NCBI GenBank assembly: GCA_013297775.1
Contig: JAAFIL010000014.1
Coordinates: forward strand, 1 to 64,000
Length of the DNA stretch: 64,000 nt
Source of the DNA: Bacteroidota bacterium
GTDB taxonomy: Bacteria; Bacteroidota; Bacteroidia; B-17B0; Aurantibacillaceae
Direction: 5' to 3'
In this document: positions 1 through 64,000 of the stretch, piece by piece
Numbering within the stretch: the first letter of the stretch is position 1
Layout of the letters: each line of letters starts with the position of its first letter
Notes under the pieces: generated by a model
Told to the model about the DNA's origin: nothing
Database searches by the model: none
Seen by the model: only the letters and a program-made list of their open reading frames with translations
Program-made: the position numbers and the translations under genes

Positions 1-65
1 GAAACATCAAAGTATTCTAATAAGCCCTTGGGCAATATGCTCTTCGCTAATTCTTTATAATCCAA
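1..65 (-). CDS. Partial ORF, possible N-terminal region of an ISAon1-type transposase
   Basis: Read on the minus strand from a TTG at 65, the frame stays open to the window edge and begins M-D-Y-K-E-L-A-K-S-I-L-P, then ends LEYFDV. Short N-terminal ORFs of ISAon1-type transposases in Bacteroidota typically begin with a helix followed by an I-L-P-x-x-L-x-x-Y-F-D motif, which this resembles. Only 21 codons are visible. A TAATTTTG promoter box lies at 90-97 on the same strand, giving a leader of about 20 bases. The assignment rests on a short resemblance and the start codon is a guess. The rest of the element would lie to the left of the window. Confidence 0.35.
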   Translation of the reverse strand, partial: MDYKELAKSILPKGLLEYFDV

Positions 66-89
66 TTTTAAAAATCTTAATTTATTCCG

Positions 90-97
90 CAAAATTA
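90..97 (-). promoter_or_regulatory. Minus-strand -7 promoter box
   Basis: CAAAATTA on the plus strand is TAATTTTG on the minus strand, a full match to the Bacteroidota -7 consensus TAnnTTTG. It would drive the truncated transposase-like ORF that runs off the left edge. No clear TTTG -33 box was seen. Confidence 0.35.
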
Positions 98-159
98 AAA
101 TTTTCCCCACGATATGGGATTGTTCCAACTAAATTAGTGTTTAACGAATACCATTTTAT

Positions 160-1917
160 TTATTTTTGTTTTTTACGTTCACCAATTTGTTGTCGCCACA
201 TGGCATAGTACAAACTTTTTTCTTCTAACAATTCCTCGTGTTTACCATGTTCAATAATGTGTCCGTGTTCTAACACAAAAATTTTATCGGCGTGCATAAT
301 GGTGCTAAGGCGATGCGCAATTAAAACCGTTATTTGATTTTTTTGGCTAGAAATTGAACGAATGGTTTCGCTAATTTCTTCTTCGGTTAAAGAGTCGAGT
401 GCGGAGGTGGCTTCATCAAAAATAAGTAATTGTGGATTACGCAATAAAGAACGGGCAATGGATAAACGTTGCTTTTCGCCTCCACTTACTTTGATGCCTC
501 CTTCGCCAATGGTACTGTAAATACCTTTTTCGGCACGCTTTAATAAATTATCGCAGGCGGCTTTTTTAAGCACTTCTAAAATTTCATCGTCGGTTGCTGT
601 GGGTTTCACAAATAATAAATTATCGCGAATGGTACCACTAAACAATTGCGGGTCTTGTGTTACAAATCCAAGTTGGTGGCGTAATTCGTTAATGTTAATG
701 GTGGAGGCGTTCCAGTTATTGTAAAGAATTTGACCTTCGTTGGGTTGGTATAAGCCCACTAACAATTTTACTAAAGTGGTTTTGCCGCTACCGCTAGGGC
801 CAACAAAAGCAATGGTTTCGCCGCTTTTTATATTGAATGAAATATCTTTAACGGCATAGCCAGGCGCGGTGTTGTGCCTAAATCCAACCGATTGAAACAC
901 CAAGGTATTAATGGCACCAATTGGATTTGGATTCGGCGGAATAGGATCGGATGTAGAGGCCATTAATTTGGTAAAATTATCCATGCTAACTTTGGTTTCG
1001 TTATAAACTGCAATAACATTGCCTAACTCTTGAAGTGGATTAAAAATAAAAAACGAAAAAAACATGAGTGTAATTAAATCGCCTACTTTAATAACACCAT
1101 CAAATACAAAACAATACAGTGCAAATACTAAACACGTGCGAACCAAATGAACGGTGGTGCCTTGTATAAAACTTAGGCTGCGTATAAACCTTACTTTTTT
1201 TAATTCTAAACCTAAAATTTTTAAGGTGGTTTGGTTTAAGCGTTTTTCCTCTTGCTCTACTAAACCTAAGCTTTTCACTAACTCTATATTTCGTAACGAT
1301 TCGGTGGTGGCACCCGCTAAGGCCGTTGTTTCGCCCAAAATTTGTTTGCTAATGGCTTTAATTTTTTTTCCTAAAAATGAGCTTACCATGGCTATAACAG
1401 GAACAGTAGCTAAATATAAAGGCCCTAACCATGGATTAATATTTATCGCATACACAATAACAAATGCAATGCCTATTAGCGATTGAAAAATAAGCGTGAT
1501 GAAAAGTGTTACAAATTTTTCTGTATCGGTTTTTACTTTTTGTAGTTTTCCTAATGTTTCGCCGCTGCGTTGGTCTTCAAAATCTTTATAGGGTAACGAA
1601 AGCGCTTTTTTAATGCCATCGGTGTACATTTGTGCGCCAGTGCGTTGAATAACAATGTTGGTAAAATAATCTTGAAAATTTTTAGCAATACGCGAAGCCA
1701 TGGCGGCACCGACCGAGAGGCCTAAAAAAAGTGCTAACTCTTTGGTGAAGTAACTAAAATCGGTTCCAAATTCTTGGTGAGGTTCTCCAAATCGGTTGAT
1801 GAGTTTACCTGTAATAATAGAGTCGGTTAACGAAAAACATTGGTTGATGGCTGCTAAAAACAAGGCCAAACCTAAAAGTGATTTATGTTGTTTGAGGTAA
1901 GTATATAAAATTTTCAT
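160..1917 (-). CDS. ABC transporter, fused membrane and ATP-binding domains (half transporter)
   Basis: This is a 585-residue exporter half-subunit that should dimerise in the inner membrane. The N-terminal ~320 residues hold the six-helix exporter domain, with hydrophobic stretches near residues 13-30, 60-75, 138-180 and 260-295. The C-terminal ATPase has Walker A GPSGSGKTT near residue 373, signature VSGGEKQR near 478, Walker B LLIFDEATSALD near 500 and the H-loop IAHRLST near 534, so every catalytic motif is intact. It is type IV / ABCB-like (lipid A, peptide or multidrug exporters). The substrate cannot be told from sequence. It stands alone, with a TACATTTG box just upstream of the ATG. 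Confidence 0.9.
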   Translation of the reverse strand: MKILYTYLKQHKSLLGLALFLAAINQCFSLTDSIITGKLINRFGEPHQEFGTDFSYFTKELALFLGLSVGAAMASRIAKNFQDYFTNIVIQRTGAQMYTDGIKKALSLPYKDFEDQRSGETLGKLQKVKTDTEKFVTLFITLIFQSLIGIAFVIVYAININPWLGPLYLATVPVIAMVSSFLGKKIKAISKQILGETTALAGATTESLRNIELVKSLGLVEQEEKRLNQTTLKILGLELKKVRFIRSLSFIQGTTVHLVRTCLVFALYCFVFDGVIKVGDLITLMFFSFFIFNPLQELGNVIAVYNETKVSMDNFTKLMASTSDPIPPNPNPIGAINTLVFQSVGFRHNTAPGYAVKDISFNIKSGETIAFVGPSGSGKTTLVKLLVGLYQPNEGQILYNNWNASTININELRHQLGFVTQDPQLFSGTIRDNLLFVKPTATDDEILEVLKKAACDNLLKRAEKGIYSTIGEGGIKVSGGEKQRLSIARSLLRNPQLLIFDEATSALDSLTEEEISETIRSISSQKNQITVLIAHRLSTIMHADKIFVLEHGHIIEHGKHEELLEEKSLYYAMWRQQIGERKKQK

Positions 1918-1933
1918 AAACTAATAAAATGAG

Positions 1934-1941
1934 CAAATGTA
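1934..1941 (-). promoter_or_regulatory. -7 promoter box for the ABC transporter
   Basis: CAAATGTA on the plus strand reads TACATTTG on the minus strand, matching TAnnTTTG. It lies 16 bases before the ATG of the ABC transporter. No convincing -33 element is visible. Confidence 0.4.
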
Positions 1942-2038
1942 ACCACTTTACAATTAGGTTTAGGTGATCGTTAAAAGAATATCGTTAAAAACGATTAATT
2001 AATACCATTTATACATTTAAAATCGTCCAATATCCGAT

Positions 2039-2123
2039 AAAATTTTTAGTTATACTTCGTTAGAAATACTCGACGTATCCATCGCTATTCCTGCGGTTTT
2101 CGACTCGTCTAATTAAAAATTTT
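2039..2123. repeat. 17-bp inverted repeat around the 3' end of the XRE gene
   Basis: Arms at 2039-2055 and 2107-2123 match in 15 of 17 positions, including a perfect AAAATTTTTA / TAAAAATTTT end, with a 51-base spacer. The right arm overlaps the stop codon of the XRE gene. It could end XRE transcription, or be a small mobile repeat. Nothing else is recognised in the gap 1942-2112. Confidence 0.4.
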
Positions 2124-2418
2124 CATGCTTCAACTCTTGTACTTCCTTGATCAATAAGACTTTCTCTTCCTTTAACTCTTTTAGTTCTTGTTCTGTTCTT
2201 TTTTCAATAAAGTCATATTTACCCTCAAATTCTAAAATATCCGAAAGACGGACATCAATTGCATTAGCTATCTTTTGGCAATTTTCAATACTAATACGCT
2301 CCTCGCAGGCCTCCATTTTACAGTAGCTACTTTGATTAATACCTAGTTTCAGAGCAACTTCTTTTTGCGATATTCCTTTTCTTTCGCGAAGTATTCTTAT
2401 TTTAAAGCCTTTATCCAT
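2113..2418 (-). CDS. XRE-family HTH transcriptional regulator
   Basis: The 101-residue protein has a Cro/CI-type helix-turn-helix domain at about residues 6-62. The recognition region reads ISQKEVALKLGINQSSYCKMEA, broken here as ISQKEVALKLG then INQSSYCKMEA, and is followed by the usual third and fourth helices. Residues ~70-100 are rich in E, K and L and should form a short coiled coil for dimerisation. There is no sensor domain. It is divergent from the lipoprotein/barrel module at 2.6-5.3 kb, the usual position for a local repressor, although an operator was not identified. A plasmid- or phage-type regulator kept as a cargo gene is the alternative. Confidence 0.8.
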   Translation of the reverse strand: MDKGFKIRILRERKGISQKEVALKLGINQSSYCKMEACEERISIENCQKIANAIDVRLSDILEFEGKYDFIEKRTEQELKELKEEKVLLIKEVQELKHENF

Positions 2419-2534
2419 TTTTAGTATTTAGTATGTTTATTCTTAATAAATGTCAAAATATTCCATTTAAGAATTTAAGTATTCATTTAAAGAAAAAGAT
2501 AATTCCTTTTGAGAAATAAAATTAACCATTTTAT

Positions 2535-2566
2535 TTTGATTAGTAAAAAATCGCCAACTAATTTTG
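2535..2566 (+). promoter_or_regulatory. Complete Bacteroidota sigma-A promoter for the lipoprotein module
   Basis: TTTG at 2535-2538, then 20 bases, then TAATTTTG at 2559-2566. This matches the TTTG-N19-21-TAnnTTTG consensus exactly. Transcription would start near 2571, which excludes the GTG at 2571 as start codon and favours the ATG at 2646 for the next gene, with a leader of about 75 bases. Confidence 0.75.
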
Positions 2567-2645
2567 TAGAGTGATCTCAAACAATTTATTCAAACAATTT
2601 ATTAATAACTATAAAATTTTCTGTTGTAGTAACAGTCTAAAAAGT

Positions 2646-3692
2646 ATGAAAAAAATGAAATTAATGATGCTCGGATTTGCAATATTTGCTTTTGTTGCTT
2701 GTAAAAAGGAGAATCTAGTAAAAAATAATACTGTAGAACCTCAAGATACTCAAGATAATGCCTCTCAAGTTTCTCAACGAGGTCTTGGTGTTTGTGTTAG
2801 TGTAAACAATGTTAGTGCCACAGACGGTATCCTCCGATTTAGCAGTGTGGCTGATTTCCAAAGTACGGCCAGAGAAATTCAATTTAGGCATGATTCATTA
2901 TGTAATGGCGACTCACTCGATTTTTTTCGGGTATCTAAATGCTTCGAGAGTAATTTTAATTACAAATCTTTAAGGTCTGTAATCCTTACTTCACATTTGA
3001 ACGCTTTAAACAATGATTTATATGACCTTGAAAATGATTTAGACAATAAGTATTTTCCGCACGTTGGAGTAAGAACCGTTTGTAATGACAAAGGAGAGGT
3101 GTTTGTGGGGCATGAATTACAAGTTTATACAGCTTATGGCGATATTTTTATTGTTCACAACGGAAGTACAGACTATACGAATGATATCATTTCTAAAGAC
3201 TATAAAAACTTACGAAACGTGTCAAGGTTTAAAATGGATGGCTCCGAATTGTATTATGATAATCTAGGAAATGAATCGTTAAAGACTGCTCCAAAAAATT
3301 GCAAAACATGGCTGCACGTTAATAACAAATATTATAATAGTGGCAGAAGAATGATTAGATTATCTAATTTTTCACTGAACTCCCCCAATTTAGTATCATC
3401 TGGAAGCGAAACTTGGGTATATAGAAAAGTAAATTCAACTTGGGTTTTAGCTTGGGTAAATGGGCTTAATGTAAATTATGGTGGTAATTTTCAAAACAAA
3501 AATTGCGATCACATGGCATTTATTAGCGGTGGTATTAGTGGAAACAACGCCCATCACAGACGGAGAGCAAATGATCAATGGACTTCTAATGGTTTTGCAA
3601 TGAATATTGCAAGAAAAGTTTCAAACGGATCATTTGGTGGTAATGCGTGGCACGGTTCACAATCCGGAAACCTAAATATTACTGTGTTCTAA
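2646..3692 (+). CDS. Putative lipoprotein of unknown function
   Basis: The 348-residue product starts at ATG 2646. A GTG at 2571 would add 25 residues but sits at the predicted transcription start. The N-terminus is K-K-M-K-L-M-M then a hydrophobic stretch and F-V-A-C-K-K-E, a lipobox with Cys at residue 19 followed by the charged residues common in Bacteroidota surface lipoproteins. Residues ~25-45 are a Q/D/N/S linker. The mature part has no domain I recognise. The C-terminal third is rich in W, N, G and H, including NNAHHRRRAND. The stop codon abuts the TTG start of the next gene, so the two are probably translationally coupled. It may be a cell-surface binding or host/phage-interaction protein, but this is unproven. 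Confidence 0.7.
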   Translation: MKKMKLMMLGFAIFAFVACKKENLVKNNTVEPQDTQDNASQVSQRGLGVCVSVNNVSATDGILRFSSVADFQSTAREIQFRHDSLCNGDSLDFFRVSKCFESNFNYKSLRSVILTSHLNALNNDLYDLENDLDNKYFPHVGVRTVCNDKGEVFVGHELQVYTAYGDIFIVHNGSTDYTNDIISKDYKNLRNVSRFKMDGSELYYDNLGNESLKTAPKNCKTWLHVNNKYYNSGRRMIRLSNFSLNSPNLVSSGSETWVYRKVNSTWVLAWVNGLNVNYGGNFQNKNCDHMAFISGGISGNNAHHRRRANDQWTSNGFAMNIARKVSNGSFGGNAWHGSQSGNLNITVF

Positions 3693-4421
3693 TTGAGGTT
3701 CATCAGACTCATACTGTTAAATCTATTTTTTATCCTGACTATAACTAGTTATAGTCAGGATAAATATTTTTTTTCAATTAATACTGGAATCGTTAACTCT
3801 AAGGTTCTCTATAATAGTTTAGAAAATAAAATCTCTTACCCTAATATTAACAGTTTAAAATTAGGAATTCAATTTGATGTGAAAATTAAACACAAGCTAT
3901 TTATTTTTGGCATAGTAGATGTTTATCGCCATAAAGACAAGTTAAGAATAAACTACCAATCTAACTTTAGCACATCTCCTACCATAACTACTCGCTATGG
4001 ACAAAGCAACATTTATTTAACTAATCTCGGAATAAAATATAATTTATTCGAGAAAAATAAATACACCATTTCAATAAGTGCAGGCCCTCAATTATTTTTA
4101 CAAAAAAGGCTTGGTGAGTTAACAAACAGTAAAGACTCGTTAGTTACCATCAAAGATAGTATCACATCCGTTTTTATTACAAATTGGAATATTGAAGCCA
4201 TTAATAAAGTTAATTTGGGTTATAGATTTAATTTAGATTTGAAAAAAAATATTAAGAAAAATCATCATTTTATTTTTGGAATTTCGTTTCAAAACTCGTT
4301 TAACACCGTAAGAAAATCAACCGCTAACTCAACCAAAAATGGTTTATTTTACGATAAAGCAGAGGCAAGTTATACGGGTAGAGCTTTTATGTTTAATTTT
4401 GGTTATGGCTTTATGTTTTAA
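3693..4421 (+). CDS. Small outer-membrane beta-barrel protein (porin-like)
   Basis: The 242-residue protein begins at a TTG directly after the preceding TAA. No ATG or GTG occurs in frame before the signal peptide ends, so the unusual start is forced. The signal peptide is R-F-I-R, a hydrophobic core, then S-Y-S-Q. The remainder alternates polar and aromatic/aliphatic residues, has repeated phrases such as FFSINTG and FIFGISFQNSF, and ends with an aromatic residue (GYGFMF), all typical of small PorT/OmpW-like barrels. The specific role is unknown. It sits between a lipoprotein and a second barrel protein, which suggests one envelope module. Confidence 0.65.
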   Translation: MRFIRLILLNLFFILTITSYSQDKYFFSINTGIVNSKVLYNSLENKISYPNINSLKLGIQFDVKIKHKLFIFGIVDVYRHKDKLRINYQSNFSTSPTITTRYGQSNIYLTNLGIKYNLFEKNKYTISISAGPQLFLQKRLGELTNSKDSLVTIKDSITSVFITNWNIEAINKVNLGYRFNLDLKKNIKKNHHFIFGISFQNSFNTVRKSTANSTKNGLFYDKAEASYTGRAFMFNFGYGFMF

Positions 4422-4472
4422 AGCATGATGTTGCTGCTTTGTACCAATTACATCTACAAACTAAATTAGTTG

Positions 4473-5300
4473 ATGACAAGAAAAATATCCAGTATTGAAA
4501 GTGAAAAATGTAGGCTTAACAAATGCTTCGTCGAGTATTTTCGAGGAAGAAGAAAGGAAAATTTTCGCTCTGGAAGGATTTATTTTATTTATGTATTTAG
4601 TGTAATTCTCCTCAATGGAATTTGTAAGGCACAACCATTTTTTGATAACAGAGGTCACGTTTCGTGCGATATAGGTTTAATGTTTAATACTCCCAAAAAT
4701 AGTTCGTCTTCAAATGAAATTGTTGGGTTGCCTTCTTCCGATTTTAATATTAACTTCAATTATTTCACGTTCAAAAATAACTGGGGTTGGAGTTATAGTG
4801 CTGGATTTTGCACACAAGCCTTACGCTTTAAGCGTAAATCAATAGATGGGACTTATCAAACTAGTCAAACTTGGACAGGGCTTTCGGGGAGGTATCATTT
4901 ATCCATTAAAAAAACATACAACTTTAACGCATCAAAAAACACAAACTTTTTAATATACTTAGGTCCGTCGTTGCTTTTAAATAGGGTTACAGGTAATGTT
5001 GATTCTTTAAGAAATTCACCCAATTATAATACCCTTGCTTACAATACAAGACCTTTAGGCTCGGCCATAGAGCTTGGGCTTTATTATTGTATTAAAGGGA
5101 AAACTAGTGCGAAGTTTTATTTTCATACGAGGTTTCAGTTAGGTTTATTTAATATCAAAGAAGCTAGAATTTTAACTTCGACATTAGCTTCAGAAAAAAT
5201 TTTATTTTACAATGGTAGTGGTGTCAACATTTCCATTGGATTACTATTTTTTTCAAGAAGAACTTCTGTAAAAACGAATTCTTCTCCAACTCAAATTTGA
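4473..5300 (+). CDS. Second putative outer-membrane beta-barrel protein
   Basis: The 275-residue product starts at ATG 4473, the second codon of a TTG-ATG pair. About 35 basic, hydrophilic residues precede a signal-like stretch (IYFIYVFSVILLNG then C-K-A-Q), so either the signal peptide has a long n-region or the true start is a non-standard codon further in. After A-Q the chain looks like a small barrel, with alternating strands such as DFNINFNYFTF, NFLIYLGPSLLL and a final SIGLLFF. A polar tail follows. It is the third gene of the module after 2646 and 3693. The stop codon touches the inverted repeat that begins at 5300. Confidence 0.55.
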   Translation: MTRKISSIESEKCRLNKCFVEYFRGRRKENFRSGRIYFIYVFSVILLNGICKAQPFFDNRGHVSCDIGLMFNTPKNSSSSNEIVGLPSSDFNINFNYFTFKNNWGWSYSAGFCTQALRFKRKSIDGTYQTSQTWTGLSGRYHLSIKKTYNFNASKNTNFLIYLGPSLLLNRVTGNVDSLRNSPNYNTLAYNTRPLGSAIELGLYYCIKGKTSAKFYFHTRFQLGLFNIKEARILTSTLASEKILFYNGSGVNISIGLLFFSRRTSVKTNSSPTQI

Positions 5301-5857
5301 ACCGAAATTTCAAGAGAGAAGTTCTTTAGAATAAAATATAACTCGATTAAATAATAGATTTCAACTGTCTATTTCCATCTAATTTATTTTTAAGTTTTGA
5401 TTTTTAAGCCTTTTACACAGTTAAACGTTTTATTCTAGATCATCCGATTTCTTGAAATGACGGTTTATTAAAAATTTTTGGGCGTGTCCCCTATCAAGTT
5501 TTATTGAGCTTAGTGTGATAATTACACTATCAGTTTTAAGGTAATGCAAGTTCTACTTTGGGGTCGGGTCATCCGCTTTAGCCCCTTGGGCGTTTTGCTA
5601 TTTTGCTGCTGCCGCGCTAAGCCTGCCCAAGTCGCTGCGGGGTCTTCGTGCCTGCTTCCACACAACCTGGCTCAAAAGTCCACAGGACTTTTACCCCCTC
5701 GCTCGTGCAAAATTAGCAAACGCCCTTCGGGGGCTGTCACTACTGCCCCTCACGCAGTTGGGTTCTCCATAAATTTCTGTTATATAATGTGGGTTTAAGC
5801 GTTTTACAGAGTTAGCTATTTTATTCTAAAGAACTTCTTTCTTGAAATTACGGTTGA
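5300..5857. mobile_element. Composite repeat block bounded by ~45-bp inverted repeats (family A)
   Basis: The left end (5300-5345) and right end (5801-5857, inverted) share AACCG-AATTTCAAGA, GAAGTTCTTTAGAATAAAA and TAACTC with only two or three differences. A third, weaker copy (5411-5466, plus orientation) forms an inner inverted pair with the left end, so 5300-5466 alone also looks like a ~167-bp MITE. The interior has TTTTTGGGCGTGTCCCCT at 5475-5492 (family D), a GGGGTCGGG element near 5560-5590 (B) and GCGGGGTCTTCGTGCCTG near 5636-5654 (C). No transposase is present. An 84-codon reading frame inside (5544-5798) has a repeat-derived, Cys/Ala/Pro-rich composition and is not considered a gene. 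Confidence 0.6.
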
Positions 5858-5861
5858 AGCA

Positions 5862-5904
5862 AAAAAACTTTTAAAGCCAATTTCTAACTGGGTAAAAGTT
5901 TTTT
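5862..5904. terminator. Bidirectional terminator-like hairpin between the barrel module and aspS
   Basis: Perfect 12-bp arms AAAAAACTTTTA (5862-5873) and TAAAAGTTTTTT (5893-5904) surround a 19-base loop. With A/T runs on both sides it can end transcription of aspS (minus) and of plus-strand transcripts. The rest of the gap to 6020 holds nothing recognised. Confidence 0.55.
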
Positions 5905-6020
5905 ACATAAAGTGTAGCATGCAAATTTTGTATTGCTGCAAAGTATCTCAATCGCTGATGTTAGATGGAGTGTAAAATACCTGCTCTCGCTATTTCTTAA
6001 ATAAACTGAATTATATAAAA

Positions 6021-7811
6021 TTATTCGCTTGCTTTGGGCGTATCAGCTCTTATCACTAATTTTAATTCATGTAATTGCTCTTCGCTAATTTCACTAGGAC
6101 TTTCAATCATCATGTCGCGCCCAGCATTATTTTTTGGGAAAGCAATAAAATCGCGAATGGAGTCGGCGCCACCAAATAAAGAACACAAACGGTCGAAGCC
6201 AAAAGCAATGCCGCCATGGGGTGGTGCACCAAATTCAAAAGCGTTCATTAAAAACCCAAATTGTTTTTGGGCTTCTTCGTTACTAAAACCTAATGTGTTA
6301 AACATTTTGGCTTGCAAGTTTTTATTGTAAATGCGAATGCTGCCGCCTCCCACTTCTACGCCATTAATCACCATGTCGTAAGCATTGGCTCTAACTGCTC
6401 CTGGATTGGTATCTAACAAAGCAATGTCTTCGGGTTTAGGTGCGGTAAAGGGGTGGTGCTTGGCTATCCAACGCCCAGCCAAGGAAGCTAGTAAATTGGT
6501 ATCGCCTTCGTTCCATTCTAACAACGGGAAATCGAGTACCCACAGGCAAGAGAATACATTTTTATTGCGTAAGCCTAATCGTGTACCCATCTCTAAGCGA
6601 AGTTCGCTCATGGCTTTGCGGGTTTTATCGGCTTGCCCAGCTAAAATTAAAATAAGGTCGCCGGACTGCGCTGCACAGGCATTGGCCCATTTGCTTAGCT
6701 CGGCTTCGTTATAAAATTTATCTACACTCGATTTGAGTGAGCCGTCGGCTGCGTAGCGGGCATAAACTAAACCTGTAGCCCCTATTTGCGGACGTTTTAC
6801 AAAATCGGTTAATTCATCGAGTTGCTTTCGAGTGTAGTCGGCTGCACCTTTGGCACAAATGGCTACTACTAATTCGGCCTCATCGAATACTTTAAAATTT
6901 TGCCCTTTTACTAAGGCATTCAATTCTACAAAACGCATTTCAAAACGGGTATCGGGTTTGTCGTTACCGTAATAGGTCATGGCATCGGCATAAGTCATGC
7001 GCTGCATGGGCGGTATTTCTATACCTTTAACTGTTTTAAATAAATGATTAATTAAACCCTCGAACGTATTTAAAATATCTTCTTGCTCCACAAAACTCAT
7101 TTCGCAATCTATTTGTGTAAATTCAGGTTGTCGGTCGGCGCGCAAATCTTCGTCGCGAAAACATTTTACAATTTGATAGTATCGGTCAAAGCCACTTACC
7201 ATCAACAATTGTTTAAACGTTTGTGGCGATTGTGGCAAGGCGTAGAATTGTCCTTGGTTCATGCGACTTGGCACTACAAAATCGCGAGCCCCTTCGGGTG
7301 TTGATTTAATAAGAACGGGTGTCTCTACTTCTAAAAAGTGTTGCAAGTCTAAATAGTTCCGGGTTTCGATAGCTAGGCGGTGGCGCAACTCTAAATTTTT
7401 ACGCACACTTTGTCGGCGTAAATCGAGGTAACGGTATTTCATTCGTAATTCATCGCCGCCATTGGTTTGGTCTTCGATGGTGAATGGCGGTGTAATGGCT
7501 TTATTTAAAATAACCAATTCGTTTACAACAATTTCTATTTCGCCTGTTGGAATGGTTTTATTTTTATTGGAACGTTCAACTACAATTCCTTTTGCTTGCA
7601 CCACAAACTCGCGCCCCAATTGTCGGCCTTTCTCGCACATAGCCGCATCTGTATCCATGTTAAATGATAATTGCGTAACGCCATAGCGGTCGCGCAAATC
7701 TACAAACGTTAAGCCACCAAGGTCTCGCCCTGTTTGTACCCAACCACAAAGTGTAACTGTTTTAGTAACATCGGATAGGCGCAACTCGCCGCATGTGTGA
7801 GATCGTAACAT
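6021..7811 (-). CDS. aspS: Aspartate--tRNA ligase
   Basis: The product charges tRNA-Asp with aspartate in the cytoplasm. Its 596 residues match bacterial AspRS. The N-terminal OB-fold anticodon-binding domain covers about residues 1-105 ([21 protein letters not shown]), followed by the class II catalytic domain with the bacterial GAD insertion in the middle. Motif 2 carries [18 protein letters not shown] near residue 217 and motif 3 GIAFGFDRL near 535. All ATP-binding arginines of motifs 2 and 3 are present. It starts at ATG 7811 after a TACCTTTG promoter box. Whether it also charges Asn-tRNA cannot be decided here. It is a single-gene unit. Confidence 0.97.
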
Positions 7812-7828
7812 ACTTTTAAATTTAGCGG

Positions 7829-7858
7829 CAAAGGTAATTAAAAAAGCAGGGAGTTAAA
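7829..7858 (-). promoter_or_regulatory. aspS promoter
   Basis: On the minus strand TACCTTTG (7836-7829) matches TAnnTTTG, and TTTA at 7858-7855 lies 18 bases upstream as a near-match to TTTG. The start codon follows 17 bases after the -7 box. Confidence 0.5.
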
Positions 7859-7947
7859 AGGTGTTTGTTGGGGCTGTAACCAAATTCTAAAAAGCATTCC
7901 TTTAGAATCATATTTGTAAATCCATTTGGAATAGTACATCATTTCTA

Positions 7948-8055
7948 CTACAAAATAAACAGTGCGGCTATTATCATTATGACTATGATAATGAGGTATT
8001 GCCAAATATCAATAAAGTAAGGAGATAGTTTTTTCCACCGATTTTTGAAACGCAT
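7948..8055 (-). CDS. 35-residue predicted membrane microprotein downstream of paaC
   Basis: The ATG at 8055 lies 3 bases after the paaC stop. The 35 codons give a basic amphipathic start (RFKNRWKKLSPYF), an aromatic D-I-W-Q-Y hinge, and a hydrophobic helix LIIIVIMIIAALFIL reaching the C-terminus. The charge pattern (K/R first, then one membrane helix) is what a small inner-membrane protein with the basic end in the cytoplasm looks like. It occupies the place where paaD would be expected. The tight spacing suggests co-translation with paaC. I do not recognise the family, and chance is possible for so short an ORF. Confidence 0.5.
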   Translation of the reverse strand: MRFKNRWKKLSPYFIDIWQYLIIIVIMIIAALFIL

Positions 8056-8058
8056 AGA

Positions 8059-8814
8059 TTACCATTTAGCGTTGGGCAACATGCGCGGGAGGGCTTGCAT
8101 TTCTAACAATAAATAAGCTAAATGCTCGGTATGTAAACCTTTACGACCACCTGTTTGCATAAACACTTTACTCGGAATGCTTAAATTGGCTTGCATAAAT
8201 AACTCAGTTATTTCTTTTTCCCATTTGGGATGAATGGCCGTTACATCAACGGCAATGCTTTGGTTCACTAGGTTATCTTCGTCTTCGGTGCGCTCGAACC
8301 ACTCGCCCGTAAAGCGCCACAATTCGTTTAAAGCATTTTGAGCGCGGGTGTGGCTTTCGTCGGTTCCATTGCCAAAGCGCATTACCCAACTAAAGCTGTG
8401 GCGTTTGTGGTAGGTAATTTCTTTAATGGATTTGGCGGCAATGCCCGCTAAGGTTTCGTCTTTGCTTTTTGCTAGTTCGGTGTAATAGTATAAGTCGAAA
8501 CAGTCCACCATGGCTTGCCTAATCATGGTTTGGGCATAATCGCCGTTGGGTTGTTCACAAATTAAACAGTTGAGGTAATCGCGGTCGTTTCTTAAAAAAG
8601 CCAAATCATCTTCGCTTCGCCCTTTGTTTTCGAGGCGTGCAGCGTATTCGTATAGGTGACGGGCTCGTCCAAAAATATCTAAGGCAATGTTGGTAAGGGC
8701 TAAATCTTCTTCTAAAAATGGGCCTACGCTTGTCCATTCGCAAAGGCGTTGCGCTAACACTAAACTTGAGTCGGCTAAACGCAGGGTATAATTAAATAAG
8801 GCAGGAGAATTCAT
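8059..8814 (-). CDS. paaC: 1,2-phenylacetyl-CoA epoxidase subunit PaaC
   Basis: PaaC is the catalytically silent structural partner of PaaA in the ring-epoxidising multicomponent oxygenase of the phenylacetate pathway (phenylacetyl-CoA + O2 + NADPH to the ring 1,2-epoxide). The 251 residues have the ferritin-like helical layout of the family: LRLADSSLVLAQRLCEW near the start, EEDLALTNIALDIFGRARHLYEYAA near residues 34-58, and EITYHKRHSFSWVMRFGNGTDES near 130-155. It is the third gene of paaABC, 31 bases after paaB. The small membrane ORF follows it directly. Length is normal for PaaC. Confidence 0.93.
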   Translation of the reverse strand: MNSPALFNYTLRLADSSLVLAQRLCEWTSVGPFLEEDLALTNIALDIFGRARHLYEYAARLENKGRSEDDLAFLRNDRDYLNCLICEQPNGDYAQTMIRQAMVDCFDLYYYTELAKSKDETLAGIAAKSIKEITYHKRHSFSWVMRFGNGTDESHTRAQNALNELWRFTGEWFERTEDEDNLVNQSIAVDVTAIHPKWEKEITELFMQANLSIPSKVFMQTGGRKGLHTEHLAYLLLEMQALPRMLPNAKW

Positions 8815-8845
8815 GAAGTGAGATTAAAAACCTTACGGTTCGTTT

Positions 8846-9133
8846 TTACATGTGTTTAATAACATCGGGCATGGGGTAAAACGTTGGATGGCGAAACACC
8901 TTGTCGTTGCTGGGTTCAAAAAATGGACCTTGGTCTTCGGGGCTGCTGGCTACAATGGCGTTGGTTGGCACTACCCAAATAGACATGCCTTCGCCGCGGC
9001 GGGTATATAAATCGCGTGCATTTTGCAAAGCCATTTCTTTATCGAATGCGTGCAAGTTGCCACAATGGACAAATGGTTGGCCAGCTTTTTTTTGTACAAA
9101 TACTTCCCACAAAGGGCCTTGCGAATCACTCAT
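8846..9133 (-). CDS. paaB: 1,2-phenylacetyl-CoA epoxidase subunit PaaB
   Basis: PaaB is the small structural subunit that bridges PaaAC units of the epoxidase. The 95-residue length and the sequence (WEVFVQKKAGQPFVHCGNLHA, then ALQNARDLYTRRGEG and SIWVVPTNAI) match the PaaB family, which is nearly all one conserved domain. It lies between paaA (43 bases upstream) and paaC (31 bases downstream), as in most paa clusters. It binds no cofactor. A long plus-strand frame at 8901-9377 is its antisense shadow. Confidence 0.95.
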   Translation of the reverse strand: MSDSQGPLWEVFVQKKAGQPFVHCGNLHAFDKEMALQNARDLYTRRGEGMSIWVVPTNAIVASSPEDQGPFFEPSNDKVFRHPTFYPMPDVIKHM

Positions 9134-9176
9134 AATTTATTCTTTAATCGAATTATACATTTATAACAAGCAGGTG

Positions 9177-10118
9177 TTAAGCGGCTTGATAGCTTTCGTT
9201 TTGTTTTTTAGCATAAGCGGTGGCGGCGGCTCTTACCCATTCGCCATCTTGGTGGGCTTGGCGGCGTTTATCGAGGCGCTCTTTGTTGCAAGGGCCATTG
9301 CCACTAATTACATTTTTAAACTCTGCCCAATTGGGTTCCGAAAAGTCATAGCCTTTTTTGGCTTCGTTCCATTTTAAATTTTTGTCGGGAATGGTAAGGT
9401 TTAAATATTCGGCTTGTTCAACCGTTTGGTTAACAAACCGCTGACGTAATTGATCGTTTGTTTCGCGTTTGATGCGCCATTTAATAGCGTTGTCGCTATT
9501 AGGACTTTCAACATCGGGTGGGCCAAACATCATTAATGTTGGGTACCACCAGCGGTTAAGTGCATCTTGTGCCATTTCTTTTTGCTCGGGTGTGCCAAAT
9601 GCCATTTTGGTCATAATTTCGTAGCCTTGGCGTTGGTGAAAACTTTCTTCTTTGCAAATACGAATCATGGCGCGGCTGTATGGTCCGTAGCTGCTGCGTT
9701 GCAACATCACTTGGTTCATAATGGCAGCCCCATCTACTAGCCAGCCAATGGTTCCAATATCGGCCCACGAAAGGGTGGGGTAGTTAAAGATAGAAGAGTA
9801 TTTGGCTTTGCCTGTATGCAGTGCGTCTAACATTTCATCGCGGCTAGTGCCTAAACTTTCGGCAGCGGTATATAGGTATAAGCCGTGTCCGCCTTCGTCT
9901 TGCACTTTGGCCATTAGCACTAATTTTGCACGCAAACTAGGTGCGCGCGAAATCCAATTTCCTTCGGGCAACATGCCCACAATTTCGCTGTGTGCGTGTT
10001 GCGATATTTGACGAATTAAATGCTTGCGGTAATTTTCCGGCATCCAATCTTTAGGTTCAATCATTTCGTTGCGCGAAAGTTTACCTTCAAAAATGTTTTC
10101 AAAATTTAGAATATCCAT
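9177..10118 (-). CDS. paaA: 1,2-phenylacetyl-CoA epoxidase catalytic subunit PaaA
   Basis: PaaA carries the carboxylate-bridged diiron site that epoxidises the aromatic ring of phenylacetyl-CoA. The 313 residues contain the two paired iron-ligand motifs of the family, [17 protein letters not shown] near residues 70-86 and [13 protein letters not shown] near 155-167, both with the expected Glu and His. [16 protein letters not shown] forms part of the core helix. It is the first gene of paaABC and has a perfect promoter upstream, facing away from paaE. Length and motifs indicate a functional enzyme. The other pathway genes (paaK, G, Z, J, H) are not in the window. Confidence 0.96.
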
Positions 10119-10141
10119 AGCTAAAAGAGCTTTTAGTTAAA

Positions 10142-10173
10142 CAAATATAGGGTTTAAAGCCTATTTCACCAAA
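10142..10173 (-). promoter_or_regulatory. Complete promoter for paaABC
   Basis: On the minus strand TTTG (10173-10170), 20 bases, then TATATTTG (10149-10142): an exact consensus promoter. The paaA ATG follows 23 bases after the -7 box. Confidence 0.7.
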
Positions 10174-10273
10174 CGAAGGCGTTAAATATGAACCTTTTTT
10201 AATGAAACAGTTTTTGTAATAACAAAAAAGCATCTATTTAGTTTACTTCTAAACCCTTCTACTTTAAAATTGT

Positions 10274-10281
10274 TATTTTTG
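10274..10281 (+). promoter_or_regulatory. -7 promoter box for paaE
   Basis: TATTTTTG matches TAnnTTTG and lies 16 bases before the paaE ATG. No TTTG is found at the right distance upstream. It sits about 100 bases from the paaABC promoter and points the other way, so a shared regulator could act in 10174-10273, although no palindrome stands out there. Confidence 0.45.
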
Positions 10282-10297
10282 CAAACTCATAAATTCT

Positions 10298-11362
10298 ATG
10301 TCAAAATTTAATTCTTTAAAAGTAAAAGAGATTCGTCGCGAAACGCCAGATGCTGTTTCGGTAGCCTTTGATGTGCCTGCCATTCTTCAAATTCCTTACC
10401 AATATAAACAGGGGCAATACATTACCCTTAAATTAGTAGTTAATGGCGAAGAGTTGCGCCGTAGTTATAGCCTTTGCAGTTCGCCGCACAGTGAAACCGA
10501 ATGGCGAGTGGCTGTTAAGGAAGTAAATGGTGGAAAAGTTTCGACTTACATTAACCGTGAGTTAAAAGTTGGCGATGTTTTAGAAGTGATGACCCCCATG
10601 GGTTCGTTTTACACGCCTTTAAATGGTGGTGCCAAAAAAAATTACGTGTTGTTTGCTGGCGGAAGTGGTATTACGCCTATGCTCAGTATTTTAAAGAGTA
10701 CCTTGTATGTTGAAAAACAAAGTTCTATTACTTTAATTTATGCGAATAGAAACGAAACTTCGACCCTGTTTAAAGCGGAATTAGATGCTTTAGCTTCTAA
10801 CCACAGTCAATTAAAAGTGGTGTATGTATTTGATGAGCCTGCCACAAAACTGAACGATTTGCAAACGGGTATTATTACCGCAGAAAAGGCATTGGCTTTA
10901 ATCGAGAATTTTGGTGGGGTTAATGCAGACGAGTATTTTATTTGTGGGCCAGGGCCTATGATGGAAAATATTAAGACGACCCTTGAGAAATTAAATATTG
11001 CAAAAGAAAAAATTCATATTGAATATTTTAGTGCGGTGTTAGATGCCGTTAATAAAGCTGAAACGAGTGGTGCAGCCGTAACTAGTAAAATTACCGTTAT
11101 ACAATACGGTATTGAAACGGAGTTAACCTTAAACACCAAAGGCAATAGTATTTTAGATGCGGCTATAGAAGCGGGCGTAGATGCGCCGTTTAGTTGCAAA
11201 GGTGCTGTTTGTTGTACTTGTAGAGCTAAAATTATGGAGGGCGAAGTAAAAATGGATGCTAATTTTGCCTTAACCGATAGCGAGGTTGAGCAAGGTTATG
11301 TATTAACTTGCCAAGCGCACCCACTAACCGAAAAAGTGGTGGTGGACTTTGATGCGATTTAA
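10298..11362 (+). CDS. paaE: 1,2-phenylacetyl-CoA epoxidase reductase subunit PaaE
   Basis: PaaE passes electrons from NAD(P)H through FAD and a [2Fe-2S] cluster to the PaaA diiron centre. The 354 residues show the FNR-like FAD domain (EELRRSYSLCSSP near residue 48), the NAD(P) domain (FAGGSGITPMLSIL near 112 and YFICGPGPMMENI near 212), and a C-terminal plant-type ferredoxin domain with FSCKGAVCCTCRAKIMEG near 300 and a final Cys at LTCQAHP. All four cluster cysteines are present. It is transcribed away from paaABC instead of lying behind paaD, an unusual split of the cluster. Confidence 0.95.
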   Translation: MSKFNSLKVKEIRRETPDAVSVAFDVPAILQIPYQYKQGQYITLKLVVNGEELRRSYSLCSSPHSETEWRVAVKEVNGGKVSTYINRELKVGDVLEVMTPMGSFYTPLNGGAKKNYVLFAGGSGITPMLSILKSTLYVEKQSSITLIYANRNETSTLFKAELDALASNHSQLKVVYVFDEPATKLNDLQTGIITAEKALALIENFGGVNADEYFICGPGPMMENIKTTLEKLNIAKEKIHIEYFSAVLDAVNKAETSGAAVTSKITVIQYGIETELTLNTKGNSILDAAIEAGVDAPFSCKGAVCCTCRAKIMEGEVKMDANFALTDSEVEQGYVLTCQAHPLTEKVVVDFDAI

Positions 11363-11463
11363 AACCAGTAATTGGGGTTAAACCGTTCGTTCGTGTTTTT
11401 TCAACCAAAATTACGGAAGGGATAACATCTCCACTGTAAACGGTGGCTCTATTTGTTGTACCT

Positions 11464-11514
11464 CACAAGTTAGTTGTTTTATTCCAAAGTACTCAGTTCT
11501 TGATATTACGGTTT
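11464..11514 (+). repeat. Degenerate family A repeat end
   Basis: AAGTTAGTTGTTTTATTCCA, AGTACT and GTTCTTGATATTACGGTTTA align with the right-hand end of the block at 5801-5857 (GAGTTAGCTATTTTATTCTA, AGAACT, TTCTTGAAATTACGGTT). The outward end points toward the adjacent gene fragment and overlaps its last codons. Nothing is recognised in the remainder of 11363-11463. Confidence 0.4.
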
Positions 11515-11694
11515 AAAATTGGGTAAATGGTTACTGGCTATTTTAAAGGCAATTGGTGTTGCATAGGTAACAGGCGTTTTTGCACTTGTATTAGAAAGAA
11601 TGGCAATATATAATCTCGGATTATTGATTGTAAAAGTCATCAAAATATCATTCATAGCATCAATCATATTTTTTTGTGAAATATTTGATAGCAT
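11506..11694 (-). pseudogene. Possible C-terminal remnant of a beta-lactamase-like serine hydrolase
   Basis: The 62-codon frame starts at an ATG and contains NDILMTFTINNPRLYIAILS followed by TPIAFKIASNHLPNF. This order (NDI, a short turn, a strand ending I-A-I-L, a gap, then a final helix beginning near P-I-A) resembles the last 50 residues of class A beta-lactamase-fold proteins. The active-site regions are absent, so this would be only a tail. It lies directly beside the IS200-type remnant, in keeping with truncation. The resemblance is weak. It could instead be a small unknown gene or a chance ORF. Confidence 0.3.
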
Positions 11695-11796
11695 AAAGTA
11701 GATTGTATAATTGTTATAACTAAACCACTATGGACTAAAAGTCCATAGGTTTGTTGAAAGAAAGAATGAAATTCTTTCTACTTAACTGAAAAAATA

Positions 11797-11804
11797 TAAT
11801 TTTG
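11797..11804 (+). promoter_or_regulatory. -7 box of the IS200-type transposase
   Basis: TAATTTTG matches TAnnTTTG and ends only 4 bases before the GTG start of the transposase fragment, so any transcript would be nearly leaderless. Confidence 0.4.
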
Positions 11805-11808
11805 ATGT

Positions 11809-12015
11809 GTGGAAAACAAACAAAGATATAATGGACATACTGTTCCGAGATTAACTGCTCACATTGTTTGGGTAACAAAATATAGATATAAAGTACTTGA
11901 TGGAGATATTAAAATTAGATGTAGAGCTTTGATAAAGCAAATTTGTGAAGCAGAAGATATTACAATATTATCTGGAGTTGTTAGTTCAGATCATGTTCAT
12001 CTACACGTTGAATAA
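11809..12015 (+). pseudogene. Truncated IS200-family transposase TnpA (Y1 HUH)
   Basis: The 68 residues start at GTG and include RLTAHIVWVTKYRYKVL, the usual beginning of IS200-type TnpA, and the metal-binding HUH motif SSDHVHLHV near the end. A TGA/TAA region then cuts the frame directly after H-V-E. Intact TnpA is about 130-150 residues and carries the catalytic tyrosine in its C-terminal helix, which is missing here. The protein cannot be active. The surviving right-end hairpin lies only 15 bases after the stop, which points to an internal deletion more than to a simple nonsense mutation. Confidence 0.8.
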
Positions 12016-12067
12016 ACGAATGAGACCAATGAATCATGTTAATCCATGATTCACGTTAGATACCCCC

Positions 12068-13393
12068 CTACCGTTTTCTAAGTTTAGCAATGAGTGTATG
12101 TTTGCGTTTTAGTTTTTCTTGTCGGCGTTTGCCTCCTAATTGTATTTTTTTATTCTTTGCTTTTTTTTCGTGAAATGCACCCGTTGGTACCTCTAGTTTT
12201 TTTTGTTTGGCTAAATTTTTATCGCGCTTAACTGGTTCTTCTTCTGCAATCAATGCCTCTGTTAACTCAACGTCGGTAGGTAGTTCTACTAACACCATTG
12301 TTTTTTGTGTAAATGTTTCGATGAGTAGTTTATTTTTTTGTTCGGCGGCAGTAAAAAAGGTGATGGCGGTTCCGCCTTTGCCTGCGCGACCTGTGCGACC
12401 AATGCGGTGAATGTAAGCATCGGGGTGAACGGGTGTATCGAAATTAATAACATGGCTTACTTCTTCAAAATCTAAGCCACGGGCTACGATGTCGGTAGCA
12501 ATTAAAACCCGCCGTGTGCCATCTTCGAACTGTTGTAAACTTAAACTACGTTGTGGTTGTGTTTTATTACTGTGTATAACGCTCAATTGATTGGGTAGTA
12601 AGGGATCTAATTCTTTAAAAATAGTATCTGCTAATTTTTTATTTTTAATAAATACAAGCACCCGCTTAAAGTCGGGATTGTTTTGCAACAGGTATTCTAA
12701 GGTGTTTATTTTTGAATAAAAGTTGGGAATGGCGTAGGCTAATTGTTTAATTTCTTCAATGGCACTTCCGCGTTGGTTAAGTTCTAAATAGATGGGTTCG
12801 CGAAAATAGTGATTAATGAGGGCTTCGGCTTCTTCATTTAAAGTAGCCGAAAATAGCAAGCATTGTTTTTTTTGAGGCAATACATCTAATACTTGCATCA
12901 ATTGCGGACGAAAGCCTAAGTTCATGAGTTCATCTACCTCATCCATAACCACCTTTTGAATGTGTTGCAATTGAAGCGTTCGGGTTAACACCATATCCAT
13001 GATGCGGCCTGGTGTTGAAACCAGCACATCTAATCCATTATGTATAAGTTGTTTTTGTGTATTAATGTTGGCACCACCATAAATGCCCGCTACTCGAATT
13101 GTTTGATAGGTTGTTAATTTTTTTATTTCGTTGACCACTTGTTGCACCAACTCGCGTGTTGGTAATAAAATAAGTACACGGGGTTGACGCATTTCGGAGT
13201 AACTTAATTGTTTTAACACCGGCAGCAAATAGGCAAAGGTTTTACCTGTTCCCGTTTGAGCAATACCAACTGCATCGCGACCTGATAAAATAACTGGGAA
13301 CGATTTGGCTTGAATGGGTGTAGGTGAAGTAAACCCCAAATCGGTTAAGGCTTTTAATAAGGCTTTACTTAAATTCAACTCTTGAAATAACAT
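12068..13393 (-). CDS. DEAD-box ATP-dependent RNA helicase (DEVD variant)
   Basis: A 441-residue SF2 RNA helicase from ATG 13393. A GTG at 13408 would overlap the -7 box and is rejected. Q motif F-x-x-L then PTPIQAKSFP, motif I AQTGTGKT near residue 47, Ia PTRELVQQV, motif II MDEVDELM near 150, motif III SAT, motif V ATDIVARGLD and motif VI HRIGRTGRAG are all present. Motif II reads DEVD in place of DEAD. The C-terminus (~residues 385-441) is a Lys/Arg-rich RNA-binding tail such as KKAKNKKIQLGGKRRQEK. It may act in ribosome assembly or cold adaptation as CshA/RhlE-type enzymes do. No operon partner. Confidence 0.93.
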   Translation of the reverse strand: MLFQELNLSKALLKALTDLGFTSPTPIQAKSFPVILSGRDAVGIAQTGTGKTFAYLLPVLKQLSYSEMRQPRVLILLPTRELVQQVVNEIKKLTTYQTIRVAGIYGGANINTQKQLIHNGLDVLVSTPGRIMDMVLTRTLQLQHIQKVVMDEVDELMNLGFRPQLMQVLDVLPQKKQCLLFSATLNEEAEALINHYFREPIYLELNQRGSAIEEIKQLAYAIPNFYSKINTLEYLLQNNPDFKRVLVFIKNKKLADTIFKELDPLLPNQLSVIHSNKTQPQRSLSLQQFEDGTRRVLIATDIVARGLDFEEVSHVINFDTPVHPDAYIHRIGRTGRAGKGGTAITFFTAAEQKNKLLIETFTQKTMVLVELPTDVELTEALIAEEEPVKRDKNLAKQKKLEVPTGAFHEKKAKNKKIQLGGKRRQEKLKRKHTLIAKLRKR

Positions 13394-13397
13394 GTGG

Positions 13398-13405
13398 CAA
13401 ATATA
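13398..13405 (-). promoter_or_regulatory. -7 box immediately before the helicase ATG
   Basis: TATATTTG on the minus strand ends 4 bases before the ATG at 13393. Transcription from this box would start at or next to the A of the ATG, so the message should be leaderless or nearly so. Confidence 0.5.
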
Positions 13406-13446
13406 CACTTTTTGAACGGGGGCTAATGTTTAGACCCAGCCAACTC

Positions 13447-15198
13447 CTATTTGCGGAGGGTAATGTTAATGCCAACGCCTGTATAAAGCGCGTTAACGCT
13501 TAATTTGACAGGATAGTTGGCCGCATAAATTGATTGTGTGCCCAAGGCATACCCTTGGCGTACATATATCCCCGCCGAGCGCGATAATTGGTATTGTATT
13601 TTTAAAGCCCCATCGTATTGAATAAAAGGTGCTAATTCTTGTTTACTTTTTTGGTAGGTAAATTTATAGGGCCCTTCGTGAATCAAATTGTTAGAAGCCA
13701 TAGGCAAGCACAATTGCACTCCTAAAGAAGGTTCTACAATTAATTTACTGCGCAACATTCTAAACGCATAAGTAGCACGGATGGGAATGCACGTAAATCG
13801 GTAGGCACTCAGGTATTTGGTAGGACTAATGCTATCGCCATTAACTATAAATGGATAACGGATAGACGTGGTTTGGAAGGCACTATCGGTCATATTACCA
13901 AGCGAGTCGTAAACTAAACCAATAAATTGACGATTATAGTATGTATTGGGAATGTGTTTTAAGTAAATTGTATTCTCAAAACCAAAGAAGCGAATGCCAG
14001 ACTCTAAGCCAAAATTTCGGTAATGAAAGCCCAATAAAAAACTACCGCCTAAATTAAATTGAGTAGAAGCACTTATGCTTTGTGCTAATACTTCGTGGTA
14101 AGGTTTGTCTTTAAATTGAGGCAAATCAACACCCACGCTAACATTTTTATTGGCACTAATAACTTGTTCGATTTGATTGATTTGCATTTCGCTAGAGATG
14201 GTGATGTAATAAGGGTTGATGCGTTTCCGGTAATAGTCCTTATACCTATCCATGCGTGCTAACGAGTCGTTATAGGCCAACGTTGACTTTTCTAGTTCGC
14301 GCATGGGTGTTTTAACCGACGCAAAGGCCTTTCGCATAGGCAAATAATAACTCATTTTAGTTTCGTTGTCTTCTGTTACAGATGCCGCATTTAGCATTAA
14401 ATATTGTGGTGGCGTTGCATTGAGTAAGGGCGTGTTCCCGCTCGGTGTTAAATTATCTGCATCCGCTAGGGTTGGCGACTCTGGCGTTGTTTTAGAAGTT
14501 TCGGCAGCCTTGCTCGACTCTTCCTTTGCTTTAGAAGCAGTAGCGTTTAATGACTCTATCCCTTCGTTTGTGTTACGCCTTTTTTTAGCCTGAGGTGCCT
14601 TTCCAGACCCGCTTTTGTTTTTATTGCCGTTCGGTTTTTTTGTAGTTAAAACGGTTAGATCATTTATTTTTTCTGGAATAGAAGAATTGGTTTCATTTGT
14701 AAAATCAACTGGTTGTGAAGCCGTATTTTTTGCAGTTAGACGCAATGGATTAGAAGCAGCTCGGGTCGAAACCTTAACAGAATTATCTTGAGTTAATGAA
14801 GCATTTCTTTCAGTTATTTTTTCGGGTGTGGAAGAAGTAACCGGTATGGATGATGAATTTGTTTTAGAGGTATTAAAGGTTTCGTTGTTGGTAGAATTGG
14901 TAACGGACCTCAACGGCATAGACGTGGTGTTAGATTCGTTAAACGAACTGTTATTATTTCTGTTTTTTTCAGTTACTGTTTTGGGCGATGAAGAGTTTAT
15001 AAGAAATATCCCCGCCAATAGTGTAAGTAGTAATATGGCAACAAGTGCCCAACGTAAGGAACTTCTACCCGCGTTGCCACCTGCCTTTTGCGACAGATAA
15101 GCCTTTTGAACTTTATTAAACGTCAATTTAGATGGCTCTATTTCTAGATCATCCAATTGGCGCTTAATAAGCTCATCCATATTCCGATTGCTGCCCAT
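13447..15198 (-). CDS. Putative dual-membrane-spanning anti-sigma factor with C-terminal beta-barrel
   Basis: The 583-residue protein has four parts: a short cytoplasmic region (residues ~1-47, MDELIKRQLDDLEIEPSK), one inner-membrane helix (~49-67, ALVAILLLTLLAGIFLI), a ~260-residue Ser/Thr/Asn/Lys-rich low-complexity linker ending in a helical stretch, and a C-terminal ~255-residue region of alternating strands with terminal GVGINITLRK that looks like an outer-membrane barrel. This order matches the Dma family of dual-membrane anti-sigma factors known from Bacteroides. The gene overlaps the 3' end of the ECF sigma gene, which supports an anti-sigma role. The start may be ATG 15198 or ATG 15180. 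The barrel could alternatively be periplasmic. Confidence 0.7.
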   Translation of the reverse strand: MGSNRNMDELIKRQLDDLEIEPSKLTFNKVQKAYLSQKAGGNAGRSSLRWALVAILLLTLLAGIFLINSSSPKTVTEKNRNNNSSFNESNTTSMPLRSVTNSTNNETFNTSKTNSSSIPVTSSTPEKITERNASLTQDNSVKVSTRAASNPLRLTAKNTASQPVDFTNETNSSIPEKINDLTVLTTKKPNGNKNKSGSGKAPQAKKRRNTNEGIESLNATASKAKEESSKAAETSKTTPESPTLADADNLTPSGNTPLLNATPPQYLMLNAASVTEDNETKMSYYLPMRKAFASVKTPMRELEKSTLAYNDSLARMDRYKDYYRKRINPYYITISSEMQINQIEQVISANKNVSVGVDLPQFKDKPYHEVLAQSISASTQFNLGGSFLLGFHYRNFGLESGIRFFGFENTIYLKHIPNTYYNRQFIGLVYDSLGNMTDSAFQTTSIRYPFIVNGDSISPTKYLSAYRFTCIPIRATYAFRMLRSKLIVEPSLGVQLCLPMASNNLIHEGPYKFTYQKSKQELAPFIQYDGALKIQYQLSRSAGIYVRQGYALGTQSIYAANYPVKLSVNALYTGVGINITLRK

Positions 15199-15758
15199 TT
15201 CGTTTTTATTATTTCTTTATCTTTCTTCGTATTTACCAAGTCTATCAAAGCCTTACGTGCTCTGGTGTATTGCGAGCGACTTGTACTCTCTTCTATGCCT
15301 AATTTTTCGGCTATTTCTTTATGGCTAAACTCTTCCATAAGGTACATGTTTAAAATGGTGCGGTAACCCAAAGGCAAATCTTGAATACATTTAAGCAAAC
15401 GTTGTGCATCGGCCTCTACCATTAATTGCTGTTCCTTTTCGTCTTCCTCAACTTTGGTTAAACTAACTTGGTTAAGGCTATCGAATTGGTGTTTATTTTT
15501 TTCTTTTAACTGACTAAGCGCGGTGTTGGCGGCAATGCGTTTCATCCAGCCTTCAAAACTGCCTTCGCCTTTAAATTGATGTATGTTTAAGAAAATTTTA
15601 ATGAACGTTTCTTGCAGAGCGTCTTCGGCCTCGTCGCGGTCCTTAATGTATCGGCAACAAACCCCCAATAACTTAGGGGCATAACGTTTAAATAATTCGT
15701 TCTGCGCCCGTGCTTCTTCTTTTTTGCACCGCTCTATTATAGAATCTAATGTTTCCAA
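15144..15758 (-). CDS. ECF-type RNA polymerase sigma factor
   Basis: The 204-residue protein directs RNA polymerase to a regulon under control of its partner. Region 2 (~residues 18-90) includes RYIKDRDEAEDALQETFIKI and GSFEGWMKRIAANTALSQLK, and region 4 (~125-175) includes LPLGYRTILNMYLMEEFSHK and EIAEKLGIEESTSRSQYTRARK. The start is TTG 15758. An in-frame TAA two codons upstream leaves no other possibility before region 2. A terminator-like hairpin lies just upstream. The last ~30 residues run past region 4 and overlap the start of the anti-sigma gene by 55 bases, so the pair should be translationally coupled. Confidence 0.9.
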   Translation of the reverse strand: METLDSIIERCKKEEARAQNELFKRYAPKLLGVCCRYIKDRDEAEDALQETFIKIFLNIHQFKGEGSFEGWMKRIAANTALSQLKEKNKHQFDSLNQVSLTKVEEDEKEQQLMVEADAQRLLKCIQDLPLGYRTILNMYLMEEFSHKEIAEKLGIEESTSRSQYTRARKALIDLVNTKKDKEIIKTKWAAIGIWMSLLSANWMI

Positions 15759-15763
15759 AAATT

Positions 15764-15829
15764 AAAAAAGGCACACCCACCATCCCCTGCAAGTGTGCCT
15801 GTGACATAAAGTTATTAAAATTTTATGTC
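15764..15829 (-). promoter_or_regulatory. Tandem hairpins with U-tract in the sigma-factor leader
   Basis: Read on the minus strand: hairpin 1 has arms GACATAAA/TTTATGTC (15829-15803). Hairpin 2 has arms GGCACAC/GTGTGCC (15799-15770), followed by TTTTTT (15769-15764), and the TTG start codon comes 6 bases later. Hairpin 2 plus its T-run looks like an intrinsic terminator inside the 5' leader, and so a possible attenuator. No upstream minus-strand gene needs a terminator here. Confidence 0.4.
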
Positions 15830-15972
15830 GTATTCTTATATTAAAGACGATTTACTGCTTAAAACGCTGCATGTTTTTTCGAATTTTTTTGTAATCACTT
15901 GTTTTTCAGCATCATAAAATTAAATTAAATTTGGCAGCAGCTATAATTGTACCTTTACTTTTAACCGTTTGC

Positions 15973-17211
15973 ATGATTTTATTGAAGGAAAATACAGGTA
16001 TTGCCTTAAACGCCATACAGTCGAATAAACTGCGAGCCATTATTACCATGTTAATCATTGCTATTGGTATCACGGCGTTAGTGGGTACTTTAAGTGCCAT
16101 AGATGCTATCAAGAATGGCATCAACAGTAATTTCACGAACATGGGTGCTAACACGTTTACCATTAGAGGCAACGAAAATGCCGTGAGGGTGGGGCGCAAG
16201 GGACGAAAGCAAAAGCAATATCCAGTTATCCGTTATCAAGAGGCTTTACAATTTAAAAAAGAATTTACGTTTCCATGTTTAACATCAATTTCTACTTTGG
16301 CAACTTTTTCGGGTCGTTTAAAATATAATGGCGAACGCACCAATCCAAATATTCAAATTTTTGGTACCGACGATAATTATTTACAAACCGCAGGATATGA
16401 ATTGGCTGAAGGGCGTAATTTTTCAACTAACGAAATAAATAGCATTACACCCGTTACAATTATTGGGCAAGAGGTGGCAACAGCTTTGTTTGGCGATAAA
16501 AAATCGGCATTGAATGCTTTAATTAGCGTGGGTGCTGCTAAGTATAAAGTAATAGGGGTATTAAAATCAAAAGGGAATAGTAGTGGCTTTGGCGGCGATA
16601 AAATTGCGTTAATTCCGCTGTTAAATGCTAGGCAATATTTTGCTAAACCCGACATGAGTTTTACCATTAATGTTATGGTAAGCAATGGTCAGTTATTAGA
16701 TTTATTATTGTTTGAAGGCACGGGCTTATTCCGAAAAATTAGAAAGTGCGATTTAGCGAGTGCTGCTAATTTTGACATTGTAAAGAGCGATAATTTAGCG
16801 TCGTTGTTAATAGATAATTTACAAAAAGTAACCATGGGTGCCACCATCATTGGATTTATTACCCTCTTAGGGGCTGCTATTGGACTAATGAACATTATGT
16901 TAGTTAGTGTTACCGAACGCACTCGCGAAATTGGTATTCGGAAGGCACTAGGCGCAACAGAAATTACCATTAAAAATCAGTTTCTAATTGAAAGTATTGT
17001 AATTTGTTTAATGGGCGGTTTACTTGGTATTGTGTTTGGAATTGCCATTGGTAACCTCATCAGTTTTGGCTTAGGTGTTGGGTTTTTTATTCCTTGGTTC
17101 TGGATTTTAAATGGACTTATTATTTGTATTTTAGTGGGGTTGTTGAGTGGATATATCCCAGCGCAACGGGCTTCTAAACTCGACCCTATTGAAAGTTTAA
17201 GATTTGAATAA
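15973..17211 (+). CDS. ABC transporter permease, MacB/FtsX type
   Basis: The 412-residue protein from ATG 15973 has the standard MacB permease layout. An N-terminal helix follows the family phrase ALNAIQSNKLRAIITMLIIA, then comes a large periplasmic MacB_PCD domain (~residues 45-265), then three C-terminal helices with the conserved link GLMNIMLVSVTERTREIGIR and the motif RKALGATEITIKNQFL, ending in YIPAQRASKLDPIESLRFE. A TTG at 15931 would add 14 residues but does not fit the family start. The cognate ATPase is not adjacent. MacB-type transporters move substrates across the periplasm by mechanotransmission. The substrate here is unknown. Confidence 0.9.
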   Translation: MILLKENTGIALNAIQSNKLRAIITMLIIAIGITALVGTLSAIDAIKNGINSNFTNMGANTFTIRGNENAVRVGRKGRKQKQYPVIRYQEALQFKKEFTFPCLTSISTLATFSGRLKYNGERTNPNIQIFGTDDNYLQTAGYELAEGRNFSTNEINSITPVTIIGQEVATALFGDKKSALNALISVGAAKYKVIGVLKSKGNSSGFGGDKIALIPLLNARQYFAKPDMSFTINVMVSNGQLLDLLLFEGTGLFRKIRKCDLASAANFDIVKSDNLASLLIDNLQKVTMGATIIGFITLLGAAIGLMNIMLVSVTERTREIGIRKALGATEITIKNQFLIESIVICLMGGLLGIVFGIAIGNLISFGLGVGFFIPWFWILNGLIICILVGLLSGYIPAQRASKLDPIESLRFE

Positions 17212-17218
17212 GCAATAA

Positions 17219-17844
17219 ATGACTTTTCGGCCGTTTACCTTTCATAAACCCAATTATTTGAGTAGTCGCCTTGTTTTTATAGTAAGTGTACTCATAATTG
17301 GTTTAACGTGTTTGGCTGTGTGGGCATTAGGATTGGGGCAACATAGAAGTTTGTACCACAAAATTCTTTAATGTCAACGTCCATTTTATCTATTTCCTTT
17401 TTCGTGTTTTTATTCATCAATTTATACCGAGGGGTTAAACTAAAGGAAACCCTTGGTAGTTTTAAATCTAGATTAGCGGTTACAAAGCCAAATCTTAAGT
17501 TTAATACCTTAGGAGGTAAAGAATTTACTGAACTTATTTTTTTAGAAGACGCAGAAGGCTGTGTTGGTGTTTTTGTAACGCTATTGGTTTGGGTGTTAGT
17601 GGCACTCATTTTTATTTTTGTTATTTTTATTTTAGGAGCAGTGGCGTGGTATGGCTTTTTAATTTTTACCGCTATGTTATACTGGGTATTTTTTAGAATG
17701 TTAAGGCTTGTTTTTAAAAGTCGAAATGTGTGCTATAAAAATTGGAAGAAGAGTTTGCTGTATGCTTTTTTTTACACCATTTTTTACACCATTTGGATTT
17801 ATAATGTCATTTTAGGAGCTCATTATCTTGTAAGCTTTTGTTAA
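17219..17844 (+). pseudogene. Membrane protein gene split by a frameshift
   Basis: An ATG at 17219 opens 50 codons with one membrane helix (LVFIVSVLIIGLTCLAVWAL) and ends LGQHRSLYHKIL-stop at 17369. The next frame begins at ATG 17371 (157 residues: STSILSISFFVFLFINLYRG, then three more helices). Adding one A to the A-run at 17360-17363 joins the frames as LYHKNSLMSTSILS, giving one ~208-residue protein with a continuous topology. This suggests a one-base deletion or a sequencing error in the A-run. I do not recognise a function. The gene is 7 bases after the permease gene and may share its transcript. The alternative is two independent small membrane proteins. Confidence 0.55.
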
Positions 17845-17929
17845 TTCGTTAGAGGAATTTTTAAAGATGGAATAATAGGCGATAGCCCCACCTAATCTTA
17901 ATTGGAGTCGTTGAATTATCCAAATAAAC

Positions 17930-17955
17930 AAGAGGACATGCCCAAAAAATAATGC
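17930..17955. repeat. Family D repeat fragment
   Basis: AGAGGACATGCCCAAAAAAT resembles the D ends elsewhere (GGGGACACGCCCAAAA near 34033, GTGGCACGCCCAAAAAAT near 41073). The remaining gap 17845-18026 shows only weakly repeat-like sequence such as GGCGATAGCCCCACC. Confidence 0.35.
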
Positions 17956-18026
17956 CGCTTACATACGAAAAATTAGAAGTAAATAGGAAATGTTATCTAA
18001 ATAATTGGGGAAACCATCTATCAACA

Positions 18027-18060
18027 TTTGCTATTCGATTGAGTTTTTTTTGTATGTTTG
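18027..18060 (+). promoter_or_regulatory. Promoter of the small secreted protein gene
   Basis: TTTG at 18027-18030, 22 bases, then TATGTTTG at 18053-18060, a near-ideal TTTG / TAnnTTTG pair. The ATG is 17 bases downstream. Confidence 0.6.
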
Positions 18061-18077
18061 ACAGATAAGTAAAAAAA

Positions 18078-18518
18078 ATGAAAAAAGTAATTGCTGTATT
18101 ATTAATTGCATTAACACAATTAACGTTTGCTCAAAACGAAGAAAAAACTATTGAATTGAATTGTTATAATAAATGGGCTGCTAAATTTGAAGAGCGCGGA
18201 GCCACTGAGGTAGCCGATGGAATTTATACCGATGTTATCATCACCAATCGCCAAGGGGCGCAAGCCAAATGTTTTGACGGGAAAGCGGAAGTTAAAAATG
18301 GCAAACTAATGAAAGTATATGTTTTGTTGGATGATGGTAATTACGATGAAGTTATCAAAACATGGAAAAATAAAAGCAACGACAACGTAAATATTATAAA
18401 TGGCATTAGTAAAACCATGATAACCGTTCACAACGAGTTAATTAACGTGTTGTGGGTGAAAAAAATTAAGCCTAAAAAATCTAAGCCTAAAAAAGCGGCC
18501 GAACCTACCGACGACTAA
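18078..18518 (+). CDS. Small secreted protein of unknown function
   Basis: The 146-residue protein begins with a clear Sec signal peptide (KKVIAVLLIALTQLTFA, then Q-N after the cut). The mature part is charged and contains CYNKWAAKFEERGATEVADG followed by TDVIITNRQGAQAKCFDGKA, with two cysteines about 35 residues apart that could form a disulfide. The C-terminus is a Lys/Pro-rich tail, KPKKSKPKKAAEPTDD. There is no lipobox. The gene has its own strong promoter and a terminator directly after it, so it is a single-gene unit. The family is not recognised. The highly basic tail might bind nucleic acid or LPS, but that is a guess. Confidence 0.75.
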   Translation: MKKVIAVLLIALTQLTFAQNEEKTIELNCYNKWAAKFEERGATEVADGIYTDVIITNRQGAQAKCFDGKAEVKNGKLMKVYVLLDDGNYDEVIKTWKNKSNDNVNIINGISKTMITVHNELINVLWVKKIKPKKSKPKKAAEPTDD

Positions 18519-18544
18519 GGTATTTCTACTTTTTCTTAAAAATT

Positions 18545-18567
18545 AGACCGTTTTAACGGTCTTTTTT
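18545..18567 (+). terminator. Intrinsic terminator
   Basis: AGACCGT-TTTA-ACGGTCT followed by TTTTT. The 7-bp stem ends the 18078 transcript just before the trigger-factor promoter. Confidence 0.8.
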
Positions 18568-18598
18568 ATTTAAGCGTTGAGCTTTACGGAAAAAACCG

Positions 18599-18606
18599 TA
18601 TTTTTG
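18599..18606 (+). promoter_or_regulatory. -7 promoter box for tig
   Basis: TATTTTTG matches TAnnTTTG. A TTGA at 18577-18580 is a weak -33 candidate. Transcription would start near 18610, before the ATG at 18642. Confidence 0.5.
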
Positions 18607-18641
18607 CAGCCCTTTTATTGAAGGAATTTAACATAGATGCC

Positions 18642-19976
18642 ATGAATATAACAAAACAAGCTATTGATGCCTTACATGCTGAAGTTACTATTGAGGTAAC
18701 CCCAACCGATTACGAATCTCGTGTGAGCGATGCCCTTAAAAAAGTGCAACGCCAAGCAGCTATGCCAGGTTTCCGCCCGGGTAAAGTACCCGCAGGATTA
18801 ATTAAAAAGCAATACGGCACCCAAATATTAGTGGATGAGTTAAACAAACTCTTAAACGACAGTATTTACAAATTTGTTGAAGAACAACAATTAGATATTT
18901 TGGGAAATCCCATGCCCAACACCGATACGGTTATAGATTGGGCTAATCAAAAAGAGTTTACGTTTAAATACGAACTTGGTCTAGCGCCGCAATTTGATAT
19001 AGCATTAGATAGCAACCAAACGTTTGTTTATAAAACTGTTAAAATAGACGATGCCTTGATTGATAAATATGTAAAGGATGTGCGTCGTAACCACGGTAAG
19101 CCCGTTAATCCAGAAACTGCTGGCGATAAAGACGTTGTGTTTGTAGATATTGTTGAACTAGACGCTAACAATGAGATTTTGCTTGGCGGTGTATTTAAAA
19201 GTACAAGTATTGGAATCGAACGTTTAAAAAATGAGGCAGGAAAAGCCCAATTACTTGGTATTAAAAAAGAAGACAAAATTATTATTGCTGCCAACGATTT
19301 GTACGATACCGCTTTAGACAAAAGCATTTCGTTAGGTATTGATAAAGATTTGGCAGAAAATTTTACAAGCAATTTACAGTTAACCGTTAAAAACATTGCC
19401 CGTTTAGAAGACGCCGACTTAAATGAAGAATTGTTTGATAAAATATATGGTGCTGGTAACGTAAAAACAGAAGAAGAATTTCGTGAAAAAATTAAGAACG
19501 AATTAGGGCTAATGTTTAATGCTGATGCCGATAAATTTTTACGAGGCGAAATTGAAAACAAATTGGTTTCAAAATTAAATTTACAATTACCCGACACCTT
19601 TTTAAAACGTTGGTTAAAAACCGTAAACGAAAAACCATTAAGCGAAGAAGACTTAGAAAAAGAATACCCTAACTACGCTAAGGCCATGCAATGGCGTTTA
19701 ATCGAAAATAAAATCATTAAAGACAACGCCATTAAAGTAGAAGCCGCCGAAGCCGAGAATGAAGCCAAAGCCTATATTTATGGCGAGTATGCCCGCTACG
19801 GACAAGTTGCCAACGACGAAGATGTAGAAAAAATAGCGAAAGATTTACTAAGCAAAGAAAAAGAAGCACAAAAAATATTCGAAAACCTTTATACTAAAAA
19901 GGTAATTGATTTGGTAAAATCTACCTGCACACTCGATATGAAAGAAGTAAGCTATGACGATTTCTTTAAAAACTAA
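18642..19976 (+). CDS. tig: Trigger factor (ribosome-associated chaperone)
   Basis: Trigger factor binds ribosomal protein L23 near the tunnel exit and shields nascent chains. The 444-residue product starts at ATG 18642. A TTG at 18618 lies at the predicted transcription start and is not favoured. The ribosome-binding signature PGFRPGKVPAGLIKKQYG sits near residues 38-55 in the N-terminal domain. The middle part, corresponding to the FKBP-like domain, is poorly conserved, as in many Bacteroidota trigger factors. The C-terminal half is the helical cradle, rich in E and K (NEKPLSEEDLEKEYPNYAKA). A strong terminator follows at 20036. It is monocistronic. Confidence 0.93.
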   Translation: MNITKQAIDALHAEVTIEVTPTDYESRVSDALKKVQRQAAMPGFRPGKVPAGLIKKQYGTQILVDELNKLLNDSIYKFVEEQQLDILGNPMPNTDTVIDWANQKEFTFKYELGLAPQFDIALDSNQTFVYKTVKIDDALIDKYVKDVRRNHGKPVNPETAGDKDVVFVDIVELDANNEILLGGVFKSTSIGIERLKNEAGKAQLLGIKKEDKIIIAANDLYDTALDKSISLGIDKDLAENFTSNLQLTVKNIARLEDADLNEELFDKIYGAGNVKTEEEFREKIKNELGLMFNADADKFLRGEIENKLVSKLNLQLPDTFLKRWLKTVNEKPLSEEDLEKEYPNYAKAMQWRLIENKIIKDNAIKVEAAEAENEAKAYIYGEYARYGQVANDEDVEKIAKDLLSKEKEAQKIFENLYTKKVIDLVKSTCTLDMKEVSYDDFFKN

Positions 19977-20035
19977 TTCCTTAAATCGTAAATAGGCTAT
20001 AGAAAATCTATTTACAATTAAAACTTAAAATGGAA

Positions 20036-20065
20036 AGGGTTATCTCGAAAAGATAGCCCTTTTTT
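20036..20065 (+). terminator. Intrinsic terminator of tig
   Basis: AGGGTTATCT-CGAAA-AGATAGCCCT is a 10-bp stem with one G-U pair, followed by TTTTTATTTT. The gap onward to 20215 contains no other clear element. Confidence 0.85.
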
Positions 20066-20215
20066 ATTTTTATGGGTCATTATTACTGCCGCCAAACAAA
20101 ATTTATTTTACTGACAATCAATAGTATATAAAATAGTTTAAAATTATTTTGGAGGTGTTGTCCAATTCAAACTAACTCGTTCGTCATGGAGGTATAAACT
20201 TAAAAATTATAAAAA

Positions 20216-20779
20216 ATGATGAAGGTTGTAAAAATTATTGGTATTGCACTAGGTGTAATTACGATTTCGGGAGTTATCCTTGCTCTTGTTGTTCCAAAAA
20301 GGATTTCAGTAACGCATACTCAATTTATTAAAGCAAGTAAGCAAGAGGTGTTCGACCAATTGCGTTTTATGAAAAACTTCCCTAACTGGTCGCCATTTAA
20401 GGTGCAAGACCCCGAGCAAAAATTTGCCATTAGTGGTAACGACGGCCATGTAGGTGCTACTTTTAGTTGGGAAGGCGTGAAAGAAAAGAGCAAAGGTTTG
20501 CAAAAAATTGTTGAGTTAAAAGGCAACGATTACTTAAAAATTAATTGCGACATTACTGTTCCATTTCAATCGAACCCCAGCTTTGCTTATCAATTGCGTG
20601 AAGTAAATGGCGGTGTAGAACTTACACAATACTTTGATACCGAAATGCCTGTTCCCGCTAATGTTTTTGGCATGTTAATGGGTTTAAAAACCGAAATCTC
20701 GAACATCAACAAACAAGGCTTAAACCTCTTAAAAAAAGTAAGCGAACAAAATTCAACCGCTGCATTACACATTAATTAA
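20216..20779 (+). CDS. SRPBCC-family protein with N-terminal membrane anchor
   Basis: The 187-residue protein has one N-terminal hydrophobic helix (~residues 5-25, VKIIGIALGVITISGVILAL) and then a START-like SRPBCC fold (~35-180). Family features include the initial strand ISVTHTQFIKASKQEVFDQL, FPNWSPFK after the first helix, and a final long helix GLKTEISNINKQGLNLLKKV. These hydrophobic-cavity proteins bind lipids or other small ligands. Bacterial members are often annotated as polyketide cyclase/dehydrase without evidence. It is followed at 63 bases by a YciI-like gene in the same direction, probably one transcript. The exact ligand is unknown. The start is ATG 20216 or the adjacent ATG 20219. 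Confidence 0.8.
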   Translation: MMKVVKIIGIALGVITISGVILALVVPKRISVTHTQFIKASKQEVFDQLRFMKNFPNWSPFKVQDPEQKFAISGNDGHVGATFSWEGVKEKSKGLQKIVELKGNDYLKINCDITVPFQSNPSFAYQLREVNGGVELTQYFDTEMPVPANVFGMLMGLKTEISNINKQGLNLLKKVSEQNSTAALHIN

Positions 20780-20842
20780 CTTTAAAATAAAAAATAGAAT
20801 TAATAGAACCATTAAATTTAACCACTTAAAAAATCAAGAAAC

Positions 20843-21187
20843 ATGAAACAATTTATGATGTTATTCCGCATGGAACCGAACCCTAACTACGAATTATCAC
20901 CTGAGCAAATGCAAGAGAGCATGAAGCAATGGCAAGATTGGATGGGAGGAATTGCTGCCCAAGGAAAATTTGAAAGTACCAACCAGTTGGGCTTTGAGGG
21001 CAAAACATTAAAAGCCGACGGGGTTATAACCGACGGGCCTTATGCCGAAGTAAAAGAAATTGTGGGCGGCTACATTATTGTAAAAGCCAATGATATAGAT
21101 GAAGCCATCGAATTGGCAAAAGGTTGCCCTATTTTATTAATGGGTGGCCATGTAGAAGTACGCGATATTATGGTATTGAATCTTTAA
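20843..21187 (+). CDS. YciI-like (DGPF domain) protein
   Basis: The 114-residue protein is a single ferredoxin-like YCII-related domain. It starts KQFMMLFRMEPNPN, has a long helix PEQMQESMKQWQDWMGG, and shows the family hallmark VITDGPYAEVKEIVGGYIIV with the DGP motif, followed by DIDEAIELAKGCP and HVEVRDIM. Proteins of this kind sometimes sit with ECF sigma factors or act in small-molecule metabolism. The biochemical role is not known. It is preceded by an SRPBCC gene (63 bases) and ends with a strong terminator at 21212. Confidence 0.85.
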   Translation: MKQFMMLFRMEPNPNYELSPEQMQESMKQWQDWMGGIAAQGKFESTNQLGFEGKTLKADGVITDGPYAEVKEIVGGYIIVKANDIDEAIELAKGCPILLMGGHVEVRDIMVLNL

Positions 21188-21211
21188 GAAAAATAACACA
21201 CTTTTTACATG

Positions 21212-21247
21212 AAAAGCCTTATCTAATCCAATAGATAAGGCTTTTTT
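21212..21247 (+). terminator. Intrinsic terminator after the YciI gene
   Basis: A 14-bp stem with arms AAAAGCCTTATCTA and TAGATAAGGCTTTT, loop ATCCAA, and a T-run. It is perfect and probably works in both directions. Confidence 0.85.
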
Positions 21248-21489
21248 ATTTTGTCAAAACAAAAGGCGTATGCCATAAAAACATTTATCTCTTGAAAACA
21301 AAAGTTACACCAATTGTACACACAAAATAACCGATCCACCTTTGCGAACTCAGTGCCACGGCCATGTTGTACCCGCATTTCTAATCCCGTTATAGCTTTC
21401 AACCTAAAGCCACACCCTCTAACAATTCCATACAACTTAACTCGTAGTAATTAATAAAGGCAGTGACTTTTTCTAAAATCCTTTTTCAA

Positions 21490-21595
21490 AATTTATAATT
21501 TCCGCCTCGGCGAACTCTGCGTCTTGGCGTGTTATTTTTAGTGTAATCTATTATTTAATCGAATTATAGCCCTTATTATAGAGTTTCTCTTTCCT
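21490..21595 (+). repeat. Family F repeat joined to a family A end
   Basis: The segment has TTTCCGCCTCGGCGAACTCT, GCGTCTTGGCGTGTTATTTT and then AATCTATTATTTAATCGAAT plus TTATTATAGAGTTTCTCTTT. The same order (CTTTGCGTGCTATTTTTAAT, AATCTATTATTGAATCAAGT, TTATTCTAAAGA) recurs at 25573-25652, and an inverted copy lies at 37065-37180. Confidence 0.45.
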
Positions 21596-21712
21596 CCAAT
21601 TTGGCATTAAATAAAGCACATCGCCAGCTTTAAATTCTAGTTTCAGATTTACGCATTTGTTAAAAACGACAAGGGTATTGCCATATTCTTTATTGATTTT
21701 ATTTTTACAACT
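21551..21712 (-). pseudogene. Possible 3' gene remnant without a start codon
   Basis: A 53-residue open frame ends at TAA 21551 and includes EYGNTLVVFNKCVNLKLEF then KAGDVLYLMPNWRKEKLYNK. The composition looks protein-like, but the frame is bounded upstream by a stop with no start codon, so it may be the tail of a decayed gene. It overlaps the repeat at 21545-21595. No family is recognised, and a chance frame is possible. Confidence 0.25.
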
Positions 21713-21926
21713 ATTTTAAAATAAACAACTTAACATTTATGCTATATAATCAGTTTAAAAAATAAATCATCACATTAATAAAATAATATAAATACACCGC
21801 ATTACAACCGTCTTTTATAGGGTAATTTAATTGGATTTAGAATTTACATTTACGGTTTTTGCCTGTTACATACCTAAATTGCATTTTATATTTTGATGGT
21901 TTAGTGATGAATACAACACCAAAAAA

Positions 21927-21998
21927 ATCCAGTTTTCTGGATCATAACCAAAAGGGTTTTTAAAACAACAATTGTATCGTTTCTACAATTGTTGTTTT
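21927..21998 (+). ncRNA. Hairpin pair with terminator, candidate small RNA end
   Basis: A small hairpin ATCCAG-TTTT-CTGGAT (21927-21942) is followed by a perfect 15-bp stem, AAAACAACAATTGTA / TACAATTGTTGTTTT (21962-21976, 21984-21998), whose last bases run into a T-tract. The previous plus-strand gene already ends at 21212. This stem therefore terminates either a noncoding transcript or a minus-strand read-through (it is nearly symmetric). A TATATTTTG at 21887 is a near-match to a -7 box with one extra base. Confidence 0.35.
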
Positions 21999-22106
21999 TA
22001 AATCCTTAATAAAAGAACACCCCCCTCACCTCTTTCCTGTTTCTAATTTTAACCAGAAATCACTACCCATTCCTCCTAACTCATTTTTAAGTATTGATTT
22101 TAAGTA

Positions 22107-22160
22107 TTTTACAGAGTTAGCTATTTTATTCTAAAGAACTTTTTTCTTAAAATCGCGGTT
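22107..22160 (+). repeat. Family A repeat end
   Basis: TTTTACAGAGTTAGCTATTT, TATTCTAAAGAACTTTTTTC and TTAAAATCGCGGTT repeat the right end of the block at 5801-5857 almost base for base. It lies 30 bases from the 3' end of the convergent barrel gene. Confidence 0.6.
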
Positions 22161-22190
22161 AAACTAAAATACCTTTGGTTTGCGTATCAA

Positions 22191-22886
22191 CTAAAAACGT
22201 AGGCTGTGCCGTAAGCCAAGGCTAAACGTCCACATAACGCCTTCATTTTCCAAGTTATAAATATTAGTTCCAATAAATGTTTCTGCAAAGTCATCTATTT
22301 CTACTTGTGGCCAAAAGCCAAACTTCACAAAAGCATCGGTAGCGTGTTTCGATGTTTGCCAAAACCTATAATCCATTTGTAATTGAAAACTATAGGTAAA
22401 AGTATTCGACTTGTATTTTTCCTCTTCATCCTCATCTAACCACAAAGGGGCTTTGTCCTCGCGCAAATGCGTACTCAATAAACCTGCAAAAACACCCGCC
22501 GAAAAACGAAGGCGTTTAAAAGACGACGTTGAATCGAAAGGCGAATAATAACATTGCAAGCCTAAAGTATAAGCTTTCGGATGAATGCTTATCCGTTGCG
22601 TTTCATTTCTCCCAACAGAAGGAAAATACATAAAGTCGAAAGCTGTTGCACCTGCCCAGCGTCTATTAAATTGATAACTATACGCCAAAGCCCCCCGAAC
22701 CCCATTTTGCAACAAGGCTTGTTCTTTACTTTGCCAAGGCCGAGAGAAATTATAGTATTGAATAATCTTATCAAATGCAGGACTATACACATACAAATAG
22801 CCCGCATCTAAACTTAGTGCGTGCCTTTGCGCTTGCCCCGCAAGTTGAAGCACCAAACAACTTATTAAAAATCCTAGTTTTTTCAT
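22191..22886 (-). CDS. Putative outer-membrane beta-barrel protein
   Basis: The 231-residue protein has a Sec signal peptide (KKLGFLISCLVLQLAGQAQ). It then shows about eight predicted strands with alternating hydrophobicity, for example HALSLDAGYLYVYS, YTLGLQCYYSP, FSAGVFAGLLS and FTYSFQLQMDYRF, ending in an aromatic residue (GLRHSLRF) as barrel proteins do. An acidic loop (WLDEDEEEKYK) lies near residue 150. The function is unknown. Its ATG is 2 bases from the stop of the upstream amine oxidase gene, so the two are co-transcribed and probably both act in the envelope. Confidence 0.65.
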   Translation of the reverse strand: MKKLGFLISCLVLQLAGQAQRHALSLDAGYLYVYSPAFDKIIQYYNFSRPWQSKEQALLQNGVRGALAYSYQFNRRWAGATAFDFMYFPSVGRNETQRISIHPKAYTLGLQCYYSPFDSTSSFKRLRFSAGVFAGLLSTHLREDKAPLWLDEDEEEKYKSNTFTYSFQLQMDYRFWQTSKHATDAFVKFGFWPQVEIDDFAETFIGTNIYNLENEGVMWTFSLGLRHSLRF

Positions 22887-22888
22887 AT

Positions 22889-24265
22889 TTACTTTTCTAA
22901 GGATTCTAAAATTTCTTTAACGGCACGTAATCCAGTTTCCATAGCCCCATGAATGCTGGCAAAATGCCCTTTGGTGTGCGTGGCCTCGCCTGCAAAATAA
23001 AGTTTATTGTCAAGTGGAGCAGCCAACACCTCACGCGCATTCCCTTCTCCAACGCTAGGATAAGAATAAGTGCCCTTCACAAAAGTTTCGTTTTGCCAAT
23101 TCATAATGTAATGATCCGTTAAGCTACTTGTAGCAACCGCATTACCAAACATGGCATCGAGTTCGCTTAAAATTTTACTCAACATGGCGGCATTACCCAT
23201 AGCCACTAACTGCTCGGCATTTTTACCATGCACAAATGCAGTTAAGCAATTGTTGTTGGCACTTCGCCCGGTGCCTGTACTCCAAAACTCGGGTACTAAA
23301 CCCGTACCAAAAATAGAGCCAGTGCTGGCATCCCAAAACCGTTGACTAAACTTTAAAATAACTTTCATGCCCGCACCCATCCCTATTTTTTGAATGGCCT
23401 CACTCTTAGCACTTGGCAAACTGGGGTTAAAGCCTAAACTATTTGTTTTTAAAAGTGGGATAGGTACCGTAACCACAACTTTAGCAGCGGTAAAAGTTTG
23501 GTTCGCCGTTGTTTTTACCTCTACCTCACCCCCCGCATAATTGATTTGATTAACAACGGCATTTAACTGAACCTTTGCCCACACATCGGCACAGGCTTTT
23601 TGTAAAACATCAATGTGTGCGCCGCCCTTTAGTAAAGCATTCGTGTTGCCTGCCGTCCATAACTCGTTTTCAATATTAACGCCTTGCAAACTAATTCGAT
23701 CATTAGAAGTGCCATGCTCGTTGCCAATACGTGCATTTAAGTAGGGACGTACACGTGTACTAAATCCATTAGCCGAAATATAACCCTCAGCATCCACATC
23801 CCCACCCTTATAATTACCTTCTTCTAATGTATCTAAAAAAGCCTCGGCAGCTTTTACATCGGCATCATTAGCCACAACTTCTAAATCCTGAAGCGCATTG
23901 TCTAAATAAATAAAATCCTTGGTATCGCCATCCGCAATAGCCGTGTTAGTACTTTTTACTAAATTATAATACGCACTACGTTCGCCATGAATTTCTTCGG
24001 CACCCAACTCTATCGGAAAATCAGAAAACCCTTCCAACTTGCGAATACGCCCACCAATTTGAGCACCCGCTTCTAAAATAATAACCTCGCAGCCTGCCTT
24101 ATGCAAGAGTTGCGCACAATACATGCCCGCTGCACCTGCTCCAATCACAATTACTTTGGTTGATTTAAAATTTTTACTATTTAAGTTCCGTTTCCGACAA
24201 GCCGTCAAAAAAACGGGTGATAAAAAAAGGGCAGTAGAGGTTAATAAAAAGTCGCGGCGTTTCAT
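22889..24265 (-). CDS. Flavin-dependent amine oxidase, Tat-exported lipoprotein
   Basis: The 458-residue protein begins MKRRDFLLTS, a twin-arginine signal, and continues to a lipobox FLTAC with Cys near residue 23, so it should be folded with FAD before export and then lipid-anchored. The FAD-binding motif VIVIGAGAAGMYCAQLLHKA is near residue 40, GGRIRKL near 66, and the C-terminal flavin-contact region LYFAGEATHTKGHFASIHG near 425. All family landmarks of the monoamine oxidase group are intact. The substrate is unknown. ATG 24265 is used. A TTG two codons earlier lies in the -7 box. A barrel gene follows directly. Confidence 0.88.
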   Translation of the reverse strand: MKRRDFLLTSTALFLSPVFLTACRKRNLNSKNFKSTKVIVIGAGAAGMYCAQLLHKAGCEVIILEAGAQIGGRIRKLEGFSDFPIELGAEEIHGERSAYYNLVKSTNTAIADGDTKDFIYLDNALQDLEVVANDADVKAAEAFLDTLEEGNYKGGDVDAEGYISANGFSTRVRPYLNARIGNEHGTSNDRISLQGVNIENELWTAGNTNALLKGGAHIDVLQKACADVWAKVQLNAVVNQINYAGGEVEVKTTANQTFTAAKVVVTVPIPLLKTNSLGFNPSLPSAKSEAIQKIGMGAGMKVILKFSQRFWDASTGSIFGTGLVPEFWSTGTGRSANNNCLTAFVHGKNAEQLVAMGNAAMLSKILSELDAMFGNAVATSSLTDHYIMNWQNETFVKGTYSYPSVGEGNAREVLAAPLDNKLYFAGEATHTKGHFASIHGAMETGLRAVKEILESLEK

Positions 24266-24268
24266 GTT

Positions 24269-24276
24269 CAAATATA
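24269..24276 (-). promoter_or_regulatory. -7 box immediately before the amine oxidase ATG
   Basis: TATATTTG on the minus strand ends 3 bases before the ATG at 24265, which predicts a leaderless message. It offers an internal promoter separating this gene from the upstream 24930 gene. Confidence 0.5.
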
Positions 24277-24321
24277 GAAATAAAACGTTTTAAGTAATAA
24301 TTCATTGAACACAAAAATAAA

Positions 24322-24930
24322 TTAAGGTGCATCAATGTCCATCAAAGCATCCGACTTATAAATGTCGCCAATAATCACAATTTTTTCGTTCAATACTTGC
24401 TCGCCCATTTGCTGCACCATCGCTTCAACCAAAGTGGCTTGCCTAGTTTTTAATTGCTTCATCGCTTTAGGTTGACAAAGCGGCAAACCCACGCAACTTT
24501 TATATAACTTCCAAACAAACTCCGTGTTATAAAGAGCCTCATCTTGCCAACTTACTTTGGTATCGTAAGGCATCCCCAATTTTACCGAAGCATACACCCG
24601 CATGGTAGCAACCACCTCATCCGATAACAAACTGGTATCACTCACCCGCTTAATTGTGTAACGCCCGTTTTCAGACTGTTTAAGAAAATGAGCCAAATCG
24701 CATTTTTGAAGCGAAGAACTGGTGTAATAAACAACTGGCTTATCGTTTTCAATAAAAATAACGCCCATACAATTGTAATTGGTTTTACCAAGTGGCATCA
24801 CCACATTGCTAGGTTGCGTAGGCAAGGTAATAAACACCACATCGCCATCGTGCAAAACCTGCGATTTTAAGGCGTTAGAACATAACACACCAATCAAAAT
24901 AAAAAGATAAAAAAAGGTAGAAGTTTTCAT
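24322..24930 (-). CDS. YiiX-like NlpC/P60 fold protein, apparently lacking catalytic residues
   Basis: The 202-residue secreted protein (signal peptide to about residue 24, ending N-A-L-K-S-Q) begins its domain with LHDGDVVFITLP, the opening of the permuted NlpC/P60 YiiX/DUF830 family. In that family the catalytic His lies in an S-H-V-G-I motif, the Cys in Y-C-S-E-L-V. Here the matching places read YNCMGVIF and YNTEFVWKLYK, so His and Cys appear replaced by Cys and Asn. LGMPYD before the second motif supports the alignment. It is thus probably a binding protein or inactive relative. It is 57 bases upstream of the amine oxidase and on the same strand. Confidence 0.65.
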   Translation of the reverse strand: MKTSTFFYLFILIGVLCSNALKSQVLHDGDVVFITLPTQPSNVVMPLGKTNYNCMGVIFIENDKPVVYYTSSSLQKCDLAHFLKQSENGRYTIKRVSDTSLLSDEVVATMRVYASVKLGMPYDTKVSWQDEALYNTEFVWKLYKSCVGLPLCQPKAMKQLKTRQATLVEAMVQQMGEQVLNEKIVIIGDIYKSDALMDIDAP

Positions 24931-25193
24931 GGCAAAAATTTTTAAAGTGAATGAAAACGTGAATTACTTGGTTTACGAAACAACAGAACCAAGGTTTATA
25001 TAAAAAGCCCAAATAGATTTAGATAGAGATGAAAACCAATTAAAGAAAGATGAGTGAAGCAAAAATAAGGTCTTAGGTTTCATTACTAAAACTGGACTGA
25101 AACACATGAGCCTTGATGCCGTGACCCCCTATTAAGTTCGTGCCAACAATAGTTAGGTGTATAAATGGTCTAATTAATCCACCAACCTCTACT

Positions 25194-25267
25194 TAGGGGT
25201 CGGGCTGTTCACTTTAGCCAATTGGTCTTTGGCGGCTTTTGCAACGGTGTGCGGGGTCTTCGTGCCT
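25194..25267. repeat. Family B and C repeat
   Basis: AGGGGTCGGGCTGTTCACTT then TAGCC (25194-25219) and GTGCGGGGTCTTCGTGCCTT (25248-25267) match the B and C parts of the block near 5560-5654. The first part of the gap, 24931-25193, holds a degenerate D-like end, CCGTGACCCCCTATTAAG near 25117, and otherwise nothing recognised. Confidence 0.5.
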
Positions 25268-25434
25268 TATACCAATATCGGTTCTAAAAGATACACGTTG
25301 AACCTGAATTATTTTTCTTTTAGGCGACGAAAAAATTATCGGCGTAGCAAGGGCTATGGGGATAATTTTTGAGGAAGTATAAAGGAAAAAGAAACGGGGG
25401 CAACGTCTCTTTTAGAAATGATGTTGGTATTATA
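25268..25434. repeat. Family G: 167-bp long imperfect palindrome
   Basis: The outer arms TATACCAATATCGGTTCTAA with AAGA (25268-25291) and TCTTTTAGAAATGATGTTGG with TATTATA (25408-25434) are inverted copies with three or four differences. Inside, AAAAATTATC (25331-25340) and GATAATTTTT (25361-25370) pair perfectly around TAGC-AAGG-GCTA. The whole could fold as one cruciform, in the manner of a MITE. It abuts the C repeat exactly. Confidence 0.55.
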
Positions 25435-25572
25435 TTGAGCGAAGCCGATATATCCCTCACGGAAAAAGTACAACGTGTTTTAAAAAATTCAACTTACGCG
25501 GTTAAGCCCTTCAAAAAAAGTTGATCAAATAGAATTTAATTCCGAAAGTTCGACTTTTTTAAAAATCCTCTC

Positions 25573-25652
25573 TCTTTGCGTGCTATTTTTAATACAATCT
25601 ATTATTGAATCAAGTTATACCCTTTATTCTAAAGACCCTCTTTCTTAAAATT
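25573..25652 (+). repeat. Family F plus family A repeat
   Basis: CTTTGCGTGCTATTTTTAAT, AATCTATTATTGAATCAAGT and TTATTCTAAAGACCCTCTTT with CTTAAAAT repeat the segment at 21490-21595 in the same order and orientation. 25435-25572 has only repeat-like debris such as GCGAAGCCGATATATCCCTC. Confidence 0.45.
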
Positions 25653-25692
25653 TGATACATTTGATTTTGAACGCCATCCCATCAAAATTCGA

Positions 25693-25700
25693 TACCTTTG
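25693..25700 (+). promoter_or_regulatory. -7 box close to the glycosyltransferase ATG
   Basis: TACCTTTG matches TAnnTTTG. A TTTG at 25666-25669 is 23 bases upstream. The ATG at 25709 follows 8 bases later, so the leader would be only a few bases. Confidence 0.5.
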
Positions 25701-25708
25701 CGTGCTTA

Positions 25709-26575
25709 ATGTTAAACCCGAATAGCATATCTATCATCGTCCCATCTTACAATGGAGCCGAGTATATACCAGCTTTATTTGAATCGGTGTTAGCTCAAAA
25801 ATTGGAAGCCTTTGAATTTATTTTGATAGATGACGGCAGTACCGATGACACAGCTACACTTGTAAAAAAGATAACCGACACCCGTTTTAAATACGTTTGG
25901 CAAAAAAATGCAGGTGTATCTTCGGCACGTAACCATGGCTTACGTTTAGCCGAAGGGGCTTACGTTATTTTTTTCGATGTAGATGATGTAATGCCAGTGA
26001 GATTTTTAGAAGCGCGTCTTCAATATTTAAACACAAATCCAAACGTTGCTTTTGTTTCTGGTTCTGTTAAAAAGTTTTCTGATCAAACTTTTTTTCCTAG
26101 TAGTTACCGTGGTGTGGGTGTAAACGGATTAGCCGAAATTTTAGAATACGATAACGCCGTGGTAACTTGCCCCTCTAACTATTTGTTTAGATTTGATTTT
26201 CTAAAAAAATATCAAATGGTGTTTAACACTAATTTATCTAGTACGGCCGATCGGTATTTCTTAATCGAATGTTTACACCATGGTAAAGCAGCTTACGTCC
26301 ATACTTTACCGCCTTTGCATTACCGCGTGCATCCCAATAGCATGTCGGCTCATTTAACGCCACATTTGGTCGAAGATAATACAGAGTTTTATCGAGAATT
26401 ACGATTAAATAACCTAATCCCACAAAATATAAAAAGGAAATCCTTATTTTTGGGGATGTTTATTTTGGCAGCAGCAAACTACAAACAAAAACAGTTTTGG
26501 AAGGCATTAGGGTATAGTTTTTATGCCTTCTATTATGAACCTCTTCTTTTTTTCAAACGTCTTTTAAAGAAATGA
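25709..26575 (+). CDS. Family 2 glycosyltransferase
   Basis: The 288-residue protein from ATG 25709 transfers a sugar from a nucleotide donor in the cytoplasm, at the membrane face. The GT-A core begins SISIIVPSYNGAEYIPALFE, with FEFILIDDGSTDDTATLV near residue 33, NHGLRLAEGAYVIFFDVDD near 77 (the DxD metal site is DVDD), and TADRYFLIECLHHGKAAYVH near 180. A hydrophobic C-terminal stretch (LGYSFYAFYYEPLLFF) may anchor it to the membrane. A TTG at 25652 gives a longer frame but precedes the promoter. It leads a three-gene operon with a transglutaminase-like gene and an asparagine synthetase. Confidence 0.9.
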   Translation: MLNPNSISIIVPSYNGAEYIPALFESVLAQKLEAFEFILIDDGSTDDTATLVKKITDTRFKYVWQKNAGVSSARNHGLRLAEGAYVIFFDVDDVMPVRFLEARLQYLNTNPNVAFVSGSVKKFSDQTFFPSSYRGVGVNGLAEILEYDNAVVTCPSNYLFRFDFLKKYQMVFNTNLSSTADRYFLIECLHHGKAAYVHTLPPLHYRVHPNSMSAHLTPHLVEDNTEFYRELRLNNLIPQNIKRKSLFLGMFILAAANYKQKQFWKALGYSFYAFYYEPLLFFKRLLKK

Positions 26576-26582
26576 TGTTTTA

Positions 26583-27449
26583 ATGCCAATGATACGTTTC
26601 TTTTTATACCTCATCCTTTTTATTGCAAGCATCATCCCTTTTTTTTTAACAGCACCTGTTGCTTTAGAAAGTAAAAAATGGAGTCGAAACGAAAATTATT
26701 TGCCCGTGTTGCAAGAAGTAAAAACAATAGATGCAGCACTTCGGATTATCGAAAACGTTTACAATACATCGGCTAAAATTTCTAACCAATTGGACACGGC
26801 TCGTTTTGTTAACTGCACCAACGCATTTGTAAAAGAAAAATTTTTTCATGGATACGCACAGTATTCGGTAAACCAAAATTGGATATTAGTTCTGTTAGGA
26901 AAAACCTGGTCTCATTTTTCGGGGATAGTTAATCCCAACGAATTAATAGCCTACTCCGAAGGTTTGTGCAGCCAACAAGCCTTAGTGTTTATGGAACTTT
27001 TAAAACGTAAAGGCATCACTTCGCGAAGCGTTGGTTTGGGCTATCCACAAGGGCCTGGGCACTTCTTGTGCGAAGTGCGTTTAAATAACCGTTGGCATTT
27101 ATACGATGTAACTTGCGAGCCCAAATGGGAAAAAACTAAATTCCCACACGAGAGCATGGCCTTTTATTTAAAGAACCGAAACGAATTAGAAAACGTATAT
27201 GCGCATCATTATAAAAAAGAAATGATTGCTAAATTATTAGAACGTGTAGAGTACGGCGAAACAAACCAAATGCCCGCCCAACGCATGCAACTGCTACACA
27301 CGCTTACTAGGTTTTTAGTGGTTCTAATTCCAGTGCTGTTATTAATCCAATGTGTACGCAACTTTAAACCCATTCATCAACGCTTAAAAAAATTAACCGA
27401 AGTAGAATCGGAGGAGGAACTTACATGTGTGGAATCGCCGGTTTTATAG
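26583..27449 (+). CDS. Transglutaminase-like membrane-anchored protein
   Basis: The 288-residue protein has an N-terminal helix (~residues 4-24) and a C-terminal helix (~245-265). Between them is a transglutaminase-like cysteine-peptidase fold: YSEGLCSQQALVFMELLKRK near residue 123 holds the nucleophile Cys, GHFLCEVRLNNRWHLYDVT near 160 holds the His and Asp. The triad is therefore complete. The domain lies outside the cytoplasm by the topology suggested. The gene overlaps the start of asnB by 25 bases and follows the glycosyltransferase by 7, so the three are tightly linked. It could cross-link, cleave or amidate envelope peptides or glycans; the substrate is unknown. Confidence 0.8.
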   Translation: MPMIRFFLYLILFIASIIPFFLTAPVALESKKWSRNENYLPVLQEVKTIDAALRIIENVYNTSAKISNQLDTARFVNCTNAFVKEKFFHGYAQYSVNQNWILVLLGKTWSHFSGIVNPNELIAYSEGLCSQQALVFMELLKRKGITSRSVGLGYPQGPGHFLCEVRLNNRWHLYDVTCEPKWEKTKFPHESMAFYLKNRNELENVYAHHYKKEMIAKLLERVEYGETNQMPAQRMQLLHTLTRFLVVLIPVLLLIQCVRNFKPIHQRLKKLTEVESEEELTCVESPVL

Positions 27450-29341
27450 ATTTTGAAAGCCAAACAGCGCCAACCACGTTAGCAAGCATGACGGCGGTGT
27501 TGAGCCACCGCGGTCCCGATGGATTTGGTACAGATAGTTTTACCACCTCTACTTGCCAAATAGGGCTCGGACAAAGGCGTTTAGCCATTATTGACGTGTC
27601 GGAAAATGGTAAGCAGCCCATGCACTTCCAGCATTTAAGTATTGTTTTTAATGGCGAAATTTATAATTTTCGAGAACTCAAAAACGAGTTAATACAACTG
27701 CAACACCAGTTTGTTACCCACTCGGACACCGAAGTACTTTTACACGCCTATTGGCAATGGGGGCAAGAGGCCTTTAAAAAGTGTATTGGTATGTTTGCCA
27801 TTGTTATTTATGATCAAAAAAAACAAGAATTGATTGGGGTGAGAGATAGAGCGGGCGTTAAACCATTTTATTATTACTGGCACAATAACTTATTTTTATT
27901 TGGGAGTGAACTAAAAGCCATTCTTCAACATCCTAATTTTAAGAAAGAAATAAATACCGATGCCGTAGCGGCTTTTCTACAATTTGGAAATGTGCCCGGC
28001 TCGCATTGCATTTATAAACATTGTTTTAAATTACTGCCTGCCTCCATCCTAAAGGTATCGCTTGCTCAAAAGCAGTTACAAACCGAAGTGTATTGGAACG
28101 TTTACGATGCTTACAACGCCCCCAAGTTAACCCTTTCGTTTAACGAAGCCTTGCAACAAACCGAAACCTTGTTAGAGTCGGCATTTAATTACCGCTTGGT
28201 TGCCGATGTGCCGCTTGGTGTGTTTTTAAGTGGGGGTTACGACAGCGCAGCCGTAACAAGTTTGCTTCAAAAAAACCGAAGCGAAAAATTAAAAACATTT
28301 ACCATTGCCATACCCGATAGTGGTTTAAATGAAGCCCCTTATGCGAAAGCCGTTGCCACGCATCTAAACACCGATCACCACGAATTAACGTGTACCACAC
28401 AAGAAGCCATTGATTTAATAAGTTACTTACCGTTTTATTACGATGAACCTTTTGCCGATAGTAGTGCCATTCCAACACTATTAGTTAGCAAAATGGCGCG
28501 GCAATATGTAACCGTTGCGTTAAGTGCCGACGGGGGCGACGAGGTGTTTGCTGGCTATAACCGTTACGATTACATGATGCGATTTGGAAAACTTTTAAAA
28601 ACCATTCCTCCATTTATGCGAGCATCAGCGGCTTCGCTTTTAAAGGCCGTGCCAGCCAATCGCATCCCCGTTTTAAAACACCGTTATAATTTTCATAATC
28701 GCTACGAAAAATTAAAAGGGTTGCTTAACGATGCCTCGTCCGAAAACTTGATGTTAAGTTTAACGCAACAATACACCGCCGAAGCACTTCAACAATTAAT
28801 GAATGTGCCTTTTAACGCAATGCCAAATGCGTATAGTAGTAAAGCCTTAAAGACCGATTATTACTCCGATTTAGCATATTTAATGGCCATTGATTACCAA
28901 ACCTATTTACCAGATGATATTTTACAAAAAGTAGATCGGGCTTCTATGGCATTTAGTTTAGAAGCACGCGAGCCTTTTCTCGACCACCGCATTATTGAGT
29001 GGGCTGCACAATTACCCGATGCGTTTAAATATTATAAAGGCGAAAAAAAATATATTCTAAAAACCTTGGTGCATCAATACATTCCCAAAGCCCTAATGGA
29101 TAGGCCCAAAATGGGATTTGCCATTCCGATAGATAAGTGGTTGTGTGGCCCATTGAAAAATTATGTACTGCATTACTTGAATGAGAAGGCTCTAAATCAT
29201 CATGGTTTTTTCAACACAGCCGAAGTGATATATATGCGAGATGCGTTTCTAAATGGGAAGCGAGAGTTGGCGCAAAAAATATGGTATTTACTCATGTTTC
29301 AAATGTGGTTCAATCAATGGATCGAGAAACTCGAAACGTAA
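27425..29341 (+). CDS. asnB: Asparagine synthase (glutamine-hydrolysing) family protein
   Basis: The 638-residue protein begins MCGIAGFIDF, so Cys2 is available as the class II glutaminase nucleophile. The glutaminase domain has SHRGPDGFGTD and RRLAIIDVSENGKQPM. The C-terminal synthetase domain has the PP-loop VFLSGGYDSAAV near residue 265, YDEPFADSSAIPT near 338, SADGGDEVFAGYNRY near 366 and LEAREPFLDHRIIEWA near 513. In family members encoded beside glycosyltransferases, the enzyme often amidates sugar acids or peptides in surface polysaccharides and does not serve bulk asparagine synthesis. The operon context suggests that here, but the free amino acid reaction cannot be excluded. Confidence 0.88.
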   Translation: MCGIAGFIDFESQTAPTTLASMTAVLSHRGPDGFGTDSFTTSTCQIGLGQRRLAIIDVSENGKQPMHFQHLSIVFNGEIYNFRELKNELIQLQHQFVTHSDTEVLLHAYWQWGQEAFKKCIGMFAIVIYDQKKQELIGVRDRAGVKPFYYYWHNNLFLFGSELKAILQHPNFKKEINTDAVAAFLQFGNVPGSHCIYKHCFKLLPASILKVSLAQKQLQTEVYWNVYDAYNAPKLTLSFNEALQQTETLLESAFNYRLVADVPLGVFLSGGYDSAAVTSLLQKNRSEKLKTFTIAIPDSGLNEAPYAKAVATHLNTDHHELTCTTQEAIDLISYLPFYYDEPFADSSAIPTLLVSKMARQYVTVALSADGGDEVFAGYNRYDYMMRFGKLLKTIPPFMRASAASLLKAVPANRIPVLKHRYNFHNRYEKLKGLLNDASSENLMLSLTQQYTAEALQQLMNVPFNAMPNAYSSKALKTDYYSDLAYLMAIDYQTYLPDDILQKVDRASMAFSLEAREPFLDHRIIEWAAQLPDAFKYYKGEKKYILKTLVHQYIPKALMDRPKMGFAIPIDKWLCGPLKNYVLHYLNEKALNHHGFFNTAEVIYMRDAFLNGKRELAQKIWYLLMFQMWFNQWIEKLET

Positions 29342-29595
29342 ACCCTGCTTTTATTTCGGTACTTGTGTAACCTTTTTGCTAATGGCAGTCTTAGGTTGTT
29401 ATAAATTTTTTGCGTGTTCTCAACGCTTGGAACGCCTTACGAATTTAGAGACTTTAGAAGAGATGTATTAAGCTACACTTTTGAATAAGATGGTTTTGTT
29501 GCAACGCGTTTTAACTATTTGCTCATCTGTATTGTCTTTCCAATAGGATTGTCATCATGGTAAATAAATTAAGTTGGTATAACACAAAAAATGGA

Positions 29596-29623
29596 GGGGC
29601 TAAAGCCGATAGCCCGACCCCCA
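29596..29623 (-). repeat. Family B repeat
   Basis: GGGGCTAAAGCCGATAGCCC then GACCCCC, the inverse of the B sequence near 25194. A degenerate D-like GGGGGGCACGCCAAATTTAT sits at 29693. The rest of 29342-29847 contains a 29-codon frame (29382-29471) too weak to call and a few AT-rich hairpins. Confidence 0.45.
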
Positions 29624-29847
29624 AGCGGAACCTCGTTTATAATAAACGCTTTGCATGGAATAGTTCATTATACATTTTAAGTACTTTTAGGGGGGCACGC
29701 CAAATTTATAAAATCACTGTTTTAAAGTTGGGTTTTAGCAACAAAAGCCATTACAAATTCTCGAAAAATACAAGGGAATAATTGTTTTTTAATTCATTAG
29801 CTTTTTAGTAACTTGAACCTCTTTAAATTTTATTAGACTCTAACATT

Positions 29848-30939
29848 ATGGCAAAAGATAAATCCATCCTCACCCCTGCTTCTAAAGCGTTTTTAAAAAC
29901 TTATCTTAACAATCCCTCGCCAACAGGGTTCGAGAGTGGTGGTCAAAAGTTGTGGCTCGATTATATGAAGCCTTATATTGATGAGTATTTTGTGGATACT
30001 TATGGAACAGTGGTTGGCGTTATTAATCCTAGTGCGGATTATAAAGTGGTGATAGAAGCCCATGCCGATGAAATAGCTTGGTTTGTGCATTATATTACCA
30101 AAGATGGGTTTATTTATTTACGTCGTAATGGCGGTAGCGATCATCAAATTGCGCCCTCTAAACGCGTTAACATTCACACCGATAAGGGCATGGTTAAAGC
30201 CGTGTTTGGTTGGCCAGCCATTCATGTGCGCGATGCCGCAAAAGAAGAGACGCCAACGCTCAAAACTATTTTTTTAGATTTGGGTTGTAAGTCGGACAAA
30301 GAGGTAGAAGAGCTTGGCGTGCATGTAGGCTGTGTGGTTACTTATGAAGATGAGTTAATGGAACTTAACAACAGGTATTATGTGGGCAGGGCTTTAGATA
30401 ACCGCATTGGCGGATTTATGATTGCCGAGGTGGCGCGTTTATTAAAACAAAACAAAGATAAATTACCGTTTGGGCTTTATATTGTTAATGCCGTTCAAGA
30501 AGAAGTGGGCTTGCGCGGTGCCGAAATGATTTCCCGCCGCATTCAACCCAACGTGGCTATTGTTACCGATGTGTGCCACGATACGCAAACGCCCATGATG
30601 AATAAAATTACGAGTGGCGATTTAAGTTGCGGTAAAGGCCCTGTGTTAAGTTATGCCCCAGCGGTACAAAATAATTTATTAAAATTAGTTATAGACGTTG
30701 CCAAAAAAAATAAAATTGAATTTCAACGGCAAGCCGCTTCGCGTGCAACAGGAACCGATACCGATGCGTTTGCATACTCTACCGATGGCATTGCCAGTGT
30801 ATTAATTTCTTTGCCGCTGCGCTATATGCACACTACCGTAGAAACGGTGCATAAACAAGATGTGGAAGAGGTGATTAAACTGATGTATCACAGTTTAAAA
30901 GCTATCAAAAATAACCACGATTTTCGTTACATTAAATAA
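29848..30939 (+). CDS. M42-family metallopeptidase (aminopeptidase / endoglucanase-like)
   Basis: A 363-residue dizinc aminopeptidase of the tetrahedral TET type. Its metal ligands are all present: VIEAHADEIAWFVH (His near residue 73), YVGRALDNRIGG (bridging Asp near 182), VQEEVGLRGAEM (Glu pair near 216), IVTDVCHDT (Asp near 238), and PLRYMHTTVETVH (His near 325). LNNPSPTGFES opens the family. Such enzymes trim peptides in the cytoplasm. It is the first gene of a run with GH3, LysE and DUF493, with 9 bases to the next. Confidence 0.92.
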   Translation: MAKDKSILTPASKAFLKTYLNNPSPTGFESGGQKLWLDYMKPYIDEYFVDTYGTVVGVINPSADYKVVIEAHADEIAWFVHYITKDGFIYLRRNGGSDHQIAPSKRVNIHTDKGMVKAVFGWPAIHVRDAAKEETPTLKTIFLDLGCKSDKEVEELGVHVGCVVTYEDELMELNNRYYVGRALDNRIGGFMIAEVARLLKQNKDKLPFGLYIVNAVQEEVGLRGAEMISRRIQPNVAIVTDVCHDTQTPMMNKITSGDLSCGKGPVLSYAPAVQNNLLKLVIDVAKKNKIEFQRQAASRATGTDTDAFAYSTDGIASVLISLPLRYMHTTVETVHKQDVEEVIKLMYHSLKAIKNNHDFRYIK

Positions 30940-30948
30940 GTTCTATCC

Positions 30949-32484
30949 ATGCCTATTTTAGGGTCTATTATAAAACAAGTGATTAATGTGCGTGGGCGTA
31001 TTCCAGCTCGAAAAAATGCACATAAACAACAAATTCGACAATTGCGTAAACTGTTGCTAAAAGCTCAATTTACTGAGTTTGGAAAAATGTATCAATTTAA
31101 TGAGTTGGTGTTAATTGACGACCCCATTAAAACCTTTCAACATACGGTGCCTATTTTTGATTACGAAAGTATTTTTGATGCGTGGTGGCACAGAACTTTA
31201 AAAGGTGAAAAAGATGTTTGTTGGCCCGGCAAAATAAAATACTTTGCTTTGAGTAGTGGCACTTCGGGTTCGTCGAGTAAGCACATTCCTGTTACTAAGG
31301 AGTTAATTAAAAGCATTCATAAAGGAACGTTGAAACAAGTGCTTTCGTCGCGGCATTTTAATTTATCGAAAGAGCAGTACGAAACCGAAATTTTATTTGT
31401 AGGGGGCAGCACTAACTTAAATTATAATGGTACTTATTTTAGTGGCGATTTAAGTGGCATCACTACTGGCACGCAGCCACGGTGGTTTCAGAACTTTACC
31501 TTGCCGGGTCCCGAAACGCGTTCGTTGGCCGATTGGGAAAGTAAGTTAACCGATATTGTTCTTAATGCTAAACAATGGAACGTTGGGTTTATTTGTGGTG
31601 TACCTGCTTGGATACAAATTTTGTTTGAACGCATTATTAAATATTATAATCTAAAAACCATTCACGATATATGGCCCAATTTAGCCATATTTGTACATGG
31701 CGGTGTTTCTATTGCTCCTTACAAAACAAGTATTAACGCATTGTGTAAACACGAGTTGATTTTTTTAGATACCTACATGGCCTCTGAAGGTTTTGTGGCT
31801 TATCAAGAACGCCCAACGCCACACCAGGCGATGAAATTAATTACCGATAATAAATTATTTTTTGAGTTTGTACCTTTTAACGAAACTAATTTTGATGCCG
31901 AAGGAAATATTAAACCCAATGCGCAAGCCTTATCTTTAGAAGAAGTAGAAGCCAATAAAGAGTATGCGTTATTAATTAGTACACCTGCTGGTGCTTGGCG
32001 TTATTTAATTGGCGACACGGTTAAGTTTACCGACGTGCAGCGCAACGAAATTATTATTACTGGGCGCACTAAACATTTTTTAAGTTTATGTGGCGAGCAT
32101 TTAAGTGTTGATAATATGAACAAGGCTGTTAAACTAACCGCCGATGAGTTAAACGTAACCATTAATGAATTTTGCGTAGCGGGCATTCCGCATCAAGGTT
32201 TATTTGCACACCATTGGTATTTGGGCACCGATAAACCCATAGATGTAAATGTAGCTAAAGAAAAAATAGATGCGCATTTAAAAGCACTCAACGACGATTA
32301 TAAAACCGAGCGTTTACATGCGTTGAAAGATGTATTGGTAACCGTGTTGCCACACCAAGTATTTATTAATTTTTTAGCTAGTAAAAATAAATTGGGCGGG
32401 CAAAGTAAATTTCCACGAGTGATGAAGAGTAAACAGTTGAACGATTGGTTAGCGTTTTTACAAACAAATACCTTGCACTATTGA
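30949..32484 (+). CDS. GH3-family acyl-adenylating protein (auxin-responsive-like)
   Basis: The 511-residue protein belongs to the GH3 branch of the ANL adenylating superfamily. The ATP phosphate loop YFALSSGTSGSSSKHIPVTK is near residues 98-117, VHGGVSIAPYKT near 248, YMASEGFVAYQ near 274 (matching the Y-A-S-E signature), and the hinge-region LLISTPAGAWRYLIGDTV near 342. Plant GH3 enzymes conjugate amino acids to acyl acids such as auxin; bacterial members are uncharacterised. The next gene encodes a LysE-type exporter, whose ATG overlaps the GH3 stop by one base. A product that is made here and exported there is an attractive idea, but only inference. Confidence 0.9.
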   Translation: MPILGSIIKQVINVRGRIPARKNAHKQQIRQLRKLLLKAQFTEFGKMYQFNELVLIDDPIKTFQHTVPIFDYESIFDAWWHRTLKGEKDVCWPGKIKYFALSSGTSGSSSKHIPVTKELIKSIHKGTLKQVLSSRHFNLSKEQYETEILFVGGSTNLNYNGTYFSGDLSGITTGTQPRWFQNFTLPGPETRSLADWESKLTDIVLNAKQWNVGFICGVPAWIQILFERIIKYYNLKTIHDIWPNLAIFVHGGVSIAPYKTSINALCKHELIFLDTYMASEGFVAYQERPTPHQAMKLITDNKLFFEFVPFNETNFDAEGNIKPNAQALSLEEVEANKEYALLISTPAGAWRYLIGDTVKFTDVQRNEIIITGRTKHFLSLCGEHLSVDNMNKAVKLTADELNVTINEFCVAGIPHQGLFAHHWYLGTDKPIDVNVAKEKIDAHLKALNDDYKTERLHALKDVLVTVLPHQVFINFLASKNKLGGQSKFPRVMKSKQLNDWLAFLQTNTLHY

Positions 32485-33113
32485 TGGCTAGTTTAATATA
32501 CCAAACGCTCATCATTATTTTGTTGCTTACGTTTTCGTTTGGGCCAGCATTTTTTGCGTTAATCAATTCAGGTATTAAGTATGGCTATAAACCCGGTTCG
32601 GCCTTAGCCATTGGAATTGTTGCCAGCGATTTTTTATTGTGCCTACTCATTATTTTTTTAGTAAACATTGGGGCTACTAGTTTAATTCAAGATGAAAAAA
32701 ACCAGCGGTTTATGGGCATTTTAGCGGGATTGGTATTGGTTATTTTTGGCGCACTTTATTTTCGTAAACCTATAAAAAAATCGGAGGAGGTTATTGAATT
32801 GAAACTACCATCAACGGCTACCATGCTGTTTAAAGGATTTTTTCTGAATATTTTAAACCCAACGGTTTGGTTGTTGTGGCTCGGCAACGTAACAGCTGTG
32901 AGTAAAAGTTTAAACTACTCGGTTGTTAAAATGGTTATTTATTTTGGCATTACCCTTGGCTTAGTGTTGTTGGTAGAAGTTGCAAAAGTGGCTTTAGCGG
33001 GCCGAATTAAAATGTTTTTAACCGAAAAAATAATGCAATTGGTAAACACCATTACGGGTGTATTGCTTATTATTTTTGGATTGGTATTGATTTATAATCA
33101 CTATTTTGACTAA
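32484..33113 (+). CDS. LysE/RhtB-family exporter
   Basis: The 209-residue integral membrane protein starts at ATG 32484, which overlaps the preceding TGA. The family start SFGPAFFALINSGIKYGYKP near residue 17 is followed by ALAIGIVASDFLLCLLIIFL and, later, FKGFFLNILNPTVWLLWLGN with the conserved N-P-x-x-W. Six hydrophobic helices are visible. LysE/RhtB proteins export amino acids and related small molecules. It is third in a four-gene operon after GH3, which may supply the substrate. A longer frame from 32445 would run into the GH3 gene and is not favoured. Confidence 0.88.
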   Translation: MASLIYQTLIIILLLTFSFGPAFFALINSGIKYGYKPGSALAIGIVASDFLLCLLIIFLVNIGATSLIQDEKNQRFMGILAGLVLVIFGALYFRKPIKKSEEVIELKLPSTATMLFKGFFLNILNPTVWLLWLGNVTAVSKSLNYSVVKMVIYFGITLGLVLLVEVAKVALAGRIKMFLTEKIMQLVNTITGVLLIIFGLVLIYNHYFD

Positions 33114-33118
33114 AGCGC

Positions 33119-33391
33119 ATGACAGAAGACGATTTAGAAAATTTCAAAAAAAAATTACTCGAAACCATGAGTTTTCCGAGTGTTTACATGTACAAGTTTA
33201 TTGTGGATGCTGATAACCGAAAAATAGCTTTGCTCGAAAGTTTTTTTGGCGAAGATGCCGACATACACACCAAAGCAAGCGGCCATGGCAAATACATTAG
33301 CATTACCGCTAAAGAAGTGGTTATGCACGTGGATGAGATTATTGCCATTTATCGCAAAGCCGCCGAAGTTAAAGGAGTGATGATTTTGTAA
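33119..33391 (+). CDS. DUF493 / YbeD-family protein
   Basis: The 90-residue protein matches the small DUF493 fold: ETMSFPSVYMYKFIVDADNR near residue 15, a middle variable strand, GKYISITAKEVVMHVDEII near 57, and a final IYRKAAEVKGVMIL. The fold is ACT-like, and YbeD sits between dacA and lipB in enterobacteria, but its role is not established. Here it closes the M42-GH3-LysE operon at 5 bases. No metal- or nucleotide-binding motif is visible. Confidence 0.85.
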   Translation: MTEDDLENFKKKLLETMSFPSVYMYKFIVDADNRKIALLESFFGEDADIHTKASGHGKYISITAKEVVMHVDEIIAIYRKAAEVKGVMIL

Positions 33392-33440
33392 GTTAAAACC
33401 AGATTTTAACCGCCATTTCAAGAAATCGCCAAAGTCGCAT

Positions 33441-33550
33441 TGGCTAAAGCCGATAGCCCGACCCCGACTTAAATTTTAAATAGAACCTTTTAACCTAGAT
33501 TTTAAGAAATCGGACACTTTAGAATAAAATAGCTAACTCTGCAAAATGTT
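33441..33550 (-). repeat. Family B and family A repeats
   Basis: TTGGCTAAAGCCGATAGCCC with GACCCCGACT (33440-33467) is an inverse B element. CCTAGATTTTAAGAAATCGG then CACTTTAGAATAAAATAGCT with AACTCTGCAAAA (33493-33547) is an inverse A end, continuing into A-internal sequence GAGTTAGATGGA at 33571. Confidence 0.55.
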
Positions 33551-33643
33551 TAAAATCAAAATTTAAAAATGAGTTAGATGGAGATAAACCGTCGAAATCT
33601 ATCACAAAACAAAACCTGCCGCAGTGATTAGAAATGTTTTTAT

Positions 33644-33778
33644 CTCGTCCTTGTTTAGCGAAGCGTAACGAGGACGTTTTAGAACTGCGTTTGTAACGCA
33701 GATAAAGTGATAGCGTTGGCGTTACAAACGCCCCTTTAGTACGTCCTCGTTTCCGCTAACGCTCAAACAAGGACGAGG
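33644..33778 (+). repeat. Family E palindromic element, copy 1
   Basis: 135 bp built of four hairpins. The outer arms are CTCGTCCTTGTTT (33644) and AAACAAGGACGAG (33766). Each arm also pairs inward with AACGAGGACG or CGTCCTCGTT. Two central hairpins are mirror versions of each other: CTGCGTT-TGT-AACGCAG (33685-33701) and GGCGTT-ACA-AACGCC (33718-33732). An inverted second copy lies at 40891-41024. Confidence 0.7.
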
Positions 33779-33823
33779 GGGGAAAGAGGAATTAAGAAAC
33801 GCTTAAAAAATGAGTTAGATGGA

Positions 33824-33977
33824 ATTATGCAATAGAAATCTATTACGAGCCGAAATCCCTTCAAAACAGGGCACTTCGCCACTTTTTCTTCTTCACCATA
33901 GCAATACTATGCCTCAGTCGAAAAAGTGCCTGTTTTATTGGGCTTTCGCCTCTCACTACGATTCCTATTGCATAATC
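33824..33977. repeat. Family H: 154-bp imperfect palindrome
   Basis: The terminal arms ATTATGCAATAG-AATC match in 16 of 17 positions (33824-33840 and 33961-33977). Further in, AAAACAGGGCACTT (33863) pairs with AAGTGCCTGTTTT (33924) with one bulge. It is preceded by A-internal sequence (GAGTTAGATGGA at 33812) and followed by a D end, GGGGACACGCCCAAAA, at 34033. The rest of the gap is AT-rich without other marks. Confidence 0.5.
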
Positions 33978-34091
33978 TAGGTTTAATTACATAATAAGCT
34001 AAAGGTTAAAACAATCACAAGAAATAGAAAAAGGGGACACGCCCAAAATAATAATCAACCCATGAAATTAAAATCTATTGACATTAGGCCG

Positions 34092-35264
34092 CTAATAAAG
34101 TTGTGTTGCCAAATCTATACACAAAGCCACTTCGGCGGGTAAGGTATTTGTGCTGTTTTTAGGATTACGTTTGCGGGCTAGTTTCACAATAACGACGTTT
34201 GCTTTGGGTAAACAAATGATAAACTGACCTAAAATACCACGCGCATAAAATACGTTTTCGCCTTTGTAATGGCAAAGCCACAAGCCCGTGCCATAGCACG
34301 TTTGTAAACGCCCGTCGGCTTCCTTAGTGCCATTGGGTTTAATGCTGGCTTCAATAAAACTGCTGTCTATTAATTGTTTCCCTTTCCAATTGCCTTTTTT
34401 TAAATACAATAGGCCTAAGCGTGCAAAATCGCGGGCATTGCTATTCACACAACAAAATCCTTTTTCTTGTCCGTCTTTTTTATCTAAACTCCAGTAGGCA
34501 TCGGCTTCGCAGCCCAAGGGAGTCCACAAGGCTTTGCTACAATAATCGGCTAAAGATTGCCCCGTTGCTTTACTAATGCAAATGCCAAGCAAAGCGGTGT
34601 TGCCACTTAGGTAATTGAAATACATGCCAGGCTCAGTTTGTAAAGGTGTTTGTGTAGAAGCGGTGTAAATATCGTTGCCATAATAGCCCTCGGCAGGGTA
34701 ACCAAACGGGCTAACGTAACTTTCGTTGAATGCGATGCCGCTACTCATGTTGGCCAAGTGCAAGAGGTTTACTTTTCTATTAACAGCATCTTCTTTAAAC
34801 GTAATGTAGTTGGCAGCAAGTGTGCTGCTCGATTTAATGCTTCCATCTTTTAATGCACAACCCAATAAAGCACTCACGTAGGTTTTAGCCATGCTGAATG
34901 AGTTGGTATGACTGGTGTCGCTAAACCCATCCCAGTAGGCTTCGTGTAAAAGGCTATCGTTTTTGATAACCACTAACGCGTGCATGTCAAATTTACGAAG
35001 GGTATTTATGATCCTGGTATCGGCTAATTTTTTATTGTAATTAAGGTGCAAGGGTAAGGGTTGCGGTTGTTTGGCTTTAATAATGCGGTTAGCAAAGATG
35101 GTGTACTCGGTGGCACTTGGCCCGCTGCGCCCTTTAAAATAGGTGTGCCACAAGCCTTTGTATAAATAGAAACGTCCGCTAAAAAGGATAATCCCATTAA
35201 TTAAAATAAGCAATCCAATTATTAATACAACTATAAATTTGCAGATGCGTTTTAAATTCTTCAC
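34092..35264 (-). CDS. Serine hydrolase of the beta-lactamase / penicillin-binding fold (class C-like)
   Basis: The 390-residue protein has an N-terminal membrane helix (~residues 8-28). The family nucleophile motif S-x-x-K is SMAK in NSFSMAKTYVSALLGCAL near residue 123. FNYLSGNTALLGICISKATG near 216 holds the Y-x-x-G-N region, and YARGILGQFIICLPKANVV near 350 the C-terminal strand near the active site. DFARLGLLYLKKGNWKGKQL is the usual class C helix. Such enzymes are esterases, peptidases or lactamases. It follows lipB by 5 bases and is likely exposed to the periplasm. The substrate is unknown. Confidence 0.85.
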   Translation of the reverse strand: MKNLKRICKFIVVLIIGLLILINGIILFSGRFYLYKGLWHTYFKGRSGPSATEYTIFANRIIKAKQPQPLPLHLNYNKKLADTRIINTLRKFDMHALVVIKNDSLLHEAYWDGFSDTSHTNSFSMAKTYVSALLGCALKDGSIKSSSTLAANYITFKEDAVNRKVNLLHLANMSSGIAFNESYVSPFGYPAEGYYGNDIYTASTQTPLQTEPGMYFNYLSGNTALLGICISKATGQSLADYCSKALWTPLGCEADAYWSLDKKDGQEKGFCCVNSNARDFARLGLLYLKKGNWKGKQLIDSSFIEASIKPNGTKEADGRLQTCYGTGLWLCHYKGENVFYARGILGQFIICLPKANVVIVKLARKRNPKNSTNTLPAEVALCIDLATQLY

Positions 35265-35269
35265 AAGGG

Positions 35270-35977
35270 TTATACTAAGGTCGCTTTAAATAAGTTACAG
35301 AAATGCGTTTTAATTTTATTTTTAACTTCATTCATATCCACCTCGCGTCCTAACTCTTTATGTAAGCTGGTTACGGCTTTGTTACGAATGCCACAGGGTA
35401 TAATATTATCGAAATAAGGAAGGTTAGCATTTACGTTAAAGGCCCAGCCGTGCATGGTTACCCAACGGCTGCACCTCACGCCCATGGCACAAATTTTTCG
35501 CGCTTTCGATGGGTTTTCGGCATCAAACCAAACGCCTGTTTCGCCTTGGCTGCGCGTGGCTTGTAGGCCATACTCGGCTAGGGTTAAAATAATAGTTTCT
35601 TCTAAAAGCCTAAGGTATTGATGAATGTCGGTAAAAAAATGGTCTAAGTCTAAAATAGGATACCCCACCAATTGCCCTGGACCGTGGTAGGTAATATCGC
35701 CGCCTCTATTGATTTTATAATACGTGGCGTGCTGCTCGTTTAATTGTTGGGCATTAATTAATAAATGACTCTCATCTCCACTTTTGCCAAGCGTATAAAC
35801 GTGCGGGTGTTCTACAAATAGTAAATGGTTTTGAGTAGTAAAGTTAAGTGCTGGGTTTTTACGTTGCTCTATTTTTTTTGAAATGGTTTCTTGAAATAAA
35901 TGTTCTTGGTAATCCCAACATTGTTTATAATCCATTAAGCCTAAATCTTCAAATTGTATTTCGCGGCTTTGGTTCAT
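35270..35977 (-). CDS. lipB: Lipoyl(octanoyl) transferase
   Basis: LipB moves octanoate from acyl carrier protein to lipoyl domains, the first step of lipoate assembly. The 235 residues include NRGGDITYHGPGQLVGYPIL near residue 81 (substrate site), GVRCSRWVTMHGWAFNVN near 165 with the catalytic Lys position replaced by the local R-C-S-R-W form, and DNIIPCGIRNKAVTSL near 189 carrying the catalytic Cys. Family members usually have a Lys shortly before T-x-H-G; here K-I-C-A-M-G precedes, so the Lys of K-I-C may serve. Its ATG overlaps the stop of the upstream isomerase gene by 4 bases. Confidence 0.9.
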   Translation of the reverse strand: MNQSREIQFEDLGLMDYKQCWDYQEHLFQETISKKIEQRKNPALNFTTQNHLLFVEHPHVYTLGKSGDESHLLINAQQLNEQHATYYKINRGGDITYHGPGQLVGYPILDLDHFFTDIHQYLRLLEETIILTLAEYGLQATRSQGETGVWFDAENPSKARKICAMGVRCSRWVTMHGWAFNVNANLPYFDNIIPCGIRNKAVTSLHKELGREVDMNEVKNKIKTHFCNLFKATLV

Positions 35978-36957
35978 TCAAACTTTGCTAACTCGTTTTT
36001 TAAATGATTAATAACGTTGACTTCAACGGCATCTACGCCTCTCAATTCTGCAATATCAACGCTTATCCAATCACCTAAATGCACTAAGTATAAAAATTGT
36101 TCTAACAAATTAGAACCTTTTGCAACAATATCAATGCGACCGGTTACATATTTTTGAAAAACGGGTTTACAAATATCGTAGCGTTTTAAGGTGCGTGGAT
36201 TTGTAAGTGTGGTGCTGAACGAAACAATAACTAGGTCGGGATGAGTTTCTGTCCAACCAACCAGTTCGTTGTGATTCATTTCGGGAAATACGTGGTGCCA
36301 ACATAACATTTTACTGTTTTCATTAATTTGTTGACGAAACCTAACCACTACACCTTCACATGCGCCTAAAGCATAAATGACAGGAAGTTTTCCGACCAAA
36401 CGTTTGGCAATGGTTTTAGAAAGTTCTTGAATATTTTTTGCTTCGGCCTTTAGTTGCTGAATGCTTCCAGTTACTTGCGTTAACAAGGTGTTTGGTATTA
36501 ATTGTTTATCAACCAATACTTTGATAAGTTGCACTAAGGAATAGCCTAGGCAAGAACGCGGCGGCATCCCTCCTGGAATTTCGATGGTTTCTAACTGGTG
36601 TTGCTGGGCTAAGGCCATTACTTGTCCGCCGCTGCTAATACAAACTACTTGCGCTTTGGCGTTTAGGGCTTGGTGCATGGCGGCTAGCGTTTCTTCGGTG
36701 TTGCCCGAGTAAGACGAAACAATAACCAATGTTGTTTCATTGATCCATCGGGGAAGGGTATAATCTTTATTCACCAATACAGGCACTTTGCAAGTATCGG
36801 CAACTAACTCTGCTAAAATGGTGCCACCAATGCCCGAACCGCCTAAGCCTGTTACCATCACCGATTGACAAACAGGTGTTGCATTAAGGCTAACTTGTTC
36901 GGCTATGTTTAAAGCCTGTTCGAGTTGTTCTGGAAAATTATTAACCAAATCTTTCAT
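35974..36957 (-). CDS. Bifunctional phosphoglucose/phosphomannose isomerase-type SIS protein
   Basis: The 327-residue protein consists of two SIS subdomains. The first has VMVTGLGGSGIGGTILAEL near residue 35, VIVSSYSGNTEETLAAMHQA near 80 with the phosphosugar-binding S-S-Y-S-G-N-T-E loop, and GGMPPRSCLGYSLVQLIKVL near 127. The second has INENSKMLCWHHVFPEMNHNE near 212. These features match the archaeal-type bifunctional isomerase that interconverts fructose-6-P with glucose-6-P or mannose-6-P. It leads the operon with lipB and the serine hydrolase. Confidence 0.88.
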   Translation of the reverse strand: MKDLVNNFPEQLEQALNIAEQVSLNATPVCQSVMVTGLGGSGIGGTILAELVADTCKVPVLVNKDYTLPRWINETTLVIVSSYSGNTEETLAAMHQALNAKAQVVCISSGGQVMALAQQHQLETIEIPGGMPPRSCLGYSLVQLIKVLVDKQLIPNTLLTQVTGSIQQLKAEAKNIQELSKTIAKRLVGKLPVIYALGACEGVVVRFRQQINENSKMLCWHHVFPEMNHNELVGWTETHPDLVIVSFSTTLTNPRTLKRYDICKPVFQKYVTGRIDIVAKGSNLLEQFLYLVHLGDWISVDIAELRGVDAVEVNVINHLKNELAKFE

Positions 36958-37064
36958 AAAATGAATAGTAAAAATAGGAATAGCGGTTAATATAAGCTAA
37001 TTATTATTGCAATAATTTTGAGTTATACTAATTTTGAAGAAAGGGGGTTTAGATTGTAACTTGG

Positions 37065-37180
37065 GCATGGCACTCAGAGGGCGCAAAGGAAGGACTATCG
37101 AAAAATAGCACGCAAAGGCGCAGAGGGCGCAAAGGCGGAAATTAAATTTTGAAAGAAGATTTTAGAATAAATCAATACCG
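37065..37180 (-). repeat. Family F and A repeats, inverted
   Basis: Repeats of CGCAAAGG-type, for example CACGCAAAGGCGCAGAGGGC, are followed by AATTTTGAAAGAAGATTTTA with GAATAAAT. It is the inverse of the order seen at 21490-21595. The tandem look is short-period, not CRISPR. Around it, 36958-37064 holds a hairpin AATTATT-ATTGC-AATAATT near 37000 and nothing else clear. Confidence 0.4.
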
Positions 37181-37317
37181 TTATTAACTACTTTGAGTTA
37201 AATTATATGGAATGTAGATATATTTTAGTCCAAAGATTTGACCAATAAAAATTTAAGTTTTTAAATACGGTTGCATACAGTGCGGGGCTTCAGGAAAAAA
37301 TAGGATCAAATATTTGA

Positions 37318-37325
37318 TACTTTTG
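37318..37325 (+). promoter_or_regulatory. -7 promoter box for the PAP2 operon
   Basis: TACTTTTG matches TAnnTTTG, with the ATG 22 bases downstream. No TTTG is seen at the right distance. Confidence 0.4.
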
Positions 37326-37347
37326 GTATTATTTTTACTTTTAGCGA

Positions 37348-37929
37348 ATGGAAGAAAATGGCTTGGAGATTTTTGATAAACAACTGTTGTTAACAATCAA
37401 CGCAGCGCATACCCCGTGGTTAGATGCGTGTATGTGGCAGTTTAGTCAATTGTATATTTTTGGGCCTTTGGTACTTTTTTTAATGTACCACTATTACCAA
37501 CGTTACCAATTAAAAAATATGGCGGCACTTGTGTTGTGTTGCGCCCTCAGTATTGCCACCACCGATTTAACAACTAATGTCGTTAAACATTCAGTAAAAC
37601 GTTACCGGCCTACTCACAATTTGGAGTTGCAAAAAACAGTACATCTTGTTCACGATTATAAAGGGGGGAAGTATGGTTTTTTTAGTGCGCACGCCTCGAA
37701 CACTGTAGGTGTAACAACGGTTTTATTTTTTGCTTGCAGTTGGATTAAAAGACGACATCGCCTTTTGTTTTATTTAATTCCAGCATTAATTATGTATAGC
37801 CGCATTTACGAGGGGGTGCATTACCCAAGCGATGTGTTGGTGGGTGCTGTATTTGGTTTGTTGGTGGGTTATGCCATGTTTGTAGTTTTTCGCCGCTTCT
37901 TTTTTAAATCACCTATTACTGTTAATTAG
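37348..37929 (+). CDS. PAP2-family membrane phosphatase
   Basis: The 193-residue protein has about five membrane helices and the three PAP2 motifs: K-H-S-V-K-R-Y-R-P near residue 83, F-F-S-A-H-A-S-N near 111 (SAHA in place of the common PSGH), and SRIYEGVHYPSDVLVG near 150 with the catalytic His and Asp. Enzymes of this type remove phosphate from undecaprenyl diphosphate, phosphatidate or lipid A at the periplasmic face. It begins a four-gene operon; the next gene starts 2 bases after its stop. Confidence 0.9.
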   Translation: MEENGLEIFDKQLLLTINAAHTPWLDACMWQFSQLYIFGPLVLFLMYHYYQRYQLKNMAALVLCCALSIATTDLTTNVVKHSVKRYRPTHNLELQKTVHLVHDYKGGKYGFFSAHASNTVGVTTVLFFACSWIKRRHRLLFYLIPALIMYSRIYEGVHYPSDVLVGAVFGLLVGYAMFVVFRRFFFKSPITVN

Positions 37930-37931
37930 CA

Positions 37932-38792
37932 ATGCTGAGATTTGTATTTTTTTTACTTCTGTTTTTAGTTAACTTGTGTGTGGCACAACAGCCCAATACG
38001 GAGGTATGGCTTTTTAACCTAGCTGTTAAAAAAGGAAAGGCTGTATTGGAAAAGGGACAAAACATTACCCAACGCGAGGGCTACGATAACCAGCCCGCTT
38101 GGGATACAGAAGGCAAGTACATTTACTATGTTAGCGTGAGGGCCGATAAACAAAGCGATGTATATATGTACGATGTATCGAAAAAGAAACAGTTGGCTTT
38201 AACGAAAACGCCCGAAAGTGAGTACTCGCCAACGCCTTTGCCAAACAGCAAACAGTTGGCTTGTGTGGTGGTTGAAAAAGATAGTACGCAACGCATTTGG
38301 ACTTACGATGCTAAAACAGGTGTGATGCAAAAACCTTTGCTGAACGAAGACTCGGTGGGGTATTTTTTACCGTTTAATAAAGATACTATTCTCTATTATA
38401 AACTTACCGAGCCTCACACTTTGCGCGCACGCGCTTTAACAACAAATAAAGATGTGTGGATTTGCAATGCGCCCATTAGAGGGTTTAAAACCGTTAGTTC
38501 GTCGGCTTTTGTTTTTGGGAGTAAAGACTCTACAAACGTTTCGTTTTATGTTTACGATACGCATTTGCAAAAGGCGCAATGGGTTTGTAAATACCCAAGT
38601 GTTGCAGAGGATATTGTTTGGCACCCAGTGTGGGGGCTTTTAAAATCGGAGGGAACGCTTATTTTGCAATGGGATAAAACGCTTCAAGTGTGGCAAACCC
38701 TTTTTGATTTAAGTAGTTTTGGACTTAAACGCATTACACGTTTTTGCTTTCATCCGAAAGATCGGTATTTAGTAGTTGTAGATAATTTATAA
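37932..38792 (+). CDS. Secreted TolB-like beta-propeller protein
   Basis: The 286-residue protein has a Sec signal peptide (residues ~1-19, ending L-C-V-A-Q) and PD40-type blades. The first is plain in GYDNQPAWDTEGKYIYYVS and VYMYDVSKKKQLALTK, the next in YSPTPLPNSKQLACVVVE and IWTYDAKTGVMQ. This is the WD40-like fold used by TolB for protein contacts. The length suggests four or five blades, fewer than TolB. It probably works in the periplasm. Its stop overlaps the next gene's ATG by one base. Confidence 0.75.
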   Translation: MLRFVFFLLLFLVNLCVAQQPNTEVWLFNLAVKKGKAVLEKGQNITQREGYDNQPAWDTEGKYIYYVSVRADKQSDVYMYDVSKKKQLALTKTPESEYSPTPLPNSKQLACVVVEKDSTQRIWTYDAKTGVMQKPLLNEDSVGYFLPFNKDTILYYKLTEPHTLRARALTTNKDVWICNAPIRGFKTVSSSAFVFGSKDSTNVSFYVYDTHLQKAQWVCKYPSVAEDIVWHPVWGLLKSEGTLILQWDKTLQVWQTLFDLSSFGLKRITRFCFHPKDRYLVVVDNL

Positions 38793-39235
38793 TGGCTTAT
38801 ACTTTACAACACCATTCATTTGTGTTTAGCGACGATGTGGCGCAATTACAAATTGGCATTATACATCATTACTTGAGTACGCAAAGTTACTGGTCGCAAC
38901 ACATTTCGCTGCAAACGGTTGAGGCTTCTATAAAAGGGAGTTGTTGCTTTGCAGTTTATGAGGGTACGCAACAAATAGGTTTTGCGAGGGTTATAACCGA
39001 TAAAGCAACGTTTGCGTATTTAGCCGATGTGTTCATTTTGCCGCCTTATCAAGGTAAGGGCTTAGGGAAACAGTTTATGCAATTTATAATGAATGCACCG
39101 TATTTAAAAGGCTTGCGGCGTTTTATGTTAGCTACTAAGGATGCACAAACCTTGTATGAAAAATTTGGGTTTACGGCTTTAAAGCAGCCCGAACGTATAA
39201 TGGAAATTAAATTTTTTGAGGCTTATACGCCATGA
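38792..39235 (+). CDS. GNAT-family N-acetyltransferase
   Basis: The 147-residue protein has the GNAT fold. The acetyl-CoA loop VFILPPYQGKGLGKQFMQFI, with Q-G-K-G-L-G, is near residue 91, preceded by strand ARVITDKATFAYLAD. The C-terminal LYEKFGFTAL is the usual last strand and helix. It acetylates an amine on an unknown small molecule or protein in the cytoplasm. It overlaps both neighbours (1 base upstream, 4 bases ATGA downstream), so translation is coupled through the operon. Confidence 0.9.
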   Translation: MAYTLQHHSFVFSDDVAQLQIGIIHHYLSTQSYWSQHISLQTVEASIKGSCCFAVYEGTQQIGFARVITDKATFAYLADVFILPPYQGKGLGKQFMQFIMNAPYLKGLRRFMLATKDAQTLYEKFGFTALKQPERIMEIKFFEAYTP

Positions 39236-40764
39236 TAGCATTTGGCATTTACTTACTACTCTTTACCTTTTTAATTTACCGAAATGGTTTTTTTAAGTTG
39301 TTCAGAGATGAGCATATTAGCTATAAGCAATACAGTTTTTTCTTTTTACTAAAGGCGTTAGCGGTACCTAGTTTTTATTTTATTTATACGCGTTTTTATG
39401 GAGGCATCAAGCAATTGGATGCTGGTAAATTTTACTCGGATGTGGAGGTGTTTAATCAATTGGCGTATCAAAATTTTCCAGAGTTTTTAAAGGCTTTGTT
39501 TGGCTTGCAAAATGAAGACGTGGGGTCTTATGCTTATGAGCATTTGTTGTTAAAAACGCAGCAATGGGACAATGGCCTTATTCGAAGTTTTTTATTTAAT
39601 GATAATCGCCTACTTATTCGTTTACACGGCGTTTTACATTTTATAGCATTTCAATCGTATTTTGTACACGCGCTCTTTTGTTCGTTTTACAGTTTAATTG
39701 GTATGCATTGGTGTTACCGCGCGTTGAAATCGGTTTTTAAAAATTACGAATATTTAATGATGGCTTGTTTTGTGGGCTTGCCTTCGCTGTGGTTGTTTAC
39801 GGGGGCTTTGTTGAAAGAAGCAGTAACGTTTTTGAGTTTGTCGCTTATTATTTATTCGTGGTATGGGCTATTTAAACCGAGTAAAAGGATGTGGGTGTAT
39901 GTGCTAACCAACGGGTTTATGCTTTTTATAGCCTTGCTTTTAAAGCCGTATTTGTTATTACCCACGTATTTTATATTTGGTTTATTTTTTGCATTTCGAA
40001 ATCGCTTAGGTTTTGCGAAATTTTGTGGCTTGTTTTTTATCATTTTAATTTTAGGCACATTGGCTTTAAATCAATTGCTGTTATTTAAAAAAGGAAAATC
40101 TATTATTTCGATTCTTTCTTTGCGGCAGTCGCAATTTGTGGCGGTTGCCGAAGGAGGTATTTTTTTAGCCAACGATTCTTTGTTTTTACGATTAGCGTAC
40201 GATACAACTTTAATGACTAAGCATACTTTAAAAAGCGAAAATACTATTAGCATTTGCCAAGGTGCTGCTTATACCTATTGGGTTAACAATAACACGAACG
40301 ATACTTTGTTTTGCGCCAGCAATAAGGATACGGTAAGTTTATTTCACGAGGCGTTTCGCATTAGTCCGAGTAAATCTAATTTACCCATTCCGCCATTAAA
40401 TAGCCAGCTAAAAAATTTGGCGCAGCATTTCCCTGTGGTGTTATATTATGTTGCGGCTTATCCTTTCTTTTTTAATGCTAAGGGATTATTGGATTATGTG
40501 GTGTCGTTCGAGAATTTAGTGTGTGTGTTGTGTTGCCTAGCTTTAGTGATTTGCTTTTGGAAAAATTCGCAGCAGCGTATTTATTACCTGGTGAGTTTTA
40601 CCTTGTGTGTGTTGTTATTTGTGTTGATTGGCTACACCTCGCCCAATAGTGGGGCTATTATTCGTTACAGGTGTTTAGTGCTGCCTTTTTTACTCATCTC
40701 GGGTCTTCAATTTTATGCAGAAATTTTTTCAATTAAGGTGAAGCCTTTTTTCCGTGAAGGATAA
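39232..40764 (+). CDS. Large polytopic membrane protein of unknown function
   Basis: The 510-residue protein has about eleven hydrophobic segments, including IAFGIYLLLFTFLIY at the start, LMMACFVGLPSLWLFTGALL near residue 178 and the paired helices near 440-500. A soluble periplasmic insert lies near residues 285-385, with several cysteines (ISICQGAAYTYW and DTLFCASNK). The layout with K-E-A-V-T-F after the fourth helix is like glycosyltransferase or polymer-ligase families in Bacteroidota, but I cannot name one. It ends the PAP2 operon, consistent with envelope lipid or glycan work. Confidence 0.75.
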   Translation: MIAFGIYLLLFTFLIYRNGFFKLFRDEHISYKQYSFFFLLKALAVPSFYFIYTRFYGGIKQLDAGKFYSDVEVFNQLAYQNFPEFLKALFGLQNEDVGSYAYEHLLLKTQQWDNGLIRSFLFNDNRLLIRLHGVLHFIAFQSYFVHALFCSFYSLIGMHWCYRALKSVFKNYEYLMMACFVGLPSLWLFTGALLKEAVTFLSLSLIIYSWYGLFKPSKRMWVYVLTNGFMLFIALLLKPYLLLPTYFIFGLFFAFRNRLGFAKFCGLFFIILILGTLALNQLLLFKKGKSIISILSLRQSQFVAVAEGGIFLANDSLFLRLAYDTTLMTKHTLKSENTISICQGAAYTYWVNNNTNDTLFCASNKDTVSLFHEAFRISPSKSNLPIPPLNSQLKNLAQHFPVVLYYVAAYPFFFNAKGLLDYVVSFENLVCVLCCLALVICFWKNSQQRIYYLVSFTLCVLLFVLIGYTSPNSGAIIRYRCLVLPFLLISGLQFYAEIFSIKVKPFFREG

Positions 40765-40841
40765 TTTCGGCTTCGCTCAATATAAATTCGGCGATAACCC
40801 AATGCGGTCATTGGCGTGCTTTTGTGCGAGAGAGGAGGCTG

Positions 40842-40862
40842 AAGCACGAAGACCCCACACGC
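40842..40862 (-). repeat. Family C repeat
   Basis: GAAGCACGAAGACCCCACAC is the inverse of the C sequence at 25248 and 5636. It lies 29 bases from element E copy 2. Confidence 0.45.
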
Positions 40863-40890
40863 CTTTGGCAATCTTAACGTAAGCCCCCCT

Positions 40891-41024
40891 CTCGTCCTTG
40901 TTTGAGCGTTAGCGGAAACGAGGACGTACTAAACGGGCGTTTGTAACGCCCATATCATTAATTTATCTGCGTTACAAACGCAGTTCTCAAACGTCCTCGT
41001 TACGCTTCGCTAAACAAGGACGAG
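40891..41024 (-). repeat. Family E palindromic element, copy 2
   Basis: 134 bp, the inverse complement of 33644-33778. The arms and both central hairpins are kept exactly (GGGCGTT-TGT-AACGCCC and CTGCGTT-ACA-AACGCAG here), while the spacer between the hairpins differs. A family D end, GGCACGCCCAAAAAATACAC, follows at 41075. Confidence 0.7.
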
Positions 41025-41180
41025 ATGGGACTTCTCAAATTTTGCAAGATCTCTTTAAACGAGTAAGAGGTGGCACGCCCAAAAAATACACTCAACTTTT
41101 TGCCAGTTGATTCATGCCCATTGCACATCTAAATTAGGCAATAGATTTCCACACAAAAAATGGTATATTAGAGGCTAATT

Positions 41181-42902
41181 ATGAATTTATTTCGCAAAAA
41201 AGCGATTGCTGATATTTTAAAATCGAGTAGTACCGAAGCGCAGCATAGTGGATTAGCCAAGCACCTCGGTGTACGCGATTTAACAGCGTTTGGTATTGCA
41301 GCTATTATTGGGGCAGGTATTTTTTCGACCATTGGTAAAGCCAGTGCCGACGGTGGGCCAGGTGTTATTTTTTTATTCATCTTTACGGCTATTGCTTGTA
41401 GTTTTGCGGCTTTTGCTTATGCTGAGTTTGCCTCTTTAATTCCGGTAAGTGGCAGTGCTTATACTTATAGTTATGTGGCTTTTGGCGAATTGTTTGCGTG
41501 GATTATTGGTTGGGCGTTAATTATGGAATACGCCATTGGCAACGTTACGGTGGCCATTAGTTGGAGCGATTATTTTACCTCGCTTATTAGCAATGCCACG
41601 CCCTATAAGGTTAGTGAATGGTTGTGCCTCGATTATTTTACGGCTAAGGCCTCATATATCAAAGTGATGGCGGCGTTGTTAGGCGGGAGTACTATTGAAC
41701 AAATTGCAGCTAATTCAGATTTGGCTTCGAGCATGGAAGGGTTTTATGCGTACTCCTCGGCACCAAGCATAGGAAGTTTAAAGATTATTTTTGATGCGCC
41801 GGCTTTATTGATAAATGTATTAATTACGTGGTTGGTTTACCGAGGCATTAGAGAGAGCCGCAATGCCAGCAATATTATGGTGGTGATTAAACTGGTAGTG
41901 GTGGTGTTAGTTATTGTGGTGGGCGTGTTTTTTATTAATACCGAAAATTGGAATCCGTTTTTGCCCAATGGCATTGGTGGCTTGCTATCGGGCATTAGTG
42001 CGGTATTTTTTGCCTACATTGGTTTTGATGCCATTAGCACAACGGCCGAAGAGTGTAAAAATCCACAACGCGATTTGCCCCGAGGTATTTTATATTCTAT
42101 TCTTATTTGTACGGTTTTGTATGTGGCTATTGCATTAGTGATTACAGGTATTGTGAAGTATAACGAATTAAAAGTGGGTGATCCGTTAGCGTATGTGTTT
42201 GAGAAAATAAGTAGTTTAAAATGGTTGAGTGGTGTTATTGCGGTGAGTGCCGTTGTGGCTATGGCAAGTGTTATGTTGGTGTTTCAGTTGGGGCAACCGC
42301 GCATTTGGATGAGTATGAGTAGAGATGGGTTGTTACCTCCTATTTTTGCGAAAGTGCATCCTAAATTTAAAACCCCTTCGTTTTCTACACTGTTTACGGG
42401 CTTAATGGTGGCATTGCCCATTTTTTTTGTAGATATAAATATGGTAACCGACATTTGTAGTGCGGGTACATTGTTTGCTTTTATGTTGGTGTGTGGCGGG
42501 GTTTTAAAATTACACACCGACCCAAATGCTCCGCGCTCTAGTTTTAAAACACCATACATCAATAGTAAATTTATTATTCCCGCTTTATTTATTTTAACGT
42601 TGAGTTTAGTTCTTGTTTACGCCCCCGATTGGTTAGGGTATTATTTTAAGTTTGAGTCGTGGTCTTCTTTTTTTACTAAATTGCCCATGTATGCGTTTTT
42701 TATTGGGTTCGCGCTCATTAGTTATTTGGCTTTTCGGTATAGTTTTTCGTTAATTCCAGTCTTAGGTTTGTTGAGTTGTTTTTATATGCTTTCACAATTG
42801 GGTTCTAAAAATTGGTTTTATTTTTTGGTTTGGTTAATTATCGGATTAGTAATTTATTTTGCGTATGGGTATCGCCATAGCAAATTGATAAAAAGAGCAT
42901 GA
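41181..42902 (+). CDS. APC-superfamily amino acid permease
   Basis: The 573-residue protein has 12 to 14 membrane helices. The family's first helix is DLTAFGIAAIIGAGIFSTIG, near residues 32-51, with the substrate-binding G-A-G-I-F break. FAYAEFASLIPVSGSAYTYS near 76 and AVFFAYIGFDAISTTAEECK near 275 are the other typical regions. It resembles the cationic amino acid transporter subgroup. A long loop near residues 150-200 is unusual. The SDR gene's ATG overlaps its stop by 4 bases, which places it at the head of a four-gene operon. Confidence 0.93.
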   Translation: MNLFRKKAIADILKSSSTEAQHSGLAKHLGVRDLTAFGIAAIIGAGIFSTIGKASADGGPGVIFLFIFTAIACSFAAFAYAEFASLIPVSGSAYTYSYVAFGELFAWIIGWALIMEYAIGNVTVAISWSDYFTSLISNATPYKVSEWLCLDYFTAKASYIKVMAALLGGSTIEQIAANSDLASSMEGFYAYSSAPSIGSLKIIFDAPALLINVLITWLVYRGIRESRNASNIMVVIKLVVVVLVIVVGVFFINTENWNPFLPNGIGGLLSGISAVFFAYIGFDAISTTAEECKNPQRDLPRGILYSILICTVLYVAIALVITGIVKYNELKVGDPLAYVFEKISSLKWLSGVIAVSAVVAMASVMLVFQLGQPRIWMSMSRDGLLPPIFAKVHPKFKTPSFSTLFTGLMVALPIFFVDINMVTDICSAGTLFAFMLVCGGVLKLHTDPNAPRSSFKTPYINSKFIIPALFILTLSLVLVYAPDWLGYYFKFESWSSFFTKLPMYAFFIGFALISYLAFRYSFSLIPVLGLLSCFYMLSQLGSKNWFYFLVWLIIGLVIYFAYGYRHSKLIKRA

Positions 42903-43663
42903 TTTGTTTAGTAACGGGTGCCACGAGCGGCATAGGGAAAAGTACGGCCGAGGAGTTTGCAAAAAATGGACATCAACTCATTATTACAGGGCGCAGAGAA
43001 GAGCGTTTAGCGGCGTTTAAAAATACTTTAGAGAAAAAATTTGGCATCCTTGTGCATACGCTCTGTTTTGATGTGCGTAAGCCGCATGAAGTAGAAGCCG
43101 CCATTCAAGGTATTCCTGTATCGTTTTTACCTTTAGATGTGTTGGTGAATAATGCGGGTTTAGCAGCAGGTTTATCATCTATACAAGAAGGGCAAGTAGA
43201 GCATTGGGAACGAATGATAGACACTAATGTTAAGGGTTTATTGTATGTTACACGAGCGGTTGCGCCTCTGATGGTGAAAGCGGGCAAAGGACACATTATT
43301 AACATTGGTTCTATTGCAGGGAAAGAGGTGTATCCTAATGGAAATGTCTATTGCGCCACTAAACATGCGGTAGATGCGTTGAATAAAGGGATGCGCATGG
43401 ATTTGTTACCGCAGGGCATTAAGGTAAGTGCCATTAACCCGGGTATGGTTGAAACCGAATTTAGTGTGGTGCGTTTTGATGGAGATGCTGAACGTGCCAA
43501 AAAAGTGTATGCGGGCATGCAACCGCTACGCCCCGAAGATGTGGCTGATGCGGTGTATTGGGCGGCTACTCGTCCGGCTCATGTTAATATTAATGATATA
43601 CTCATCATGCCAAGTGTTCAGGCTACGGCCACACAGGTTATAAGAAAGCTGAGTAGTGATTAA
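42899..43663 (+). CDS. Short-chain dehydrogenase/reductase
   Basis: The 254-residue classical SDR uses an NAD(P) cofactor. The binding motif is VTGATSGIGKSTAEEFA near residue 4, with R-R-E-E-R after strand 2, suggesting NADP. LVNNAGLAAGLSS near 82, the catalytic Ser in INIGSIAGKEVYPNG near 137, and YCATK near 152 are intact. It resembles the YdfG-type 3-hydroxy acid dehydrogenases in the PGMVETEFSVVRF segment. It overlaps the permease by 4 bases and the barrel gene by 8. Confidence 0.93.
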   Translation: MICLVTGATSGIGKSTAEEFAKNGHQLIITGRREERLAAFKNTLEKKFGILVHTLCFDVRKPHEVEAAIQGIPVSFLPLDVLVNNAGLAAGLSSIQEGQVEHWERMIDTNVKGLLYVTRAVAPLMVKAGKGHIINIGSIAGKEVYPNGNVYCATKHAVDALNKGMRMDLLPQGIKVSAINPGMVETEFSVVRFDGDAERAKKVYAGMQPLRPEDVADAVYWAATRPAHVNINDILIMPSVQATATQVIRKLSSD

Positions 43664-44390
43664 GCGTTTTATAGTATTAGGTATGTTATTGCTGGCTGTG
43701 GGTTTACAGGCTTATCCTTTATACTTTGCTAAACGTGTAAAAAATCCTAATCGGTTTTTACGCGTGTCTATTTCGCCTTTGCTCGGATTTTACAACATCA
43801 ACACACGCCACGCCACAAAGCCCACGCAACGCATGAGCGGTGTTATTTCGGTGCGGCAAGAACTTAAGTTAGACCGCAGCAATAAAGTGTTTTTTTTATA
43901 CGGAGTAGATTATTTGTTGCATGGACTCAATTTTAAAAGTTATTATTTTAAACCCGATAGCATTCAATTATATACTAAAAAATTGGATTACAATTATGGG
44001 CTTTACATTCAAGAGGTTAATGTGCCTTTGCAATTTCGTTTGTCGTTTAAGAACGAACGCAATGCCGTTGTTAGTCCGTATTTATTGGCAGGGTATCACT
44101 TACGGTTTATAACCACGGCCAACCTTCAAGTAACACAAAATGGAAATACGGTTGTTAAAGAAAACGTAACCGTACAATTTAGAAATTCGACCCTAGTGCC
44201 TCAGCTTAGTTCGGGAGCTTGTGTAGCGTTTGGCGTTCAAAAAAATCCAATTAATGCAGGTGTTAACGGCTTTGTTGAGTTAACCTATCGCTATGGTTTT
44301 TCGCAATATTATTTTCAGAAGGCCTATTCTGCTAATGCTTTGTTTATTGGTTCGGGCTTTTTAGGATTAAACTTAGGACTTAGATTTTAG
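43656..44390 (+). CDS. PorT-like outer-membrane beta-barrel protein
   Basis: The 244-residue protein starts at a GTG inside the end of the SDR gene. The signal peptide is IKRFIVLGMLLLAVGLQAYP. Strands such as RVSISPLLGFYNIN, FFLYGVDYLLHGLNF, VPLQFRLSF and LNLGLRF at the end match PorT/OMP_b-brl_2 style barrels of eight strands. Its role is unknown. It shares an operon with an amino acid permease and a haemoglobin, but the functional link is not clear. Confidence 0.75.
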   Translation: MIKRFIVLGMLLLAVGLQAYPLYFAKRVKNPNRFLRVSISPLLGFYNINTRHATKPTQRMSGVISVRQELKLDRSNKVFFLYGVDYLLHGLNFKSYYFKPDSIQLYTKKLDYNYGLYIQEVNVPLQFRLSFKNERNAVVSPYLLAGYHLRFITTANLQVTQNGNTVVKENVTVQFRNSTLVPQLSSGACVAFGVQKNPINAGVNGFVELTYRYGFSQYYFQKAYSANALFIGSGFLGLNLGLRF

Positions 44391-44393
44391 TGT

Positions 44394-44756
44394 ATGGCTA
44401 ATAAAGATATCGAAACTAAGGCAGACATTGAACATTGGGTTCGTTTGTTTTATGCCGAGTTGCTGACCGATGCCGAAATGAAACTTATTTTTGCTCATCT
44501 TGATTTTGAAAAACATATCCCACACATTGTACAATTTTGGGCTTTGGTAGTATTGGATGAGCCAGGTTATACCACCAACGTGTTTGATAAGCATGTGCAT
44601 TTACCCATTAAAGATCATCATTTTGATACGTGGTTAAACGCATTTGAAAACGTTACTAAGCGTTTATACACAGGCGCAAAGGCCGACTTAGCCGTGCAAC
44701 GAGCGCATGTTATTGCTTATACGTTTCGGAATAAATTAAACCTTAAAGACCGTTAG
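44394..44756 (+). CDS. Group III truncated haemoglobin
   Basis: The 120-residue protein binds haem. The sequence matches trHb3: IEHWVRLFYAELLTDAEMKL for helices A-B, HIPHIVQFWALVVLDEPGY for helices C-E with the conserved W, and HLPIKDHHFDTWLNAFENV near residue 66, carrying the proximal His. RAHVIAYTFRNKLN closes it. trHb3 proteins may detoxify NO or serve electron transfer, although evidence is limited. It follows the barrel gene by 3 bases and is the last gene of the operon. The gap 44757-45063 that follows shows nothing beyond a weak hairpin near 44970. Confidence 0.9.
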   Translation: MANKDIETKADIEHWVRLFYAELLTDAEMKLIFAHLDFEKHIPHIVQFWALVVLDEPGYTTNVFDKHVHLPIKDHHFDTWLNAFENVTKRLYTGAKADLAVQRAHVIAYTFRNKLNLKDR

Positions 44757-45063
44757 AAATCTATTTACGGTTAAATCTGTGTTCTGAATTTAGGTTGATT
44801 AAACCAGGGTTATTCAACAACCCCTAATAACTCTTTTCGATGAAACGGATTTAATTTTCTGCCAAAAGCTCCCAAAATTCGCCGAAGGAGAGTATTAGAA
44901 GTAGGTTTTAGTATAAAAAAGCAATAAATTTACAATATCAACTTTGTAATACACGTTTAAATTCTAGATAACCGAAAATCCAAATTTTTGGTAACCGTGT
45001 ATCAACAAAAAGGGAGTGTTCCAAAAAGCCCTAAAGTGAGTAGGAAAATTTAAAACATACCAA

Positions 45064-45390
45064 ATGAAATCTAAATTTAAAACTTGGCTCGTTGCAGGCA
45101 TTTTGAGTGCCTTGGCAGTTAACGCTTCAGCCGCCCTTGTGCAGTTTGGCACTTTACAGAGTACTAAAAAAATAAAAGGGACATTAATTGTAAAGTGCAA
45201 AAAATCTAATAATGTTTGTGTACTTGTTAAAGAATTAGACGACAACACTTCGGCTGACTATATTGTAGTGCAGGTTGTGGATGCCAATGGTGCTATTGTA
45301 ACAGAAGAAACCTGTTTAAGATCGGCAGGCGTGCAACACACCTCTAATGCCGATGATACCAGCGATTATACATTTGCATTGTTACCATAA
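45064..45390 (+). CDS. Small secreted peptide-like protein
   Basis: The 108-residue product has a strong signal peptide with A-S-A cleavage (KFKTWLVAGILSALAVNASA, then A-L-V). The mature ~83 residues include a basic KKIKGTLIVKCKKSN and NVCVLVKEL, followed by a second half with one more Cys (TEETCLRSAG). The three cysteines could allow a disulfide within C-K-K-S-N-N-V-C. A terminator separates it from the following gene. It resembles small exported peptides that Bacteroidota encode before larger secreted sensor or propeller proteins, but no family is recognised. Confidence 0.6.
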   Translation: MKSKFKTWLVAGILSALAVNASAALVQFGTLQSTKKIKGTLIVKCKKSNNVCVLVKELDDNTSADYIVVQVVDANGAIVTEETCLRSAGVQHTSNADDTSDYTFALLP

Positions 45391-45398
45391 ATTAAATT

Positions 45399-45426
45399 AA
45401 GCCCGTGTTAGAAAAAACACGGGCTT
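45399..45426 (+). terminator. Intrinsic terminator / attenuator between secreted peptide and CxxC gene
   Basis: AAGCCCGTGTT / AACACGGGCTT is a perfect 11-bp stem with a 6-base loop, followed by a short T stretch. It would stop most transcripts of the small gene, leaving partial read-through to the 45452 gene. Confidence 0.8.
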
Positions 45427-45451
45427 TACATTAAATCTTTTTTTAAGTAGA

Positions 45452-46816
45452 ATGAAAAATATAGGTGTACTTATTGCCCTGTTATGGTGTGCTATTGCTT
45501 TTCCGAATGTTACAAAGCGAATAGATGTGTATTTAAGTTTTAATGAGTGTAATAGTTGCATAGCCGCGTTAACCAATTTAAAGGCATTAGAGGGCTTTGA
45601 TAAACAACTAGTGGTGGCCAAAGCCGATAGTGTGTTTTTACCCGAATTTTTTGCAGACCGATTTACATTCAGTTTTTCGGGCATTACCTATGTTAACAAA
45701 AGACTGCCAACGTTTTCGTACTGTAAGGTTTATTTTAATAATGTATTAACCGATAGTTTTCGTTTGCGAGATTTGTCAGAAAAAATAGCATTATTAAATG
45801 CGTACCAAGTTCCTATTATGGATACGGTTAGTTTTGCACTACCACCATTGGTGTTTAATAAAGATCAAAGCACATTGCGGGTTCATAAAAATTATGTGAG
45901 TATATATGACTACACATTAAATAAATTGGTTTTATTAAAGTTAGATGCCCAAGCGGCAGTTGTATCGCAAACGTTAGAGTTAAAAGGCAAACAGTTTGAA
46001 CCCATTTTATTTTTACGAGCTGGAAAATTGGACAGTAACTATCATGCACAAAAAGCAGAGTCCTTAAAAAATGCAGGGTCGTTTTATCCGAAAGTGGAAT
46101 CGGTATTTATAAACGATACGAGTTTATTTTTACTATTAAATTTTCCTTATCCACAGCCCTTAACCGATGGAAACACGGGCGTTTATATGAAATTTTTTAT
46201 CTACCAACGGCATTTAGTTACACAAAAACGAAGCCTTACTTATATTAATGATTTTTCGCTAACTCTTAATGCCGATTGTTTTTTAGAAACATCCAAACCC
46301 TTTTTTTTAGTGAACGATACTTTGCTGTTACCTTATTATTGCAACACCACAAAAACGCCATTTCATTTATTTAGTAAATGGGCTAAAACCCCAAGGGGTT
46401 ACGAACAAAAAGGCTTACACGTTAAGTACGACAGGCGCAGCTATGCGTTAAATAAAATAGATAGCTTCGAATTACTACTCAGTAATGGCTTTTACTTTAG
46501 TATCAAAGGGGACTTAATTTACAACATTAATTCGGGGAAAATAATTGTTTTAAAAAAGAATGTACTCCGAAAGGATGAATACATTCAAGATATGATTTTA
46601 AATGAAGCAACACAGCAACTAAAGTTATTAGTAGTTAATGAGCGCGACACGTATTTTGTGCGCTATTACAATTTAAAAACGCAAATCGTTAAACAGCCCT
46701 ACACCTTTCGGTTACCCACATCGGCTATATGGAGTACCTTAAAATTAGTTGGAGCCTCGCAAGGGGTCTTTTTAACAAACGATTTTTCAAAACTCAAGCT
46801 GTTTCCGTTAAAATAA
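45452..46816 (+). CDS. Secreted protein with N-terminal CxxC motif, unknown function
   Basis: The 454-residue protein has a signal peptide (KNIGVLIALLWCAIAFP) and then VYLSFNECNSCIAALTNLK, a thioredoxin-like C-x-x-C near residue 34. The rest (~residues 120-454) alternates short strands and aromatic residues (YVSIYDYTLNKLVLLKL, SIYNIN-type, TYFVRYYNLKTQ), like a six-bladed propeller. Bacteroidota often pair such a thioredoxin-like head and propeller body. No lipobox. It comes 61 bases after the small peptide gene. It overlaps the histidine kinase gene (convergent) by 23 bases. Confidence 0.65.
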   Translation: MKNIGVLIALLWCAIAFPNVTKRIDVYLSFNECNSCIAALTNLKALEGFDKQLVVAKADSVFLPEFFADRFTFSFSGITYVNKRLPTFSYCKVYFNNVLTDSFRLRDLSEKIALLNAYQVPIMDTVSFALPPLVFNKDQSTLRVHKNYVSIYDYTLNKLVLLKLDAQAAVVSQTLELKGKQFEPILFLRAGKLDSNYHAQKAESLKNAGSFYPKVESVFINDTSLFLLLNFPYPQPLTDGNTGVYMKFFIYQRHLVTQKRSLTYINDFSLTLNADCFLETSKPFFLVNDTLLLPYYCNTTKTPFHLFSKWAKTPRGYEQKGLHVKYDRRSYALNKIDSFELLLSNGFYFSIKGDLIYNINSGKIIVLKKNVLRKDEYIQDMILNEATQQLKLLVVNERDTYFVRYYNLKTQIVKQPYTFRLPTSAIWSTLKLVGASQGVFLTNDFSKLKLFPLK

Positions 46817-48632
46817 ACGCTGGGGCTATGTGGCAAGTAAATTCTACACCAGTACCTTGTTGCTTATTTTTTAAAGTGAAATTTCCACCTAACTTTTCGC
46901 AAAACGATTCAAGGATAAGCATGCCCAAGGTCGTATTGTTACTTACCTTAAAATCGGGTGGCAAACCCGAACCGTTATCTGTATAAGTTAAAACAGCAGC
47001 TTGCTCTGAAAAATAAAGTTCGATTTTTAATTCGCCTTTAGCATTGGAAGGCGCATGCTTAAACCCGTGTTTAGAGGTATTAATGATGAGTTCGTTAAGT
47101 ATTAGTGCTATCGTAACTGCGGCATCGGTTTTTACCATTACATTATTACACAACACTTGTGTGTGAAATATTTGCGGTAAACCAGCACAAATAAATACAA
47201 CCAAGTCGTTTAAAAACTCACAAATATCGAGTACTTCAATTTGCTTGGATTGATACATTTTTTCGTGAAACATAGCAATAGCCGATACTCTATTTTTACT
47301 CTCGATAAATGCTTCGTAAGCCTCTGGAAATTTTTCGACTTTTGAGGCTTGAATGTTTAGTAAACTTGATATTAATTGTAGGTTATTTTTGACGCGGTGA
47401 TGTACTTCTTTAAACAACACATCGCGTTCGCTCAATAGTTTAGAAAGATGCGAATTACTTTTTTTTAAATCTTGTGTACGTTCTTCAATTTTATTTTCTA
47501 ACCAATCGTTGTTGTCGTATAGTTGTTTAATCAGAAATCCTAAGTTATAGCGCAGTTGCTCTATGTCGTTTTGGTGCTGCAGTTGCGGGCGATTGGCCAG
47601 CCGTTTTGCCAATTCATCTTCTGTTTGTTTTACCAACTCATCTATAGGTTGTGTGTAGCGTCGTATAAATTTGATGAGTACAATATAAATGAAGAAGAGC
47701 GTTACGGCCAGTATTACAAAAAACTCTAGCCAACATTTGTAAAGCAATTGCTTGAGCGGCTTTTTAGAAAACGAACTTTGTAGTAACCAACTTTCTTGGT
47801 AATTACTTTCGCTCATTTTAAGAAATGAAAAGTAATGGGTGCTTAGCTCTGTATTTAGAAAGGTATCTTTTTGTAACTTAATAAACGGTTTAATAAAATC
47901 TCTGAACGCATCCGATAAACGGGTTTTACCATCTACCGAATGGTTTAGCCCTTCAGCAAAAAATAAATTGAGTTCAACTAAATCTTCATAGTGCTGCTTA
48001 GTACTTTTTAAACTATTTTCATAAAGTGTCGTTAGTTTTTCTAATTCAGGAAAGTAAACCCCTAGTTCTAAAATGTACCCCTCGTTTAAGCCAAGGTAAA
48101 CGTATTTTTTTATTTTACCTGTATTAACTTCGATGCTGGCTTTGGTGGTGGTGGGCTGCAATGTTTTTCGGGTGGCATTAATCATTGCTCTATCAGAGCG
48201 ACCAAGAATAGGATCTAAATTCAAATTTATATCTTTTTCAAAACTCGATTTGGTAATTAAATTGCGGCTATTGAGAATGCTCCAATCTACCGGCACACTA
48301 AACCCTTGCGTTGCCTGCTTTAAAAGACTATCGGGTAAACTATATAAATTACCTCCCAATTTATTTTTAACTTGAATTAATAAATCGAACAATTGCCTTT
48401 CTAGTTTTGATTCGGCAATACTTAAACTCAAATCAAAGTTTTGTATTAAGTGCTTACTGTCTTCAATTATACTGGCTTTGCTGAGGGCTTGTTGGTGCAA
48501 AATTTGTTTTTTCTGTTGATTAAAAAACACAAACATACTTAGCCCTACTATAATGGTTAACAAAGGGAAAATAGAAAAAAACAAGCGCGCCTTTAGTGTT
48601 TTCAAAAAAAATAAATATAGTCTAAAATACAC
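46794..48632 (-). CDS. Sensor histidine kinase, HisKA_2 type
   Basis: The 612-residue kinase has a first membrane helix (~residues 15-33), a large extracytoplasmic sensing part (~34-290) with helical character, and a second helix (~293-314, FFVILAVTLFFIYIVLI). A coiled segment (~340-400) leads into the HisKA_2 motif VLFKEVHHRVKNNLQLISSL near 407 with the phospho-accepting His. The ATPase domain (~480-600) has the N box LILNELIINTSKHGF and the G box TYTDNGSGLPPDF. HisKA_2 kinases often work with unlinked response regulators. None is encoded nearby. Confidence 0.9.
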   Translation of the reverse strand: MYFRLYLFFLKTLKARLFFSIFPLLTIIVGLSMFVFFNQQKKQILHQQALSKASIIEDSKHLIQNFDLSLSIAESKLERQLFDLLIQVKNKLGGNLYSLPDSLLKQATQGFSVPVDWSILNSRNLITKSSFEKDINLNLDPILGRSDRAMINATRKTLQPTTTKASIEVNTGKIKKYVYLGLNEGYILELGVYFPELEKLTTLYENSLKSTKQHYEDLVELNLFFAEGLNHSVDGKTRLSDAFRDFIKPFIKLQKDTFLNTELSTHYFSFLKMSESNYQESWLLQSSFSKKPLKQLLYKCWLEFFVILAVTLFFIYIVLIKFIRRYTQPIDELVKQTEDELAKRLANRPQLQHQNDIEQLRYNLGFLIKQLYDNNDWLENKIEERTQDLKKSNSHLSKLLSERDVLFKEVHHRVKNNLQLISSLLNIQASKVEKFPEAYEAFIESKNRVSAIAMFHEKMYQSKQIEVLDICEFLNDLVVFICAGLPQIFHTQVLCNNVMVKTDAAVTIALILNELIINTSKHGFKHAPSNAKGELKIELYFSEQAAVLTYTDNGSGLPPDFKVSNNTTLGMLILESFCEKLGGNFTLKNKQQGTGVEFTCHIAPAFILTETA

Positions 48633-48717
48633 AACAAATTGATAAAATCAAATGAGAAAGTAACGGGCGGTAAAAAGAGGTTGATTATTTGAAAAAAAAT
48701 CAGCATTTTTAACACGG

Positions 48718-49800
48718 TTGAAATTGCTAAAAATAGTATTGTATCCTTTGGCGTGGTTATACGGGTGTATTACGTTGTTGCGTAATTGCCTCTACGACTG
48801 GCATATTTTAAAGGAAACCCGATTCGACTCGCACTTAATTGGCGTGGGCAATTTGGCTGTGGGCGGCGCAGGCAAAACCCCTTTGGTAGAATACCTCATT
48901 CGGTTGTTAAAAGAAGAGGGCCGACTAGCAACGTTGAGCCGCGGGTATAAACGCAAAACATCGGGGTTTATTTTAGCCGATGAGCAAAGCACCGCTTTAG
49001 ATATTGGCGACGAACCGCTTATTTATAATACCAAATACACCCACGTAAAAGTAGCGGTAGATGCCAACCGTGTTAATGGTGTAAAAAAATTATTGGCTAC
49101 TAAACCATCACCTTCTATTATTTTATTGGATGATGTGTTTCAGCACCGCGCTATTAAATGTGGCCTTTCAATAGTGGTAACCGATTTTAATAATTTATAC
49201 GTTACCGACGAAATGCTGCCAGTAGGTACTTTGCGAGAGTTTCGTTCGGGGATTTTAAGAGCCGATGTGATTGTGATTAGCAAAACACCCGATAAAATTA
49301 CGCCTGTTGAAATGCGCACAACATTGAAGGATATTAAAAGCCGCGCGCATCAATATGTATTTTTTAGTTATTTAAAATATGGCGAGTTATACTCCATCAC
49401 TCATCCCGCCGAAACCCTAAGTACCCTTAACGATTTGTATAAATACCGAGTGATTGCATTTACAGGCATTGCCAACGCCCAACCCATGTTAACTTATTTA
49501 AAAGAGTACGCCATGGAAGTAAGGCATTTGCCCTTTGCCGATCATCACCACTATGTAGAAAAGGATTTGTTAGACATAGAACGTTTTAAAAATAGTTTTA
49601 CCGATGCCCCAACTTTGCTAGTAACTACCGAAAAAGATTTCATGCGATTGAAAGATGTAAATAGTTGGGCAATTGCAAAAAGAATGAATATTTTTGTGCT
49701 TCCTGTTGAAGTAACATTTAAAGACAAGGAAGAAGAATTTAATACTTTAATTACGACTTATGTTAGAACAAATCGCGTTTACCACCAAAAGTATTCTTGA
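48718..49800 (+). CDS. lpxK: Tetraacyldisaccharide 4'-kinase
   Basis: LpxK phosphorylates the 4' position of the lipid A precursor at the inner membrane. The 360 residues begin at TTG 48718, which agrees with the family opening KLLKIVLYPLAWLYG and is the only start that keeps it. The P-loop VGNLAVGGAGKTPLVEYL is near residue 42, LLDDVFQHRAIKCGLSIVVT near 138, and DVIVISKTPDKI near 181. The 3' end overlaps the phosphorylase gene by 41 bases. The presence of lpxK shows that the organism makes phosphorylated lipid A. Confidence 0.92.
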   Translation: MKLLKIVLYPLAWLYGCITLLRNCLYDWHILKETRFDSHLIGVGNLAVGGAGKTPLVEYLIRLLKEEGRLATLSRGYKRKTSGFILADEQSTALDIGDEPLIYNTKYTHVKVAVDANRVNGVKKLLATKPSPSIILLDDVFQHRAIKCGLSIVVTDFNNLYVTDEMLPVGTLREFRSGILRADVIVISKTPDKITPVEMRTTLKDIKSRAHQYVFFSYLKYGELYSITHPAETLSTLNDLYKYRVIAFTGIANAQPMLTYLKEYAMEVRHLPFADHHHYVEKDLLDIERFKNSFTDAPTLLVTTEKDFMRLKDVNSWAIAKRMNIFVLPVEVTFKDKEEEFNTLITTYVRTNRVYHQKYS

Positions 49801-50581
49801 AAAAACCAACGGCTTTAAACCTGAGTTTGGTATCATTTTGGGTACAGGCTTAGGTGGATTAGTAAAAGAAATAGACGTTCACTTTAGTATTGCTTACAGC
49901 GAAGTCCCTAATTTTCCGGTTAGCACGGTAGAGGGGCATAGTGGCCAATTAATTTTTGGGATGTTAGGTGGCAAAAAGGTGATGGCCATGCAAGGGCGTT
50001 TTCATTTTTATGAAGGCTATACCATGCAACAAATTACGTTTCCGGTTAGGGTAATGAAAGCCATTGGCATTCAAACGCTTTGTGTAAGCAATGCCAGCGG
50101 CGGCATGAATCCTGCATTTAAAGTAGGGGAGATTATGATTATTACCGATCATATTAACCTGTTTCCTACCAATCCTTTAATTGGAAAAAACATACCTGAG
50201 TTAGGACCACGTTTTCCAGATATGAGTGCGGCTTATAAAAAAGAGTATATAGATTTAGCCATTAAAATAGCTATGGAAAACGATATTAAAGTAAGTACTG
50301 GTGTTTATGCCGGATTGACTGGGCCCTGCTTTGAAACCCCAGCTGAATATAGATATTTATGGCGTATGGGAGCCGATTGCGTGGGCATGAGTACGGTACC
50401 CGAAGTAATTGTAGCCAAACATAGCGGCATGGATGTATTTGGTGTAAGCATTATCACCGATTTAGGTGTAGAAGGGCTTGTAGAAACCGTTAGCCACGAA
50501 GAGGTACAACACATTGCCAAACAACAAGAACCTAAAATGAGTTTAATTGTGCGCAAATTAATCCAACACATTCACCCTTAA
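49760..50581 (+). CDS. Purine-nucleoside phosphorylase
   Basis: The 273-residue trimeric-type enzyme splits inosine or guanosine with phosphate. It shows FGIILGTGLGGLVKEID near residue 23 for phosphate, VEGHSGQLIFG near 58, AMQGRFHFYEGYTMQQIT near 77, VSNASGGMNP near 112, and GPCFETPAEYRYLWRMGADC plus VGMSTVPEVIVAKHSG near 188-220. The Asn of SIITDLGVEG near 232 places it with the inosine/guanosine group, with Asp-for-Asn uncertainty. The ATG lies inside lpxK, overlapping by 41 bases. Confidence 0.92.
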   Translation: MLEQIAFTTKSILEKTNGFKPEFGIILGTGLGGLVKEIDVHFSIAYSEVPNFPVSTVEGHSGQLIFGMLGGKKVMAMQGRFHFYEGYTMQQITFPVRVMKAIGIQTLCVSNASGGMNPAFKVGEIMIITDHINLFPTNPLIGKNIPELGPRFPDMSAAYKKEYIDLAIKIAMENDIKVSTGVYAGLTGPCFETPAEYRYLWRMGADCVGMSTVPEVIVAKHSGMDVFGVSIITDLGVEGLVETVSHEEVQHIAKQQEPKMSLIVRKLIQHIHP

Positions 50582-50593
50582 AAATAAACTACT

Positions 50594-51235
50594 ATGTTAA
50601 GTCAATTTATAGATTTCTTTTTACACTTAGATAAGCACTTGGCTGATTTGATGCAGCAATACCAAACAGGAACCTATCTTATTTTATGTTTAATTATTTT
50701 TTGCGAAACAGGTTTAGTAGCTACGCCATTTTTACCAGGCGATAGCTTGTTGTTTGCCGCAGGAATGCTTACCGCAAGTACGGGCATTTTAAATATTGGT
50801 TTATTAATTGTGCTGTTAGTTTTATCGGCCTTTTTAGGCGATAACGTGAACTATTTTGTAGGTCGTTTTTTTGGCGAGAAAGTATTTGATATTCCTATTT
50901 TAAAGAAATTAATTAAACGCGAGTACCTCGCTAAAACGCAATCTTTTTACGAAAAACATGGCGGCAAGACCATTATTATGGCGCGCTTTGTTCCTATTGT
51001 GCGCACCTTTGCGCCGTTTGCAGCGGGTTTAGGTAAAATGAATTACACACGCTACATTACCTTTTGTGTAGTAGGAGCTATTGTGTGGGTTAGTTTACTG
51101 AGTTTAGCAGGTTATTTTTTCGGAAATATTCCTATCATTAAAAATAATTTTGAAAAGGTTATTTTTGCCATTATTGGTATTTCGGTATTGCCTATTATCA
51201 TTGGGTATTTTAAAGGACGTAAAAAAACGGCGTAG
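50594..51235 (+). CDS. DedA-family membrane protein
   Basis: The 213-residue protein has the DedA (SNARE-associated/VTT) layout. CETGLVATPFLPGDSLLFAA near residue 36 holds the conserved F-x-P-G-D, DNVNYFVGRFFGEKVF near 84, and KTIIMARFVPIVRTFAPFAA near 124 holds the conserved Arg. About four to five helices are visible. DedA proteins act as polyprenyl-phosphate or phospholipid transporters. It follows the phosphorylase by 12 bases in the lpxK operon. Confidence 0.92.
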   Translation: MLSQFIDFFLHLDKHLADLMQQYQTGTYLILCLIIFCETGLVATPFLPGDSLLFAAGMLTASTGILNIGLLIVLLVLSAFLGDNVNYFVGRFFGEKVFDIPILKKLIKREYLAKTQSFYEKHGGKTIIMARFVPIVRTFAPFAAGLGKMNYTRYITFCVVGAIVWVSLLSLAGYFFGNIPIIKNNFEKVIFAIIGISVLPIIIGYFKGRKKTA

Positions 51236-51259
51236 TTTTTATACAACATCTAGTAACAG

Positions 51260-52750
51260 TTACACCTCTTTCCGCAAACGTGCCACAGGAATGTCCATTT
51301 GTTCGCGGTATTTAGCCACCGTGCGGCGGGCAATAGGATAGCCTTTTTGTTTTAATAAATCGCACAACTCATCATCGGTTAGCGGGTGTTTTTTAGCTTC
51401 GGCGGCAATGCAATCTTTTAAAATTTTCTTGATCTCGCGGTTACTAATTTCTTCGCCACTATCGTTGGTCATGGTTTCGCTAAAAAATGTTTTTAGTAAA
51501 AATGTCCCATAAGGCGTTTGAGCGTATTTGCTATTGGCTACACGGCTAATCGTAGATACATCTAACCCTACTTTTTCAGCAATGTCTTTTAAAATCATGG
51601 GCTTTAATTTACTTTCATCGCCCGACACAAAATAGTCTTCTTGGTATTCTAAAATGGCATGCATCGAAACCATAAGTGTTAAGTGACGTTGTTGCAAGGC
51701 TTCTATAAACCACTCTGCATTTTCAATTTTACTTTTTATAAATGAAGTGGCTTCTTTCCCATCTTTATTTTTTTGTTTAGAATACTCGCGCAACATTTCA
51801 ATGTACTCTTTACTTACTTTTAAATCGGGTAAGTTGCGAGCGTTGATACTCAACTCGGGTTTGCCTTCGCTAACTGTTACAATAAAATCGGGAACAACTT
51901 CTGTAAAATTATTCTCTTTTGTATCACTGTTTCCTGGACGTGGATTGAGGTGGCGTATTTCTTCAATTACCTCCTTCAACTCTTCTTCATCAATAGCTAA
52001 TCGCTTTAAAACTTTATCGTAATGTTTGCGACTAAATTCTTCCATGTGATTTTTAACAACCTCTATGGCATCTAATACTTCTTTTGTTTTTTCTGGTTTG
52101 CGGTTGAGTTGAATTAATAAACATTCTTGAAGTGTTCGTGCGCCTACACCTGCGGGATCAAATTCTTGTATAATAGCCAATATTGTTTTTACCTCTTCGA
52201 GTGTGGCGGTAATGTTATAATTAAAGGCTAAATCATCTATGATCAAATCTAATTCGCGACGTATATAGCCATCTTCGTCAATGCAACCAATTAAATAAAT
52301 ACCAATTGTATAATCGTGTTCATTTAAAACTCTGAGGCCTAATTGTTGCTCTAATAATTCGTGAAAGCCCAGTCCTTCCACTACAACAAATTCGCGTTGT
52401 TCGTCGTCGCTACCCTTATTCGAGATTTCATATTTGTAGGAGTCCATCTCTTCATCGCCCATATAATCTTCAATCTCTACGCCATCGTCAATTTTTTCGA
52501 TTTCCTTTTCTTTTATTTCTCCGCTTTCGTCGTATTCGGTATCTTCGCTTTCCCCTTCATTTTCGTTCGAGTAAAGCTCTTCGTCCGAGTCGTTGCCATC
52601 GTCTTCTTCAAGCGCAGGATTTAATTCTAACTCTTCTTTAATGCGTTCCTCTAAGGCTAAAGTTGGCATTTGCAACATCTTCATCAATTGAATTTGTTGC
52701 GGACTAAGCTTTTGAAGCAGCTTTAGATTTTGTATTTGTTTTAATGCCAT
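51260..52750 (-). CDS. rpoN: RNA polymerase sigma-54 factor
   Basis: The 496-residue sigma-54 directs enhancer-dependent transcription. Region I is the Gln-rich LLQKLSPQQIQLMKMLQMPT near residue 11, followed by a very acidic region II (~50-110, rich in E and D). The core-binding domain is at ~130-330. The HTH includes KDIAEKVGLDVSTISRVANS near 385. The RpoN box ARRTVAKYRE is near 475. All promoter-binding regions are intact. It lies 3 bases after tyrS on the same strand. No enhancer-binding activator is in the window. Confidence 0.95.
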   Translation of the reverse strand: MALKQIQNLKLLQKLSPQQIQLMKMLQMPTLALEERIKEELELNPALEEDDGNDSDEELYSNENEGESEDTEYDESGEIKEKEIEKIDDGVEIEDYMGDEEMDSYKYEISNKGSDDEQREFVVVEGLGFHELLEQQLGLRVLNEHDYTIGIYLIGCIDEDGYIRRELDLIIDDLAFNYNITATLEEVKTILAIIQEFDPAGVGARTLQECLLIQLNRKPEKTKEVLDAIEVVKNHMEEFSRKHYDKVLKRLAIDEEELKEVIEEIRHLNPRPGNSDTKENNFTEVVPDFIVTVSEGKPELSINARNLPDLKVSKEYIEMLREYSKQKNKDGKEATSFIKSKIENAEWFIEALQQRHLTLMVSMHAILEYQEDYFVSGDESKLKPMILKDIAEKVGLDVSTISRVANSKYAQTPYGTFLLKTFFSETMTNDSGEEISNREIKKILKDCIAAEAKKHPLTDDELCDLLKQKGYPIARRTVAKYREQMDIPVARLRKEV

Positions 52751-52753
52751 TGT

Positions 52754-54028
52754 TTAGTTTGCCACAATTAAAAAATTATCTTTTCGTCCTTTTTTAATAA
52801 GCATGTATTTATCGTTAATCAAATGACTTACCGAAAGTTTTAATTGTGGGTCGCTTATTTTTTCGCGGTTAATGCTAATGCCTCCACCTTGTACCATTTT
52901 GCGTGCTTCGCCTTTACTGGGGAACACCGTTGTTTTTTCGGCTAATAAATCCAACACCCCAAGCCCACTGGCAAGTTCAGCTTTCGAAATGGGAAATTGT
53001 TGCACGCCACTAAACACGTCTAAAAACGCATCTTCGCGAAGGGCAATTAGGTCTTCTAAACTGGCATTAAATAAAAAACTGCTGGTGTGGATGGCGTTTT
53101 CGTAGTCGGATAATCCATGCACCAAAACGGTTACATCTTTTGCTAATGTTTTTTGTAACAAACGCTCGTGTGGCGCAGTAACATGTTCTTGTTCGAGGCG
53201 TTCAATTTCTTCTTTTGTAAAGAACGTGAAAATACGCAAAAACGATTTGGCATCTTCGTCGCTGGTGTTTAACCAAAATTGATAAAAACGGTAGGGCGAG
53301 GTTTTGGTTTTATCGAGCCAAATATTGCCGCCTTCGGTTTTACCAAATTTAGTACCATCCGATTTTTTAATGAGTTGCGTCGTTAACGCAAAAGCCTCGC
53401 CACTGCACTTACGACGAATTAATTCAGTTCCGCTTGTAATGTTCCCCCATTGATCGCTACCACCCATTTGTAATTTACAATTTTTAGTTTGGTATAAATG
53501 GTAAAAATCGAATCCTTGTAAAAGTTGATAGCTAAACTCTGTAAAACTCATCCCACTCTCTAAACGGTTTTGAACACTGTCTTTAGCCATCATATAACTA
53601 ACGGTTAAAAATTTACCCACATCGCGAATAAAATTTAAAAACGAGTAGTCTTTCATCCAATCTAAATTATTAACGACCTCAGCTTTATTACTACCCGTTT
53701 TAAAATCTAAAAATTTTTCTAATTGCGATTGAATACCTTGTATATTTTTTTGAAGGGTTTCTTCATCTAACAAATTGCGTTCGGCCGATTTACCGCTAGG
53801 GTCTCCTACCATTCCAGTAGCACCGCCTACCAAAGCAATGGGCGCATGCCCTGCTTTCTGAAAACGCATCAAGGTTATAATTTGAGCTAGGCTACCCACA
53901 TGCAAACTATCGGCGGTGGGGTCGAAACCAATGTATCCACTTACCTTTTCGTGGGTTAGCAAATCCTCTGTTCCTGGCATAATGTCGTGTAAAATGCCTC
54001 TCCACTTTAATTCTTCAACAAAGTTCAT
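52754..54028 (-). CDS. tyrS: Tyrosine--tRNA ligase
   Basis: The 424-residue class I synthetase charges tRNA-Tyr. [19 protein letters not shown] near residue 32 carries the HIGH equivalent HVGS, the tyrosine site is in [15 protein letters not shown] near 167, and the KMSKS equivalent is [11 protein letters not shown] near 228. The C-terminal S4 RNA-binding domain spans ~355-424 ([18 protein letters not shown]). Length is typical for the bacterial TyrRS. rpoN follows 3 bases later. The gap 54029-54111 holds no clear element. Confidence 0.96.
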
Positions 54029-54111
54029 GCTTTAAAATTACAAAAAGTTTGTGGTTTAGTTGAATAGGTGTCTATGTATGGTTTTAAATTTTTTGAAAGT
54101 AAGAAATACCA

Positions 54112-54921
54112 TTACTGAAAACGATCGGTTAAAAATTTTTGAATGTGTTGGCATACTTCAACTACCTTTTCTAAATTAAGCGTGTGTCCGGTATTGGGCA
54201 ACACATAAAGGAGCGCGTTGTGGATGTGTTCGTGTACCGATTGAGCTAAATGCACGGGTAATAACAAATCTTTTTCGCCGTGTAAAATAAGCGTAGGTGT
54301 TGAAATGGTTTTTAATAAGGGGCGATAATCGGCTCGCTCTTTAGTGGCGCGCATTAATTTAAAGATGGCTTCGTTATTCTCATTGGCTTCTTTGCGGGCG
54401 TTTTTCATAACCTCAATGGGTATAATTGGATTTTTGAAATAACTTTCGCTCAACACCGAGGGCAACATAATATCGAGTAACAAACTATACCCACCTAGTT
54501 CTAAAGCCCGCCACCAACTGTATTCAATGGCTTCGTAATAAGGTGTTTTATGTGCAAACGTACTCAACAAAATTAATGATTTTACCCGCTTGGGATAATT
54601 AACCGTTAAATGCTGCGCCACCAAACTGCCATAAGATAAGCCTATAATGTGCGCCGTTTCAATACCTTCAGTATCTAATACCCGAATCACATCTTGTGCA
54701 TGTGTATCGAAATTTCTGGCTGCACCTGTTTTATCGCTTTGCCCTTGAAAAATAAAATCCAGTAAAACAATGCGGTACTGTGTTTTAAAATAAGGTAGCA
54801 CAAAAAACCAACTCAATGTGCTTTGGGTGAGTCCATTTAAAAATACCAGTGTTTGCGCGCTTTGCCCGTTTCCGTGCAATTCATAATAGAGGTTTAACCC
54901 ATCGTGTGTTTTAGTTTGCAT
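54112..54921 (-). CDS. Alpha/beta-fold hydrolase
   Basis: The 269-residue protein has the alpha/beta-hydrolase core. LVFLNGLTQSTLSWFFVLPY near residue 26 carries the oxyanion region, HIIGLSYGSLVAQHLTVNYP near 90 the nucleophile elbow G-L-S-Y-G-S with Ser, LILHGEKDLLLPVHLAQSV near 209 the acid, and LPNTGHTLNLEKVVEVC near 240 the His. It is therefore probably active as an esterase, lipase or related enzyme. The substrate is unknown. It lies 11 bases downstream of the LD-carboxypeptidase gene. Confidence 0.88.
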   Translation of the reverse strand: MQTKTHDGLNLYYELHGNGQSAQTLVFLNGLTQSTLSWFFVLPYFKTQYRIVLLDFIFQGQSDKTGAARNFDTHAQDVIRVLDTEGIETAHIIGLSYGSLVAQHLTVNYPKRVKSLILLSTFAHKTPYYEAIEYSWWRALELGGYSLLLDIMLPSVLSESYFKNPIIPIEVMKNARKEANENNEAIFKLMRATKERADYRPLLKTISTPTLILHGEKDLLLPVHLAQSVHEHIHNALLYVLPNTGHTLNLEKVVEVCQHIQKFLTDRFQ

Positions 54922-54932
54922 AGCGTGTTATA

Positions 54933-55844
54933 TTAAATTGTTTCCATGTAATGAATTTGTGTTGCGTTGGCGTTAACCGTTAAAGAAATGGTTTTGCCTA
55001 AAAACAAAGCGCGGTTATCGTCAATGTGACCCGCAGGGAAACCAAAGCAAACCGGATAATCGTACGCGCTTACGGCTTCTAAAATAATACCCTCCGCTGT
55101 TTTTCCAAATGGAACGGTGTTATCTTTCATATCGCTCATGCCGCCAACTATTAAACCTTTTAATTGGGCTAGTTTACCACTTCGTTTTAATTGCAGCATC
55201 ATTCGGTCAATGTGGTAAAGGTACTCATCTAAGTCTTCTAAAAATAAAATACAATTCTCGCTATTCAAATCCGATGCGCTTCCACTAATGGCAAACAAAA
55301 TGGATAGGTTACCACCTACTATTGGCGCACAGGCTACACCGTTTCTGTTTAGTGGATGAGCGGGTATCTGGTAAGTTGGTAATTGCCCTTCGAGTGCCGT
55401 TTTTAAACTTAATGTAGCGGCTTGGTTTTTAAAAAAATTAATGGGCATGGTGGCATGTAAACTTTGTACTCCTAAGTTATTAAGATGTGCATGAAGAACG
55501 GTTACATCGCTGTAACCGATGAGCCATTTAGGATGTTTAAAAAAATGCTCAAAGTTAATGGTATCTATAATTCGAATGGTTCCATATCCGCCCCTCACAA
55601 TAAGTATTGCTTTTATAGTTGAGTCATCGAGTGCCCACTGCAAATCGGTAGCGCGCGCGGCATCGGTGCCAGCAAATTGATGGTGTACATCAAATAGATA
55701 TTTCCCTAACACAGGTTCGTAACCCCATTGTTTGATGAGGTTTAATGCGGGCGTTAACTCCTCGGCATTAATTTTACGAGCCGTGGCAACAATGGCAATG
55801 GCATCGTTGGGTTTAAGATAATTTGGACTACTACTGGTTTTCAT
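54933..55844 (-). CDS. LD-carboxypeptidase (peptidase S66)
   Basis: The 303-residue S66 enzyme removes the terminal D-alanine from murein tetrapeptides during peptidoglycan recycling. [15 protein letters not shown] starts the fold, and the nucleophile is the Ser in [14 protein letters not shown] / [16 protein letters not shown], the second being the conserved G-Y-S-D-x-T near residue 110. [20 protein letters not shown] near 202 holds the Glu, and [15 protein letters not shown] near 274 the His. The triad is present. It leads a two-gene operon with the hydrolase and is divergent from metG. Confidence 0.9.
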
Positions 55845-55921
55845 GCTACTGCTAAATTGCTAAAATTCATTAATTTATTCTGCTTTCTATTCTGGATACG
55901 AAGCGAATTAACCTATTATAT

Positions 55922-55929
55922 TATCTTTG
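55922..55929 (+). promoter_or_regulatory. -7 promoter box for metG
   Basis: TATCTTTG matches TAnnTTTG. Transcription would start near 55934, so the TTG at 55857 upstream cannot be the start, and the ATG at 55962 gives a ~28-base leader. Confidence 0.5.
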
Positions 55930-55961
55930 TTCAAAAATACTGTATTTTACGATTTGGATGT

Positions 55962-58016
55962 ATGACGCCTGATTTTAAACGAACATTAGTTACTGCTGCT
56001 TTACCTTATGCAAATGGTCCCGTTCACATTGGTCATTTGGCAGGGTGTTATTTGCCCTCCGATATTTATGTGCGCTATTTACGCAGCAAAGGACAAGATG
56101 TGGTGTTTGTTTGTGGAAGCGATGAACATGGCGTACCCATTACTATTAAAGCCAAACGCGAAAATGCTACGCCGCAAGCCGTAGTGGATAAGTACCATCA
56201 CATGATGAAGGAATCGTTTGCAGAGTTTGGAATTTCATTTGATGTGTACTCGCGTACTTCGAGCAAAACGCATCATGAAACAGCCTCCGCATTTTTTAAA
56301 ACCCTCTACGATAAAGGCGGCTTCACCGAGCAAGTAACTGAACAATATTATGATGAAACGGCTAAACAATTTTTGGCCGATAGATACATTACAGGCGAAT
56401 GTCCGAACTGTGGTAACCCCAATGCTTACGGCGACCAATGCGAGCGTTGTGGCACGTCTTTAAATCCTACCGATTTAAAAAATCCTAAGTCGGCACTGAG
56501 CGGTAACCCACCTGTATTAAAACAAACTAAAAATTGGTTTTTACCCTTAGATCAATTACAGCCTAAAATACAAGCTTACTTAGACGAACACAAAGATTGG
56601 AAAACAACGGTTTATGGGCAATGTAAAAGTTGGCTCGAAAGTGGAGACGGTTTGCAACCCCGCGCCATGACCCGTGATTTGGATTGGGGAGTGCCCGTGC
56701 CCTTGCCAAATGCAGAGGGAAAAGTATTGTATGTTTGGTTCGATGCACCAATTGGGTACATTAGTGCCACTAAAGAATTGTTGCCCGACACTTGGGAATT
56801 GTATTGGAAAAGCAAAAAAACTCGCCTTATTCATTTCATTGGAAAAGATAATATTGTTTTTCATTGCATTATTTTTCCGGCTATGTTAATGGAACATGGC
56901 GAATTTATTGTGGCCGATAATGTGCCAGCTAACGAATTTTTAAACCTCGAAGGCGATAAAATTTCTACCTCGCGCAATTGGGCCGTTTGGTTACACGAGT
57001 ATTTACAAGAGTTTAAAGACCAACAAGATGTATTGCGCTTTACCTTATGCGCAACAGCACCCGAAACCAGAGATAACGATTTTACTTGGAAAACATTTTT
57101 AGATAAAAACAATAATGAGTTAGCAGCTATTTTTGGCAACTTTATCAATCGGACGATAGTATTAACTCGCAATTACTACGCTGGAGCGGTTCCCGAAGCG
57201 AAAGCGTTTACAAAGGAAGATATAAAAGTATTGGAGCAGATGAGTACGTTTCCTGACCGAATAGGTGAAGCACTCGATCAATTTAAGTTTCGCGAAGGCT
57301 TACAAGAGTGGCTAAACTTAGCACGATTGGGCAACAAGTACTTAACAGATAATGAACCTTGGAAAATACAAAACGATAATCCCGAGCGGGTGAAAACGGT
57401 TATGCACCTTGCTTTGCAAATTTCGGTGAACTTAGCCATTTTAGGAGAACCCTTTTTACCATTTACATCTAAAAAATTATTTACCCTACTTAATGTAGTG
57501 CCACTTAAATGGAATGCCGCCCGACAAAATACTAATTTACATGTTGGCCATAAAATAGACGCCGTTTTATCTGGCATTTTGTTTCCGAAAATGGACCAAG
57601 AGGTAATTGCGTTTCAACTACAAAAACTTGAGAAAGCCAAAGAAGCCATGTTGGCTGCTAATAGTTTATTAGAACCCGCAAAGGCGGAAACCAGTTTTGA
57701 TGATTTTTCGAGAATGGATATACGCTCAGGAACAATTGTTGAGGCCGAACGTGTGCCTAAAACCGATAAATTATTAAAACTACTAATTGATACTGGATTA
57801 GATAAACGCACCGTTGTGAGTGGTATTGCCGCTTGGTACAAACCCGAAGAAATTATTGGACAACAAGTTAGTATTTTAGTAAATTTAGCTCCTCGAAAAA
57901 TAAAAGGCATTGAAAGTCAAGGGATGATACTCATGGCTGAAAATCAAGCTGGTGAATTAAGTTTTATAGCCCCTACAAAGGGTAAAATAATTAACAATGG
58001 AGATACAATTAAATAA
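55962..58016 (+). CDS. metG: Methionine--tRNA ligase
   Basis: The 684-residue class I synthetase from ATG 55962 charges tRNA-Met. [20 protein letters not shown] near residue 17 holds the HIGH motif. A four-Cys zinc knot is seen in [18 protein letters not shown] near 147. [16 protein letters not shown] near 333 is the KMSKS region, and the anticodon-binding helices follow. The C-terminal tRNA-binding domain (~575-684) starts [20 protein letters not shown], as in long bacterial MetRS. A frame extending back to 55857 would pass through the promoter. It overlaps the next gene by 20 bases. Confidence 0.96.
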
Positions 58017-58842
58017 ATTTCTGATACTGCTTTGCTTGTTTATAAGCATGAGTGTAAATGCGCAGAAAAACTCGGATAATATTAGTCGTCCGCCCGATGA
58101 TGAATTACCTAACCCTAATGGCGATTTCAAACGCTTTGAAAAAAGGCGAACTTATGTTTCGAAGTGGCAAATAAAAGAGTTGAAAGAAGGGGCAATTATT
58201 GTGCGTTTACCAACAAATAAATTGGCTATTGACAAATTTAGAGCCATTGGTAATGAAGAGGCAGCCGAACGAAAAGAAAATGAAACCATTGCTTTGAACA
58301 AATTATACTACCGTGCACTTTCTAATTATTTCAAATTTTGTAAAGTGTATTTTATGTATAGTAGCAGCACCGACTCTCTATTAAAAGGAACTCGGCAAGG
58401 TTTATTTTTAGACTCTAATTTAGTTCGCAACGACAGTATTAAATTAGATGTAGCGTATTATCTTTTTGCCGATAAAGACGTGGTGTATAACTCTTCCATA
58501 GGCTTGGTACCCGAAGCACAAGCCTTGCAGGTAAAAGAAGCCGGAACACCTACTAAACAATGTTTTGTCGTATTCAAAAATAAGTATGGACATCAATTAA
58601 AACACCCCTTCCCTTACTTTATTTTGTTTAACTCGTTCTTTAAGGGCACAGGTCTTGATGCAGATTATATTTTTACCATTACGAAAAACGGAAAGAATAT
58701 AAACGTTTTACTTAATAAACTTTATAGACAAGAGCGATTAAATAAAATGTCGGCGGTTATTAGTCGCCGTTTAACAGAATTTTACGAGGATAATAAGTCC
58801 TTTGAACTGAAAGATAAAGATTTGGAGAAATTCTTGTATTAA
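57997..58842 (+). CDS. Secreted protein of unknown function
   Basis: The 281-residue protein begins within metG and has a signal peptide ([21 protein letters not shown], written as [13 protein letters not shown] plus FISMSVNA). The mature protein is charged, with [20 protein letters not shown] near residue 29, [20 protein letters not shown] near 56 and a hydrophobic central part ([18 protein letters not shown] near 210). I recognise no domain. Proteins of this composition are common and uncharacterised in Bacteroidota. The overlap with metG is probably just compact packing. It is convergent with the transketolase genes, 32 bases apart. Confidence 0.65.
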
Positions 58843-58874
58843 ACAGTAAGCAAATTTTTTTAATAGTATTTAAT

Positions 58875-59831
58875 TTACTTCCGTTTAGTAACTGCTTCAA
58901 CGGCTTCTAAAATATTAATAGTATCTAAACCATATTTTTTCATTAATTCATCGGGTGTTCCACTTTCGCCAAAGCTATCGTTTACCGCTACAAACTCTTG
59001 CGGTGTAGGCAACTTTCGAGCTAATAATTGTGCAATGCTATCGCCCAATCCACCGTGACGTTGGTGTTCTTCGGCACTTACAACACAACGCGTTTTACTT
59101 ACCGATTTTAAAATGGCTTCTTCGTCGAGGGGTTTAATGGTATGAATATTAATCACCTCGGCTGAAATACCTTTACCATGAAGAATTTCTGCGGCCTCTA
59201 AAGCTTTCCAAACTAAATGACCAGTTGCCACAATGGTAACATCGGTTCCTTCTTGTAAAAGCACTGCTTTACCAATTACAAATGGTTGGTCGGCTGGCGT
59301 AAAATTGGGCACACTTGGACGGCCAAATCTTAAATAAACTGGTCCATGGTGTTGAGCCACGGCAATTGTAGCAGCTTTTGTTTGGTTATAATCACATGGA
59401 TTAATAACCACCATATTCGGCAGCATTTTCATTAAGCCAATATCTTCTAATATTTGATGCGTGGCTCCATCTTCGCCTAGCGTTAAGCCTGCGTGTGATG
59501 CTGCAATTTTTACATTTTTATCAGAGTAAGCGATGCTTTGACGAATTTGATCATAAACCCGACCTGTACTAAAATTAGCAAACGTTCCCGTAAACGGAAT
59601 TTTTCCGCCAATGGTTAAACCTGCGGCAATCCCCATCATGTTGGCTTCGGCTATTCCAACCTGAAAAAAACGATCGGGATGTGCCTTTTGAAACGCATCC
59701 ATTTTTAAGGAGCCTGTTAAATCGGCACATAAGGCTACAACATTCGGATTGATATTTCCCAGTTCGCTCAAGCCTGCGCCAAATCCTGAACGTGTATCTT
59801 TTTTTTCGGTATAGGTATAGTTTTTCATCAT
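58875..59831 (-). CDS. Transketolase C-terminal subunit
   Basis: The 318-residue protein supplies the pyrimidine-binding and C-terminal domains of a two-gene transketolase. [20 protein letters not shown] near residue 54 carries the Glu that activates thiamine diphosphate, [19 protein letters not shown] near 79, [20 protein letters not shown] near 111, and the C-terminal domain has [15 protein letters not shown] near 252. Split transketolases of this sort are usual in many bacteria and archaea. Its start overlaps the VWA gene's stop by 1 base. The N-terminal subunit is one gene further upstream. Confidence 0.92.
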
Positions 59832-61231
59832 TAAAATAATTTTATAGTTTGAGTTGTATTTTGCTTTACTTCAAAATTTCGTTCAATCGTTTTTAAAGTT
59901 TCTTTTGCTGTTTCGTATCTAAACACCACCTTGTATTTGCCTGGCTGCAAATATATGATTTCGCTTTGCAAAGTTGTGTTTAAGTTACAAACCCAATTTA
60001 CTTCTTTTCCTGTATCGGTATAAATGCTGCCATAGCCGTTACCTAGCTTAGTAAATACAACATTTCCGCTTGTAGGAATTTTAATAGTGTTAGTAGAACT
60101 TTGTTTTATTTCTACATCTTTTATGTAAAGCCTTGGCAGGGTTAATACTTCTAAGTCATATTTACCCACAATTAGTTTTTCGGTTTTACCAAACTCTTGC
60201 ACAATTAAAGTTTTCATTTCTCCAGTTTTTCTAACAATGGTGCTGGGGTAGTATTTACTAATAGGTCCGTCTAGCTCTAACCGCAAGTACCCTTGTGGGG
60301 CATCAACCTCAAACACATTATGTTTACCTTTAATAATGTTTATGTTTTTAAGTTCTTGTGGGGGTATGGTATGAACTACTAAATCGTAATTTATATCTGG
60401 GTCAAGAACCAGTGTGTCGGGGTTTCCGCGGTGATTAATGGTATGTAAATAATTATATTTTACTGCCGTTGTTCCAGCTTCGTAAAACGTCATATCCACA
60501 TCGGTTTCTGTTGGTTTCTTACTCAAGTCTAGTAAATCTACTTCTACAGTTGTTTGCGAAAGGGCTTCGGTTAAAACAAGTTTTAAAACCGATTTAAAAT
60601 TAGCTTCGTTGCTAACATCGTAAAATTTTCCCATACAGGCAAAGGCATCTGCAAACTTCACATCGAGCCCTACGCCAATTACAAACGGACGTAAAAAAAT
60701 ACCTTTTTTCTGCATCTCTAAACTAACTTGGCAAGGATTTCCATCGCACTCTTCGATGCCATCGGTAATTAAAATAACAATATTACGGCAATTGCTACAA
60801 GGCGTAAAATCATTTAAGCATTCGCCCAGGGAATAGGCAATAGGTGTGGTACCTAAAGGCTCTAGGCGATTGATGCGTTGTTTAATTTTTAAGGCATTGG
60901 TTTTTGCAGTAGCAAATGGCACTTCGAGTTTACTATCTTTACAATTACGTTCGGGTTTAAAAAAAGTAGTGTGCCCATAACAGCGCAAAGCCAATTCTAG
61001 GTTAGGCTTATTTTTAAGACTATCTAAAAAATCGCCCATTACTTTTTTGGCAACTTCAATTTTAATGTTGCTGTTCCATGGGGCGTACATGCTGTAGCTG
61101 TCGTCGAAAATGAAAAGAATACGATTGGTTACCTGCGCTTGCAGTGTTGGCGCATACAAAAAGTTGAGCCATAAAAAGCCAAGGGCGCAAACAATTCTTT
61201 GAAGCGGAAGTATAACTCTATTTTTTTTCAA
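59831..61231 (-). CDS. Secreted von Willebrand factor A domain protein
   Basis: The 466-residue protein has a signal peptide (~residues 1-32, ending TLQAQ) and a VWA domain (~35-225). The MIDAS metal site is complete: [18 protein letters not shown] (D-x-S-x-S) near residue 38, [16 protein letters not shown] near 130 with Thr, and [18 protein letters not shown] near 163 with Asp. The C-terminal half (~240-466) is made of strands of possible Ig-like or carboxypeptidase-regulatory-like type, such as [17 protein letters not shown]. The presence of a secreted adhesion/binding protein between the two halves of transketolase is odd. It lies 24 bases after the N-terminal subunit gene. Confidence 0.8.
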
Positions 61232-61255
61232 CCTGATGTGTTGATTAACGCCACG

Positions 61256-62104
61256 CTAATAATCACCTAAAGTTACAGGTAATTGTTCTAGTGCCTTTTG
61301 CAATTGTTCATCATTAGGTGCCGAGCCGTGCCATTTGTGAGTTCCCATCATATAATCCACGCCCATTCCCATTTCGGTTCGCATTAATACCATTATGGGT
61401 TTTCCTTTTCCAAGAAGTGTTTTAGCATGGTTTAGTCCATTTATAACGGCTAGTAAATCGTTTCCGTTTTCAATTTCGGTTACTATCCACCCAAAAGCCT
61501 CAAACTTGGCACGTAAGTTCCCTAAAGATAAAACGTTATCTACATCGCCGTCTATTTGTCTGCCATTGTAATCTACTGTAGCAATGTAATTATCTATTTT
61601 ATTGGCTGCAGCATACATGGCAGCTTCCCAAATTTGTCCTTCTTGCAATTCGCCATCGCCATGAAGGGAATACACCAAAGCAGTATCCTTATTTAGTTTT
61701 TTAGCTAGGGCGGCTCCAATGGCTACGCTCATGCCTTGTCCTAATGAACCCGATGCTACGCGCACACCTGGCAAGCCTTCGTGTGTGGTTGGATGACCTT
61801 GTAACCGGGAATTAAGTTTCCGAAATGTTTTTAATTCTTCTATTGGAAAATACCCTGTTCGGGCTAAAACGCTATAAAACACAGGGCTTATGTGTCCATT
61901 ACTTAAAAAAAATAAATCGTCGTTAACCCCATCCATCGTAAACCGTTGAGGTTTGTGATTTAAAATTGAACCATATAGTGCAACAAAATACTCAACACAA
62001 CCCAAAGAACCGCCAGGATGACCCGAACTAACGGCATGAACCATTCGTACAATATCGCGGCGAATTTGTGGGCATAAATCGGTAAGTGAATTAGGTAGAG
62101 ACAT
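61256..62104 (-). CDS. Transketolase N-terminal subunit
   Basis: The 282-residue protein binds the diphosphate side of thiamine diphosphate. RRDIVRMVHAVSSGHPGGSL near residue 15 has the family H-P-G-G, LSNGHISPVFYSVLARTGYF near 68, VRVASGSLGQGMSVAIGAAL near 114 and the G-D-G motif in VYSLHGDGELQEGQIWEAAM near 142, with the N of V-D-Y-N closing it. It works together with the subunit at 58875-59831 in the pentose phosphate pathway. A TAATTTTG promoter box lies 16 bases upstream. Confidence 0.92.
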   Translation of the reverse strand: MSLPNSLTDLCPQIRRDIVRMVHAVSSGHPGGSLGCVEYFVALYGSILNHKPQRFTMDGVNDDLFFLSNGHISPVFYSVLARTGYFPIEELKTFRKLNSRLQGHPTTHEGLPGVRVASGSLGQGMSVAIGAALAKKLNKDTALVYSLHGDGELQEGQIWEAAMYAAANKIDNYIATVDYNGRQIDGDVDNVLSLGNLRAKFEAFGWIVTEIENGNDLLAVINGLNHAKTLLGKGKPIMVLMRTEMGMGVDYMMGTHKWHGSAPNDEQLQKALEQLPVTLGDY

Positions 62105-62120
62105 AATATAAATGAAAAAT

Positions 62121-62128
62121 CAAAATTA
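62121..62128 (-). promoter_or_regulatory. -7 promoter box for the split transketolase operon
   Basis: CAAAATTA on the plus strand is TAATTTTG on the minus strand, matching TAnnTTTG, 16 bases before the ATG at 62104. No clear -33 box. Confidence 0.45.
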
Positions 62129-62232
62129 CTATAAAGAAACGGCAATTGCTGGGGTTGTTAAAAAAGAAAAGAGGATGTTAAAAACTCTGAGGTTTACTCT
62201 GTTTTTTGCCCTCACAAACGCTCAACTATTGG

Positions 62233-62240
62233 TATATTTG
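62233..62240 (+). promoter_or_regulatory. -7 promoter box for the lipoprotein gene
   Basis: TATATTTG matches the consensus. TTTG at 62205-62208 is 24 bases upstream, somewhat far. The ATG follows 24 to 30 bases downstream. Confidence 0.45.
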
Positions 62241-62270
62241 CGTTTTGTATAATAGTGTAAATAAATGTTT

Positions 62271-63044
62271 ATGAAAAAAATAGTATTACTTCCTGTTACA
62301 GTATTTCTTTTAATGGCTTGCAAAAAAGAAGCTAAACAAGAGGCTTCACCAAGTCCTTCTAATTCGGGAACAACAGCCAATACAAATACTGTTACTTGGT
62401 TTGTTCAAGCACTCGACTCTGTCGGAGATTTACTCCCAGACCGAAGCAATATTAATGTTTCTTTTTCGGGGACTCCCTTTGTAGGTGTAACCAATGTACA
62501 AGGCGTATCCACAATGACAGGCGTACCTGCGGGTAATCTAGTTCCTGTTTTAAGTAAACAAGGTTACGAATACGCCCCTTACTCTATTGCATTTACTGCC
62601 AACTTACCGCTTAGTTTAAATGTCGATCTTGCCCGAAATTCGCCTTATAAACTCACTTTAACCAGTCAGCCTAATTTAGTAAATAAAGACTCTATAACCA
62701 TCAATTTTTTTCTCAATAAATCTATTCCTGCTGGTAAGAGCATTAAAATAGCTGTTTTAACCAGTACAGCATCAACGGTTGGCGTTAACGATTATTCAAA
62801 TGTTGATTACCTGTTTGTAAGCGGAAGCAACACCAACTTTGCTAATAAAAACATTGCGAAATTAAGTAATATTGCCAATTTTTTAAGTGGTCTTAATACA
62901 TCGCAAAAAGGTTATTTTGCTATTCTTCCGGTTACCTATGGTAGTGTTTATTCAAATCTATTTAATAAGCAAATTTTAATTGGCGATAATATTCCTACAC
63001 AAGGTTCGCCAACAGCTACAATGCAAATCACTAAAAACTGGTAA
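62271..63044 (+). CDS. Putative lipoprotein with Ig/carboxypeptidase-regulatory-like domain
   Basis: The 257-residue product starts at ATG 62271 (an ATG two codons earlier is possible). The signal ends in the lipobox FLLMACKKE with Cys near residue 17. A Ser/Pro/Asn-rich linker follows to about residue 40. Then VTWFVQALDSVGDLLPDRSN and VGVTNVQGVSTMTGVPAGNL look like a carboxypeptidase-regulatory-like beta sandwich. The rest has no recognised domain. Location is probably the outer membrane or cell surface. The next gene, ychF, starts 14 bases downstream. Confidence 0.7.
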   Translation: MKKIVLLPVTVFLLMACKKEAKQEASPSPSNSGTTANTNTVTWFVQALDSVGDLLPDRSNINVSFSGTPFVGVTNVQGVSTMTGVPAGNLVPVLSKQGYEYAPYSIAFTANLPLSLNVDLARNSPYKLTLTSQPNLVNKDSITINFFLNKSIPAGKSIKIAVLTSTASTVGVNDYSNVDYLFVSGSNTNFANKNIAKLSNIANFLSGLNTSQKGYFAILPVTYGSVYSNLFNKQILIGDNIPTQGSPTATMQITKNW

Positions 63045-63058
63045 AAATAAAATAACTT

Positions 63059-64000
63059 ATGGCTTTAAAATGCGGAATAGTTGGTCTTCCTAATGTTGGA
63101 AAATCAACTTTATTTAATTGTTTAAGTAATGCAAAAGCGCAAGCGGCTAATTTTCCGTTTTGCACCATTGACCCTAATGTGGGTACAATAACGGTTCCTG
63201 ATGAGCGCTTAAACAAATTATCAGATTTGGTTAAACCGCAAAATATAGTTCCTACTACGGTCGAAATTGTTGATATTGCAGGTTTAGTAAAGGGAGCCAG
63301 TAAAGGCGAAGGGCTTGGAAATAAATTTTTAGGAAATATTAGAGAGTGTAATGCCATATTACATGTGTTACGTTGTTTTGACGACCCTAACGTAGTTCAC
63401 GTAGATGGAAGTGTAAACCCGGTTAGAGATAAAGAAATTATTGATACCGAATTACAACTCAAAGATTTAGAAAGCGTTGAGGCTAAACTAAAAAAATTTG
63501 AGAAGCAAGCTAAAACAGGAAGTGATAAAGAAGCGGTTAAAACCTATCAAACTCTTTCAAGAGTAAAGGAAATTTTAGAAAGTGGTCAATCAGCCAGAGC
63601 AGCAAAGTTAGAAGATAACGAATTACAGTTTGTAGCCGATTTGCATTTACTAACCATTAAACCTGTGCTTTATGTATGCAATGTAGAAGAGGCGAGTGCA
63701 AAAAATGGAAACAAGCATGTGGAAGCTGTAAAAGCATCTATTACCAACGAAAATGCTGAAATAATGATTATTACCGCGCAAATGGAAAGTGAAATTGCTG
63801 CTTTAGAAACTTATGAAGAAAAGCAATTGTTTTTAGCTGAAATGGGTTTAGATGAGCCAGGTGTTAATAAACTAATAAAGTCGGCGTATAAACTTTTAGA
63901 CTTACAAACTTATTTTACGGCAGGAGTTAAAGAGGTTAGAGCTTGGACAATTACCCGTGGATTTAAGGCACCACAAGCTGCGGGGGTTATTCATACCGAT
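63059..64000 (+). CDS. ychF: Redox-regulated ATPase YchF (partial, runs off right edge)
   Basis: The first 314 residues of YchF/EngD, a P-loop Obg-family protein of about 364 residues that prefers ATP and binds ribosomes, are present. G1 is CGIVGLPNVGKSTLFN near residue 5, G3 is VEIVDIAGLVKGASKGEGLG near 69 (family-typical), and the G4 position N-V-E-E near 203 (LYVCNVEEASAKNG) fits ATP preference. Part of the C-terminal TGS domain is seen in LLDLQTYFTAGVKEVRAWTI. The start is ATG 63059. The frame continues past the window end. Confidence 0.95.
   Translation, partial: MALKCGIVGLPNVGKSTLFNCLSNAKAQAANFPFCTIDPNVGTITVPDERLNKLSDLVKPQNIVPTTVEIVDIAGLVKGASKGEGLGNKFLGNIRECNAILHVLRCFDDPNVVHVDGSVNPVRDKEIIDTELQLKDLESVEAKLKKFEKQAKTGSDKEAVKTYQTLSRVKEILESGQSARAAKLEDNELQFVADLHLLTIKPVLYVCNVEEASAKNGNKHVEAVKASITNENAEIMIITAQMESEIAALETYEEKQLFLAEMGLDEPGVNKLIKSAYKLLDLQTYFTAGVKEVRAWTITRGFKAPQAAGVIHTD

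Follow-up and report, generated by a model that had tools for sequence, protein, structure and literature searches.

The window analysed here is a 64,000-nucleotide stretch of DNA from a member of the Bacteroidota, and the locus of interest consists of two overlapping genes and their upstream region, all on the minus strand (to which all coordinates below refer). The first gene (15144-15758) starts with TTG and encodes a 204-aa ECF sigma factor containing regions 2 and 4, as identified by a Pfam search (Sigma70_r2, 5.6e-16; r4_2, 2.3e-15). The second gene (13447-15198) encodes a 583-aa protein, which was assigned as a putative Dma/Reo-type anti-sigma factor using ORFs, alignments, and AlphaFold models. 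The overlap of the ECF sigma gene by the second gene had been recorded in the initial annotation and was found as described; the two ORFs share 55 nt, and this overlap is kept in the orthologous locus of another genome (see below). The C-terminus of the sigma factor, encoded in the overlap (15144-15198), is a hydrophobic tail (WAAIGIWMSLLSANWMI), which is present in two relatives and missing from the locus L057; this tail could mediate a membrane contact or result from the overlap of the two reading frames. For the 583-aa protein, no match above chance was obtained in Pfam or NCBIfam, including the Pfam OMP_b-brl families PF13568 and PF13505 at the gathering cut-off, and its N-terminal segment matched none of the curated anti-sigma families in these two collections.

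The 583-aa partner appears to be composed of four segments and a short connecting helix. It had been annotated as having a short cytoplasmic part and one inner-membrane helix, and this organization was reproduced, with ~48 residues preceding a single helix at ~49-68. The cytoplasmic segment (residues 1-48; 15055-15198) is a putative sigma-binding domain with two predicted short helices, located at residues 4-16 and 27-39 in the full-length AlphaFold model, which was built from a four-sequence alignment and has low overall confidence (pLDDT 39). Residues 1-48 align in register with the N-terminal modules of 16 related partners. The inner-membrane helix (residues 49-68; 14995-15054) shows a hydropathy of 2.48 and corresponds to a helix at residues 48-67 in the model; because basic residues precede this single hydrophobic helix, an N-in orientation is predicted. 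The following Ser/Thr/Asn-rich linker (residues 69-298; 14305-14994) was defined by the model, its composition, and DNA identity: residues 68-299 are all coil with pLDDT values of about 25-31, and the linker shows the lowest DNA identity of the locus to the orthologue (31-49%). A disordered chain of ~230 residues would be amply long for crossing the periplasm. Between the linker and the C-terminal domain, a short helix (residues 300-324; 14227-14301) is predicted with low confidence in the models; it is missing from the alignment of the more distant relatives, and its sequence is found only in the window and the orthologue.

Among the segment lengths proposed in the initial annotation, that of the barrel (~255 residues, at about 329-583) was retained, whereas that of the linker (~260 residues) was revised to ~230. 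The very long Ser/Thr/Asn linker and the helical stalk had also been put forward as differences from Dma proteins. In the relatives, the linkers, whose boundaries are approximate estimates, are mostly ~100 to ~350 residues long with 17-43% S+T+N, one Bacteroidales member having a shorter one. The window linker is therefore long and S/T/N-rich compared with those of Bacteroidales, yet inside the range of the wider group, and it is a weak distinguishing feature because similar lengths and S+T+N contents are normal in the relatives. The stalk is likewise a weak difference, since it corresponds to a low-confidence helix with a sequence limited to the window and the orthologue.

The C-terminal domain (residues 329-583; 13450-14214) is predicted to form an eight-strand β-barrel. 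When residues 295-583 were modelled alone with AlphaFold, using an alignment of only 4 sequences, eight long strands were obtained with a pLDDT of 79 and a pTM of 0.66, the other four models having pLDDT values of 75, 62, 52, and 51. The best Foldseek matches to the barrel model were OmpA and NspA (3e-7 to 4e-6). VIA-align yielded a Z score of 17.8 and an rmsd of 2.5 Å over 170 residues with OmpA (9a2m) and a Z score of 17.0 over 154 residues with NspA (1p4t), and the model matches the membrane barrels OmpA, NspA, and OmpW across the entire domain. Structure prediction, which had been suggested earlier as a check of the C-terminal fold, thus returned a closed OmpA-like barrel and not a non-barrel fold. 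We regard the OmpA-like eight-strand barrel as a good prediction rather than an established fact. No aromatic residue is present at the C-terminus of the barrel. The invariant NGDS motif (residues 453-456) is located in the largest loop of the 295-583 model, which is predicted to be extracellular, and may be a site for sensing or modification.

ECF promoters are expected to contain two boxes at a fixed spacing, the second being CGTC or TGTC. A promoter-like element of this type, TGCAGCGTTTT-N-CGTC (15846-15871), precedes the sigma start codon by 112 nt and was identified from a motif shared with related loci. The motif, GCARY-N15-18-YGTC/CATY, was derived from ~10 loci and then fixed for a test on held-out loci. 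Of 26 related sigma genes, 18 are preceded by it (0.55 expected); with the pattern fixed, it was detected in 24 of 40 held-out loci (0.79 expected), the strict form occurring in five of the latter 40 (0.003 expected); these expectations come from mononucleotide shuffles, and related genomes are not independent. None of the 11 remaining ECF genes in the genome has the motif upstream. These results support the presence of one sigma group with a common promoter specificity, and the conserved promoter-like sequence suggests that the sigma/anti-sigma pair is probably autoregulated. A regulon search of the genome with this motif gave no other convincing promoter site, and hence no regulon is claimed. 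The sites obtained besides the sigma promoter were one intergenic at G000:C34:66981, one inside a coding sequence at C109:7454, and one in C121, and reversed-pattern controls gave about equal numbers of matches for the looser pattern. The intergenic copy (G000:C34:66981-67006, locus L097) is followed by no clear gene on the same strand and may represent the promoter of a sigma-dependent small RNA or a chance occurrence. At the related locus L088, the motif lies within a large inverted repeat in the region about 25-110 nt before the sigma gene, with a second copy in reversed orientation, which suggests that this sigma factor has promoters facing in both directions.

Between the promoter and the sigma start lies a conserved 92-nt leader (15759-15850), which is 98% identical over 90 nt to that of the orthologous locus in genome G027, whereas the surrounding DNA is about 31-87% identical, including the sigma gene at about 71-87%. 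The predicted fold of the leader (z -4.3) has two main hairpins, the first of which (GACATAAA ... TTTATGTC) is located at 15803-15829. The second (15769-15800) resembles an intrinsic terminator, with a stem of 12 pairs followed by a U tract (TTTTTAATTT) that ends about 10 nt ahead of the sigma start codon. Because the upstream gene is divergent, this hairpin is not the terminator of that gene. A similar hairpin occurs at the same place in L006, where an upstream gene ends nearby. Assignment of the leader to the Rfam small RNA BTnc201/MasB was rejected (26 bits, against a gathering cut-off of 105). Judging from its conservation and folding, the leader is a candidate attenuator, small RNA, or mRNA-stabilizing hairpin.

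The same-genus orthologue has a partner that is 51% identical over the full length and a sigma factor that is 86% identical, and it shares the architecture, the TTG-started sigma gene, and the flanking genes (for a DEAD-box helicase and a MacB-like permease). The existence of such an orthologue with the same architecture and neighbours in another genome indicates that the gene pair is not a chance arrangement. Two further full-length relatives (24%) have in common a sigma gene, a transmembrane (TM) helix, a low-complexity linker, and a conserved C-terminal domain. Since only 4-6 of the searched genomes of the genus and related taxa contain a recognizable copy, the sequence appears to diverge fast. 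A profile constructed from the four full-length members matched five more genes in the genus and family, in each case only through the N-terminus (E 4.5e-5 to 5.3e-4); all five are immediately preceded by an ECF sigma gene and encode a TM helix, a linker, and a long C-terminal part. No relatives were found in viral contigs, and no obvious second barrel partner was present in 17 ECF neighbourhoods of the same genome, selected by Pfam region 4 matches.

A sigma-based survey of 198 Bacteroidota genomes, restricted to top matches with E <= 1e-50, revealed the same architecture behind the sigma genes of L073-L076, L078, L081, L084, and L085. L077, L080, L082, and L083 show a split form consisting of the sigma gene, a gene for a 237-283-aa partner, and a separate gene, and L079 has a gene for a 281-aa partner after the sigma gene. 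The downstream gene of the split form mostly codes for a protein with a signal-like segment at its N-terminus and an end resembling that of an outer-membrane protein. The best matches in a plasmid collection were from Bacteroidales, with the sigma gene preceding a gene annotated as ‘porin family’ or ‘outer membrane beta-barrel’; one such sigma/barrel locus, in Bacteroides finegoldii, is adjoined by a divergent nigD-like gene. Three related partners (L078, L088, and L137) reached the Pfam cut-off for PF13568. In the 40 held-out loci, taken from a 395-genome sample, a partner gene was located within 181 nt of every sigma gene, and the partner mostly contained a similar short N-terminus and a TM helix. 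The design is thus widespread, nearly all of the nearest sigma relatives across Bacteroidia preceding the same N-terminal module and TM helix. The L087 partner carries a SPOR-like domain in its linker (E 8.5e-4, just under the cut-off), which could bind peptidoglycan.

Instead of a barrel, the partners of L140, L141, L147, L148, L153, L154, and L167 have at their end a T9SS type B sorting domain (CHU_C, PF13585; E 1e-12 to 5e-18), and some also contain a PKD domain. T9SS-ended partners were found in at least 12 of the 40 held-out loci and have the same N-terminal module and TM helix as the barrel forms; a PorP-like gene adjoining them was looked for, and none was seen. The use of different outer ends on a common anti-sigma chassis points to a sensor platform of modular construction.

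In a tree of 36 sigma factors, the window sigma factor grouped with those of barrel anti-sigma loci, including Bacteroidales loci, with support values of 98/93. Ten of the 11 other ECF sigma factors of the same genome fall outside this clade, and the eleventh (own_L045) joins it on a long, doubtful branch. The tree is supportive but not independent evidence, since the relatives were chosen by similarity; with the same caveat, the grouping with Bacteroidales barrel-anti-sigma loci and the shared promoter-like motif may point to the ECF21 group. A profile comparison with four Bacteroidales partners gave probabilities of 79% for the barrel and 21% for the N-terminus. When an HMM of the distant partners was run against the window and own-genome ORFs, the query ranked third of 419 with the N-terminus and fourth with the barrel, neither being significant, and therefore sequence homology to the Bacteroidales Dma proteins is not claimed. 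Membership in the Dma/Reo kind is supported by architecture, gene order, sigma phylogeny, and the promoter motif. The central proposal of the initial annotation, an ECF sigma factor paired with a one-polypeptide, two-membrane anti-sigma factor of the Dma design, was accordingly upheld: the predicted fold is a barrel, and gene order, topology, sigma phylogeny, and motif are in agreement with the published Dma/Reo group (PMC13088901, PMC9308784, PMC13114119).

In FecR/FecA-type cell-surface signalling and in the RseA/RseB system, several proteins relay the state of the outer membrane to an ECF sigma factor via an inner-membrane anti-sigma factor, whereas the window locus encodes one chain predicted to reach both membranes and has no TonB-dependent receptor beside it. 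Closer counterparts are found in Bacteroides thetaiotaomicron, in which Dma1 and Dma2 restrain Das1 and Das2, respectively (PMC13088901). The window pair shares with Dma1/Das1 and Dma2/Das2 an N-terminal anti-sigma segment, one TM helix, a long disordered tether, a C-terminal barrel, and an adjacent ECF sigma gene, but it differs from them by the gene overlap and the leader terminator and lacks a nigD or PUL context. Compared with the Bacteroidales examples, which are shorter (349-423 aa), the barrel and N-terminal sequences of the window protein have diverged almost beyond recognition. Dma3 of B. thetaiotaomicron also spans two membranes, but its sigma domain is on the same polypeptide (PMC13088901), whereas the window sigma factor is encoded by a separate gene. 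In Phocaeicola vulgatus and Bacteroides fragilis, Reo is likewise a cytoplasm-to-surface anti-sigma factor encoded downstream of its sigma gene; it restrains EcfO and is induced by envelope-acting toxins (PMC9308784, PMC13114119), the Reo-associated sigma gene being induced 33-fold under toxin stress (PMC9308784). This strong induction of the EcfO-Reo operon by envelope stress is consistent with the autoregulatory promoter motif of the window. A nigD-linked context has been described for EcfO-Reo (PMC13114119), whereas no nigD regulon was seen next to the window pair. The deletion phenotypes of Dma1, Dma2, and Reo demonstrate the anti-sigma role of the design (PMC13088901, PMC9308784). The window pair is a strongly diverged new member of this known design and not a new kind of system.

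We consider it very likely that the window pair is a Dma/Reo-type outer-membrane stress switch, in which the sigma factor is released from a tethered two-membrane anti-sigma factor. The 583-aa protein would be held in the inner membrane by its single helix and in the outer membrane by the OmpA-like barrel, with the ~230-residue tether between them in the periplasm, and its ~48 cytoplasmic residues would keep the ECF sigma factor inactive. Seated in the outer membrane, the barrel would sense its state and the tether would relay it: disturbance of the outer membrane or the barrel, or misassembly of the barrel, would lead to alteration or cleavage of the tether or the inner-membrane segment and thus free the sigma factor. 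Once free, the sigma factor would use the ECF-type promoter to transcribe its own operon, and its targets would presumably also include envelope genes. What the analysis itself shows is the gene pair, its topology features, the predicted barrel, the conserved design, and the promoter-like motif in common; for the window, we infer sigma binding, the location of the barrel, the signal, and the release step.

In an alternative reading, the protein would still be an anti-sigma factor, but its C-terminal domain would stay in the periplasm as a β domain, or the chain would be cut after the inner-membrane helix and the barrel and the anti-sigma part would act as separate polypeptides, as the split relatives (L077, L080, L082, and L083), the lack of a C-terminal aromatic residue in the window barrel, and the ready cleavage of low-complexity linkers would allow. 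Such an arrangement appears improbable, however, because the model fits membrane barrels over its whole length, L078, L088, and L137 belong to a Pfam outer-membrane barrel family, and many lineages retain the fused form. That the 583-aa product is an envelope protein co-transcribed with the sigma factor but exerting no control over it, the overlap merely reflecting operon packing, would fit an N-terminal segment that matches no curated anti-sigma family, but it is very improbable in view of the partner found behind every related sigma gene in the 40 held-out loci, the mostly similar short N-termini and changing C-terminal ends, which point to a sigma-bound N-terminus, and the anti-sigma function demonstrated in Bacteroides and Phocaeicola for proteins of this design (PMC13088901, PMC9308784).

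As a tentative addition to the stress switch, the system may possess a built-in RNA arm, in which transcription from its own ECF promoter would yield a short leader RNA that ends at the terminator and lies inside the conserved 92-nt block. If this is the case, envelope stress would produce a small RNA first, and the sigma and anti-sigma factors would follow only via read-through. This would be somewhat similar to the sigmaE-dependent small RNAs of enterobacteria but located in the leader of the sigma operon itself.

The Dma/Reo design, which has so far been studied experimentally in gut Bacteroides and Phocaeicola, is now recognized in a distant lineage of Bacteroidota and in many families of Bacteroidia. 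The group-wide promoter motif makes autoregulation and regulons directly testable. If the proposed mechanism is true, a single disordered chain extending from the outer membrane to RNA polymerase would be a common solution in the phylum.
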